Shown one piece after another: positions 1-47,001 of a stretch of DNA of 47,001 nucleotides. The notes beneath the pieces were generated by a model that did not search any database, was not told where the DNA came from, and was given only the letters and a program-made list of their open reading frames with translations. Position numbers and translations under genes: made by a program. Origin of the DNA: an uncultured Bacilli bacterium (lineage in GTDB: Bacteria; Bacillota_I; Bacilli_A; RF39; UBA660). Location: positions 1-47,001 of the forward strand of contig CALWAK010000004.1 in the NCBI GenBank assembly GCA_944373095.1, read 5' to 3'. Positions within the stretch are counted from its first letter, which is position 1. The number at the start of each line of letters is the position of its first letter.

Positions 1-782
1 TTGATTTTGCCTTATGGCGTAAAACAACAGAAGGAGAAAGTTTTAATTCACCTTGGGGAAAAGGAATACCGGGATGGCATACAGAATGTGTAGTTATGAT
101 TAATAATTTATTTGGTGAAAAAATAGATATTCATGGTGGTGGTGTTGATTTGAAATTTCCACATCATGAAAATGAGATTGCTCAAAGTATGGCTATAAAT
201 AATAGTAAACTAGCAAATTACTGGATGCATAATGGCCATATAAATGTTAATGGAACAAAAATGAGTAAATCTTTAGGAAATTTTATTTTAGCTAAAGATT
301 TTATAAAATTACATGAACCAAATGTTATTAAATTAGCTATGTTTAAAACTCATTATCGCTTGCCTTTTAACATAAGTGATGAACTTTTTGAAGAAGCAAA
401 AATATTAGATGAAAAAATATTTAATGCTTTAAAGCAAGCATATATTAAAATTCAAGTTGAAAATTTAAAAATAAAAAACATTAATAAAGATGATAAAATA
501 AATGAAATAATGGATAATGATTTTAATACGCCCAATTTAATAACATATTTAATAGATTTAATAAAAGAGTTAAATTCTAATTTAAGAGCTAACTTGGAAA
601 TAACTGATTTATATGATAAAATAAATTTAGTAATTGATATATTAGGATTGCATTATCAATTACCAAGTATGAGTAAAGAAGATATAGATTTATATAATAA
701 TTGGTTAGAAGCAAAAAATAAAAAAGATTTTAATTTATCAGATAAATTAAGAGATGAATTAATTACTAAAAAGATACTATAG
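1..782 (+). CDS. cysS: Cysteinyl-tRNA synthetase, 3' part (partial at window edge)
   Basis: Class I aminoacyl-tRNA synthetase that charges tRNA-Cys in the cytoplasm. The reading frame is open from base 3 with no start, so the gene begins upstream of the window and the HIGH motif is not visible. Visible are the family block GIPGWHTEC, the zinc/active-site run HGGGVDLKFPHHENEIAQS, and the KMSKS loop (residues KMSKSLGN, near base 262). The helical anticodon-binding part follows. The protein stops right after DELITKKIL, about ten residues earlier than the usual family tail (an ILEDTP-like segment followed by basic residues). The stop codon TAG lies within the AGGAGG ribosome site of the next gene, so the short end looks natural and not like a sequencing error. 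About 259 residues are visible. Confidence 0.96.
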   Translation, partial: DFALWRKTTEGESFNSPWGKGIPGWHTECVVMINNLFGEKIDIHGGGVDLKFPHHENEIAQSMAINNSKLANYWMHNGHINVNGTKMSKSLGNFILAKDFIKLHEPNVIKLAMFKTHYRLPFNISDELFEEAKILDEKIFNALKQAYIKIQVENLKIKNINKDDKINEIMDNDFNTPNLITYLIDLIKELNSNLRANLEITDLYDKINLVIDILGLHYQLPSMSKEDIDLYNNWLEAKNKKDFNLSDKLRDELITKKIL

Positions 783-790
783 GAGGTAGT

Positions 791-1456
791 ATGGATTTAT
801 TATTAATACTTTTAATTATTTTTATCCCATTAATTGCGCAATTAAAAATAACATCAAGTTTTAATAAGTATAAAAAAATCAAAAATAGTAAAAATTTAAC
901 AGGGTATGATGTTGCTAGACAAATATTAGATAATAATGATTTAGAAGATATTTATATTGTAGAGACAAGAGGAAATTTAACAGATCATTATGATCCTACG
1001 CAAAAAGTTGTCCGATTATCATCTGATATTTACCACGGCTCATCAATCGCATCACTTGCTGTAGCAGCACATGAATGTGGTCATGCAATTCAAGATAAGG
1101 AAGCTTACTCTTTTATGAGATTAAGAAGTGCAATATTTCCTGTTGTAAATATTGCTACTTCAATTTCATATTACATTATATTATTAGGATTTTTATTTGA
1201 ATTAATGGATATGATTTATTTAGGAATTTCCTTAACATGTATAGGTCTTTTATTTCAAATTATTACTTTACCTGTAGAATTTGATGCATCAAAACGTGCA
1301 AATATAAAATTAGAAGAATATGGCTTATGCAGTTCAGCTGAAATAGATGGTACGAAATCAATGTTAAATGCTGCTGCAATGACTTATGTTGCAGGAGTAT
1401 TAGCTTCAGCCCTACAAGTTTTAAGACTTATTCTTGCTGCAAATCGTCGTGATTAA
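791..1456 (+). CDS. YugP-type membrane zinc metallopeptidase
   Basis: Predicted integral-membrane zinc peptidase of the YugP / Zn_peptidase_2 family, 221 residues, function unknown in most species. An N-terminal membrane segment (residues 2-17) is followed by a conserved soluble part with DHYDP and the zinc motif HECGH (about residues 94-98) in the typical context AVAAHECGHAIQD. Two more hydrophobic segments follow (about 112-133 and 140-158), then the family block LPVEFDASKRA and the C-terminal AAAMTYVAG. It starts at an ATG 4 bases after an AGGAGG site, 8 bases behind cysS, so the two are co-transcribed. A strong terminator follows directly. Family assignment is firm; the substrate cannot be told. 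Confidence 0.9.
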   Translation: MDLLLILLIIFIPLIAQLKITSSFNKYKKIKNSKNLTGYDVARQILDNNDLEDIYIVETRGNLTDHYDPTQKVVRLSSDIYHGSSIASLAVAAHECGHAIQDKEAYSFMRLRSAIFPVVNIATSISYYIILLGFLFELMDMIYLGISLTCIGLLFQIITLPVEFDASKRANIKLEEYGLCSSAEIDGTKSMLNAAAMTYVAGVLASALQVLRLILAANRRD

Positions 1457-1485
1457 AATTTGGTTTACATAGCCAAATTTTTTTT
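1456..1485 (+). terminator. Rho-independent terminator after the YugP-like gene
   Basis: Eight-base inverted repeat AAATTTGG (1456-1463) and CCAAATTT (1473-1480) with a 9-base loop, followed by a run of T. It closes the cysS unit. Confidence 0.85.
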
Positions 1486-1496
1486 AATATGGTAAA

Positions 1497-1525
1497 TTGC
1501 ATAATTTTTTTAAATATGCTATTAT
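1497..1525 (+). promoter_or_regulatory. Promoter of the coiled-coil unit
   Basis: TTGCAT (1497-1502), a 17-base spacer, then TATTAT (1520-1525) preceded by TGC, giving an extended -10. In the 5' UTR, TTGCATT/AATGCAA (1536-1551) forms a 7-bp hairpin just before the ribosome site of the gene at 1571. Confidence 0.7.
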
Positions 1526-1570
1526 ATGCTTAGAAATTGCATTTTAATGCAAAAAAAGGAAAGGTTAGTT

Positions 1571-1822
1571 ATGAAATTAGAGTTGGGCGATTTAGTGAGT
1601 TTGAAAAGCGGTAATTATTTAGTAGTTTCTAAAACAACTTATGATGCTATAGATTATGTTTTAACTAATAAAACTAATGCTAATGATATTGGCGAAGAAA
1701 ATTATGTTTTTAAGGTAAAAGATAATAAATTTGTAAAGATAAAAAATAAAGAATTATTAGATATTTTGTTACCTATATTTACTGATAAATTAAACAAATT
1801 AGTTACTGAGGAGGGGGAATAA
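1571..1822 (+). CDS. Small uncharacterised protein, DUF1292-like, first gene of the coiled-coil unit
   Basis: An 83-residue acidic/basic soluble protein with no signal peptide. I chose ATG 1571 because GGAAAGG lies 8 bases upstream; an in-frame alternative at 1526 has no ribosome site and overlaps the promoter's transcribed start. The pattern (GDLVSLKSGNYLVVSKTTYD, then YVLTNK, an ENY..KVKD strand, and a C-terminal helix ELLDILLPIFTDKL) matches by eye two other small proteins in this window, at 4497 and 38429. The resemblance to DUF1292/YrzB-type proteins is tentative. The gene ends 2 bases before the 885-residue protein, whose ribosome site lies inside its last codons, so translation is probably coupled. 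Function unknown. Confidence 0.7.
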   Translation: MKLELGDLVSLKSGNYLVVSKTTYDAIDYVLTNKTNANDIGEENYVFKVKDNKFVKIKNKELLDILLPIFTDKLNKLVTEEGE

Positions 1823-1824
1823 CT

Positions 1825-4482
1825 ATGAAATTTAATTATGAATTTAAAGCAGAAGAATTAGAATATTTAAGAAAATTAGGAATTAAATCAATAGATAATT
1901 TTGTTAAAGATGTTAATGATAAGAAATCTACATCTTTATTAGATGTATTTAGTGTTGATTTGTTTCGCGAAGCAGCATCACTAAATAAAGATGAGATAGA
2001 GGCTTTAGAAGATAGTGAACGTAAAAATATTTATTTAGCAGTTAAAAATTTGTTAAATGATGCTGGTATAGTAGAGCCTAATATTGAAAAAAATTCAATT
2101 GATTACAAACATTATGTATTAGATGTAACTGAATTTGCTGTTGGAATTAAAGCAAAATTAAGTGATAAGCATCAATATTATGAATCTGCCTTATTTTTAA
2201 CTAGAGAAGATTACGTTAACATAAAGAAAAGTGAGAATAAGACAGAAAAAGAAATAATGCTTTTACAAGCATATGATGAACTTTGTACTTACGATTTAGT
2301 ACCAAAAATACCAGAAAATATTACTGAAATTGCAAATCAAGAACTTGATGAGTATTTAAATACATATAACCATGTTTTTAGTGATGATTTAGATTTAAAA
2401 ACTGATATTTTAAAATTTTCTGAGTTAAAATTTGATGATTTTTTAATCGCTGTTACTGAAAAAGAGGAATACTTAACTGATAATCAAAAGATTATAAAAG
2501 AATTTATTGAGGTAAGTCTTGGTTTAGGTGACTTAAATGTTAACATTACTAATACTTCGAAAGCAACATACATGATGAAAGTATTATTTACTGCTGCAGC
2601 ATTCATGGATATTAAGGAAGGTAAAAATTTAGTAGATGTTTATAAAACTAATTATTTTAATGTAGATAGTATTCAAGATAAAAATGTTAAAGAAAAGATA
2701 AATACTTTAAGAATAAATGCTGAAAATTTTGAAAAATATCCTAGAATAGTAAGTAAAAATATAATGGAACTTGGAGAAGGAATTAATAGTGAAGATTTAA
2801 ATAAAATTTTAACTGATGATAAAGATGAAAAATATGTTATAAGTGAAGAAATAGTTAATAATGATTTATCAATTTTAAAAGGCAAACAAGAAGAAATAAT
2901 TAAAGAAAAAAATTTAATTACTGAAGAATTACAACAAATTGATGAGCAAATCAAAAATATTGAAGAATTACAAAATAAAGACTATCTAAGCAAAGAAGAG
3001 CAACGATTACTATTAGAAAATTTATCTGAAGATTATATAAATGAAATAATAAGTGATTTAAAAAAATCAATGGATGAACTTGCTGTTTCGGAAGATGTTA
3101 ATAATATTGATACAAAAGATTTAGAAACTGAATATAAAAATACAAGTAATATTGTTTCAAATTTAGAAAGTGAATTATCAATATATTCAACTTACGAAGA
3201 TACTCAAAAAAGAATTTCGGTTCTTGAAAAACTAACTAGTGGTACGTCTTACGATGATTTATCTAATGATGAGCAAAAATTAGTTAATAATAATTTAAGT
3301 ATTCATGAATACGAAGAATCATTAAATGATCAAAAACAAAGATTAGAACTTATTGCTGAGAGAAATGAAAAACTAAAAAAAGCTAAGGAAGAACTTGATA
3401 TTTTAAAAACAAATATTAAATATCATTACTTTAAATTAATTATTGAAATTTTAACAAAGATTAAAAATAAAGAAGAATTAACTGAAGAAGAGAAGAAAAT
3501 TGTTTCATCCAAATTAGATATTGAAGACGTTAAAAATCAATTGGAAATATTTAATAAGAAAAAGGAATTATTAAATAATAATTTAAAGGATTCAAATGAA
3601 CGTGAACTTACAATAAAGAATTCTTTTGAATTTGTTGAAAAAAATATTAAAAATAGTATTGAGAAAGATAAACAATCAGAAAAGAATAAAATTGATAAAA
3701 CTGATAAAGAAAAAATAGATGTAGAGCCGATTGATGAAGAAGAAGAAATAAAAAGAGTTGAACGTCGTACTGATTTATTAGAAAAATTCAGAAAATTCTT
3801 AGTATTTGGTGTAGGCTTTGGTACTGGTATTGCTTTATCTTGTGTACCTGGCATAGGCACAATAAGAATGGTTGCTGCTGCAGCGAAACTTGTTAATTCA
3901 GGTATAAACCTTTGGACTAAAAAACATCCTGAAGGTAAAATTGCTGAAATTATTAATGCTACTAAGGATAAGATAAAAAATAAATTCCCTGGTATTACTA
4001 ATAAATTAGAAATTTTAAAGGAAAAATTCAAAAAAGTTCCGTTAAATTTATTTGTCAATGGTGTATCAGCAGGTTATTTAGTTGGTAATGTTGTAGAATT
4101 TACAACTCGTAAAACCGTATTTGAACATTTTAAACCTGGAGATAAAGTAATTGATGCAACAGATGTTAATCCAGATAAAGTATTAACTGATAATGCTGAT
4201 AAAGTTATAGATAAAACTCCTGTTGCAGAGCCAACATTCTCATTTCAACCTGGAGAAACAATAGACTTAAGCAATATTAAACAAGGATATGTATATTCTG
4301 GTTCTAATAATCCAGTTAATTTAATTACAAGTGTTGGAAAAAATGCAGTTGTTGATAGAATAGTTACAACTCCGAATGGTGAAAAATGGATTCATTTATT
4401 ACAGTCAGATGGTAAAACATACTATGCTTGGTTTAAATTAAGTGATCTTGAAGCTGCAGTTGAAAAAGGTATTGCTAGATAG
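1825..4482 (+). CDS. Large coiled-coil membrane-associated protein with SH3-like tail
   Basis: An 885-residue protein I do not recognise. Residues 1-350 are mixed, mostly helical. Residues about 355-650 are Lys/Glu-rich coiled coil containing three imperfect repeats near residues 384, 473 and 548, each of the form LSxEEQ(K)xLxxxxLSxxxYxxxL. A charged stretch (about 635-655, rich in EEE and RR) precedes a glycine-rich hydrophobic hairpin (about 658-690: VFGVGFGTGIAL, then VPGIGTIRMVAAAA) and a second hydrophobic stretch (about 738-760). The last 75 residues, from PGETIDLSNI to YYAWFKLSDL, look like a bacterial SH3-type beta-barrel. It could be a membrane scaffold or surface-exposed factor, but that is inference. 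It sits between two related small genes. Confidence 0.75.
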   Translation: MKFNYEFKAEELEYLRKLGIKSIDNFVKDVNDKKSTSLLDVFSVDLFREAASLNKDEIEALEDSERKNIYLAVKNLLNDAGIVEPNIEKNSIDYKHYVLDVTEFAVGIKAKLSDKHQYYESALFLTREDYVNIKKSENKTEKEIMLLQAYDELCTYDLVPKIPENITEIANQELDEYLNTYNHVFSDDLDLKTDILKFSELKFDDFLIAVTEKEEYLTDNQKIIKEFIEVSLGLGDLNVNITNTSKATYMMKVLFTAAAFMDIKEGKNLVDVYKTNYFNVDSIQDKNVKEKINTLRINAENFEKYPRIVSKNIMELGEGINSEDLNKILTDDKDEKYVISEEIVNNDLSILKGKQEEIIKEKNLITEELQQIDEQIKNIEELQNKDYLSKEEQRLLLENLSEDYINEIISDLKKSMDELAVSEDVNNIDTKDLETEYKNTSNIVSNLESELSIYSTYEDTQKRISVLEKLTSGTSYDDLSNDEQKLVNNNLSIHEYEESLNDQKQRLELIAERNEKLKKAKEELDILKTNIKYHYFKLIIEILTKIKNKEELTEEEKKIVSSKLDIEDVKNQLEIFNKKKELLNNNLKDSNERELTIKNSFEFVEKNIKNSIEKDKQSEKNKIDKTDKEKIDVEPIDEEEEIKRVERRTDLLEKFRKFLVFGVGFGTGIALSCVPGIGTIRMVAAAAKLVNSGINLWTKKHPEGKIAEIINATKDKIKNKFPGITNKLEILKEKFKKVPLNLFVNGVSAGYLVGNVVEFTTRKTVFEHFKPGDKVIDATDVNPDKVLTDNADKVIDKTPVAEPTFSFQPGETIDLSNIKQGYVYSGSNNPVNLITSVGKNAVVDRIVTTPNGEKWIHLLQSDGKTYYAWFKLSDLEAAVEKGIAR

Positions 4483-4496
4483 TTTTAGGAGAAAAT

Positions 4497-4751
4497 ATGA
4501 GAGAAAAAATATTTAATTTAGAAAATGGAAATTCATATTATGCGTTAGAAAGTATAAAATCTGATAAAGGTTATTATGTACTTGCAGCTCCTTGTGATTT
4601 AGAAAAAGATGATATGGATATTGAAAATTTAATTGTTTGTGAAGTCACTCTAAATGGTGAAGATGTTGTTACAAAAAGAATTGAAGATGAAAATTTAGCA
4701 ACTAGAATTAGTGCTGAATTAATTCAAAAGTTTCGTAGAAATAATCAATAA
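4497..4751 (+). CDS. Small uncharacterised protein, DUF1292-like
   Basis: An 84-residue acidic protein, third gene of the unit, starting 14 bases after the 885-residue gene with an AGGAG site. The layout is an N-terminal strand FNLENGNSYYALE, then GYYVLAAPCDL, a central strand pair around VCEVTLNGED, and a C-terminal helix LATRISAELIQKF. This is the same order of elements as the proteins at 1571 and 38429. It has no membrane segment and no catalytic motif. It is probably a small partner or regulator made with its large neighbour, which is inferred from context only. Confidence 0.7.
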   Translation: MREKIFNLENGNSYYALESIKSDKGYYVLAAPCDLEKDDMDIENLIVCEVTLNGEDVVTKRIEDENLATRISAELIQKFRRNNQ

Positions 4752-4775
4752 AGGCTAGTTAAATAGTCTTTTTTT
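4750..4775 (+). terminator. Terminator of the coiled-coil unit
   Basis: GGCTA and TAGTC (one G-T pair) form a short stem flanked by AAA on the left and seven T on the right. Confidence 0.7.
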
Positions 4776-4832
4776 GACAAATAAGTATTATTTAAAAAAA
4801 ATTGTTAATTATTTTAATAAGTGAGGTATTTT

Positions 4833-6788
4833 ATGTTTGAATTAGTATCAAAATTTAAACCAAGTGGCGATCAGCCTCAAGCAATCGAAAAATTAGTAGA
4901 AGGTATTAAAGAAGGAAAAAAAGAACAAGTTTTATTAGGCGCTACTGGTACTGGTAAGACTTTTACTATTGCTAATGTTATAAAAGAAGTTAATAAACCA
5001 ACATTAGTATTAGCTCATAACAAAACTTTAGCAGGACAATTATATTCTGAATTTAAAGAGTTATTTCCTAACAATCATGTTGAGTACTTTGTATCTTATT
5101 ATGATTATTATCAACCAGAAGCATATGTTCCAAGTAGTGATACTTATATTGAAAAAGATAGTAGTATTAATGATGAAATAGATGAGTTAAGACATGGTGC
5201 CACATCGAATTTAATTAATAATCGTGATGTTATAGTAGTAGCATCAGTTTCCTGTATTTATGGTATAGGTAATAAAGAAGATTATGTTAATTCAATGTTA
5301 ATTTTAAGCGTTGGTCAAAAAATTGATCGTAGTTCAATTATAAATCATTTATATGATATGACTTATGAACGAAATGATATGGATTTTCACCGTGGAACTT
5401 TTAGGGTAAGAGGAGATGTAATTGATATAATTCCTGCTTCTGAAAAGTCTCATGGTATTAGAATAGAGTTATTTGGTGATGAAGTTGATCAAATATCATT
5501 ATTTGATCCATTATCTGGGATAGTGGAAAAACAAGTAAAAAATATATCTATATTTCCAGCAAGTCACTTTGTAACTGCTCCTGAAAAACTTGAAGAAGCA
5601 ATAAATCGTATAAAAAAAGAATTGAATGAAAGATTAGAATATTTTAAAGAAAACAATAAGTTTATTGAAGAACAAAGATTAAGGGAACGAGTAAACTATG
5701 ATATTGAAATGTTAAAAGAAACTGGTTTTTGTAGTGGTGTAGAAAACTATTCTAGACATCTAGCCCTTCGTGGAGAGGGAGAAACACCCTCAACTTTAAT
5801 GGATTTCTTTCCGGATGATTATTTACTTGTTGTTGATGAATCACATGTTACTTTACCACAAGTAAGAGGAATGTATAATGGAGATAGAATGCGTAAACAA
5901 ACATTAGTAGATTATGGTTTTCGTTTACCTAGTGCTTTAGATAATAGACCTTTAAAATATGATGAATTTGAATCTAAAATAAATCAGGTAATCTACATTT
6001 CAGCTACTCCTGGAGATTTAGAACTAGAACATACTAATAATCAATATGTTGAACAAATTATAAGGCCAACTGGACTACTCGATCCTACTATTGAAGTACG
6101 TAAAACGGAAGGTCAAATTGATGATATAATTGCCGAGATAAATTTACGTAAAGAAAAAAATGAAAGAGTATTAATAACTACTTTAACTATAAGAATGGCA
6201 GAAGAACTTACAAATTATTTAAAAGAAGTAGGTATTAAGGTTGCTTATTTACATAGTGAGATTAAAACTTTAGAAAGACTTAAGATTATTCATGATTTAA
6301 GATGTGGTATTTATGATGTAGTAGTTGGTATTAACTTATTAAGAGAGGGAATAGATATTCCAGAAGTTAGTCTAATATGTATAATGGATGCTAATAAACA
6401 AGGGTTCTTAAGAAGTACTAGAAGTTTAATTCAAACTGTTGGTAGATGTGCTAGAAATGCTAATGGACATGTTATAATGTATGCAGATTCAATTAGTGAA
6501 GCTATGGAAGAGACTATTAAAGAAACTAAAAGAAGACGTGAAATTCAAAATGCGTATAATGTTAAGAATAATATAGTACCTAAAACAATAATAAAAGAAA
6601 TAAGAGAAGTTATAACTAATGAAGTTGTAGATAGTAATAAGAATAAAAAACAAAATAAAATGACTAAGAAGGAAAAGGAATTAATGATTTTAAATCTAGA
6701 AACGCAAATGAATGAAGCTGCTAAAAATTTAGATTTTGAACGAGCAATGGAATTAAGAGATATTTTATTTGAGTTAAAAAGTAATTAA
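4833..6788 (+). CDS. uvrB: Excinuclease ABC subunit B
   Basis: DNA-damage recognition helicase of nucleotide excision repair; it takes DNA from UvrA and recruits UvrC. The protein is 651 residues, normal for the family. Visible are Walker A GATGTGKT (about residues 34-41), the beta-hairpin region [20 protein letters not shown], the DESH box (VVDESHVT), helicase motifs YISATPG and QTVGRCARN, and a C-terminal UVR domain ([22 protein letters not shown]) that binds UvrC. ATG 4833 is preferred over the in-frame GTG at 4821 because that GTG is part of the GTGAGG ribosome site. uvrA is not next to it, unlike in many Bacilli; an unrelated glycosyltransferase follows after a terminator. Confidence 0.98.
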
Positions 6789-6812
6789 GAATTCAACTAG
6801 GAATTCTTTTTT
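6787..6812 (+). terminator. Terminator of uvrB
   Basis: Perfect 8-base stem AAGAATTC / GAATTCTT with a 6-base loop and a T run. It begins at the last bases of the uvrB stop codon. Confidence 0.88.
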
Positions 6813-6836
6813 CATATACTTATACTAGGTGATTTA

Positions 6837-8150
6837 ATGAGAAATACTTCAATTATTATTGTTACTTATAATAACTTAGAGTATACCAAAAAATGTATAG
6901 AAAGTATAAAGAGATATACTACTAATAACACTTATGAAATTATAATAGTTGATAATTATTCAAGTGATGATACTTATAAATGGTTATTAAAACAAAAAAA
7001 TATCCGATTAATTTTAAATAAAGAAAATCTAGGATATCCAATAGCATGTAATCAAGGAATAAAAATAGCTAATAAAGATAACGATATTTTATTATTAAAT
7101 AATGATACTATTGTAACTAAAAATTGGCTTAATAATTTAAAACAATGTTTATATAGTAATAAATTAATTGGAGTAGTTGGCAGTGTATCAAATAATAATG
7201 AAAATATACAAGGTGTACATTTTACATATGATAATTTTAAAGAAATGCAAAAATTAGCTAAAATAAATAATATTTCTAATAAAGAAATGTGGGAAGAGAA
7301 AGTATTTTTAATTGGTTATTGTATTTTAATAAAAAGAGAGTGTTTTAATAAAGTTGGATATTTAGATGAAAATTATACTCCTGGTTATGTAGATGATAAT
7401 GATTACTCTATAAGAGTTGCCCAAGCTGGGTATAAACAATATTTATGTCACGATTCTTTTATCCATCATTATCTAGGTTCTGCTTTTCGAAAAGATTGGG
7501 ATAAATTTTATAAAATTTTAGATAAAAATAGAAATTATTTTTATAATAAATTTAAGTTTAAAACAGAATTATTTGATACTTTAGATACTTATTCATATCC
7601 CTTTTTAACAAATAATTCAAGTATATTAATTATTAATTGTAACATAGGAGTATCAGCTTTAAGAATAAAATATTTATATAAATCAAAAGTAACTGGTGTA
7701 GAAGAAGATTATTATAAAAGAAAAATAGCTGGTAAGTTTATAAAAGTATATTCTAAATTATCTAAAATAAAAAATAAGAAATATGATTATATCTTAATTA
7801 ATAATATATTAGAATTTACTGAGTATCCTATTGAGTATTTAAAAACATTAAAAAAGTATTTAACAAAAAATGGTAAAATAATTGGCCAATTTGAAAATAT
7901 TAATAGTATTGATCATATATATAATTTATTAAATGATAATTGGTATTTTAATCATTCTAAAACTAATTACTATACAAGAAAGGATTTTGAAAAAATTGCA
8001 AATTTAGCAGGATATTCTATAAACATATATTCTTGGTATAAAACTTTAAATGATTATGAACAAGAACTTGTGGATAAGTTAAAAGTTATCAACAGCTTTA
8101 ACTATCAATATATTAGTTATTCTTATTCTTTACAATTAGTAGACAAATAA
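6837..8150 (+). CDS. Family 2 glycosyltransferase fused to a methyltransferase-like domain
   Basis: A 437-residue two-domain protein. Residues 1-225 form a GT-A fold family 2 glycosyltransferase: SIIIVTYNN at the N-terminus, the IIVDNYSSDDT nucleotide-binding strand, LLLNNDT in place of a DxD metal motif, and GYVDDNDYSIRVAQAGY as the acceptor-side block. Residues about 258-400 resemble a class I SAM-dependent methyltransferase: the strand ILIINCNIGVSALRIKYL is a weak motif I, followed by YDYILINNILEFTEYP and a GKIIGQFEN strand. The glycine-rich loop of motif I is poor, so this half may bind but not methylate. It probably acts on cell-surface glycans. No signal peptide. It is a single gene with AGGTGA as ribosome site. 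Confidence 0.88.
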   Translation: MRNTSIIIVTYNNLEYTKKCIESIKRYTTNNTYEIIIVDNYSSDDTYKWLLKQKNIRLILNKENLGYPIACNQGIKIANKDNDILLLNNDTIVTKNWLNNLKQCLYSNKLIGVVGSVSNNNENIQGVHFTYDNFKEMQKLAKINNISNKEMWEEKVFLIGYCILIKRECFNKVGYLDENYTPGYVDDNDYSIRVAQAGYKQYLCHDSFIHHYLGSAFRKDWDKFYKILDKNRNYFYNKFKFKTELFDTLDTYSYPFLTNNSSILIINCNIGVSALRIKYLYKSKVTGVEEDYYKRKIAGKFIKVYSKLSKIKNKKYDYILINNILEFTEYPIEYLKTLKKYLTKNGKIIGQFENINSIDHIYNLLNDNWYFNHSKTNYYTRKDFEKIANLAGYSINIYSWYKTLNDYEQELVDKLKVINSFNYQYISYSYSLQLVDK

Positions 8151-8168
8151 AAAAGTACTAAAAGTACT
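8147..8168 (-). terminator. Terminator of the minus-strand carboxypeptidase gene
   Basis: AGTACT-AAA-AGTACT stem (8154-8168). Read on the minus strand it is followed by six T. It lies between convergent genes and abuts the stop codon of the plus-strand glycosyltransferase gene. Confidence 0.65.
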
Positions 8169-8200
8169 CTTAAAATATAAATTAAATTTGTAAATAAATA

Positions 8201-9160
8201 TTATTCTTCTATATAATAAGCGTAATATTCATCATATGTAATACCCTCATTATATACTTTAGTAGCTAAATCTATACCAAGATATCTAAAATGCCATGGC
8301 TCATATGAATAACCTGTAATTTCTTCTTTACCTTCAGGATATCTTAAGATAAAACCATATTTATAAGAGTTATTAGCTAACCATTCATATGCAGGAACAT
8401 CCTCATCATCACCCTCATAATTATATTGACCAATATCTAGCGCTAATCCGGTTTGATGTTCTGAATAACCTGCTCTAGCAGCATATGCATCAGCATTTTT
8501 AGTGCCATAAGCATTTCTTCTTGTAGACCAAACTTCATCTTGATCTTCATAACTACGATATGATGAATTTATAATAAGTTGTATATTATCTTTTTTTGCA
8601 TCATTATACATACTTAAAAAGGCATCTATAACTTTTTTAGTAGCAGAATTACCAGCATATGAATAAGATAAACTTATATTAGTTAATTCACTAGCAATAT
8701 AATCTTTATCTAAATAATAATATTTATTAACTAACATCGTATCTATATTTGTTAAATTAGCAGGTTTAGTATTTTCATAGTAATCATAATCTCTATTTAC
8801 ATTTACCATACTAATAACTTCATTTAAATCTTTCTTATTATCTTCATAGTATAAAATATATCTATCTAAATTTTTAAATAAAAAATACTTTTCATTAATT
8901 AATTTAGGTATTAACTCTTTATACTCAATATTTAATAAATTATCTATCTCATTATTTTCTAACTTATTTAAAATAATATTTATATCTTCATTAGAATAAC
9001 CTTTTGAAAGTAATTTATATTCATAAGTTTCTTCATATTTTTTTTGATCATTAATTTTTTTTAGCCAAGTAAATGATATTATTAAAATAATAACTATAAT
9101 TAATAACAATCTAATTAAAAATTTTACTTTCTTCTTAAGTTTTTTTCTTTTCTTTTTCAA
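8201..9160 (-). CDS. VanY-type D-alanyl-D-alanine carboxypeptidase (peptidase M15B)
   Basis: Membrane-anchored zinc peptidase that trims D-Ala from peptidoglycan stem peptides. A highly basic N-terminus leads into a signal anchor (about residues 12-30, FLIRLLLIIVIILIISF). A poorly conserved linker follows, then the catalytic domain: SSYRSYEDQ, the zinc site EHQTGLALDI (His and Asp) and EPWHFRYLG (catalytic Glu and zinc His). The start is probably TTG 9160, which has AGGTGA five bases upstream, the arrangement used by several genes here. The in-frame GTG at 9169 lies within that ribosome site. It is a single gene facing the glycosyltransferase gene. About 319 residues. Confidence 0.92.
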   Translation of the reverse strand: MKKKRKKLKKKVKFLIRLLLIIVIILIISFTWLKKINDQKKYEETYEYKLLSKGYSNEDINIILNKLENNEIDNLLNIEYKELIPKLINEKYFLFKNLDRYILYYEDNKKDLNEVISMVNVNRDYDYYENTKPANLTNIDTMLVNKYYYLDKDYIASELTNISLSYSYAGNSATKKVIDAFLSMYNDAKKDNIQLIINSSYRSYEDQDEVWSTRRNAYGTKNADAYAARAGYSEHQTGLALDIGQYNYEGDDEDVPAYEWLANNSYKYGFILRYPEGKEEITGYSYEPWHFRYLGIDLATKVYNEGITYDEYYAYYIEE

Positions 9161-9241
9161 AAGTATCACCTAATATTATTATACCACTTATTTACTTTTA
9201 ATTTTAGTATAATAAAAAAATGTGTCAATATTTAATATTTA

Positions 9242-9250
9242 TGCTATAAT
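9242..9250 (+). promoter_or_regulatory. Extended -10 promoter of the pyrophosphatase gene
   Basis: TGC followed by TATAAT (9245-9250), 27 bases before the start codon. No convincing -35 (the nearest is TGTCAA), as expected for an extended -10 promoter. Confidence 0.6.
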
Positions 9251-9276
9251 TGAAGCACTTGAAGGGTGTGAAGTAT

Positions 9277-10899
9277 ATGAAAACAACATATGTTTTTGGT
9301 CATAAAAAACCAGATACTGATTCAGTATGTGCTGCAATTAGTTATTCTTATTTAAAAAATAAATTGGGGTTAAAATCAGAGCCAAGAGTGCTTGGCCCAA
9401 TTAATAAAGAGACTAAATATGCGTTAGAATACTTTAATGTTGAAGAACCTAAGTATTTAAATGATGTAAAAGTTCAAATAAAAGATATGGAGTATTTAAA
9501 AGATACGTATATAGAATCTCATGCATCTATTGATGAAGCATTTAATAAATTACAAGAACTTTCTGTAACTGGGCTACCATTAGTAGATAATAATGCTAAG
9601 TTAGTTGGCTATATTAATGTAAAGGAAATGGCAAAAGCTATAATAAAGGATGAATTACATAATATTAAAACTTCATATGATAATATAGTAAAAGTTTTAC
9701 ATGGTACAGAATTATTAAAGTTTTGTGAAGAAGTAGATGGCACAATAATTGCAGCTGCTTATAAAAGTAAAACATTTGTAGAAAGAGTAAAACTTGATTC
9801 TAGTAATATTTTAATAGTAGCTGATAGACAATATATTATTGATTATGCTATAGATAGTGGAGTTAAATTATTAATTATTGTTGGAAATAATAACTTTCCA
9901 GATGAATTATTGGAAAAAGCTAAGAAAAACAAAGTAAGTATAATATTAACTTCTTTTTCTACATTTGTAACAGCTAATAAAATGAAATTATGTAATTATA
10001 TTAACACTATAAATGTAAATACTAATCCAATAAAATTTACAAGTTCTGATTATCGTGATGATTTTATTAATTGTGCAAATAAATATGGTCATACCAATTA
10101 TCCTATTGTAGATAGTGATAACACTTGTGTTGGAATGTTGCGATTAATAGATCAAAATAATTATGAAAAAAATAATGTTATTTTAGTAGATCATAATCAA
10201 CCAGTACAAAGTGTAGATGGCTTAGAAGAAGCAAATATTCTTGAAATTGTTGACCATCATAATCTAGGTACACTAGGAACAACTGTTCCAATATCTTTTA
10301 GATCTATGCCAGTTGGCTGTACTTGTACTGTAATTTATCAAATTTATAAAGAAAATAAAGTTGAAATTCCTAAAGATATTGCAGGATTAATGTTAAGCGC
10401 AATTCTTTCTGATACATTACTTTTAAAAAGTCCTACTACAACTAATATGGATATAGAAATTTCTTTAAAACTTGCTGCTATTGCTGATGTTGATATTGAA
10501 GAATATGGTATGGCTATGTTAAAAGCTGGTTCGTCAATTAAAGGAATGACTGTTGATGAAATAGTTGAACAAGACTTTAAATCATTTAAATTAGATAATG
10601 ATAATATCGGTATTGGTCAAGTAATGACAATGGATTTTGCTGAAATAAAAGAAAATGTTTCTTCATATATATCATATTTAGATGAATTATGTAAGAAAAA
10701 TAGTTATAGATTAGCTCTATTATTTGTAACAGATGTTGTAAAAAATGGTTCTTATATTATTTATAGTACAGGATCTGATGAAATAGTAAAAGCAAGCTAT
10801 AATATTTCAGAAGTTGAAGAAGGATGCTATATTCCAAATATGGTATCTCGTAAAAAACAAATGTATCCATTACTTGCTGAGTTTTTAAATAATAATTAG
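9277..10899 (+). CDS. ppaC: Manganese-dependent inorganic pyrophosphatase with CBS and DRTGG domains
   Basis: Family II (DHH) pyrophosphatase that hydrolyses the PPi released by biosynthesis. The protein is 540 residues, long because a regulatory insert splits the DHH domain. N-terminal metal motif GHKKPDTDS (about residues 7-15); CBS repeats at about 70-130 and 245-305, with a DRTGG-type domain between them; then VDHNQ and VDHHN (the DHH metal residues) and a DHHA2 domain ending in SRKKQ. CBS pairs in this family bind adenine nucleotides and tune activity, so this enzyme is probably energy-regulated. ATG 9277 is chosen because AAGGGTG lies upstream; an in-frame TTG at 9250 overlaps the -10 box. 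Confidence 0.96.
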   Translation: MKTTYVFGHKKPDTDSVCAAISYSYLKNKLGLKSEPRVLGPINKETKYALEYFNVEEPKYLNDVKVQIKDMEYLKDTYIESHASIDEAFNKLQELSVTGLPLVDNNAKLVGYINVKEMAKAIIKDELHNIKTSYDNIVKVLHGTELLKFCEEVDGTIIAAAYKSKTFVERVKLDSSNILIVADRQYIIDYAIDSGVKLLIIVGNNNFPDELLEKAKKNKVSIILTSFSTFVTANKMKLCNYINTINVNTNPIKFTSSDYRDDFINCANKYGHTNYPIVDSDNTCVGMLRLIDQNNYEKNNVILVDHNQPVQSVDGLEEANILEIVDHHNLGTLGTTVPISFRSMPVGCTCTVIYQIYKENKVEIPKDIAGLMLSAILSDTLLLKSPTTTNMDIEISLKLAAIADVDIEEYGMAMLKAGSSIKGMTVDEIVEQDFKSFKLDNDNIGIGQVMTMDFAEIKENVSSYISYLDELCKKNSYRLALLFVTDVVKNGSYIIYSTGSDEIVKASYNISEVEEGCYIPNMVSRKKQMYPLLAEFLNNN

Positions 10900-10920
10900 T
10901 ATCAATTTTGATACTTTTTT
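10898..10920 (+). terminator. Terminator of ppaC
   Basis: Perfect stem AGTATCAA / TTGATACT (10898-10915) followed by T5. It starts inside the ppaC stop codon. Confidence 0.88.
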
Positions 10921-10966
10921 AGTATTATCTATTAATAATCATGTATAATAAAATAAAGAGGTGACT

Positions 10967-11719
10967 ATGAAAGCATTAATTACGGGAGCATCAAGTGGGA
11001 TCGGAAAGGCTATGGCTAAGTATTTATCAAGTTTAGGCTGGGATTTAATACTTGTTGCTAGAAGAGAAGAAAGATTAGAAAAATTAAAGAAAGAACTTAA
11101 AACAGAAGTTAAAATAATTCCTTTAGATTTACAAATTGAGAAAAATTGTTTTAAAGTATATGAGTTAGTAAAAGATGATAACATTGATTTTTTAATAAAT
11201 AATGCTGGCTTTGGTTTATTTGGTAATACATTTGAAACAGATTTAAACCGTGAACTTGAAATGATTAACTTAAATATTAAGTCATATCATATTCTAACAA
11301 AATTATTTTTAAGTGATTTTTATAAAAAAGATAGTGGTCGTATATTGAATGTCGCTTCATCTGCTGGTTTTTTAGCTGGTCCAAGATTAAATACTTATTA
11401 TGCAACTAAAAATTATTGTTTAAAATTTACCATGGCTATTTATGAAGAATTACGCCATAAAAATAGCAATGTACATATATCTGTTTTATGTCCAGGGCCT
11501 GTAAAGACTGAATTTAATAAAGTTGCAGGTGGTAAATTTAGTATTGATTCTTTAGCAGCAGATAAAGTTGCTAAATATGCTATTGATAAAGCTTTAAAAA
11601 ATAAATTGATAATAATACCTGGTGTATTAACAAAGTTGGGAATATTTATAAATCGTTTTATCCCATGGAAACTTAGTATGCGTTTTATTTATGAAATACA
11701 ATACCGTAAGACAAAATAG
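10967..11719 (+). CDS. Short-chain dehydrogenase/reductase (SDR family)
   Basis: A 250-residue classical SDR with a Rossmann fold. Cofactor loop TGASSGIG (about residues 6-13), ARREERLEKL after the second strand (the Arg suggests NADP(H)), NNAG (about 84-87), catalytic Ser in VASSAG and Tyr-Lys in YYATK. C-terminal LCPGPVKTEF is typical of the DltE/YqjQ-like subgroup. The substrate cannot be predicted. ATG 10967 follows AGAGGTGA; a GTG at 10961 is inside that site. It has its own terminator upstream and no obvious partner gene, although tspO follows after 46 bases and may be co-transcribed. Confidence 0.93.
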   Translation: MKALITGASSGIGKAMAKYLSSLGWDLILVARREERLEKLKKELKTEVKIIPLDLQIEKNCFKVYELVKDDNIDFLINNAGFGLFGNTFETDLNRELEMINLNIKSYHILTKLFLSDFYKKDSGRILNVASSAGFLAGPRLNTYYATKNYCLKFTMAIYEELRHKNSNVHISVLCPGPVKTEFNKVAGGKFSIDSLAADKVAKYAIDKALKNKLIIIPGVLTKLGIFINRFIPWKLSMRFIYEIQYRKTK

Positions 11720-11765
11720 TATAATATTCTAATATTTCCATAAAATAATATTAGGATGTGATTTC

Positions 11766-12251
11766 ATGATAAATGATGAAAATAAATCTATTGATTATAA
11801 ATCTTTAGCTTATAATATTGGTTTTGCCCTTTTAGCTGGAGGACTTGGTGCATTATTAGGTGGTAAAATGAATGAATTTTCAACAATAAATAAACCTTGG
11901 TTTACACCACCTGCAATAGTATTTCCTATTTTTTGGACTATCCTTTACATATTAATGGGAGTATCAACTTATTTAGTTTGTGGAAATAAAACTGATAAAA
12001 AATTTAAAGAAAGAGCTTGTTTTATATATCTAATTCAATTATTAGTAAATGTATTGTGGACTCCGTTATTCTTTCGTTTTAACTTATATTTACTATCATT
12101 TTTTTGGATATTATTATTAATATTTTTAGTAGCTATTATGATTATTAAATTTTATAAAATAAAACCTATTTCTGGCTATTTACAAATACCATATATATTA
12201 TGGCTAATATTTGCGTCTATATTAAACTTTTCTATTTATATGTTAAATTAA
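11766..12251 (+). CDS. tspO: TspO/MBR family tryptophan-rich sensory protein
   Basis: A 161-residue integral membrane protein with five predicted spans, homologous to the tetrapyrrole/cholesterol-binding TspO translocator protein. The family signature is clear: KPWFTPPAIVFPIFWTILY after the first span, NVLWTPLFF in the third, and PYILWLIFASILNFSIY in the fifth, with the Trp and Pro residues kept. In bacteria it binds or degrades porphyrins and is linked to stress. It starts with ATG behind AGGATGTG and ends in a terminator. The role in this organism is unknown, since no haem pathway gene is nearby. Confidence 0.95.
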   Translation: MINDENKSIDYKSLAYNIGFALLAGGLGALLGGKMNEFSTINKPWFTPPAIVFPIFWTILYILMGVSTYLVCGNKTDKKFKERACFIYLIQLLVNVLWTPLFFRFNLYLLSFFWILLLIFLVAIMIIKFYKIKPISGYLQIPYILWLIFASILNFSIYMLN

Positions 12252-12273
12252 CTTTATTTTTAAAGTTTTTTTT
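12250..12273 (+). terminator. Terminator of tspO
   Basis: AACTTTA-TTTT-TAAAGTT stem (12250-12267) with a T run. The stem overlaps the stop codon. Confidence 0.85.
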
Positions 12274-12288
12274 ATTATCATAAAACTA

Positions 12289-12319
12289 TTGACTCTCCAT
12301 CTAACTAGAGTGTTAAACT
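12289..12319 (+). promoter_or_regulatory. MerR-type promoter and operator
   Basis: TTGACT (12289-12294), a 19-base spacer and TAAACT (12314-12319). Between them is a dyad ACTCT (12292-12296) / AGAGT (12307-12311). The over-long 19-base spacer with a central dyad is the hallmark of promoters that MerR proteins untwist, and the gene downstream encodes such a protein, so autoregulation is very likely. Confidence 0.85.
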
Positions 12320-12338
12320 TTATTTAGAAGGAGGTACT

Positions 12339-12347
12339 ATGTATTAG
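12339..12347 (+). other. Two-codon open frame (Met-Tyr-stop) in front of the MerR gene
   Basis: AGGAGG (12329-12334) is correctly spaced before ATG TAT TAG. The stop codon is the first part of TAGGAG, the ribosome site of the real gene at 12356. The two sites look like a small local duplication (RBS + ATGTAT). This mini-frame could capture ribosomes and lower, or couple, translation of the regulator. Confidence 0.5.
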
Positions 12348-12355
12348 GAGTAATT

Positions 12356-12715
12356 ATGTATAAGATTGGTGATTTTTCAAAAATAGTAGGTATATCAATT
12401 AGGACATTAAGGTATTATGATACTTATGGTGTATTATGTCCATCATTAGTAGATAATAAATCTGGTTATAGATACTATAGCGATGAAAACATAATTGAAT
12501 GTGAATTATTAAAACTTTTAAAATCATTAGACTTTACTTTACATGAAATATTAGAATATAAAAATGGTTGTAAAGCAGCTATAGTATCTAAAAAAAGACA
12601 AGAAATACTAGAGAAGATAGACTTACTAAAAGAAAAATATAAAATATTATTAGAAATGGAGTATGAATTAACAAACTCTAAAAAATTAGTTAGAAAGGTA
12701 AATAATAATGAATAA
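12356..12715 (+). CDS. MerR-family transcriptional regulator without an obvious effector domain
   Basis: A 119-residue protein. Winged helix-turn-helix MYKIGDFSKIVGISIRTLRYYDTYG with the typical RYY, then GYRYYSDENI, followed by a dimerisation helix (about residues 75-105). There is no room for a separate ligand domain and no cysteine cluster like that of metal sensors (the only downstream Cys is in NGCKAA), so the signal is unclear. It is preceded by its own 19-bp-spacer promoter and overlaps by 8 bases the start of the VirD4-like ATPase gene. The pair is therefore translationally coupled and probably controlled together. Confidence 0.9.
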   Translation: MYKIGDFSKIVGISIRTLRYYDTYGVLCPSLVDNKSGYRYYSDENIIECELLKLLKSLDFTLHEILEYKNGCKAAIVSKKRQEILEKIDLLKEKYKILLEMEYELTNSKKLVRKVNNNE

Positions 12716-13937
12716 AGAAATAATAAACAAAATAATGAGTAATAATAAAAATTTAATAATTAATGGCGAAACAAATACTTTTAAAACTAGAAATATTATG
12801 TTTCCTATATTAAATAGTATTATAGATAATAATGAAAGTGTATTTATTGTAGATTCTAAAGAAGAATATCTAAGTAAGTATTATAATTTATTAAAAGAAA
12901 AAAATTATAATATTATTATTTTAAATTTAAAAGATTACACTAAAAGTAATAATTGGAATCCACTAGACTATCCATATAAATTATATAAAGATGGTTTAAC
13001 TGATAAAGCAGTAGATTATTTAGAAAAAATAAGTAAAACTATATTTTATGCAAATCGCCAAGAAGATCCATTTTGGTCTAATTGTGCATCTAATTTATTT
13101 ATGGGTTTATGTTTAGCATTATTTGAAGATGGAAAAAAAGAAGAAATTAATTTATCTAGTATTATTAATATGGTTAGTTATTCTAACGAAAAGAATGGTA
13201 TAAAAGATTATTTAACTGATTATTTAAACAGTAAAAAAGATAATTCTTTAATCTATTCTTATGTAGAAACTACTGTATTAGCTCCAATAGATACAAAAGG
13301 GGGGATATTAACTACTTTCCGTGAAAGGATGAATCAACTTACAATAAGTGAAAATTTAAAGCTATTAATGAATACTACCTCTTTTACTATAACTGATAAA
13401 CCAACGGCAATAATTTTAATAACTAAAGAAGAAACTAAAAAATTAAATATATTTTCTAATTTATTTATTGAACAATTATTTTTAACTTTGCTTAACAATA
13501 AGTTTACTAATAAATTTCACCTAATATTAGATAATTTTGATACTTTAAATCCTATAAATGAATTTATAGAATTATTAAATTCTAGTTTATCAAGAAATAT
13601 AAAATTTTATATAATTACTAGATCAATAGAAAGATTAATTACTATTTATGATAGTTATATACTAAAACTTTGTAATGTAATAAATACTAATGAAAATGTG
13701 ATAAATATAGATATAAATAATAATAAGATAGAAATAGAAAATGTATATAGTTATGAAGAAGTAGCAGAATTTAGAGAATATCCAAAGTTGTTAACTAATA
13801 AAATAAATGTATTTAACTTAAAAGAATATGTAGATAAGTTTAAGAAGTCTATATTAACAAGTAATACAACAATAGAAAAATTAGTTCAAGAAATAGATGA
13901 TAAGATAGAAGAGTTAGATAATACTCTTGAAAACTAA
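12708..13937 (+). CDS. Orphan VirD4/TraG-like ATPase with degenerate nucleotide-binding motifs
   Basis: A 409-residue protein resembling the ATPase core of type IV coupling proteins. It starts directly at the P-loop region (GETNTFKT, residues 20-27), so the usual N-terminal membrane anchor is missing. The family order continues: VFIVDSKEEYLSKYY, then IIILNLKDYTKSNNWNPLDY, DPFWSNCASNLFMGL, and a Walker B-like ILDNFDTLNPINEF followed by the helix that ends in YIITRSIERL. Two key positions differ: the Gly before the Walker A Lys is Phe, and the Glu after the Walker B Asp is Asn. No relaxase, mating-channel or other conjugation gene is nearby. It is co-transcribed with the MerR gene. Similarity is by motif order only; activity is doubtful. 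Confidence 0.72.
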   Translation: MNKEIINKIMSNNKNLIINGETNTFKTRNIMFPILNSIIDNNESVFIVDSKEEYLSKYYNLLKEKNYNIIILNLKDYTKSNNWNPLDYPYKLYKDGLTDKAVDYLEKISKTIFYANRQEDPFWSNCASNLFMGLCLALFEDGKKEEINLSSIINMVSYSNEKNGIKDYLTDYLNSKKDNSLIYSYVETTVLAPIDTKGGILTTFRERMNQLTISENLKLLMNTTSFTITDKPTAIILITKEETKKLNIFSNLFIEQLFLTLLNNKFTNKFHLILDNFDTLNPINEFIELLNSSLSRNIKFYIITRSIERLITIYDSYILKLCNVINTNENVINIDINNNKIEIENVYSYEEVAEFREYPKLLTNKINVFNLKEYVDKFKKSILTSNTTIEKLVQEIDDKIEELDNTLEN

Positions 13938-13984
13938 ATTTTACAATCTGAAATTTTTATGTTAAATTATCTTTTGGTGATATT

Positions 13985-14923
13985 ATGACTTTTTCAACAA
14001 AGGTTAAAGAGGAAATAGCTAGTCATGAAGAAAATCCTATTTCTGCATTTACTGAACTTTCTTCTTTTATTAGATTTGATGGTGTTATTAAAAAAAATGA
14101 AATAATACTTACTATAGAAAATGCTAAAATAGCGCGTCGTATATACCAATTTTTAAAAATTTCTTTTAATATAAAGCCTAAAATAATTGTTCGTATTCAA
14201 AAAAGATTTAGAGTTAAACAAATATATATTATAAGTATAACTGATAATGTTTCTTTAATATTAGAAAAACTAGGAATATATAAAAATAAGAAAAAAACTT
14301 TAGCTGTTGATTATTTACTAGCAAATGATGAAGAAAAAACCGCCTTTTTACGAGGGCTATTCTTAGCAACAGGTAGTATTAATAATCCAAGTACTAGCGG
14401 ATATCATATGGAATTTAATATTGAAACTAAAAAAGAGGCTTTATACATAATAAAATTATTAAAGGAATTTAATATAACTTCTAAATGTCTTAAAAGAAAC
14501 AATAATTATATGGTATATATCAAATCTGCTGAAATGATTAGCGATTTATTAAAAAGATTTAACGCGATTAATTGTATGTTTTACTTTGAAGATATAAGAA
14601 TATATCGTGATCATAAAAATATGGTAAATAGATTAAATAATTGTGAAATAGCTAATCAAGAAAAAACTATTGCAACAGGATTAAAACAGTTAGAAGATAT
14701 AAAGTATTTAGAAGACAATGATTTAATAACACTTTTAGATGATAAAATAAAAGAAGCTATAATATATCGTAAAAAATATCCTGAAACTTCTTACCAAGAA
14801 CTTGCTGAAATAATTAGCCAAGAAACCAGTCATCAAATTACTAAATCATGTGTAAATCATTATTTTCGTAAAATAAAAAGCTTAGTAGATGCACATAAAA
14901 ATAAAAATGGTCTTAAAGAATAA
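13985..14923 (+). CDS. whiA: DNA-binding protein WhiA
   Basis: A 312-residue WhiA, a LAGLIDADG-like domain fused to a helix-turn-helix, involved in cell division and chromosome biology of Gram-positives. The N-terminal [10 protein letters not shown] is diagnostic. The homing-endonuclease-like part contains [16 protein letters not shown] and GYHMEFN; the C-terminal part has [14 protein letters not shown] and the HTH ending in [10 protein letters not shown]. It starts at ATG 13985 with GGTGAT upstream. The usual neighbours rapZ and yvcK are absent. Its last 11 bases overlap the end of clpP on the other strand, and both stops lie in a shared terminator hairpin. Confidence 0.96.
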
Positions 14924-14945
14924 TATCTATAAGACCATATTTTTT
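14907..14945. terminator. Shared bidirectional terminator of whiA and clpP
   Basis: ATGGTCTTA (14907-14915) / TAAGACCAT (14930-14938), a perfect 9-base stem with T-rich sequence on the right and A-rich sequence on the left, so it can work on both strands. It codes for the last residues of both proteins. Confidence 0.85.
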
Positions 14946-15482
14946 TGCTTCCTCGCTATCTAAGTAATTATCTCTTTCCGTATCTTTTTCAATCTTTTTT
15001 AGTGACATACCAGTATTTTCAGCTAATATTTTATTTAATTTATCTTTTAATTTTAATATTCTCTTAGCCGCAATATTTATATCTGTTGCTTGCCCTTTTA
15101 CCCCTCCTAAAGGCTGATGTATCATAACTTCACCATTTTTTAAAATACATCTTTTACCTTTAGTACCACTACTAGCAAGTATTGCACCCATTGAAGCTGC
15201 CATACCAATTGTTATAGTACGAACATCACTTTTAATGTAATTCATTGTATCATAAATAGCAAGTCCTGATGATACTTCACCACCAGGTGTATTTATATAT
15301 AAATTAATTTCCTCATGATTTAATGAATCTAAATATAATAATTCACTAATTACTATATTAGCCATTTCACTATTGATTTCTCCACTAATAAAAACTATTC
15401 TATCTTTTAATAATCTTGAATATAAATCATATGCATATTCTTTATTTGAACTTTTATCTACTACTGTTGGAATAATATTCAT
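14913..15482 (-). CDS. clpP: ATP-dependent Clp protease proteolytic subunit
   Basis: Serine protease that forms the tetradecameric chamber used by ClpX/ClpC for protein quality control. The protein is 189 residues, close to the family length. Active-site Ser in [11 protein letters not shown] (about residue 95), His in MIHQPLGG (about 120) and Asp in ERDNYLDS (about 169). N-terminal [12 protein letters not shown] is a typical, slightly reduced, self-processed leader region. The ribosome site is TTAGGTGAC. It is transcribed divergently from the uridine-kinase-like gene and meets whiA tail to tail with an 11-base overlap. Confidence 0.97.
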
Positions 15483-15538
15483 TAATAGTCACCTAATATT
15501 ATTTTAGTCATAAACTACTTTTAATATACATAAAAATT

Positions 15539-15567
15539 ATGACAGAAATACATATACATGTTATAAT
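15539..15567 (+). promoter_or_regulatory. Promoter of the uridine-kinase-like gene
   Basis: ATGACA (15539-15544), a 17-base spacer and TATAAT (15562-15567) with TGT just before it (extended -10). The start codon is 22 bases further on. Confidence 0.75.
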
Positions 15568-15588
15568 GTGTATAGTAAAGGGGAAAAT

Positions 15589-17247
15589 ATGAAAGACAAT
15601 ATAACAATAACTTATTTAGATAATAAAACTATTAATGTTCCAAAAGATACAAGAATAATAGATATCTATGATATTATAGAAAAAGATATAAATAGAAATA
15701 TAATTGGTGTTAAAATAGAAAATGAAATTGTAGATATGTATACTAAAATAAAAAAAGATACTTATCTAGATTTCTTTGATACTAATACAATAGATGGATA
15801 TAAAATGTATCAAGCTGGTTTAAAATTTGTATTAGAAGTTGCTTTAAATAAAGTTTTTGGTAATCATATAGAAATTACTTTTAATCACTCTATAATGCGT
15901 GGAATACATGTAAGAGTTATTAGTGATAAAATAATTTCAGATTCTGATATTACTACTATTAAAAGAGAGATGGATAATATAATATCTGCAAACAAAGAAA
16001 TAAGTAAATTAGTAGTATTAAAAAAAGAAGCATGTAATTATTATAAAAAAACCAATATTTTAGAAAAAGCTTATAATATTCATAATGAAATAAATGAATT
16101 TGTTACATTATATAAGTTAGAAGATAAAATTAATTATTTTTATATGGAAATGCCTGCAAGAACTGGTGTATTAAATAAATATGATTTAGTTAATTTAGAT
16201 AATAATGAATTAGTTTTATTATTTCCAACTTTACAAGAATCAAGTAGTGTTCCAACTTATGTTCATTATCAAAAAGTAATTGATGTTTTTAGAAAAGAAA
16301 AAGAGTGGTTAAATAATATAGGTGTACCATTTGTATATCAAATAAATCAAAAAGTAATGGATGGCAATATATCTGATATAATAAGAATGGCAGAAGTAAA
16401 TTACGATAATAAATTATTTGATACAGCTAAAAATATAATTAGTAGAAAAGTTAAATATGTTATGATATCAGGACCATCTAGTAGTGGTAAAACTACAACT
16501 ACAAAAAAACTTTCTTTAACTTTAGAAGCATTAGGAATTAAAACTTTAACTATATCGGTTGATGATTATTTTAAAAATCGTGATGATTCACCAAAAAATC
16601 CTGATGGAACTTATAACTTTGAATGTTTAGAAGCAATAGATGTAGAAACTTTAAATAAAGATTTAAAAGATTTAATTTTAGGTAAAGAAGTATTATTACC
16701 AATTTATAATTTTAAATCAGGTAAAAGAGAATATCAAAAAAATCCAACTAAGTTAGATAATAACGCGATAATTTTAATGGAAGGATTACATTGTTTAAAT
16801 GACAATTTAACTCCTGAAATATCTAAAAAAGATAAATATCTTATTTATTTAAGTCCTTTTATGCCAATAAATATAGATCGTCATAATTATATATCAACTA
16901 CTGATTTACGATTAATAAGAAGAATGATTCGTGATAATCGTACTAGAGGCTATGATGTATCTAAAACAATTGATTATTGGCAAAGTGTTAGAAATGGTGA
17001 AGAAAAATATATATTCCCTTACTTAGATAGAGCGGATGTAATATTAAATACAGCTTTAGTTTATGAATTGGGTGTATTAAAAGTATTTGCTGAGCCAATA
17101 CTATATTCAGTATTAGATACATCACCTTATTATGAAGAAGCAAGGCGTTTAATCAAATTTTTAAGTAGTTATTTTCCAATTACTAGTGAATATGTATCAA
17201 ATAATTCAGTTTTAAGAGAATTTATAGGTGGATCAATTTTTGAATAA
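15589..17247 (+). CDS. Uridine kinase-like protein with N-terminal TGS / ThrRS-like editing-type domain
   Basis: A 552-residue protein. Residues 1-60 are a TGS-like ubiquitin fold (ITYLDNKTINVPKDT). Residues about 80-230 match the second additional domain of threonyl-tRNA synthetase, but the HxxxH metal pair is not obvious (NHIEITFNHSIMRGIHVRV). Residues about 285-540 form a phosphoribulokinase/uridine kinase domain: P-loop GPSSSGKTTTTKK (about 295-307), SVDDYFKNRDDSP, LMEGLHCLN, and LRLIRRMIRDNRTRGYD. Such TGS-kinase fusions occur across Firmicutes and are of uncertain substrate; plain uridine phosphorylation is not proven. ATG 15589 follows AAAGGGGA. gap follows after 18 bases and is probably co-transcribed. 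Confidence 0.88.
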   Translation: MKDNITITYLDNKTINVPKDTRIIDIYDIIEKDINRNIIGVKIENEIVDMYTKIKKDTYLDFFDTNTIDGYKMYQAGLKFVLEVALNKVFGNHIEITFNHSIMRGIHVRVISDKIISDSDITTIKREMDNIISANKEISKLVVLKKEACNYYKKTNILEKAYNIHNEINEFVTLYKLEDKINYFYMEMPARTGVLNKYDLVNLDNNELVLLFPTLQESSSVPTYVHYQKVIDVFRKEKEWLNNIGVPFVYQINQKVMDGNISDIIRMAEVNYDNKLFDTAKNIISRKVKYVMISGPSSSGKTTTTKKLSLTLEALGIKTLTISVDDYFKNRDDSPKNPDGTYNFECLEAIDVETLNKDLKDLILGKEVLLPIYNFKSGKREYQKNPTKLDNNAIILMEGLHCLNDNLTPEISKKDKYLIYLSPFMPINIDRHNYISTTDLRLIRRMIRDNRTRGYDVSKTIDYWQSVRNGEEKYIFPYLDRADVILNTALVYELGVLKVFAEPILYSVLDTSPYYEEARRLIKFLSSYFPITSEYVSNNSVLREFIGGSIFE

Positions 17248-17265
17248 AATAAGGAGAGATTAATA

Positions 17266-18285
17266 ATGATAAAAGTAGCAATAAATGGTTTTGGTCGTAT
17301 AGGAAGATTAGCTTTTCGTGAAATAATAACTTCAACTGGGATGGATTGTGTTGCAATAAATGATTTATCAACTCCAGAAGAGTTAGCGTATCTTTTAAAA
17401 TATGATACAAATCATCGTAGTTTTCACGAAAATGAAATTAGTAGTGATGAAGAAAATATAATAATAAGTGGCAGAAAAAAAATAAAAATATTTAGTGAAA
17501 GTGATCCTTCTAATTTGCCATGGAAAGATCTTGATATTGATTTAGTATTAGAGTGTAGTGGACATTTTACAAAGTTAGAAGATGCTAAAAAACACATTAC
17601 TGCTGGCGCTAAAAGTGTTGTTATTTCAGCACCGGGTAAAGGAGATATGAAAACGATTGTCTATGGTGTTAATGAGTATACTTTAGATGGAAACGAAGAA
17701 GTAATTTCTGCAGCATCATGTACAACCAATTGTCTTGCTCCGGTATTAAATATTTTAGAAAAAAATATAGGTATTTTAAAAGGAAGCATGAGTACAATTC
17801 ATGCTTATACTAACGATCAAGCAACTCTTGATATTGCTCATAAAAAAGGTATATATGCAAGACGTGGTAGAGCTTGTGCTCAAAATATAGTACCTGCATC
17901 TACTGGCGCTGCTAGTGCTATTAATAAAGTTATTCCTTCATTAGAAGGAAAATTAGATGGCTCTGCTTTTCGGGTACCTGTTAGTTGTGGCTCAGTAATT
18001 GATTTAACTTTAGAGTTAAAAAATAAAGTAACAGTTGATGAAATAAATAAATTATTTATAGATAATCAAAGTGACGTTTTAAAAGTGACAAATGATCCTG
18101 TTGTTTCTAGCGATGTTTTAGGCAAAAAATGTGGCGCATTAGTAGATTTGTTATCAACAAGAGTATTAGAAACCGAAAATGGTGATATAGTAAAAGTAGT
18201 AGCTTGGTATGATAATGAAATGGGGTATACATCTCAAATGATGAAAACAGCAAAATATTTAATGAACAAAAAAGGAATACAATAG
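17266..18285 (+). CDS. gap: Glyceraldehyde-3-phosphate dehydrogenase, type I
   Basis: NAD-dependent glycolytic enzyme that forms 1,3-bisphosphoglycerate. 339 residues. Rossmann start VAINGFGRIGRLAFRE, catalytic Cys in SAASCTTNCLAP (about residue 152), HAYTNDQ, RRGRACAQNIVPASTGAA, and C-terminal WYDNEMGYTSQM. It starts at ATG behind AAGGAGAG. A hairpin with A-rich flanks spans the stop codon (AAAGGAATAC / GTATTCCTTT, 18271-18297), but it lacks a T run on this strand. It is the first of the glycolytic genes gap, pgk, gpmI in this stretch; tpi and eno are not here. Confidence 0.97.
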   Translation: MIKVAINGFGRIGRLAFREIITSTGMDCVAINDLSTPEELAYLLKYDTNHRSFHENEISSDEENIIISGRKKIKIFSESDPSNLPWKDLDIDLVLECSGHFTKLEDAKKHITAGAKSVVISAPGKGDMKTIVYGVNEYTLDGNEEVISAASCTTNCLAPVLNILEKNIGILKGSMSTIHAYTNDQATLDIAHKKGIYARRGRACAQNIVPASTGAASAINKVIPSLEGKLDGSAFRVPVSCGSVIDLTLELKNKVTVDEINKLFIDNQSDVLKVTNDPVVSSDVLGKKCGALVDLLSTRVLETENGDIVKVVAWYDNEMGYTSQMMKTAKYLMNKKGIQ

Positions 18286-18297
18286 GCGTATTCCTTT

Positions 18298-18597
18298 AAA
18301 AAGAAAATAATAAATGGAATTTTTCTATTATGTTAAAAAAGTTTAGGGGTTGCATAAGAAAAAAATAACATAATAGAATGATTCAGGTTAAAAAGTGTGA
18401 AAATTACCTGAACCAGTAAAAAAATATCATATATACACTTAATAGTCAAAAAACTAAAATTATAGGAATAAACTAAATTTCATCAAAATTTTACAATTAT
18501 TGAACTTATAATAATACATAATTAGTATATATTAAAAATAATAGCAGTATAAAAAATAAATTTAATCATTTTATTTATAAATTAAAAAATTTTTTGA
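18298..18597. other. Gene-free 0.35-kb region with two perfect stem-loops
   Basis: The stretch between gap and the next gene has no credible coding frame. It contains a 13-base perfect inverted repeat TTCTATTATGTTA (18323-18335) / TAACATAATAGAA (18366-18378) with a 30-base loop, then TTCAGGT (18382-18388) / ACCTGAA (18406-18412) with a 17-base loop. The rest (18420-18597) is A/T-rich without recognised motif. It could be a small RNA or the long 3' end of the gap transcript. No known riboswitch core was recognised. Confidence 0.5.
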
Positions 18598-18626
18598 TTG
18601 AATTTAAATAGAAGTTGTAGTATAAT
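18598..18626 (+). promoter_or_regulatory. Promoter of the 206-residue unknown gene
   Basis: TTGAAT (18598-18603), a 17-base spacer, TATAAT (18621-18626). The start codon is 27 bases downstream with AAGGAGG. Confidence 0.78.
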
Positions 18627-18652
18627 CTTTCTTTGTCGGAAAAGGAGGCAAT

Positions 18653-19273
18653 ATGGAAAGTAATATTAATACAATTGCAGATACTGATATTATAAGTTCA
18701 AAGTTAAGAAATCTACTTCCTAACTTAACGGTAAATGCTAGCGAACTTGAGGTAAAAAATTTAATAAAAAATTCTAATGCTGATGATTTTTTTGTGTCTA
18801 CAATTGGTGTTAATCCAGATGGTTGCCATGTATTTGTATCAAAATTTTCTAATAAAGAATTTAATCATTCTCTAGGATTTGTTGGCATTGCTAATATGAT
18901 GGGGAAAAAAATAGTGTTAGTTGATGATGATACAAATGTATATGAATCTATACTTAATAATGATGGTGCTGAATTAGCATCTAAATGTTTAGATATTGGA
19001 GTTTGTTTAGCCAATATGGGTATTTCACTTATGCAAGTTATAAATGAAATTGCCATTTTATATTTACCAAACGAATTAACTGGTAACCAAAAAGATATGT
19101 TAAGTTTTTGGATTGAACAATATAATAATTTAAAACCAACAAACTTTTTTATAAAATGTGATGGTATTGATTATTGTGGTTCTGATTATTGTGGATTTAC
19201 CGCATCTGATGCAATAGATTTTATAAGTGAAAAGACTAAATCTAAAACTAGAACACTATCAAGTAAGTGTTAA
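18653..19273 (+). CDS. Uncharacterised 206-residue protein
   Basis: I do not recognise this protein. It is soluble, acidic and mixed alpha/beta, with a strand VVLVDDDT-like segment (KKIVLVDDDTNVYES, about residues 83-97), a helix around LANMGISLMQVINEIAIL, and a cysteine-rich C-terminal part CDGIDYCGSDYCGF (about 167-180) that could bind a metal or form disulfides. No signal peptide, so a cytoplasmic metal site is more likely; that is inference. It has its own consensus promoter, a strong AAGGAGG site (start certain) and its own terminator, so it is an independent, probably well-expressed gene set between gap and pgk. Confidence 0.75.
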   Translation: MESNINTIADTDIISSKLRNLLPNLTVNASELEVKNLIKNSNADDFFVSTIGVNPDGCHVFVSKFSNKEFNHSLGFVGIANMMGKKIVLVDDDTNVYESILNNDGAELASKCLDIGVCLANMGISLMQVINEIAILYLPNELTGNQKDMLSFWIEQYNNLKPTNFFIKCDGIDYCGSDYCGFTASDAIDFISEKTKSKTRTLSSKC

Positions 19274-19291
19274 ATATACTTACTTTTTTTA
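19261..19291 (+). terminator. Terminator of the 206-residue gene
   Basis: AGTAAGT (19262-19268) / ACTTACT (19278-19284) followed by T7. The 5' arm is inside the coding region and the stop codon is in the loop. Confidence 0.85.
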
Positions 19292-19336
19292 TGTTTTAGT
19301 ATACTTATTGTTTATAATATTAGTAGGTGATTTTTA

Positions 19337-20509
19337 ATGTTTAAAAGTATTAAAGAAGCAGATATAACAGATAAAATTGTAATATTAAGAGAAGATTATA
19401 ACGTACCAATAAAAGATAATAATATATTAGATGATACAAAAATATTAGCATCTTTAAAAACAATAAATTATTTATTAGAAAATAATTGTAAAATAATAAT
19501 TTTATCTCATTTAGGTAAAATCAAAAGCGAAAAAGATAAATCTAAGTATAGTTTAGAAATCGTAGCTAAAAGGTTAAATGAACTTGTTCCTGTATCAGTT
19601 ATTTTTGCTAAATATACTAGAAATGTGGAAATAGACTTAAAAGTTCGTGAATTAAAAAGTAAAGAAATACTAGTTTTAGAAAATACTAGGTACGAAGATT
19701 ATCCAGATAAGTTAGAAAGTAAATGTGACTTAGGCTTAGCTGAATATTGGGCAAGTTTAGGAGATATTTTTGTTATGGATGCTTTTGCTAGTTCTCATAG
19801 ACGTCATGCCTCTACTTATGGTATATCTAAATTTATCCCAAGTTATCTTGGTTTATTAGTTGAAGAAGAAACTCAAATGTTAAATAACTATATATTACAT
19901 CCTAATGGAGTATTTACGATTATAATGGGTGGATCTAAAATAGAAGATAAATTGCCATTAATGAAGAAGCTATTACCTAAATGTAATTATATGTTATTAA
20001 CTGGTGGTATTGCTAATAGTTGCTTAAAAGCTTTAGGATTAAATGTAGGTGAATCATTATCTTTAAATGATGATAATACTTTATATGACGTTAAACAATT
20101 ATTAATTCAGTATCGTAATAAAATTTCTTTACCATTAGATGTTATTATTGGAAGAAAATATGATGAAAACTTTGTAGATGTTAAAAATGTTAATGAGTTA
20201 TTAACTGATGATTATATTGGTGATATTGGTCCAAAAACTCTTCAAAAATATAATACTATAATTGATCAATCTGATATTATATTTTTAAATGGTACATGTG
20301 GAATTTATGAAGATAAAAGATTTTCTAATGGTACACAAGAATTATTTAAAGCATTAAAAAGTTCTGGAAAAGCAGTAATTTGTGGTGGTGGTGATGCTGT
20401 TAGTGCGGTTAAAAAGTTTAATTATCAAAAAGATTTCACTTATTTATCTACTGGTGGTGGAGCCACTCTAGAATATATAATAAATGAAAAAATGTCAATA
20501 ATTGACTAA
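19337..20509 (+). CDS. pgk: Phosphoglycerate kinase (divergent)
   Basis: Glycolytic enzyme that makes ATP from 1,3-bisphosphoglycerate. 390 residues, normal size. Family blocks are present: REDYNVP, LSHLGK, LENTRYED, VMDAFASSHRRHAS, GGSKIEDKLPLM, GGIANS, and C-terminal GGGDAVSA with STGGGATLEY. Two are unusual. The substrate loop normally SHLGRP lacks both Arg and Pro (SHLGKI), and the hinge block normally NGPMGVFE reads NGTCGIYE. It may be a fast-evolving but working enzyme; no other pgk is visible here. ATG follows AGGTGA. Upstream and downstream genes have their own signals, so it is probably transcribed alone. Confidence 0.93.
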   Translation: MFKSIKEADITDKIVILREDYNVPIKDNNILDDTKILASLKTINYLLENNCKIIILSHLGKIKSEKDKSKYSLEIVAKRLNELVPVSVIFAKYTRNVEIDLKVRELKSKEILVLENTRYEDYPDKLESKCDLGLAEYWASLGDIFVMDAFASSHRRHASTYGISKFIPSYLGLLVEEETQMLNNYILHPNGVFTIIMGGSKIEDKLPLMKKLLPKCNYMLLTGGIANSCLKALGLNVGESLSLNDDNTLYDVKQLLIQYRNKISLPLDVIIGRKYDENFVDVKNVNELLTDDYIGDIGPKTLQKYNTIIDQSDIIFLNGTCGIYEDKRFSNGTQELFKALKSSGKAVICGGGDAVSAVKKFNYQKDFTYLSTGGGATLEYIINEKMSIID

Positions 20510-20530
20510 TAAAAATGTAAAGCAAAATAG

Positions 20531-20547
20531 TTTGACAAAATTCGACA
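20531..20547 (-). promoter_or_regulatory. Tandem Spo0A boxes upstream of spo0A
   Basis: Read on the minus strand the bases are TGTCGAA, TTT, TGTCAAA. Both heptamers match the 0A-box consensus TGTCRAA, and they are exactly 10 bases (one helical turn) apart, the spacing of cooperative Spo0A sites. The distal edge also reads TTTGACA on the plus strand, so it may overlap a -35 element. The start codon of spo0A is 80 bases downstream. Confidence 0.75.
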
Positions 20548-20627
20548 CATAAATACAAAAAAAATTCTAGTATTTTGATATATATAGTTTTATAATAGTT
20601 TTATGTAGTACTATAAGGAGAAAAATA

Positions 20628-21395
20628 ATGAAAAATGTTATTAATGTTTTAATGATAGATAATATTGAATCTATCAAAGACGTAAAGCAGTATTTCAGTA
20701 TTAAAAAAGATTCTGTAGTAAACATAAAATATGAAGCACATGATGGAATTGCCGCTATTAATTTAATAAAAAAATATATAAATGATATTGATGTTATATT
20801 AATGGATACAATTTTACCATCATTAGATGGTTTAGGTATATTAAAATTCTTAAAAAAAGAAAATATAAATTCTAAAATAATAATTCGTTCAAATTTTAAT
20901 AATGAAAATCTTATAAGATCATTATCTTTATATGATATATCTTTCTTTTTGTATAAGGATATCGATAAGGCTATTTTAGAAGAAAGAATTATTGATAGTA
21001 CAATATTAGTAAATAAGAATAACGAACATAATGGGGCTAATTTAACCCAAGGGTTATCTAAATTATTACATGATTTAGGAATGCCAAGTCATATAAAGGG
21101 GTATCAATATATTAGAGATTCAATTGAATTAATGTATAATAATCCAGATACCTTAGGAGGAATAACTAAAGAAGTTTATCCGTATATTGCTGAAAAATAT
21201 AATACAACACCATCAAGGGTTGAAAGGGCAATAAGACATGCTATTGAGGTTAGTTGGTCTAGAGGAGATTATGATCTTATGGAAGAAATATTTGGCCATT
21301 CTGTAGATTTTGATCGAGCTAAACCTACTAATTCAGAATTTTTAGCAACTATAACCGACAAAATGGCTTTAGATAATAAAGTTAAAACACGTTAA
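20628..21395 (+). CDS. spo0A: Sporulation master regulator Spo0A
   Basis: A 255-residue response regulator. The N-terminal receiver domain keeps the phospho-acceptor Asp in ILMDTILPSLDG (about residue 59) and the Lys near YKD, but has only one Asp (MIDN) where two acidic residues usually bind Mg2+, and Ser where Thr/Ser is expected. The C-terminal Spo0A domain is very well conserved: LHDLGMPSHIKGYQYIRD, GGITKEVYP, the recognition helix SRVERAIRHAIEVSWSRGD, and KPTNSEFLATITDKM. It binds 0A boxes to start sporulation and stationary-phase programmes. The usual neighbour spoIVB is absent; pgk and gpmI flank it. ATG behind AAGGAG. A tandem 0A box upstream indicates autoregulation. Confidence 0.96.
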   Translation: MKNVINVLMIDNIESIKDVKQYFSIKKDSVVNIKYEAHDGIAAINLIKKYINDIDVILMDTILPSLDGLGILKFLKKENINSKIIIRSNFNNENLIRSLSLYDISFFLYKDIDKAILEERIIDSTILVNKNNEHNGANLTQGLSKLLHDLGMPSHIKGYQYIRDSIELMYNNPDTLGGITKEVYPYIAEKYNTTPSRVERAIRHAIEVSWSRGDYDLMEEIFGHSVDFDRAKPTNSEFLATITDKMALDNKVKTR

Positions 21396-21428
21396 GATAG
21401 CAAAGGAAAACCCTTTCGCTATTTTTTT
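21396..21428 (+). terminator. Terminator of spo0A
   Basis: Imperfect stem ATAGC-AAAGG / CCTTT-CGCTAT followed by T7. Confidence 0.8.
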
Positions 21429-21433
21429 AATTA

Positions 21434-21442
21434 TGCTATTAT
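21434..21442 (+). promoter_or_regulatory. Extended -10 promoter of gpmI
   Basis: TGC + TATTAT (21437-21442), 18 bases before the start codon. The -35 position falls in the spo0A terminator and shows no match. The resulting leader would be only about 10-12 bases. Confidence 0.5.
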
Positions 21443-21459
21443 GATAATGTGGTGATAAT

Positions 21460-22965
21460 GTGAAAAAAGTTTTAACAATAGTATTAGATGGTTTTGGATT
21501 AAGAAATAGTAAAAATGGCAATGCAGTAAAATTAGCAAATATGCCAACTTTTAGAAGGTTATGGAATGAATATCCTCACTGCCAACTTCTAGCAAGTGAA
21601 GAGGCGGTTGGCTTAGAAAAAGGCCAAATGGGTAATAGTGAAGTAGGTCATACTACAATTGGAGCAGGTAGATTAATTAAACAAAATTTTATGCAAATAA
21701 ATGATATGTTTAAAAATAAAGAAATATTTACTAATGAAGTTTTTGTTGAGTTAGTAGACTACGCTAAAAAAGAAAATAAACCTATTCATTTAATGGGACT
21801 TGTTTCTGATGGAAAAATTCATTCTCATATTGGTTTTATAATGGATATGATTGAAGCTCTTCATCAAGAACAAGTAACAAATGTTTATTTACATGCTATA
21901 ACAGATGGTAGAGATACTTCTCCTACTGTTTCCTATAAATATATAAAAGCAGTTGATGATTTATTAAGAAAATATAATATGGGATTTGTTGTCAGCGTAT
22001 GTGGTCGTTATTATGCAATGGATCGTGATAAAAAGTGGGAGCGTACTGAATTTTATAGTAAATTGGTAACTGAAAATATTGGCGCTAATGTTAACAATTT
22101 AGAAGAATCTATTAATTACTGTTATCAAAAAAATGTTACTGATGAATTTTTACCTCCTATTATAGTTAATGGCGGTAAAAAAATAGAAGATGGCGATATT
22201 TTATTGTGGTTAAATTATCGTCCTGATCGCGCTAAACAGATATTGACTGTTTTAACTGATAAAGAATTTAAAGAATATAATACAAAAAAATATAATAAAT
22301 TAAAGTGTTATACTTTTTATTCGATTGAAGAAGCAAAAAACTCTAAACATTTCTTAGAGATACCCAAAATAGAAAATGCATTAGGTGTTTATTTATCTAA
22401 TTTAGGTTTATCTCAAGCAAGAATAGCTGAAACCGAAAAATATGCCCATGTTACATATTTCTTTGATGGTGGTAAAGAATTAAATTTAGAAAAATGTGAT
22501 AGATTTTTAATCCCTTCTCCTAAAGTTGCAACATATGATTTAAAACCAAGCATGTCAGCTAACGAAGTAACTTCTAGATGTTTAGATTGTTTGGATAGAG
22601 ATTATGATTTTATATTTATGAATTTTGCAAACCCTGATATGGTTGGACATACTGGTAATTTGGATGCTGCTATTGAAGCGTTAGAAGTTCTTGATAAATG
22701 TTTAGCTAAAATAATTAAGTCGGCTGAAGAAAATTATTATACTGTAATAATTTTAAGTGATCATGGAAATTGTGACGAGATGTTAGATGACAATAACAAT
22801 GTTGTTACATCACATTCATTGTATCCAGTGCCTTTTATAATAACTGATAAAAAAGTAAAACTAGAAAATGGTAATTTAACTCAGGTAGCGCCAACAATAT
22901 TAAAATATATGGATATTGCATTACCTAAAGAAATGAAGAGCACTAAACCTCTAATTATTGACTAG
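21460..22965 (+). CDS. gpmI: 2,3-bisphosphoglycerate-independent phosphoglycerate mutase
   Basis: Manganese enzyme of the alkaline-phosphatase superfamily that interconverts 3- and 2-phosphoglycerate. 501 residues. VLDGFGLR gives the first metal Asp, MGNSEVGHTTIGAGR carries the phosphorylated Ser (about residue 60), then HAITDGRDTSP, CGRYYAMDRD, NYRPDRAKQ, and the C-terminal metal residues in NPDMVGHTG and LSDHGNCDEM. The start is GTG 21460 behind GGTGAT; an ATG two bases earlier meets TGA at once. In spore-formers this enzyme is Mn- and pH-controlled, which fits its place next to spo0A, although that link is inference. Confidence 0.97.
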   Translation: MKKVLTIVLDGFGLRNSKNGNAVKLANMPTFRRLWNEYPHCQLLASEEAVGLEKGQMGNSEVGHTTIGAGRLIKQNFMQINDMFKNKEIFTNEVFVELVDYAKKENKPIHLMGLVSDGKIHSHIGFIMDMIEALHQEQVTNVYLHAITDGRDTSPTVSYKYIKAVDDLLRKYNMGFVVSVCGRYYAMDRDKKWERTEFYSKLVTENIGANVNNLEESINYCYQKNVTDEFLPPIIVNGGKKIEDGDILLWLNYRPDRAKQILTVLTDKEFKEYNTKKYNKLKCYTFYSIEEAKNSKHFLEIPKIENALGVYLSNLGLSQARIAETEKYAHVTYFFDGGKELNLEKCDRFLIPSPKVATYDLKPSMSANEVTSRCLDCLDRDYDFIFMNFANPDMVGHTGNLDAAIEALEVLDKCLAKIIKSAEENYYTVIILSDHGNCDEMLDDNNNVVTSHSLYPVPFIITDKKVKLENGNLTQVAPTILKYMDIALPKEMKSTKPLIID

Positions 22966-23007
22966 CGTTTTAAACATATATTATAATTTGGTTAGGAGGT
23001 AACTAAA

Positions 23008-23430
23008 TTGAAAATAAATAATGAATGTGCAAGAAAAGTATTAATTGAAGTTGAGAATATATCTTACGGAGAAACTTTATCAGTTGCTAAATTACAAGAA
23101 AGATTATCAGAATATTCTATTGAAACTGTATTAGATATTGTGACAATATTTAATCGTGAACGTTATTTAAATATTGTTGATAAACTTAGTTATGATAACA
23201 CTGATGTTTTAAGAGATCATAAGATAAAATGTTTGACTGAAAAAGGGTATAAAACATTAGATTTAATTAGAAATGATGATGTTTGGAATTTACTTAAAGA
23301 AAAGTTAAAAAATTTTGAAAATATTTCTATTTTTAGTTTATTTGATATGGCAAATAAAATTATTAACGTGCAAAATAATAAATTATTTAATTTACCAGAA
23401 GATATGTTTTTAGATAATATTAGATGGTAG
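23008..23430 (+). CDS. DUF2513-like protein
   Basis: A 140-residue soluble protein whose order of motifs (N-terminal ECARKVLIEVE, central LTEKGYKTLDLIRNDDVWNLLKEKLK, then a helix NISIFSLFDMANK) resembles DUF2513 proteins, a family of unknown function often found in phage-related or accessory DNA. The winged-helix-like start suggests nucleic-acid binding, but this is inferred. TTG 23008 is the likely start, because TTAGGAGGT lies seven bases upstream and no ATG is suitably placed. It lies just in front of the ribosomal superoperon and is cut off from it by a strong terminator. Confidence 0.72.
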   Translation: MKINNECARKVLIEVENISYGETLSVAKLQERLSEYSIETVLDIVTIFNRERYLNIVDKLSYDNTDVLRDHKIKCLTEKGYKTLDLIRNDDVWNLLKEKLKNFENISIFSLFDMANKIINVQNNKLFNLPEDMFLDNIRW

Positions 23431-23431
23431 A

Positions 23432-23458
23432 AAAAGCCTCGTAATTTACGAGGCTTTT
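23432..23458. terminator. Strong bidirectional-looking terminator before the ribosomal superoperon
   Basis: AAAAGCCTCGTAA / TTACGAGGCTTTT, a 13-base perfect stem with a one-base nominal loop (AATTT in practice). A on the left and T on the right make it symmetric. Confidence 0.92.
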
Positions 23459-23485
23459 AACTACTTTCGTGGTATAAAAAAAGTC

Positions 23486-23514
23486 TTGCTTTTTTTTAAA
23501 TAATTTGATAGAAT
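23486..23514 (+). promoter_or_regulatory. Promoter of the S10-spc-alpha superoperon
   Basis: TTGCTT (23486-23491), a 17-base spacer, TAGAAT (23509-23514). Transcription would start near 23521, giving a leader of about 135 bases. It is the only clear promoter found before the string of ribosomal genes. Confidence 0.7.
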
Positions 23515-23520
23515 TTTATT

Positions 23521-23657
23521 CGTATGACTGCAAAGATGTGCGAGGTTGCTGACACGCTAGGCAAAGTTGATAGGTTAAAACTTTTTGAAACTGGCTGAGC
23601 AGGTAATTCGTTACGGAGCAAGTCTATACTAGATATAGGCGAAAGGAGGACATATAA
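23521..23657 (+). ncRNA. Candidate leader RNA of the S10 operon
   Basis: Structured 5' leader before rpsJ. Bases 23540-23557 (GCGAGGTTGCTGACACGC) match the block I recall in front of rpsJ in many Bacilli (from memory, not searched). GTAA-TTCG-TTAC (23603-23614) is a UUCG-type tetraloop hairpin, and CTATA...TATAG forms a further small stem just before the ribosome site GAAAGGAGG. In other bacteria a ribosomal protein (L4 in E. coli) binds the S10 leader for feedback control; whether this one does so is not known. Confidence 0.65.
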
Positions 23658-23963
23658 ATGTCAAAAATTCGTATAAATCTTAAAGCATATGATCATCGTA
23701 CTATCGATATGGCTGCTGGAAAGATTATCGAAACTGTAAAAAGAACTGGGGGAGTAATTTCTGGTCCTATTCCTCTTCCTACTGATATCGAAAAGGTAAC
23801 AGTATTAAGAGCTGTACACAAATACAAGGATGCTCGCGAGCAATTTGAAATGCGTACTCATAAAAGACTTATTGATGTTAAAGAACCTAGTAAAGAAACA
23901 ATTGAGGCATTATCTCACTTAGATTTACCAAGTGGTGTTGCTATCAGTATTAAACAAATGTAA
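23658..23963 (+). CDS. rpsJ: Small ribosomal subunit protein S10
   Basis: A 101-residue S10 (NusE), part of the 30S head and of the NusB-linked antitermination complex. It starts with [21 protein letters not shown]-type sequence and has GPIPLPT and [11 protein letters not shown], the diagnostic block. AAGGAGG is eight bases before ATG. It is the first gene of the superoperon, directly behind the leader RNA, and 14 bases ahead of rplC. Confidence 0.98.
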
Positions 23964-23977
23964 TAATGGAGGAAAAA

Positions 23978-24709
23978 ATGAAAGGAATCTTAGGACGTAA
24001 AGTCGGAATGACTGAAGTCTTTACAAAAGAAGGCAAAGTTATTCCTGTCACAGTAATTGAAGTTGAGCCAAATAAGGTTATGCAAGTTAAAACTGTTGAA
24101 AATGATGGTTATAATGCAATTCAATTAGGCGTTTGTGACAAAAAGGAAAAAAACGCTACTAAAGCTAGTATTGGTCATGCTAAAAAGGCTAATACAAATC
24201 CTAAGCGCTTCTTAAAAGAAATAAGAGATTATGAAGGCTCTTATAACTTAGGAGATACTATTGATGCATCTATATTTACTATTGGTGAAGTTGTAGATGT
24301 AACCGGAACAAGCAAGGGCCACGGAACACAAGGTGTTATTAAAAGACATGGACAATCTTCTGGACCTAGTGCACACGGATCTCGTTATCATAGAAGACCT
24401 GGTTCAATGGGTACTATGAGACCAATGAGAGTATTACCAGGTAAGAAATTACCAGGACACATGGGTGTTGAAACAGTTACAATTCAAAATCTAGTAATTG
24501 TTGATGTAAATGTTTCAGAAAATTATATTTTAGTTAGTGGTAATGTACCAGGAGCTAAACAATCTTTAGTTTTAATTAAATCAGCTGCAAAAGATGAAAG
24601 AAAAAAAGAAAATATTGACTTAGTTTCTTATGAAGAAGCAAGTGCTGAGGAAAATGTTGCTTCTACTACCGAAGTAACAGAAGCTAAAGAGGAAAACCAA
24701 GAGAATTAA
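23978..24709 (+). CDS. rplC: Large ribosomal subunit protein L3
   Basis: A 243-residue L3 that helps assemble the peptidyl-transferase region of 23S rRNA. It begins [15 protein letters not shown] and has the central loop block [13 protein letters not shown] and [14 protein letters not shown]. The last ~40 residues ([16 protein letters not shown] onward) are an acidic tail not present in typical L3, probably disordered. ATG 23978 is chosen; the in-frame ATG at 23966 contains the ribosome site GGAGG in its own codons. Confidence 0.98.
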
Positions 24710-24732
24710 ATTTCTAGAAAGGTGATTCTATA

Positions 24733-25356
24733 ATGGCAAAAGTTGAAGTTAAAAATATAAATAATGAAAAAACTAAAGATTTAACACTTGATGCTAAAAT
24801 ATTTGGTATTGAAGTTAATGAAATTGCAATTAAAAAAGCAATAGATTTACAACTTGCTGCATCAAGACAAGGAACTGCAAAAACAAAGAATCGTTCTGAA
24901 GTTTCTGGTGGTGGCAAAAAACCATGGAGACAAAAGGGAACAGGTAGAGCTCGCCAAGGATCAATTCGTGCTACACAATGGCGTGGTGGTGGAATTGCTG
25001 GCGGCGTAGTACCACGTGATTACACATTTAAAATTAACAAAAAAGAAAGAGTTTTAGCTCTTAAGAGTGCTTTATCAGCAATAATGGCTGAAAAGAACTT
25101 AATAGTTGTTGATTCATTAGAGATGAAATCAAATAAAACAGCTGAAGTAAAAGCACTTATTAAAAATTTGGAATTAGAAGGCAAAGTATTATTTATCACA
25201 GCAGAAGAAAATGAAAATTTATATTTAGCAACAAGAAATTTAGGATATGCTTATTCTCTTGTGGCAAATGAAATTAACTGCTATGATTTAATCAATGCTA
25301 ATAAAGTAGTGGTTGAAGAGGCTGCTATTAAAATGATTGAGGAGGCACTTAAATAA
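24733..25356 (+). CDS. rplD: Large ribosomal subunit protein L4
   Basis: A 207-residue L4, which lines the peptide exit tunnel and, in some bacteria, represses the S10 operon. The block [25 protein letters not shown] is the tunnel loop, followed by [19 protein letters not shown]. The ribosome site AAAGGTGA precedes ATG. Its stop overlaps the rplW start by one base (TAATG). Confidence 0.98.
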
Positions 25357-25631
25357 TGAAAGATTATTCTGATGTAATAATTGCACCTGTAATAACTGAA
25401 AAGTCAATGTATGCTAAACAAAATAATGTATATACATTTAAGGTTGTTAAAAGTGCCAACAAAACTGAAATTAAAAAAGCAATTGAAAAATTATTTGGCG
25501 TAAAAGTAAAAAGTGTTAACACTTTAAATACTAAAGCTAAAGATAAAAGAGTAGGCCGTTATACTGGAAAAACTAAAACTTATAAAAAAGCAATAGTAAC
25601 TCTAGAAGACGGTAATAAAATAGAATATTAG
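25356..25631 (+). CDS. rplW: Large ribosomal subunit protein L23
   Basis: A 91-residue L23, placed at the tunnel exit where trigger factor and SRP dock. The sequence has APVITEKSM and [19 protein letters not shown], then [20 protein letters not shown]. Its ATG overlaps the stop of rplD (TAATG), and its ribosome site GAGGAGG lies in the last codons of rplD. Confidence 0.98.
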
Positions 25632-25647
25632 GATAGGAGTGAAGATT

Positions 25648-26478
25648 ATGCCAATTAAAAAATATAACCCAACAACTAATGGACGTCGTGGTATGTCTAC
25701 ACTAGCCAATACTGAAATTACTTCTACAACTCCAAAAAAATCTTTATTAGTAAAGAAAACTAAAACTGGTGGTAGAAATAATCAAGGTCGTATGACTGTT
25801 CAACATATCGGTGGCGGGGCTAAACAAAAATATAGAATAATTGATTTTAAGAGAAATAAAACTGGCGTAACAGGTAGAGTTGCTACTATTGAATATGATC
25901 CAAATCGTAATGCAAATATCGCTCTTATCAATTATTTAGATGGTGAAAAAAGATATATTATTGCACCAAAAGATTTAAAAGTTGGAATGATTATTGAAAA
26001 TGGTAAAGATGCTGATATTAAAGTTGGAAATGCTTTACCTTTAGAAAATATTCCAGTAGGTACTGTAATTCACTGCATTGAACTTCAACCAGGTAAAGGT
26101 GCTGAACTTGCACGTAGTGCAGGAGCAAGTGCTCAAATTCTTGGACGTGAAGGAAAATATGTAATGGTTAGATTACAATCTGGAGAAACAAGGAAAATTC
26201 TTGGAACTTGTATGGCAACTATCGGTGTAGTTGGAAACGAAGATTACGAATTAGTAAATCTAGGAAAAGCTGGTAGAAAACGTCATATGGGTATTAATCC
26301 AACAAACCGTGGTTCTGTTATGAACCCTAATGATCACCCACATGGTGGTGGTGAAGGACGTACTCCAGTAGGACGTAAAGCACCAATGACACCTTGGGGC
26401 AAACCTGCACTTGGTCTAAAGACTAGAAAGAATAAAAAAGCATCTGACAAGCTAATTGTTAGTCGCAGAAAAAAATAG
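25648..26478 (+). CDS. rplB: Large ribosomal subunit protein L2
   Basis: A 276-residue L2, needed for subunit joining and peptidyl transfer. N-terminal [16 protein letters not shown], central [17 protein letters not shown], and C-terminal [14 protein letters not shown], which holds the conserved functional His. ATG 25648 gives the normal N-terminus; the in-frame GTG at 25639 is part of the AGGAGTGA ribosome site. Confidence 0.98.
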
Positions 26479-26488
26479 GAGGAAATAA

Positions 26489-26752
26489 ATGGCAAGAAGT
26501 TTAAAAAAAGGACCTTATGTATTTGATAGATTATTAAAAAAGGTTCAAGAATTAAATAAAAATGGTAAAAAAGAAGTTATTAAGACTTGGTCACGTCGTT
26601 CAACAATTTTCCCTGATTTTGTCGGACATACAATAGCTGTTCATAATGGTAAGGAATTTATTCCAGTTTATATAACAGAAGAAATGGTTGGACATAAGCT
26701 TGGTGAATTTGCATTAACTCGTAAATTTGGTGGCCATGCTGGTCAAAAATAG
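26489..26752 (+). CDS. rpsS: Small ribosomal subunit protein S19
   Basis: An 87-residue S19 of the 30S head; it forms a complex with S13. [11 protein letters not shown] at the start, [21 protein letters not shown] in the middle, and EFALTRKF near the end are diagnostic. TAGGAGGAAATA leads into ATG, 10 bases after rplB. Confidence 0.98.
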
Positions 26753-26767
26753 GAAGGATAATTAGAT

Positions 26768-27115
26768 ATGGAAACTTATGCAATACATAAAGGTGCAGAA
26801 GTAGCTCCTCGTAAAGCTAGAATGACTCTTGATTTAGTTAGAGGTAAAGATGTACAAACTGCACTTGGTATTTTAGCAAATACTAATACAAAAGCTAGTC
26901 GTTTAATTAGCAAGGTTTTAAATTCTGCTATTGCTAACGCTGTAAATAATTTTGGCGCAAATGAATCTGATCTAGTTATTTCTGAATGCTATATTAATCC
27001 AGGAAAGACTCGTAAAAAGATTCGCTTTGGAAGTCGTTCAAATGTGGATCGTCATGATAAACGTACTAGTCATATAACTATTAAAGTTAGTGATTCTAAA
27101 AGGGAGGCAAAATAG
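26768..27115 (+). CDS. rplV: Large ribosomal subunit protein L22
   Basis: A 115-residue L22 whose hairpin loop lines the exit tunnel. [17 protein letters not shown] at the start and the C-terminal block [17 protein letters not shown] with RKKIRFGSR. The loop length is standard, so no macrolide-resistance-type insertion is seen. GGAAGG lies upstream, 15 bases after rpsS. Confidence 0.97.
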
Positions 27116-27117
27116 AA

Positions 27118-27801
27118 ATGGGACAAAAAGTTAGTCCAATTGGTTTAAGAATTGGTGTTAATAAAGATTGGGAATCTAAATGGTTTTCAAGCAAAAATAA
27201 TTACGCTAAATATCTAAATAATGATATTAAAATTCGTCAATTTCTAGCAAAAGAATTAAAAGATGCTGCTGTTGCCTCTGTAATTATTGAAAGAAATGAA
27301 AAAAGATGCGATGTAACTATTAAATCTGCTAAACCAGGAATTATTATTGGTAAAGGCGGAGAAGACATCGAAAAACTTAGAAATAAGTTAAAGAAATTAG
27401 TTGGCGAAGATATTTATGTATCTATCGTTGAAGAAAAAAATCCAGATTTAAATGCTCAAATTGTTGCTCAAAATATTGCTTTACAAATTGAAGCAAGAGC
27501 ACCATTTAGAAGTGTTCAAAAACGTGCTATTAGAAATACTATGAAAGCTGGAGCTAAAGGTATTAAAACATTAGTTTCTGGCCGTGTAGGTGGAGCTGAA
27601 ATGGCAAGAAGTGAAGGGTATACAGAAGGTACTGTTCCTCTTCATACAGTAAGAGCTGATATCGATTATGGTACTGCTGAAGCTTTAACTACTTATGGTA
27701 TTATTGGTGTAAAAGTTTGGATTTACAAAGGAGAAATTCTTCCAACTAAAAAGCAAAGTAAGAAGGGAGAGACTTTAAATGTTAATTCCAAAAAGAACTA
27801 A
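27118..27801 (+). CDS. rpsC: Small ribosomal subunit protein S3
   Basis: A 227-residue S3 with an N-terminal KH domain ([17 protein letters not shown] carries the GxxG) and a C-terminal RNA-entry domain ([29 protein letters not shown]). It starts two bases after rplV, with AGGGAGG inside the end of that gene. Its last 23 bases overlap the start of rplP in another frame. Confidence 0.98.
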
Positions 27802-28204
27802 ATATCGTAAACCACAAAGATTAACATATGATGGTCATGCAAAAGGTAATACTGAATTACACTTTGGTGAATATGGTTTAATGGCTAAAGAAGGAGCATG
27901 GATTAGCGCTCGTCAAATTGAAGCTGCTCGTATTGCAATGACACGTTATATGAAACGTGGTGGAAAAGTTTATATAAATATATTCCCACATTTAGCACTT
28001 ACAAGAAAACCTCTTGAAACTCGTCAAGGTACAGGAAAAGGTAATGTTGAAGATTGGGTTGCAGTTGTAAAAAAAGGTAAAATTATGTTTGAAATTGGTG
28101 ATATTGATGAAGCTTCTGCTCGTGAAGCATTACGTCTTGCATCACATAAATTACCTATTACATGCAAATTTGTAAAGAAAGAAGGTAATTCTAATGAAGG
28201 TTAA
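27779..28204 (+). CDS. rplP: Large ribosomal subunit protein L16
   Basis: A 141-residue L16, next to the A-site tRNA elbow. [14 protein letters not shown] start; [25 protein letters not shown] block; [15 protein letters not shown]. The start lies inside rpsC (23-base overlap), with AAGGGAGA as ribosome site, so translation is likely coupled. Confidence 0.98.
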
Positions 28205-28400
28205 TGAATTAAGAAAATTAACAAGCGAAGATCTTAATAAGAAAATTGCTGAATCTAAAAGAGAATTATTAGATTTGAGATTTAAACAATCTAATGGAAG
28301 TTTAGAAAAACCTTCTAAAATTCATGAATTAAGAAAAGATGTCGCTAGAATGAAAACAATTTTACGCGAAAGAGAATTATCTGAAGGAGGAGAAAACTAA
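28194..28400 (+). CDS. rpmC: Large ribosomal subunit protein L29
   Basis: A 68-residue helical L29 at the tunnel exit. [26 protein letters not shown] with Gly-Ser-Leu then [19 protein letters not shown]. Its start overlaps the last 11 bases of rplP, and its end overlaps rpsQ by one base. Confidence 0.97.
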
Positions 28401-28663
28401 TGGAAGCAGAAACTAAAAGAGCAGAATTAACTGGTAAAGTTGTATCTGCAAAATGTGATAAAACTATTACTGTTTTAGTTGAAACTTATAAGAATCATCC
28501 ACTTTATGGTAAAAGGGTTAAATATTCAAAAAAATATGTAGCTCATGATGAAAAAAATGAAGCAAAAGAAGGAGATACAGTTAGAATTGCTGCTACTAGA
28601 CCTCTATCTAAAACTAAAAGATATACCCTAGTAAAAGTAGTTGAAAAAGCTGTAATCTTATAG
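28400..28663 (+). CDS. rpsQ: Small ribosomal subunit protein S17
   Basis: An 87-residue OB-fold protein S17, which organises the 5' domain of 16S r[30 protein letters not shown] and the [17 protein letters not shown] block are diagnostic. The start overlaps the rpmC stop (TAATG), with GAAGGAGG as ribosome site within rpmC. Confidence 0.97.
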
Positions 28664-28674
28664 GAGGTCTCATT

Positions 28675-29043
28675 ATGATAATGCAAGAAAGTAGATTAAA
28701 AGTTGCTGATAATTCAGGACCAAGAGAATTACTTGTTATTAGAGTAATGGGCGGTTCAAAAGTAAAATATGGTAATATTGGCGACATTGTTGTTGGAACT
28801 GTAAAAAAAGCAATTCCAAATAGTAATATTCCAGAAGGAAAAGTAGTAAAAGCTGTAATCGTTAGAAGTGTTGAAGGTGTTAGAAGAAAAGATGGCTCTT
28901 ACATTAAATTTGATGATAACGCATGCGTTTTAATCAAAGATGATAAGAGTCCTATAGGAACAAGAGTTTTAGGCCCAGTTGCTCGTGAACTTCGTGATAA
29001 AGATTTCATGAAGATTGTCTCACTTGCTAACGAAGTATTATAG
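28675..29043 (+). CDS. rplN: Large ribosomal subunit protein L14
   Basis: A 122-residue L14, the binding site of the silencing factor RsfS and part of the subunit bridge. [15 protein letters not shown] start; [54 protein letters not shown] lies upstream, 11 bases after rpsQ. Confidence 0.98.
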
Positions 29044-29056
29044 GAGGACAATAATT

Positions 29057-29335
29057 ATGAAATTAAAAGTTGGAGATCAAGTAAAAATTATTGCTGGTAA
29101 AGAAAAAGGCAAAGAAGGCAAAATTATTAAAACTCTAAAAAAAGAAGACAAAGTAATTGTTGAAGGAATGAACATCGTAAAAAAACACTTAAAACCAAGA
29201 TATAATGGACAAAATGGTTCAATCGAAGAAGTAGAAGCTCCAATTCATGTATCTAACGTAAAAAAAATTGAAGTAGAGGCTAAAACTAAAAAAGTTAAAA
29301 CTACAAGTAAAAAAAGCGAAAAGAAAGCTAGTTAG
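29057..29335 (+). CDS. rplX: Large ribosomal subunit protein L24
   Basis: A 92-residue L24, an assembly initiator with a KOW motif ([20 protein letters not shown]). [10 protein letters not shown] and [13 protein letters not shown] follow. ATG 29057 has TAGGAGG upstream; an earlier in-frame start at 29015 would overlap rplN and is unlikely. A lysine-rich extension forms the C-terminal ~15 residues. Confidence 0.97.
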
Positions 29336-29343
29336 GAGAAATT

Positions 29344-29883
29344 ATGAGTAATTTAAAAGAATTATATAATAAAGAAATAACTGCTTCTTTAATGAAAGAA
29401 TTTAACTATTCATCTAAAATGGAAGTTCCTAGATTAGAAAAAATAGTTATTAATATGGGTGTAGGTGAAGGATCACATGAACCTAAATTTATTGAAGCAG
29501 CTGTAAAAGACTTAGAAGCAATCACTGGTCAACATCCAGTTGTTACTAAAGCTCGTAAATCAATTGCTGGCTTTAAATTAAGAGAAGGTCAACCAATTGG
29601 TTGCAAGGTTACTTTACGTGGTGAAGCAATGTACAATTTTATGGATAAATTAATTAAAATTGCTCTTCCACGTGTTAGAGATTTTAGAGGTATTTCTAAA
29701 ACTGCATTTGATGGTAGAGGAAATTATACTTTAGGAATTAAAGAACAATTAATTTTCCCAGAAATTGATTACGATCAAGTATTAAAAGTAATGGGTATGG
29801 ATATTGTATTCGTTACTACAGCAAAAACAAATGATGAAGCATTACACTTATTAAGTGCATTTGGACTTCCATTTAGAAAGTAA
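29344..29883 (+). CDS. rplE: Large ribosomal subunit protein L5
   Basis: A 179-residue L5, which binds 5S rRNA and contacts the P-site t[69 protein letters not shown] and the end [11 protein letters not shown] match the family throughout. TAGGAG lies upstream, eight bases after rplX. Confidence 0.98.
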
Positions 29884-29903
29884 GTTAAGAGGAGGAAATA
29901 TTT

Positions 29904-30089
29904 ATGGCAAAAACTAGTATGGTTGTAAAACAACAAAGAAAACCAAAATTTTCTACACGCAGTTATACCAGATGCGAAAGATGTGGACGTCCTCATGGCG
30001 TACTTAGAAAATATGGATTATGTCGTATTTGCTTTAGAGAATTAGCAAATAAAGGTCAAATACCTGGCGTTAAGAAGTCAAGTTGGTAG
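29904..30089 (+). CDS. rpsZ: Small ribosomal subunit protein S14, zinc-binding type Z
   Basis: A 61-residue S14 with the four-Cys zinc ribbon [20 protein letters not shown] (residues about 24-43) followed by [18 protein letters not shown]. The short zinc form is the usual housekeeping S14 in this operon of Firmicutes; the longer zinc-free form, if any, is elsewhere. GAGGAGG lies upstream. Confidence 0.98.
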
Positions 30090-30107
30090 GAAAGGAGGAA
30101 TTTTAAG

Positions 30108-30503
30108 ATGGTACAAGATAATATAGCAGATATGCTAACTAGAATGCGTAATGCATTACAAATGCGTTATGAAAAAGTAGTTGTTAATGGAACTAAAATG
30201 ACTTTAGGAATTGCTGAAATTCTTAAAAATGAAGGTTTTATAACTGACTACGAATATGAAAAAAATATAACTGGTGATAAATTAACTATCACACTTAAAT
30301 ATGGTGAGAAAAAAGAAAGAGTAATTACTGGTTTAAAGAGAATTTCTAAATCAGGATTACGTGTTTATGCCAAAGCAAATGAAATTCCTCGTGTTTTAAA
30401 TGGACTTGGAATTGCAATTATTTCTACATCTAAAGGACTTATGACTGATAAACAAGCTAGAGAAAATAATCTAGGAGGAGAAGTACTTGCCTATATTTGG
30501 TAA
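30108..30503 (+). CDS. rpsH: Small ribosomal subunit protein S8
   Basis: A 131-residue S8, an early binder of the central 16S domain and the spc-operon repressor in E. coli. [16 protein letters not shown] start; [20 protein letters not shown]-terminal [22 protein letters not shown] and [17 protein letters not shown] lies upstream. Confidence 0.98.
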
Positions 30504-30514
30504 GGAAAAAGCTT

Positions 30515-31054
30515 ATGAGTAGAATTGGTAATAGACAATTAACAATACCTGCTGGTGTAACAGTTACTAATGAAAATGAAGTAGTTTCTGTTAAGGGACC
30601 AAAAGGCGAATTAAAATTAAATATTGCAAGACCTATAAATGTAGAAATTAAAGAAAACGTTGTTTTAACAACTAGACCAAATGATGAAAAACATACTAAA
30701 CAACTTCACGGAACAACTAATTCACTTATTAAAAATATGATTGTTGGTGTTACTGAAGGATTTAGTAAAGGTTTAGAAGCAGTTGGTGTTGGTTATAGAT
30801 TTAATGTTGCTGGTAAAAAAATTAGTATAAATGCTGGTTTTTCACATCCAGTAGAAATCATTGTTCCAAATGATTTAGAAGTTAAACAAGAAAGTAATAC
30901 TGAAATAACTATTTCAGGAATTGATAAACAAAAAGTTTCTGAATTTGCGGCTAATATTCGTAAAATAAGAGAACCAGAACCATATAAAGGTAAAGGTATC
31001 CGTTATAAGGGCGAATTTGTAAGACGTAAAGAAGGAAAGAAAGCAGCTAAATAA
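30515..31054 (+). CDS. rplF: Large ribosomal subunit protein L6
   Basis: A 179-residue L6, close to the sarcin-ricin loop and the factor-binding site. MSRIGNRQLTIPAGV start; SVKGPKGELKL; LEAVGVGYRFNVAG; C-terminal REPEPYKGKGIRYKGEFVRRKEGK. ATG 30515 follows TAAGGAAA; an in-frame TTG at 30497 overlaps rpsH and gives a non-standard N-terminus. Confidence 0.98.
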   Translation: MSRIGNRQLTIPAGVTVTNENEVVSVKGPKGELKLNIARPINVEIKENVVLTTRPNDEKHTKQLHGTTNSLIKNMIVGVTEGFSKGLEAVGVGYRFNVAGKKISINAGFSHPVEIIVPNDLEVKQESNTEITISGIDKQKVSEFAANIRKIREPEPYKGKGIRYKGEFVRRKEGKKAAK

Positions 31055-31071
31055 GGTAAGGAGAGAGTGTT

Positions 31072-31428
31072 ATGATAAATAAGAAGTCAAATAACGAAAT
31101 GCGTAAAATTAGACATACTAGAGTTCGTAACAAAATTAGTGGCACTAGTGAATGTCCAAGATTAAACGTATTTAGATCAAATAATCAAATTTTTGCTCAA
31201 ATTATTGATGATGAAAAACAAACTACCTTAGTTAGCTCTTCATCAGTTGAGTTAAAAATTAAAAATGGTGGTAATATCGAAGGTGCTAAAGAAGTAGGCA
31301 AAGATATTGCAACTAAAGCAAAGAAAGCTAAAATAAATAAAGTTGTTTTTGATAGAGGTGGCTACCTATATCATGGACGTGTAAAAGCTTTAGCTGAAGC
31401 TGCACGTGAAAACGGATTAGAATTCTAA
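31072..31428 (+). CDS. rplR: Large ribosomal subunit protein L18
   Basis: A 118-residue L18 that carries 5S rRNA into the 50S subunit. [24 protein letters not shown], then [18 protein letters not shown], and C-terminal [30 protein letters not shown] lies upstream. Confidence 0.98.
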
Positions 31429-31441
31429 GAGGGAGGATATT

Positions 31442-31945
31442 ATGCCAAAAAGAGAAACTGAAACTAAGAAAAATATGCTTGAAGATCAAGTTATATCAAT
31501 TGGACGTGTTACTAAAGTAACAAAAGGTGGTAGACATTTTAGATTTTTAGCTACAGTTGTAGTTGGAAATAGAAAAGGTTTAGTAGGCTTAGGAAGTGGA
31601 AAATCTAATGAAGTACCAGAAGCTATTAAAAAAGCTTTACAAGCTGCTAACAAAAATGTTGTTAAAGTATCTTTGGTTGATAATAGAACTATTCCTCATG
31701 AAGCAATCGCAAAGGTTGGACGTGCTGAAGTTTTATTAAAACCTGCAAAAAAAGGTACTGGACTTGTAGCCGGTGGTGCTGCTCGTGCTATTTTAGAACT
31801 TGCAGGAGTTAAAGATGTTGTGTCTAAATCATTAGGCTCAAATACAAAAGTTAATGTTGCTAAAGCTACTTTAGAAGCATTAAAATGTCAAAAAACTGCT
31901 GAGCAAGTTGCTGAATTAAGAGGAAAGAAAGTAGAGGAATTATAA
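31442..31945 (+). CDS. rpsE: Small ribosomal subunit protein S5
   Basis: A 167-residue S5, involved in mRNA unwinding and decoding accuracy. [22 protein letters not shown] start of the double-stranded RNA fold; [51 protein letters not shown]. The next gene begins one base after its stop and encodes L15, not L30. Confidence 0.98.
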
Positions 31946-31946
31946 T

Positions 31947-32390
31947 ATGAAGTTACATGAATTAAATGCTCTACCAGAAGCTAAATCTAGAAAAAGAGTA
32001 GGCCGTGGCCCTGGATCAGGAATGGGTAAGACAGCAACTCGTGGTCAAAAAGGACAAAAATCTCGTAGTGGAGCATCAATTTCACCTTGGTTCCAAGGTG
32101 GTCAAACTCCATTATATAGAAGATTACCAAAAAGAGGATTCAATAACGCAAGATTTTCTGTAAGATATGCTACTATTAATTTAAGTGATTTAAATAGATA
32201 TTTTAAAGATGGCGATGTTGTAACTCCTGAAATTTTAAAGGAAAAGGGTATAATTAAAAATCAGTTGTCTGGTGTAAAAGTTTTAGGTAATGGTGAACTT
32301 GAAAAGAAATTAACTGTTAAAGCTACTAGATTTTCAAGTGTTGCTGTTGCTAAAATAGAGGCAGCAGGTGGCAAAACTGAGGTGATCTAA
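31947..32390 (+). CDS. rplO: Large ribosomal subunit protein L15
   Basis: A 147-residue L15. [29 protein letters not shown]-terminal loop, [17 protein letters not shown], and the C-terminal globular part ending in [18 protein letters not shown] in the end of rpsE serves as ribosome site. The place between rpsE and this gene, normally filled by rpmD (L30), is only one base. Confidence 0.98.
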
Positions 32391-32391
32391 T

Positions 32392-33654
32392 ATGTTTGCT
32401 AGAATGAAGCAACTATTTAGTCCTTCAAATAAAGATTTAAGAAAAAGATTATATTTTACATTGTTGTGCTTAGGCTTATTTTGCCTAGGTACAACTATTA
32501 CCATCCCTTGGGCATCAGCTGTATATCAAGAATTAGGATTTCTTGAAATATTTAACCTTATGTCCGGTGGTGGTTTAAGAAGTTTTTCAATATTTGCATT
32601 AGGTGTTTCACCATATATTACTGCATCTATTATTACTCAGTTATTACAAATGGATATAATTCCTTATTTTAAAGAATTAAAAGAGGAAGGATATACTGGT
32701 AGACAAAAAATAAATAGAATTACTAGATATTTAGGAATAATATTTGCGTTCATTCAAGGATATATATTAACAATAGTTTATATGAAAGGTATGGGAACTA
32801 GTGAAATTTTAAAAACAACATTAGTTATGACTGCTGGAACTTGTTTCTTACTTTGGATTGGAGATCAAGTTACATCAAAGGGAATTGGAAATGGTATGTC
32901 ACTACTAATAATGGCAGGAATTATCCAAAGTATGCCATCAATGTTTGTTACTGCATTTCAAAGTCTTGTACTTTCAGGAACATATAACACAACTTTAGGT
33001 GGTGTATTATTTGCTCTATTCGTTTTAATATATATATTAATTATTTGTGGTGTTGTCTTTATTCAACTTGCTGAAAGAAGAATACCTATTCAGTATTCTA
33101 ATAGAACTAATAGTGCGTATGGTGCTCAAACATCATTTTTACCAATTAAGTTAAATTCAGCAGGAGTTATGCCTGTAATATTTGCATCAACATTAATAGC
33201 AATACCAACTACTATTGTTAATTTAATAAATAATGCTAATGCAATAGCGTTTGTAAAAAATTATATAGAATATACAAGTTTAACTGGTTTTATTTTATAT
33301 ATATTATTAATATTTTTCTTCGGATATTTTTATACATTTATTGAAATGAATCCAGAAGAAATGGCAAAAAATTTAAATAAAAATGGTGGTTATATACCAG
33401 GAATTAGACCAGGTGTAGATACTTCTAAATATATTTCTAAAATTATTGGAAGACTTACTATTGTTGGTTCAATTTTCCTAGTTATAATTGCTGGCTTGCC
33501 AATACTATTTTCAAAATTTTCAGGTTTACCAAGTAGTGTTACAATTGGTGGTACTGGATTACTAATAGTTGTTGGTGTAGCAATTGAAACATATAAACAA
33601 ATAGAAAGCTCATTAGTTAGTAGAAGCTATTCTAAAGGTAGACGTAGAAGATGA
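32392..33654 (+). CDS. secY: Protein translocase subunit SecY
   Basis: Ten-span central channel of the Sec translocon, 420 residues. N-terminal FSPSNKDLRKRLYFT, plug-region MSGGGLRSFSIFALGVSPYITASII, QLAERRIPIQYSNRT in loop 5, and AKNLNKNGGYIPGIRPG in loop 6. It ends in a basic tail at a TGA that overlaps the adk ATG (ATGA). This natural TGA end argues for the standard genetic code. Confidence 0.98.
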   Translation: MFARMKQLFSPSNKDLRKRLYFTLLCLGLFCLGTTITIPWASAVYQELGFLEIFNLMSGGGLRSFSIFALGVSPYITASIITQLLQMDIIPYFKELKEEGYTGRQKINRITRYLGIIFAFIQGYILTIVYMKGMGTSEILKTTLVMTAGTCFLLWIGDQVTSKGIGNGMSLLIMAGIIQSMPSMFVTAFQSLVLSGTYNTTLGGVLFALFVLIYILIICGVVFIQLAERRIPIQYSNRTNSAYGAQTSFLPIKLNSAGVMPVIFASTLIAIPTTIVNLINNANAIAFVKNYIEYTSLTGFILYILLIFFFGYFYTFIEMNPEEMAKNLNKNGGYIPGIRPGVDTSKYISKIIGRLTIVGSIFLVIIAGLPILFSKFSGLPSSVTIGGTGLLIVVGVAIETYKQIESSLVSRSYSKGRRRR

Positions 33655-34301
33655 AAAACATAATTTTTATTGCTCCACCTGCAGCTGGTAAAGGAACAAT
33701 GAGCAAATTACTAAGTGATAAGTATAATTATTTACATATATCAACTGGTGATTTATTAAGAAAAGCAAAAGAAAAAAATGATGAATTGGGAAAACAAATA
33801 GAAAGTTTATTAAATAGTGGTAAACTTCTTCCTGATGAAATCGTATATAAAGTTTTAGATAATTGTATCAAGAACATACATAACAAACTATTTATATTAG
33901 ATGGGTTTCCAAGAAATATAGATCAAGTTTATTATTTAGAAAAACTATTTAAAGAATTAAACTTAAATAATTACATAGTTATATATCTTGATATAGATTA
34001 TGATAAGGCGATGGCTCGAGCTTTAGGTAGACTTACATGTCCAATATGTAATAAAAATTATAACAAATATATAAAATCTACAAAACCTAAAGTTGAAAAT
34101 AAATGTGATATTTGTGGAAGTCAGTTAATTATTCGTAATGATGATAATGAAGAAACATTTAAAATTAGATATGATACTTATATAAAAGAAACAGCAAGTA
34201 TTTTAAATTATTATAAAGAAAACAATAAGTTATCTGTTATTATTGTGAATGATAATCCACAAAGTATGTTAAAAGAAATAGAAAAATTGTTGGAGGTATA
34301 A
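33651..34301 (+). CDS. adk: Adenylate kinase
   Basis: A 216-residue enzyme that balances AMP, ADP and ATP. P-loop APPAAGKGTMS (about residues 7-17; family usually GPPGAGKGT), STGDLLR, LDGFPRN, and GRLTCPICNKNYNKY / CDICGSQL, the four-Cys zinc LID of Gram-positives. C-terminal RYDTYIKETASIL. It overlaps secY by four bases, so translation is coupled. Confidence 0.98.
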   Translation: MKNIIFIAPPAAGKGTMSKLLSDKYNYLHISTGDLLRKAKEKNDELGKQIESLLNSGKLLPDEIVYKVLDNCIKNIHNKLFILDGFPRNIDQVYYLEKLFKELNLNNYIVIYLDIDYDKAMARALGRLTCPICNKNYNKYIKSTKPKVENKCDICGSQLIIRNDDNEETFKIRYDTYIKETASILNYYKENNKLSVIIVNDNPQSMLKEIEKLLEV

Positions 34302-35048
34302 ATGGTTAGTATTAAAAGCAATGAAGAAATTGAATTAATGAAACATTCTGGACATATTAACTATTTATGCCATAAACTTCTAGAAAAAAATCTCCGACCA
34401 GGAATTACAACAAAGGAACTTGAGGATATTGCTAGAAAATTTATGGAAGAAAATGATTGTTATTCATCTACAATAGGATATGAAGGCTATCCTGGTTATC
34501 TATGTATATCAGTTAATGATGAAGTAGTTCATGGGATACCTAGTGGTAGAAAATTAAAAAATGGTGATATTGTTTCACTTGATATTTCAATTATTTATAA
34601 AGGATATCATTCGGATTCTGCTGCAACATATCCAGTTGGAACTATAAATGAAAAAAAAGCATATTTAATTGAACATACTAAAAATGCTTTATATGAAGGA
34701 ATTAAAGAAGTAAAAGATGGAGCAACATTGGGTGATATAGGACATGCAATAGAAAGTTATGCTCACAAACATCATTTAGGCGTTGTTCGTGAACTTTGCG
34801 GGCATGGTATTGGTAATGAATTACATGAAGATCCTGATATACCTAATTATGGTAAACCCCATACTGGTATGATTTTAAAAGAAGGAATGACAATAGCTAT
34901 TGAACCAATGTTAAATTTGGGTTCAAGAAATGTATGTATGCTTGATGATGATTGGACTATTGTTACAGAAGATGGCAAACCATCTGCTCATTTTGAACAT
35001 ACTGTATTAGTTAAAAAAGATGGATATGAAATTTTAACAGGAGAGTAA
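34302..35048 (+). CDS. map: Methionine aminopeptidase, type I
   Basis: Removes N-terminal Met from new proteins. 248 residues. Metal ligands in SLDISIIYKGYHSDSAAT (two Asp), GHGIGNELHEDPDIPNYG (His), AIEPML (Glu) and FEHTVLV (Glu); the substrate His is in EVVHGIP. ATG follows the adk stop without a gap, with TTGGAGGT as ribosome site. Confidence 0.98.
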   Translation: MVSIKSNEEIELMKHSGHINYLCHKLLEKNLRPGITTKELEDIARKFMEENDCYSSTIGYEGYPGYLCISVNDEVVHGIPSGRKLKNGDIVSLDISIIYKGYHSDSAATYPVGTINEKKAYLIEHTKNALYEGIKEVKDGATLGDIGHAIESYAHKHHLGVVRELCGHGIGNELHEDPDIPNYGKPHTGMILKEGMTIAIEPMLNLGSRNVCMLDDDWTIVTEDGKPSAHFEHTVLVKKDGYEILTGE

Positions 35049-35051
35049 AAA

Positions 35052-35273
35052 ATGGCTAAAGAAGATAAAATAGAAGTAGAAGGCAAAGTAATCGAAGTTT
35101 TAAAAGGTGGAGATTACCTTGTAAAATTAACAAAATATAATCAAACTGTACATGCTCACGTTTCTGGTAAAATGCGTATGAATATGATTCGTATCTTACC
35201 AGGTGATTTGGTTACAGTTGAGTTATCGACTTATGATTTAACACGTGGGCGTATAATATGGAATAAAAGATAA
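35052..35273 (+). CDS. infA: Translation initiation factor IF-1
   Basis: A 73-residue OB-fold factor that occupies the A site during initiation. [37 protein letters not shown] and LTRGRIIW are diagnostic. It starts three bases after map with AGGAGA inside that gene's end. Confidence 0.98.
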
Positions 35274-35288
35274 TGGAGGAAGATTATT

Positions 35289-35402
35289 ATGAAAGTTAGA
35301 CCATCAGTTAAAAAAATTTGTCCAAAATGTAAAATAATTAAAAGAAAAGGTAAAATAATGGTTATTTGTGAAAATCCAAAACACAAACAAACACAAGGCT
35401 AA
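35289..35402 (+). CDS. rpmJ: Large ribosomal subunit protein L36
   Basis: A 37-residue zinc-ribbon protein. [17 protein letters not shown] at the start, [18 protein letters not shown] at the end; Cys 11, 14, 27 and His 32 form the zinc site. This is the normal C+ form. TGGAGGA precedes ATG 35289, and TAA is at 35400-35402. It sits between infA and rpsM as usual. Confidence 0.97.
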
Positions 35403-35413
35403 TAGGAGGAATT

Positions 35414-35788
35414 ATGGCACGTATTAAAAATATTGAGATACCAAATGAAAAACATATTTGTATTGGTTTAACTGCAATTTATGGAATCGGAAGAAATCTT
35501 GCTAATACTATTTGTGATGATGCAAAAGTTGCAAGAACTAAAAAAGCAAAAGATTTAACAGAAGAAGAAGTAAGTGCATTAAGAACTCAAGTAGAAAAAT
35601 ACACTGTTGAAGGTGAACTTCGTCGTGAAGTACAATTAAATATTAAAAATAAAATGGAAATTAATTCTTATCAAGGTATTAGACATAAAAAAGGATTACC
35701 AGTTCGTGGTCAAAGAACTAGTAGAAATGCTCGTACAAGAAAAGGTAAGGGTAAGACAGTTGCTAATAAGAAAAAAGTAAGTAAATAG
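35414..35788 (+). CDS. rpsM: Small ribosomal subunit protein S13
   Basis: A 124-residue S13 in the 30S head, touching the P-site t[69 protein letters not shown] lies upstream. Confidence 0.98.
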
Positions 35789-35799
35789 GAGGTACTATA

Positions 35800-36183
35800 A
35801 TGGCTTATAATAGAAGAAAAAGAAAAGTAAAGAAAAATATTCCTGAAGCACAAGCTCATATTCATTCTACTTATAATAATACTGTTGTATCTATAACAGA
35901 TGTTAATGGTAATGTAATATCTTGGGCATCAGCTGGTACTATTGGTTATAAAGGTTCTAAAAAGAAAACACCTTATGCTGCTGGTATGAGTGCTGAAGCA
36001 GCTGCAAAAACTGCTGTTGATAATGGTGTAAAAAAGGTAGAAGTTTTTGTTAAAGGTTTAGGAGCTGGTAGAGAAAATGCTATTCGTTCACTACAAACTG
36101 CTGGATTAGAAATTACTGCAATCAATGATATAACACCTGTTCCACACAATGGATGCCGTCCACCAAAACGTCCAAGAAATTAA
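35800..36183 (+). CDS. rpsK: Small ribosomal subunit protein S11
   Basis: A 127-residue S11 of the 30S platform. [41 protein letters not shown]-terminal [17 protein letters not shown], universally conserved. TAGGAGGT lies upstream, 11 bases after rpsM. Confidence 0.98.
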
Positions 36184-36202
36184 GAAAGGGGAACATTAAA
36201 CT

Positions 36203-37153
36203 ATGTTAAAATTTGAAAAACCTGATTATAAAATAGTAGAATCAATTGAAAATAATCATTATGGTAAATTTGAATTAGATCCACTTGAAAGAGGATTTGG
36301 TACAACAATCGGTAATGCTTTAAGAAGAGTTATGTTATCAAGTTTACCTGGTAGTGCAATTACATCTGTTAAGATTGAAGGCGTTATGCATGAATTTCAA
36401 AAAATAGATGGAATTGTTGAAGATGTAACTACTATAGTTTTAAATTTAAAAAGTGTTGTTTTAATAAATCATGATAAAAGTGATAATATAAAAACAATTC
36501 GTTTAACTGCTAATACTGAAGGACCAGTTACTGCTGGAATGATTGAAGCAGACGCTGATATTGAAATTGTAAATCCAGATTTAGTAATTTGTAATTTAGT
36601 AAAAGGTGGAAAAATTGATATGGAAATGACTGTTGGTAATGGTCGTGGCTATGTTGATTCAAAAACAAATGAAAAATTATTAGGTGAAAAGAAAATTGGC
36701 GTAATTGCTATAGATAGTTTATATTCACCAATTGAAAGAGTAAGTTATGAAGTTGAACCTGCTCGTGTAGGACAAAATGAAAACTTTGATAAATTGGTTA
36801 TGAATGTTTATACTAATGGTTCTATGACACCTGATGAGGCAATGGCATTAGCAGCAAAAATTTTAATTGAACATTTTAATATTATTGCAGATATTAATAA
36901 TATTTCTAATATTTCTGGAATAATTGCTGAAAAGAAAGTTGATACAATAACTAAGACTTTAGAAACTCCAATTGAAGAAATTGAATTCTCAGTTCGTGCT
37001 TATAATTGTTTAAAGAGAGCTGGAGTTAATACAGTTGAAGATTTAATTAACAAACGTGAAAGTGAAGTTAATAAAATTAGAAATTTAGGTAAAAAATCTT
37101 TAAAAGAAGTATTAGATAAAGTTAAAGAAATGGGTTTAAGTTTTAAAGAGTAA
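36203..37153 (+). CDS. rpoA: DNA-directed RNA polymerase subunit alpha
   Basis: A 316-residue alpha subunit. The N-terminal assembly domain contains FELDPLERGFGTTIGNALRRVMLSSLPG and VEPARVGQNENFDKL; the C-terminal domain (from about residue 245) contains the helix-hairpin-helix NCLKRAGVNTVEDLINK and RNLGKKSLKEV used for UP elements and activators. AAAGGGGA lies upstream. Its place between rpsK and rplQ is canonical. Confidence 0.98.
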   Translation: MLKFEKPDYKIVESIENNHYGKFELDPLERGFGTTIGNALRRVMLSSLPGSAITSVKIEGVMHEFQKIDGIVEDVTTIVLNLKSVVLINHDKSDNIKTIRLTANTEGPVTAGMIEADADIEIVNPDLVICNLVKGGKIDMEMTVGNGRGYVDSKTNEKLLGEKKIGVIAIDSLYSPIERVSYEVEPARVGQNENFDKLVMNVYTNGSMTPDEAMALAAKILIEHFNIIADINNISNISGIIAEKKVDTITKTLETPIEEIEFSVRAYNCLKRAGVNTVEDLINKRESEVNKIRNLGKKSLKEVLDKVKEMGLSFKE

Positions 37154-37171
37154 AAATATAATGGAGGTAAC

Positions 37172-37516
37172 ATGGCAAATTATAGAAAATTAAATAGAGA
37201 ATCACGTATTCGTAGAAGCATTTTAGCAAGTCTTACTAAAGATGTAATTAATAATGGATATGTAGTTACTACTGAAGCAAGAGCTAAAGAAGTAAGAAAA
37301 TTTGTTGATAGAATGATTACTTATGGTAAAAAAGGTACTTTAGTTTCTAGAAGAAAAGCTTTAGCTTTCTTACATAATGATAAAGATGTAGTTGCTAAAA
37401 TATTTAATGAATTAGCACCAAAATATGAATCAAGAAATGGCGGCTATACAAGAATTATTAAATTAAAAGAAAGAGTTGGAGACGATGCTCTAACAGTAAA
37501 ATTAGAATTAGTATAA
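37172..37516 (+). CDS. rplQ: Large ribosomal subunit protein L17
   Basis: A 114-residue L17, last gene of the superoperon. NYRKLNRESRIRRSILASLTKDVI, then TTEARAKEVRKFVDRMITYGKKG, and C-terminal NGGYTRIIKLKERVGDDA. TGGAGGTA lies upstream. Its stop codon sits in the loop of the terminator. Confidence 0.98.
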   Translation: MANYRKLNRESRIRRSILASLTKDVINNGYVVTTEARAKEVRKFVDRMITYGKKGTLVSRRKALAFLHNDKDVVAKIFNELAPKYESRNGGYTRIIKLKERVGDDALTVKLELV

Positions 37517-37530
37517 ATTCTAATTTTTTT
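37499..37530 (+). terminator. Terminator of the ribosomal superoperon
   Basis: AAATTAGAATT (37499-37509) / AATTCTAATTT (37516-37526), an 11-base perfect stem with T7. The first arm codes for the end of L17. Confidence 0.9.
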
Positions 37531-37531
37531 A

Positions 37532-37560
37532 TTGCAAATAAAAACCTAATGTGATAAACT
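37532..37560 (+). promoter_or_regulatory. Promoter of the unit at 37600
   Basis: TTGCAA (37532-37537), a 17-base spacer, TAAACT (37555-37560) preceded by TGA (extended -10). The start codon lies 39 bases downstream. Confidence 0.65.
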
Positions 37561-37599
37561 TTTTATATAGTATAAGAAAGATAAAGGGACGTGATTTAA

Positions 37600-38412
37600 A
37601 TGATGGGTGAAATTATTGATGCTACAAGAGCAGAAATGAAACAATTAGAAGATGCAATCGAAAAAGTTGAAAAGGAAAGAGCAAAGTATTTAAGAGAATT
37701 GGAAAATGTAAGAAATATTTTTAATACACATGTTGAAGCAGGAAAAGTTGTAGGATATACTAAATACATAACTGATATAGCACGTGTACAAATAAAGTAT
37801 CCTGAATTTGTTGGTAATAAAATAAATGATACAGCAATAGAGTTGGAAGCAACTTCAAAAGATTTAGATGGATTATCAAAAACTTATCAAGGTTATGGAA
37901 CACAAGACCATGGGATAGCAACTGCTATGGGCATTATAGGAAAAGCTAAAGATGATGTTAAAGCAATCGATAGTGATAAATCTTATGAACAAGAAATTAG
38001 TCAAAGTAACCCTGTAAATAGTGATATTGAAGATAATACAATATTATTTACTCCTCAAACTAATGAACCAGAATTAAGTACAGTATCATTTGTTGATGAT
38101 ATTCCAAGTGAGGAACCAAGTAAGAATAGTAGCTTAGACTCTTCATTAGAATCGTTATTTGACCCACAAATGACTATTTCTAGTGCACCAGTTGACAATG
38201 GTACATTTGAGAAAACTAAAGAAGAGGAATCAACTGATTGGTTTAATAAAGCCTTATTTTCAAATGATGAGGAAGAAAATAATAATAAGCCTAAGGGGAT
38301 TAAGGTTGTTGGCGTAGCAGAAGCAAACGAACTATCTAATACATCATCATTAGATACTGATTTATTTGCAAATGACGATGATTATACACATACATTAAGA
38401 AAAGCAGCTTAG
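37600..38412 (+). CDS. Uncharacterised coiled-coil protein with acidic disordered tail
   Basis: A 270-residue protein I do not recognise. Residues about 5-45 are a strong heptad-type coiled coil (EMKQLEDAIEKVEKERAKY). Residues 50-130 are a folded helical region with YPEFVGNKINDTAIELEA and a glycine-containing TYQGYGTQDHGIATAMG. The rest is Ser/Asp/Glu-rich low complexity that ends with a short conserved-looking block DDDYTHTLRKAA. No membrane segment. It starts at ATG 37600 (or 37603), with GGGACGTGA upstream. It is co-transcribed with the small DUF1292-like gene behind it. The pairing of a coiled-coil protein with that small family repeats the arrangement at 1571-4751. Function unknown. Confidence 0.72.
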   Translation: MMGEIIDATRAEMKQLEDAIEKVEKERAKYLRELENVRNIFNTHVEAGKVVGYTKYITDIARVQIKYPEFVGNKINDTAIELEATSKDLDGLSKTYQGYGTQDHGIATAMGIIGKAKDDVKAIDSDKSYEQEISQSNPVNSDIEDNTILFTPQTNEPELSTVSFVDDIPSEEPSKNSSLDSSLESLFDPQMTISSAPVDNGTFEKTKEEESTDWFNKALFSNDEEENNNKPKGIKVVGVAEANELSNTSSLDTDLFANDDDYTHTLRKAA

Positions 38413-38428
38413 ATTGGAGAAGGATAAA

Positions 38429-38674
38429 ATGGGATTAAGAACAAATACAATAATAACTTTGGAAAATAAAGAAAAATATATACTACTTAATGAAACAATG
38501 TATGGTGGTACTAAATATTTCTTAGTAATGGGTGTAGATGAAAAAAAAGAAATTATTCCAAACAAGGTAAAAATAATTGAAGAAATAATAGATGGTAATG
38601 ACGTTTATGTTAATCCTGTTACTGATCCAGAGTTAATAGTTATTTTAACAAGAATACTAAAATCACAGCTTTAA
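38429..38674 (+). CDS. Small uncharacterised protein, DUF1292-like
   Basis: An 81-residue protein with elements in the same order as those at 1571 and 4497: strand ITLENKEKYILLNE, strand TKYFLVMGVD, central VKIIEEIIDGND and the C-terminal helix PELIVILTRILKSQL. ATG 38429 is preferred, with GGAGAAGG upstream; an in-frame TTG at 38414 lies inside the end of the gene before it. It is the last gene of a two-gene unit and ends at a clear terminator. No catalytic motif. Confidence 0.75.
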   Translation: MGLRTNTIITLENKEKYILLNETMYGGTKYFLVMGVDEKKEIIPNKVKIIEEIIDGNDVYVNPVTDPELIVILTRILKSQL

Positions 38675-38686
38675 GGCTGTTTTTTT
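38665..38686 (+). terminator. Terminator of the 37600 unit
   Basis: ACAGC / GCTGT short stem followed by T7. Confidence 0.75.
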
Positions 38687-38744
38687 AATTATTATCTTTT
38701 ATAATTAATAGAATAAAAAAATCATATAATTTTCATTATATGAT

Positions 38745-41042
38745 CTATTTAATATATTCTGAAGGATCTTTAGTCCTAGTATTACCAGTAGGAATCCATC
38801 CTTCTAATTCTTTTTTAGTACTCCATGTGTATGTATAACTTGTAGTTGTATTTGTTTCTAAAGTAGCATCAAAACAAGTTGTTTTTTCTAATACACATGT
38901 ATCTCCGTTTAATATATAATCATCAGGACAAGTATATCCTTTTAAACCACCTTTTTTAATTATTATGCATTTATCATTTTCTAAAACTGCATCTTTGTCT
39001 TCACAATAATATTCAGTTTTACTTTCAACAACTTTACTACATTTATAATTACCATTTTCTTCATATTTAGTATATCCATCCGGACATGTATATTTATATT
39101 CTATTTCTTCTGTTGGCTCTGTAGTTTTATAACAGGTAGTACCTTCTTTAATGTATCCATCTGGACAAATATACTCAGTACTAGTAGTATTTTTAGTGGC
39201 ATCTATGGTTTTAACACACATTTCATTTTCTAAGTAATATCCTTCACTAGTATTACAATAAGGAATAACTTTATCATCAATAATTATATCTGCATATATT
39301 GTTTTAGTACATTTATGATTGTTAAGAATATATCCACTTTCACAATATTCTTTACTACTAGAATTATACCTATAATTTGCTGAATATGAACAACTACTTC
39401 CTAAAAGAATTCCTTGCCTAGAACAACTGTAGTATCCATTAGTAGTTGAACATGTCGCATTATATGTAGTTGTTCTATAACATTTATTATTTACTGGTGT
39501 AGAACCATCTGAACAGGTATAATATCCGCCAGTACTTGAACATGTTGGATTCTTATAAATATAACATGTTGTACCACTCAAACTGCCACCTTTATTACAA
39601 ATATAAGATGATTCCCATTTATATAGATTATAATAATAAACACAAGAACCTAAAGAACAAGAATAATTTCCAGTATATTCTAATTTTTCTTTTCCATTGT
39701 TATATTCTGCTCTTAAAGTATTAGATTTTATAACGGTAGGATTTCCCCAGTGTGAATTATTAGTGGCAGTATAAGAATATACACATTGAGAATTTGATAG
39801 TCTATACCCATCTGGACAAGAGCAATTTTGAGATCCGCTTACATAATTAGCATTATACTCTTCTTTTTTGTAACACGTATTACCTATTTTTTCATCACCT
39901 ATATTACAGGTACAATTTGTACCTCCAGAATGGTATGTAGCATCATAGAAGCAACTAGTTCCAACTAACCTATCACTAGAATAATTGCAATAGTATTCTT
40001 TACTTGTTTCTGAACTTATTAACGCATTTTTAGTTATTGTACATTTATCTCCATTAAGAGTATATCCATCCGGACAAACATAGTCATCTTTACTAACTAG
40101 TTTATAATCTGGTTCAACTTTTTTTATACACTTTGTACCTTTTACACTATAACCAGCAGGGCATTCATAAATAGTTGTGCCAGGTTTAACTGTTGCCTCT
40201 TCATATTTATAACAAATATTATTATTTAAAGTATATCCATCCGGACATTTCTTTACTACTTTATCCTTTTCTTTTATAGGATCAGCATATTCTGTATAAG
40301 AACCAGTAACATTTTTTTCTGCATCCTTAATTATTTTTGTGTCATCAAAATATAATGGCGTTGCTGGAATTGTTTTGCCCCTTTCATATTTATAGCATGT
40401 CTTTCCATTTAATACATATCCACTAGGACAAGTATAATTATTTGTAGTAGTATAAACAGGTTTTTTAAATTCATATTCTATGATACTAATTAAATTACCA
40501 TCTTTATCATAAATACCATTTTCTAATATAATATCTTCCTCATCATCATCTTCATTATTTATAGAATTATTGTTATTATTTGTATTAGAATTACCAGTAT
40601 TATTATTTAAATCATCTTGTTTATTTATAGTATTACTTATAGTTTCTAAAATATAATCCGAATCATTATTACAAGATAATTGAGTTTTTAAGACATATTC
40701 ATCAGAACCTGTTTTAGTAATAGTTGAATAAGAACTAGTTTCATTGCATTTTTCATTATTCTTATCAACAAATTCTATGATTAAATTCTTATTAATCATA
40801 TCACTTAATTTAATAGTTTCAGATTCACCAATGTTTTCTGGTAAATTATTATTCGAAAAATAATTTTTGGCAACTTCTTTCATATTATTTATATTTTCAC
40901 TAAATACTCTATTATAAAATGTATCTAATTTCGGCATTGGAATAGCCCAGGCTAATAAAACAATAGATAATATAATTAATGTTAATTTTATTAATATATT
41001 TTTCCAATCTAGTCTAATTTTAAAATTATTGTTATTATACAT
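38745..41042 (-). CDS. Membrane-anchored protein with about 17 cysteine-pair repeats
   Basis: A 765-residue surface protein, last gene of a minus-strand operon. Signal anchor at residues about 15-34. Residues 40-130 form a non-repeated domain with two Cys (NNEKCNETSSYSTITKT and LKTQLSCNND). After an Asn/Asp linker, residues about 195-720 hold roughly 17 units of the form CPxGYxLxGxxCy (for example CPDGYTLNGDKC, CPAGYSVKGTKC, CESGYILNNHKC), each with two Cys about 11 residues apart and joined by variable Thr/Lys-rich linkers. The C-terminus has no LPXTG. ATG 41042 is used because AGGAGGG precedes it; an in-frame ATG at 41096 overlaps the upstream gene. The repeats suggest disulfide-bonded extracellular rods. 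Adhesion is a guess. Confidence 0.82.
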   Translation of the reverse strand: MYNNNNFKIRLDWKNILIKLTLIILSIVLLAWAIPMPKLDTFYNRVFSENINNMKEVAKNYFSNNNLPENIGESETIKLSDMINKNLIIEFVDKNNEKCNETSSYSTITKTGSDEYVLKTQLSCNNDSDYILETISNTINKQDDLNNNTGNSNTNNNNNSINNEDDDEEDIILENGIYDKDGNLISIIEYEFKKPVYTTTNNYTCPSGYVLNGKTCYKYERGKTIPATPLYFDDTKIIKDAEKNVTGSYTEYADPIKEKDKVVKKCPDGYTLNNNICYKYEEATVKPGTTIYECPAGYSVKGTKCIKKVEPDYKLVSKDDYVCPDGYTLNGDKCTITKNALISSETSKEYYCNYSSDRLVGTSCFYDATYHSGGTNCTCNIGDEKIGNTCYKKEEYNANYVSGSQNCSCPDGYRLSNSQCVYSYTATNNSHWGNPTVIKSNTLRAEYNNGKEKLEYTGNYSCSLGSCVYYYNLYKWESSYICNKGGSLSGTTCYIYKNPTCSSTGGYYTCSDGSTPVNNKCYRTTTYNATCSTTNGYYSCSRQGILLGSSCSYSANYRYNSSSKEYCESGYILNNHKCTKTIYADIIIDDKVIPYCNTSEGYYLENEMCVKTIDATKNTTSTEYICPDGYIKEGTTCYKTTEPTEEIEYKYTCPDGYTKYEENGNYKCSKVVESKTEYYCEDKDAVLENDKCIIIKKGGLKGYTCPDDYILNGDTCVLEKTTCFDATLETNTTTSYTYTWSTKKELEGWIPTGNTRTKDPSEYIK

Positions 41043-41053
41043 TAACAACCCTC

Positions 41054-41962
41054 CTAATAACTTCTCTTTAAAATATAGTTTTGATAAGTTAAGCATTGTT
41101 CATTTATTAAATCAATTAAAACTTCATGAAAATCATTGCTGTCAATTAAATTGCCAAATTCATCATATACTTTATGTCCTCTTATAAATTGATCTATTCC
41201 AGCTGGACATGAAAAACTTAGATTTCCATTAATATTTAAAGTATTATTTTTTTGATTTTTAATAGCAGATTTTACATTTCCACAATTTTTATAATTTATA
41301 TATTGCGTCATTAATAAATAAATATAAGGTGCATTAATTTTATTTACTTTAATAGCACTTCTTCCATCCCATAAGTTAATTCCTAACCAAGTAAAATATT
41401 TATTTGCAATTGTATAATCATTACCATTAGAATTTTTTAAATCATATACTAAATTTTCTGCTTCGCTTAATTTATCGTAGTAATATGTTTTATCATAAAA
41501 CATTAAACTTAAAAAGGGCTTTATATCATACTTAATACAAGATTCAAAGTAAGAATTTAATATATTTTCATATTCTTCAATAGAAGTTATATTTGTATCA
41601 TCGCTTTGATTAATATACATATCATCAAATTTTATAATAAAATTATATAAATTTTTAACATCTTCTATAGTATTTAATTTATTTACAAAATCATTACCAT
41701 ATAAATTTTTATAGTATAAAAGATTTTGATAAAATTGTTCTACATAAGTATAATCTATGATATTATCTGGTTCTACATATACTATTGAATTAGAGTTACT
41801 TTCAGATATATTACCTTTATTAAATAAGTTCGTAATAATTTTTTTAGAATTAATAATAATTATAACTACTAAAACAGTAGCAGTAACTGATTTTAATACA
41901 ATAGAAGCTTTATTACTAACTTCTTTATTTTCTTCATCGTAATCTATATCTTCTACCTTCAT
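41054..41962 (-). CDS. Uncharacterised single-span membrane protein
   Basis: A 302-residue protein with a short acidic N-terminus, one membrane span (about residues 20-38) and a 260-residue outer domain, so probably N-in. The outer part is helical and Tyr/Asn-rich. It has a Cys-containing stretch (LSFSCPAGIDQFIRGHK) and a further Cys near the C-terminus. The first part of that stretch loosely recalls the CPAG start of the repeats in the next gene. Eleven bases separate it from the Cys-repeat gene, and seven from the J-like gene before it. Not recognised as a known family. Confidence 0.75.
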   Translation of the reverse strand: MKVEDIDYDEENKEVSNKASIVLKSVTATVLVVIIIINSKKIITNLFNKGNISESNSNSIVYVEPDNIIDYTYVEQFYQNLLYYKNLYGNDFVNKLNTIEDVKNLYNFIIKFDDMYINQSDDTNITSIEEYENILNSYFESCIKYDIKPFLSLMFYDKTYYYDKLSEAENLVYDLKNSNGNDYTIANKYFTWLGINLWDGRSAIKVNKINAPYIYLLMTQYINYKNCGNVKSAIKNQKNNTLNINGNLSFSCPAGIDQFIRGHKVYDEFGNLIDSNDFHEVLIDLINEQCLTYQNYILKRSY

Positions 41963-41969
41963 ATTAACC

Positions 41970-43046
41970 TCATCTTTTTAATACTAATCCTTTATTTTTA
42001 TCTTCAAGTTTAGCGTTTTGTAGGATACTAATAAATATACTATCATCATTTATTTTATTAAATATTTCTTTACATTCAGTAACTTTTGTAGTATCAAGAT
42101 TAGATTTATCAAAAGCTATGTCTCGCATTCCATAATTATTAATATCAGATATCATATACTTACATATAACTCTTAAGACTATTACCTCAGCATAATTATT
42201 ACTGTTCATATTATCTAATGCCTGCTTTATAGTCATGTAAGCATCATATTCATCATAATAAGAGGTATTTTCTGAATCCATCATTGCAATTTTAGATCCT
42301 AAAGAATTAACATTTTCATAACATGTTAACCCTTTAAATAAATTTGTAATATCATAATGTGAACCAACAAGTTCAAATAATCTAGCACTAGCATCTTCAT
42401 TAGATAGTGTATATTCACCAGTATAATTTGGATCTGAATGGTGAGCCCATCTAATTAATTCATATACAACATCCTCATTATATACAGTTGGAGCAAATTT
42501 AGGATTATAATTTTTAATTTTAGCAATTTTTTCCCATTCAATGGTAGCTAAATTTTTCATAAAAGCATCATCATTTATTCTAGAGTCAATTATTATAATA
42601 TTAGTATTTTCTTGATTTTCATTTAGTTCTTCATTAGTTACTATACTACTAGAAGAATTATTTTCTTTAGAAGTATCTACGCCTTTTAAAGTATAAACTC
42701 CCATTACGCTTATTAATGCTCCAATACTTAAGCCAGCTAATATTTTATTACCAACATCTACAGTTTTTTTGGGTGCTTCTTCTTGATGTGTTACTTTAAC
42801 TGGACTACTACTTTTAACTGAACTACTATTTTTATGTTTATCTCTTTTTTTAAGTTCTATATACTTAAACATAATATCTCTTGCATTTCTCATATTTGCC
42901 AATTTATCATAATCTTGTGATGTATGCATTTCTTTTTTATCCCAATTCATATACCATATAGTATAAGCACGATCTATTTCTTTTTTACTAGCTTCTACAG
43001 GTACACCTAATAAATTTGCTTGTTTCATTATATATTCTTTGTTCAT
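41970..43046 (-). CDS. Membrane protein with degenerate N-terminal J-like domain
   Basis: A 358-residue protein, first gene of the minus-strand operon. Residues 5-65 follow the helical layout of a DnaJ J domain (ANLLGVPVEASKKEIDRAY, then YDKLANMRNARDIMFKYI), but the HPD tripeptide that activates DnaK is missing (KKEMHTS in its place), so it cannot stimulate Hsp70 in the usual way. A polar linker leads to one membrane span (about 102-120, LAGLSIGALISVMGVYTL) and a 230-residue outer domain with few Cys. GGAGG lies upstream of ATG 43046. Promoter at 43077-43105. It is probably part of one membrane complex with the two genes behind it. Confidence 0.75.
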   Translation of the reverse strand: MNKEYIMKQANLLGVPVEASKKEIDRAYTIWYMNWDKKEMHTSQDYDKLANMRNARDIMFKYIELKKRDKHKNSSSVKSSSPVKVTHQEEAPKKTVDVGNKILAGLSIGALISVMGVYTLKGVDTSKENNSSSSIVTNEELNENQENTNIIIIDSRINDDAFMKNLATIEWEKIAKIKNYNPKFAPTVYNEDVVYELIRWAHHSDPNYTGEYTLSNEDASARLFELVGSHYDITNLFKGLTCYENVNSLGSKIAMMDSENTSYYDEYDAYMTIKQALDNMNSNNYAEVIVLRVICKYMISDINNYGMRDIAFDKSNLDTTKVTECKEIFNKINDDSIFISILQNAKLEDKNKGLVLKR

Positions 43047-43076
43047 TGCAAAACCTCCACTATATTATCTGCTGTA

Positions 43077-43105
43077 ATGGTAACACAATGATACTTAAAA
43101 GTCAA
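43077..43105 (-). promoter_or_regulatory. Promoter of the Cys-repeat operon
   Basis: On the minus strand: TTGACT, a 17-base spacer, TACCAT with TGT just before it. It is divergent from, and only about 30 bases away from, the -10 of tmRNA. Confidence 0.6.
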
Positions 43106-43130
43106 TTTTCTACATTTATTCCATAATATG

Positions 43131-43139
43131 TGTTATAAT
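43131..43139 (+). promoter_or_regulatory. Extended -10 promoter of tmRNA
   Basis: TGT + TATAAT (43134-43139), nine bases before the mature 5' end. The -35 region is poor, so the extended -10 is the main element. Confidence 0.65.
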
Positions 43140-43147
43140 GTATATAT

Positions 43148-43506
43148 GGGGCAGTAATGGTTTCGACAGATTATTATGTATATAGGTTGCAAGTAGTCCT
43201 GTAAGACTTAAAATTACAAATTAAAATTAAATGACGAAACTTATAGTTTCAATGCAACTCCTGTATTTGCCTAATTAAAGGTTGGAGTTACTTTGCTTAA
43301 TTATACTCTTAGATTAAGTTAAAGTTTTATAGATATGAGTTATACTATATTATTTGATTAGGATAATATAATGAATTTTACTAATCTAGTTATAATTTAG
43401 GTAAGTTAAAGCCATTATTATAATGAAATTCTAAATCTTAACTAAACTTGTAGATACTTATGTATAGGTAGTTTGGACAGGAGTTCAATTCTCCTCTGCT
43501 CCACCA
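43148..43506 (+). ncRNA. ssrA: Transfer-messenger RNA (tmRNA)
   Basis: Rescues stalled ribosomes by trans-translation. The 5' end GGGGCAGTAATGGTTTCGACAG and 3' end GGAGTTCAATTCTCCTCTGCTCCACCA form the tRNA-Ala-like acceptor and T arms; CCA is encoded. The tag frame reads DETYSFNATPVFA and stops at TAA (43272-43274), possibly one codon longer at its start (Asn). The last residues are VFA where most bacteria have ALAA or similar. The 359-base length is normal. A terminator follows 43 bases on. Confidence 0.97.
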
Positions 43507-43548
43507 GATTGATAGGAAACTCGAACTTTTCGAGTAGTAATAAATATT

Positions 43549-43574
43549 AACTAGAAGTACGATCTAGTTTTTTT
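43549..43574 (+). terminator. Terminator of tmRNA
   Basis: AACTAGA (43549-43555) / TCTAGTT (43563-43569) followed by T. A smaller hairpin CTCGAA / TTCGAG lies before it (43520-43535). Confidence 0.85.
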
Positions 43575-43846
43575 ATTATTATGAGTAAACTAAAATCTAA
43601 AAGTTGTACAGTTTATAATATTTTTTAATTAGAGAATTGCAACCTGTAATTTGCTGGGAACATAACTTTTAATTTCACTATAATGTAAATGGTAAAATAA
43701 AATGTATGAAATCAGTAATTTAATTTGGTCGATTTTACTGCATTTTTTATATTAAGATTAACTCATGTTAGAATATGCATCCAAAAAAATTTTATAAAGG
43801 TAAACAAGGAAATGATAGTTTTGAAATTTCCTTATCAATTTGAATT
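43575..43846. other. Gene-free region behind tmRNA
   Basis: There is no credible coding frame. TATAAT at 43614-43619 could start a transcript. TTGCTG / CAGTAA with inner ATTTCA / TGAAAT (within 43651-43718) could form a rod with a bulge. AAGGAAAT (43806-43813) / ATTTCCTT (43826-43833) is a hairpin without a good T run. It may hold a small RNA, but I cannot assign one. Confidence 0.4.
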
Positions 43847-43877
43847 TTTAGGTAAATTTAGGTAAATAATGTATAAT
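43847..43877 (+). promoter_or_regulatory. Tandem 10-bp repeats in the promoter of the 163-residue gene
   Basis: TTTAGGTAAA occurs twice without a gap (43847-43866), covering the -35 position, followed by TATAAT (43872-43877). Repeats one helical turn apart are typical of activator sites. No good -35 is present. Confidence 0.55.
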
Positions 43878-43906
43878 ATATAAACAAGTGAGGAGAGATT
43901 GTAATT

Positions 43907-44398
43907 ATGGTAGTAAAAACTATTCAAGATAATATATTTAATTCTGATTTAAAACATATAGCATTTGCAATTAATGTTGAAGGTCTTAATGATTCAGTTT
44001 TCGCAGGCCAAGTTTCTCGTTGCTATTGGCCTGAATTATCTCGTTGTGGAGAACATGCAATAGGAACTGTTTTATCAAAAAAAGTAGGAGAAAAGACTTT
44101 TCATGCTTTAGTTTGTCATTCTCTACATAATGATTGTGGAACAAATCAATCAGAGATAATTAAAGAGTGTTTTGATAAAATACCCGCAAATGATGAATTA
44201 ATTGCGACAATTGCAATCGGCACTGGGTTTATTGGAACGATAAGTGGTGTTAATTTTAGACAGATAGTTTGTGGGATGCATGATTCAATTCAAAAAATTG
44301 TATTATATGCAGGCTTTTCATTAGAGGAAGTTAGCAATTGCTATAATTATGAAAAGAAAAAGAAAGATTTAACAAAAGAAAAAAAATTAATGCTTTAA
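43907..44398 (+). CDS. Uncharacterised 163-residue protein
   Basis: A soluble protein with two-part layout. Residues 15-75 have a strand FAINVEGL, a conserved-looking RCYWPELSRCGEHAIGTVL and ALVCHSLHND. Residues 95-140 have ATIAIGTGFIGTISGVNFRQIVCGMHDS, which recalls the glycine-rich ligand loop of macro domains, although the usual first motif is missing. Seven Cys and several His could also form a metal site. A strong GAGGAGA site precedes ATG. It is transcribed alone under a promoter with tandem repeats. No firm family; the macro-domain link is a low-confidence guess. Confidence 0.65.
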   Translation: MVVKTIQDNIFNSDLKHIAFAINVEGLNDSVFAGQVSRCYWPELSRCGEHAIGTVLSKKVGEKTFHALVCHSLHNDCGTNQSEIIKECFDKIPANDELIATIAIGTGFIGTISGVNFRQIVCGMHDSIQKIVLYAGFSLEEVSNCYNYEKKKKDLTKEKKLML

Positions 44399-44446
44399 TC
44401 GCATAAAAAAGAATCAATTTAAAAGAATAGTTTAACTGGTTATATT

Positions 44447-44455
44447 TGCTATTAT
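44447..44455 (+). promoter_or_regulatory. Extended -10 promoter before the 128-residue gene
   Basis: TGC + TATTAT (44450-44455) with the same flanks (ATG after it) as at 1517. About 69 bases before the start codon. Confidence 0.5.
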
Positions 44456-44523
44456 ATGTATTTAAATCATTGTTTTTTTTAATAAATTCTTCTAAAATAA
44501 AATTAATTTTTAAAGGAGTTTAC

Positions 44524-44910
44524 ATGGAAAAAAGATTAAAAGATTATAAATGGTCACTACGACGTAAAATTAGTGAAGCATTAAGTGATATAGATATTAT
44601 AATTTCACCTATAAATACGATTAAAACAATAAAAATTATTGAATTAGCTAATATATGTGAATTTGTAAATTATTCAAAAGAATATAATGATTTATCTATA
44701 TTATATTTAGAATTAAAAGAATATTTACATAGTTATAAGAGCTTAATTTTAAATGCATCTGAAATTTGTCCTGGTGTTGATACAAGTCTTTTAAATGCTA
44801 TGACACTTGAATTATTAAGTGATGAATTAACAGAAGATGAAAAAATGATATTATCTTCTAAAGAAAGTTATTTTGATGGAAGTAAAAGAGTTTTAAAAAG
44901 AATAAAATAA
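44524..44910 (+). CDS. Uncharacterised 128-residue helical protein
   Basis: A soluble, helix-rich protein with no recognised motif. A basic N-terminus (KRLKDYKWSLRRK) leads into helices, with the central block ASEICPGVDTSLLNAMTLELLSDELTEDEK. ATG 44524 has AAAGGAG seven bases upstream; a longer frame from 44446 starts at the promoter and is not credible. A terminator follows. No partner gene is evident, and the function is unknown. Confidence 0.6.
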   Translation: MEKRLKDYKWSLRRKISEALSDIDIIISPINTIKTIKIIELANICEFVNYSKEYNDLSILYLELKEYLHSYKSLILNASEICPGVDTSLLNAMTLELLSDELTEDEKMILSSKESYFDGSKRVLKRIK

Positions 44911-44986
44911 AGTTTATTAATTTGATTTAAACTATAAAAGTTAGATATAAAATACATGTCTAACTTTAAAAAAATTATAATTTATT

Positions 44987-45012
44987 TCTACTATTAAATA
45001 GTAGATTTTTTT
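44987..45012 (+). terminator. Terminator behind the 128-residue gene
   Basis: TCTACTATT / AATAGTAGA with a one-base nominal loop and T7. Another hairpin, AAAGTTAGA / TCTAACTTT, lies at 44936-44967. Confidence 0.85.
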
Positions 45013-45086
45013 ATTAAATTATAAAATTTATGATAAAATTGTAAAAGAATATTTATTTTATTATATAAAGAAGTTAGGAAGATTTT

Positions 45087-45785
45087 ATGAATCAAGAAAA
45101 TATTGGTAAAATAATAAAAGAAATAAGAAAGAAGAATAATTTAACGCAAAAAGATTTAGCCGATAAATATAATGTTACATATCAAGCAGTAAGTAAATGG
45201 GAAAATGGTAAGAATTTACCTGATATAATGCTGATTAAACAAATGAGTAAAGATTTTAATTTTAGTCTAGATGAATTTTTTGAAACAAATGAGAAAAAAA
45301 ATAATAAATCAAAAAAAATAATTTATATAGTTATTGGGTGTATAGTTACTTTTTTAATAATTTTTTTAGTAATATTTTTTTATATAAATAAAGATACAGA
45401 CTTTGATTTCAAAACATTATCTAGTACTTGTTCAGACTTTAATATATCTGGTAATATAGCTTACAATAGTAATAAGTCTGCTATATATATAACTAATATT
45501 CAATATTGTGGTGGAACTGATAATGAAGAATATGATAAAATTGAATGTATTTTATATGAGTCAGAAAATAATATAGATAAACTAATTAGTTCTTATAATT
45601 ATGCTGGAGAAGAAAAAATAAAATTAGAAGACTTTTTACAACAAGTTACTTTTGCTATTGATAATTATAAAAACACTTGTGAAGATTATCATAATCATAA
45701 TTTATACTTATCTATAATAGCAACTTTAGATAACAAAGAAATTAGATATAAAATTCCACTTACTATGGTAGATAATTGTTCATAA
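45087..45785 (+). CDS. XRE-family regulator with membrane span and outer domain
   Basis: A 232-residue protein. Residues 5-62 form a Cro/C1-type helix-turn-helix (IGKIIKEIRKKNNLTQKDLA, then VSKWENGKNLPDI), a lysine-rich linker, one membrane span (about 78-100) and a 130-residue outer domain with several Cys (STCSDFN, QYCGG, IECILY, NTCEDY, VDNCS), probably disulfide-bonded. This topology allows an outside signal to reach DNA in a single protein. GTTAGGAAG precedes ATG. No regulator-target pair is evident, but the frameshifted gene at 45825 follows 40 bases later and may be its target or partner. Confidence 0.88.
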   Translation: MNQENIGKIIKEIRKKNNLTQKDLADKYNVTYQAVSKWENGKNLPDIMLIKQMSKDFNFSLDEFFETNEKKNNKSKKIIYIVIGCIVTFLIIFLVIFFYINKDTDFDFKTLSSTCSDFNISGNIAYNSNKSAIYITNIQYCGGTDNEEYDKIECILYESENNIDKLISSYNYAGEEKIKLEDFLQQVTFAIDNYKNTCEDYHNHNLYLSIIATLDNKEIRYKIPLTMVDNCS

Positions 45786-45824
45786 AAAAATTTTAATATA
45801 TAATAAGTAATCAGGAGGTTTTTA

Positions 45825-46202
45825 ATGAATATTAAAGAAAAAATATTTAGTTTTTTAAAAATAGGAAAAACAGATACTGAAGAAAAAGTAGAGAAAGAAA
45901 ATACAACATCTTTAGAATTAAATTCTAAGGTTGATGATTTTATTACTTGGTATAATGAAAATAAATTTTTTGGAGGATATACAGATATTGGAAAATACTA
46001 TAAATCTCAAAATATGCGAGATTTAATTAAAAAAGTTGCCGTGTGGTATGAATTAAGATATCCAGAATTTGAAATTATCACAATGGATAAAGGTAAAGAC
46101 AGTTCTAATTTTATGAACAACATAATGTTTAAAAATAATAGTGCTTTAGCTAATGATATTAAAAAGAAATTAACAAAATTTAGATTGGCCTTCATTTTAT
46201 AA
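45825..46202 (+). CDS. N-terminal part of a probably frameshifted uncharacterised gene
   Basis: Encodes 125 residues: a charged N-terminus (residues 1-35), then VDDFITWYNENKFFGGYTDIGKYY and VAVWYELRYPEFEII. AGGAGG is well placed before ATG 45825, so the start is clear. The last residues KFRLAFIL look random. In the +1 frame the same bases read NLDWPSFYNFEVF and run open into the following frame without a stop. The two pieces would make one 362-residue protein, so this is probably one gene broken by a single extra A in the AAAA run near 46174-46178. No family recognised. Confidence 0.65.
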   Translation: MNIKEKIFSFLKIGKTDTEEKVEKENTTSLELNSKVDDFITWYNENKFFGGYTDIGKYYKSQNMRDLIKKVAVWYELRYPEFEIITMDKGKDSSNFMNNIMFKNNSALANDIKKKLTKFRLAFIL

Positions 46203-46209
46203 TTTTGAG

Positions 46210-46914
46210 GTGTTTGTAAATTCATTACCAAAAGAAGAAATGTGCTATTTTAGTCCTTTAGAGTATAGAAGAATAATTAGCTTATACTTTAATTCTAAAA
46301 TAATTTCTTTTCATTTAAGTAAAAATGGAATAGTAGAAGAAATTGAAAACTTAGAATATTTGCCTAATTTTACAATTAAAGCTAAAGAACTTAAAGGTTT
46401 ACACATAAATCAGGTTGCTAAAATACTAAAATTAAAAGGTGTTGAGTTACCTAAAAATAATGAAGTGGATAGAGAAATTAATAGTCATATTAGTTGGGAG
46501 TTTTTAAGAAGTCAAATATTGACTTGTGCGATGTACAGAATAATTGAACGTGGTGGTAAAAGAATTGGCCCTCGAAGAGGATTAATTTTTGCAAAAGAAT
46601 TTAATTTAAATATAGATATTCCAATGATTTATGGAGTAGATGAATCAGATCCAAATTTAGGCTATTTTATACTTAAATATTTAAAAGCTGGTGGCTCAAT
46701 TGACTTAGTTTGTTTAAGCAATTATTTTTCTAAAACTGAGCAAAATTTTGAATATAAATTAATTTTGTTAGAATCTCTTATTAAACGAGTTGTTAATAAT
46801 TTAAGAGAAGTTGATGTTTTAGAAAATATTAATTTATCTGCTGAATTAAATTCTAAATTGAAAAAACAACAAAAACTTAATTCTTCAAATATGGTTAAAA
46901 GAAGAAAACTTTAA
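46210..46914 (+). CDS. C-terminal part of the same probably frameshifted gene
   Basis: A 234-residue open frame. The listed start GTG 46210 has no usable ribosome site (GAGG is only one base away), and an ATG comes only at 46240. The frame is open upstream through the end of the previous piece, which supports one continuous original gene. Conserved-looking blocks are SLPKEEMCYFSPLEYRR, GLHINQVAKILKLKG, RGGKRIGPRRGLIFAKEF and IPMIYGVDESDPNLGYFILKY. The C-terminus is lysine-rich. Soluble, not recognised. The stop is followed by 87 bases to the window edge with no gene seen. Confidence 0.65.
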   Translation: MFVNSLPKEEMCYFSPLEYRRIISLYFNSKIISFHLSKNGIVEEIENLEYLPNFTIKAKELKGLHINQVAKILKLKGVELPKNNEVDREINSHISWEFLRSQILTCAMYRIIERGGKRIGPRRGLIFAKEFNLNIDIPMIYGVDESDPNLGYFILKYLKAGGSIDLVCLSNYFSKTEQNFEYKLILLESLIKRVVNNLREVDVLENINLSAELNSKLKKQQKLNSSNMVKRRKL

Positions 46915-47001
46915 TACTATCCACTATAAGGCAATCGCATAAAAATTATGAGACTATAAACTAGGAATGACATTAAATATAAGATTTTCAATGTTTTGAA
47001 A

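Follow-up and report, generated by a model that had tools for sequence, protein, structure and literature searches.

The window, by which we mean the whole 47,001-nucleotide stretch of DNA that was analysed, lies on contig 4 of a 1.08-Mb assembly that is 90% complete. The host belongs to what we take to be the RF39-type reduced-genome Bacilli. Three minus-strand genes are found between the rplQ/DUF1292 end of the ribosomal operon and a divergent tmRNA gene. The genes and their parts are the following.

41970..43046, minus strand: gene 1, 358 aa; degenerate J-like N-terminal domain without HPD, one transmembrane (TM) span at about residues 102-120 and an outer domain of about 238 aa; orthologues in genomes G001, G002, G123 and G242
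41054..41962, minus strand: gene 2, 302 aa; one TM span at about residues 19-37, an outer part of about 265 aa, 4 Cys, predicted helical; restricted to the clade that holds the trio
38745..41042, minus strand: gene 3, 765 aa; TM span, pilin-like domain, Cys-hairpin repeats and C-terminal cap
40632..41006, minus strand: gene 3 residues 13-137, pilin-like anchor domain; TM helix 13-33, helix 39-63, beta sheet; conserved C99 and C124
38871..40433, minus strand: gene 3 residues 204-724; about 16 two-Cys hairpin units, a W/Y-rich non-repeat module at about 428-480 and a single extra Cys, C723
38745..38874, minus strand: gene 3 C-terminal cap, TSYxYxWSxxxxLEGWxxTGKT, kept among relatives
43077..43105, minus strand: candidate promoter of the operon (TTGACT-17-TACCAT, with TG) in the interval that separates gene 1 from the divergent tmRNA gene; matches of this kind are no more frequent here than expected by chance

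Gene 3 was listed as an open reading frame at 38745-41096 on the minus strand, a start at 41096 that is too early. As nearly all relatives begin with MY[D/E/N/T] and AGGAGG precedes the corresponding ATG, the true start was placed at M19 (41042). With this start the gaps between the genes are 7 and 11 bases, in line with the 7-11 bases of the original prediction, and a Shine-Dalgarno-like sequence stands ahead of each of the three genes. One hydrophobic span was predicted in each product, as had been claimed. The accompanying claim that all three proteins have their N-terminus inside holds for gene 1, with its J-like domain inside, and for gene 3, whose inner flank is basic; the flank charges of gene 2 oppose it (-5 inner, +3 outer) and the orientation of this protein is a guess. 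No family of Pfam, NCBIfam or PHROG scored above its cut-off for gene 1, 2 or 3 and no description of such an operon was found in literature searches. The operon is hence undescribed as far as the searched libraries show, which agrees with the earlier reading; it is built from known parts and is restricted to reduced-genome gut Bacilli.

Conservation of the trio among relatives, proposed earlier as a check, was observed: gene order and tight spacing are kept in five genomes from two genera. A search of 60 genomes returned relatives of gene 3 in 30 of the 37 sampled genomes of the window's own bacterial family and in none of the 23 genomes from 13 other families, and the same limit was obtained with a profile of the gene 3 N-terminal domain. 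A scan of the collection gave 63 loci, partly on identical contigs. Relatives that carry names come from uncultured Bacilli of animal guts and from Ca. Coprovivens excrementavium (Bacilli incertae sedis in NCBI). Nearly all of them share a MYxE start, one TM span, a domain of about 95 residues and a variable, often Cys-rich tail. In the gene 3 tree the trio rows, rows with a J-domain partner alone and locus L087 group together in a supported 16-member clade (97/86), within which the trio is supported at 100/99, and the J-partnered operon is therefore probably of single origin. As trio order and spacing are conserved and equivalents of genes 1 and 3 are paired across the wider clade, comparative evidence suggests that genes 1-3 are likely to form a functional unit.

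The partner in the sister genera (loci L060-L069) has a J domain, one TM span and an outer domain of about 300 residues and is encoded directly upstream of the gene 3 homologue, with no gene 2. At ten loci this partner was found 14-26 bp upstream of the gene 3 homologue; where a contig break truncates the partner gene, as in L067 and L069, whose contigs start within it, the outer part alone is seen. Pfam DnaJ scored over cut-off in partners of this kind (E 2e-9 in L062, E 2.9e-13 in L060), and the L061 partner, which has no DnaJ match itself, aligns with that of L060, which has two. A gene 1 profile matched the sister partners over the J domain and the TM span with E 3e-8, and the gene 1 orthologue in L059 matched PF00226 below cut-off (E 6e-4). 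The protein that had been called J-like is thus a true J-domain relative by sequence. The HPD motif is absent from gene 1, its four orthologues and all partners examined, and for this reason no stimulation of Hsp70 is expected from them. Membrane-spanning J-domain proteins are known, as in the DjlA-like layout, and gene 1 and the sister partners resemble them in the J-domain relation and the single span; they differ in lacking HPD and in holding the J domain inside and a large domain outside. In L087 the partner has a homologous outer domain and the J domain is missing.

Elsewhere in the family a different large single-span protein with a basic inner flank is often encoded 12-27 bp from the gene 3 homologue, and for many members of the gene 3 family no partner is encoded within 30 bp. 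The partners are mostly unrelated in sequence across the family, and profile comparison detected no relation between the outer domains of genes 1 and 2 and those of the sister-genus partners. One common function is accordingly not assured. Convincing relatives of gene 2 are limited to two genera, that of the window and that of G123 and G242, where they always lie between genes 1 and 3, and outside the trio clade no recognisable relative was found. An AF2 model of gene 2 built from two sequences was of low confidence (pLDDT 37) and too poor to give a usable fold, with the outer part predicted to be helical. Genes 1 and 2 were also considered as paralogues, for which profiles gave no support. 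A Cys at the outer end of an internal TM span in a lipobox-like context (IVGC, GVGC, VGGC, LTGC, FTGC, LNSC, SSC) was seen in partners at L062, L086, L101, L037 and L048 and in gene 2 orthologues at L059 and L186; some 35-150 residues precede it, and gene 2 of the window has no such Cys.

The gene 3 family HMM matched GFTxxE prepilins of the same bacterial family with E values down to 9e-18. In order to remove similarity due to the hydrophobic helix, the soluble part alone was aligned with hhalign, the TM span being excluded. The soluble domains of gene 3 and of the prepilins aligned over 82 columns (probability 99.1, E 4e-19) with both conserved Cys in register. The GFTIVEL prepilin of the window's own genome gave a weak profile score (E 7e-4) and was not significant alone in the TM-free alignment. 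In the AF2 model of gene 3 a TM helix (13-33) is followed by a break, a helix (39-63), a beta sheet and then short strands; the model matched 8pfb_C, a subunit of a heteropolymeric type IV pilus, weakly (Z 3.7, 105 aligned, residues 7..136) and below unrelated rows that score higher. The sequence comparisons make it well supported that the TM-proximal domain, which the earlier reading of gene 3 had missed, is pilin-derived. Gene 3 shares with type IV pilins and pseudopilins a soluble domain after a hydrophobic helix, two Cys and the SYVxVxK...Y...LxC pattern. It differs in its MYxE start with a cytosolic segment, in its long Cys-repeat tail and in the cleavage motif: true prepilins encoded in the same genomes carry the class III prepilin signal GFTxxE, whereas it is missing in gene 3 and in the family members aligned with it. 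Gene 3 was not classed as a pilin on account of this absence. The TM proteins in L160 (744-2537) and L162 (1-1683) are likewise not prepilins and join the same pilin-like domain to different tails, and on these grounds the domain appears to have been reused as a fixed anchor beyond the Cys-repeat family. Three near-alike GFTLIE prepilin genes stand in tandem in L188 (233-1856, genome G159).

Gene 3 holds 41 Cys, among which about 16 pairs are spaced by 11-15 residues. The original prediction of about 17 repeats of the form CPxGYxLxGxxC was about right in number, and a close fit to that form is found in just half of the units (8 fit the strict pattern). A loose pattern, C-x-x-[GDN]-[YFGDTS]...C, was fitted by 11 units against a mean of 2.1 and a maximum of 8 in 2000 shuffles. 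Cys makes up 5.4% of gene 3 compared to a mean of 0.65% in the outer part of other single-span proteins of these loci. The number of repeats differs among near relatives (630-924 aa overall) while the W/Y-rich module and the C-terminal cap are kept. No tandem array was found at the DNA level in the window's gene 3. The gene 3 homologue of L087 contains 81-bp DNA tandem repeats (6724-7183 and 7386-7827) and, as these are still visible at the DNA level, a recent expansion of hairpin units there is suggested. In the proteins encoded at L056 of genome G032 (4623-7073 and 7939-8889) a TM span is followed by Cys hairpin repeats in the absence of a pilin-like domain.

The nearest family match of gene 3 was cEGF (PF12662; E 1.9e-5, 24.9 bits, below the curated cut-off of 26.6). 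EGF-like and cEGF repeats are likewise short Cys-rich units, but they have six Cys per unit compared to two in gene 3, and this assignment was rejected. Foldseek with the gene 3 model returned no match at E 0.001 or better, PDB sequence searches gave no useful match, and the top VIA rows (T4 gp25 with Z 5.9, the YadA anchor with Z 5.0) were taken to be due to chance. Structure prediction, proposed earlier for the repeats, gave short strands in AF2 and no convincing fold match in the PDB, and the repeats match no known domain over cut-off.

The number of outer Cys was odd in 71 of the 73 gene 3 family members in which a GCx(2-3)Cx(2-6)C motif follows the pilin domain and even in 9 of the 14 without it. 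Related members are not independent in these counts: at 50% identity they fall into 35 clusters, 26 of them odd and 9 even, and two contigs are counted twice. The remaining 5 motif-less members, whose Cys counts are odd, are exactly the trio genomes, each of which has one extra Cys before the cap, and the rule also held across single-member clusters. As parity tracks the motif or the extra Cys, the simplest reading is that all Cys but one are paired, and the counts fit disulfides with one leftover Cys across the family. The putative disulfide-bonded rod of the original prediction gains from this with regard to Cys pairing. Outer Cys of gene 1 number 3, 1, 1, 2 and 1 in the five trio genomes and the counts vary among partners; a disulfide between genes 1 and 3 is speculation.

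According to PMC12453122, there is a tendency among obligate anaerobes to exclude cysteines from the proteins they export. VKOR, DsbA and Thioredoxin_4 were absent from nearly all sampled genomes of the family. The window's own genome encodes exported, membrane-anchored thioredoxin-fold proteins with CAAC and CVHC at loci L267 (G000:C1) and L268 (G000:C64), orthologues of which are present in both congeners (L269-L272), with CDAC for CAAC in G002. These proteins are candidates that could catalyse extracytoplasmic disulfide formation in gene 3.

Taken together, we propose that genes 1-3 are a single operon that encodes a membrane complex at the cell surface: a membrane-anchored, disulfide-stapled stalk with one or more inner-facing partners, used for attachment. 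We put the chance that this proposal is right at about even. The first outer domain of gene 3 would have been taken from a type IV pilin and, without a cleavage signal, would stay in the membrane as an anchor. The stalk would be a long run of two-cysteine beta-hairpins, each with one disulfide staple, ending in the conserved cap, and its length would differ between species by gain or loss of hairpins. Gene 1 would adjoin gene 3 in the membrane, its inner J-like domain, from which no Hsp70 switching is expected, probably serving as a docking module and its outer domain possibly touching gene 3. Gene 2 would be a second membrane partner confined to this clade. Our reasoned guess at the most likely role is that these gut bacteria with reduced genomes use the complex to attach to host material or to other cells, and the J-like domain may link this attachment to the cell interior. 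The J-family protein TopJ is tied to the adhesion complex (attachment organelle) of the reduced-genome bacterium Mycoplasma pneumoniae; its likeness to gene 1 is an analogy only. A bolder, family-wide form of the proposal, which we consider improbable, is an appendage in which the leftover Cys of a variable-length rod on an unprocessed pilin-derived anchor covalently cross-links a fast-changing membrane partner, here J-like, in gut bacteria whose exported proteins are otherwise kept free of Cys.

The homology of the gene 3 domain to prepilins also fits a role as accessory to type IV filaments, with gene 3 as a static receptor or docking protein for true pili in competence or twitching and the J-like partner guiding assembly at the inner face. 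Both congeners and most genomes of the family encode a prepilin peptidase, and the GFTIVEL prepilin is present in the window's genome. Gene 3 nevertheless lacks the cleavage motif, its loci are not next to pilus machinery genes and no prepilin peptidase match was found in the window's own 90%-complete assembly, which leaves this reading with perhaps one chance in five.

A transmembrane sensor is less probable again. Its outer domains would bind a ligand and its J-like cytosolic domain relay the signal, with gene 3 as a ligand-presenting or mechanosensing arm; the partners do mix varied cytosolic N-terminal modules, one TM span and varied outer domains in a receptor-like manner, but no enzymatic or DNA-binding output domain was found in the partners scanned and HPD is absent. 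The near universality of the gene 3 family in its bacterial family and the setting of the locus among housekeeping genes could instead point to a complex for maintenance of the envelope, serving wall or membrane housekeeping rather than outward interaction. Hairpin number and partners change fast, however, more in the manner of surface-facing parts, and we hold this reading to be quite unlikely. The stalk proposed above would provide a concrete, conserved candidate for the means by which uncultured gut Bacilli with reduced genomes keep hold of their surroundings, and an example of a pilin domain put to new use as a fixed anchor. It also raises the question of how about 20 disulfides are formed in one protein in bacteria without DsbA or VKOR.

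Also in the window, 45087-45785 encodes an HTH_3 regulator of the membrane-bound Xre type, with a predicted TM span and an outer part at its C-terminus; two further uncharacterised genes lie nearby.
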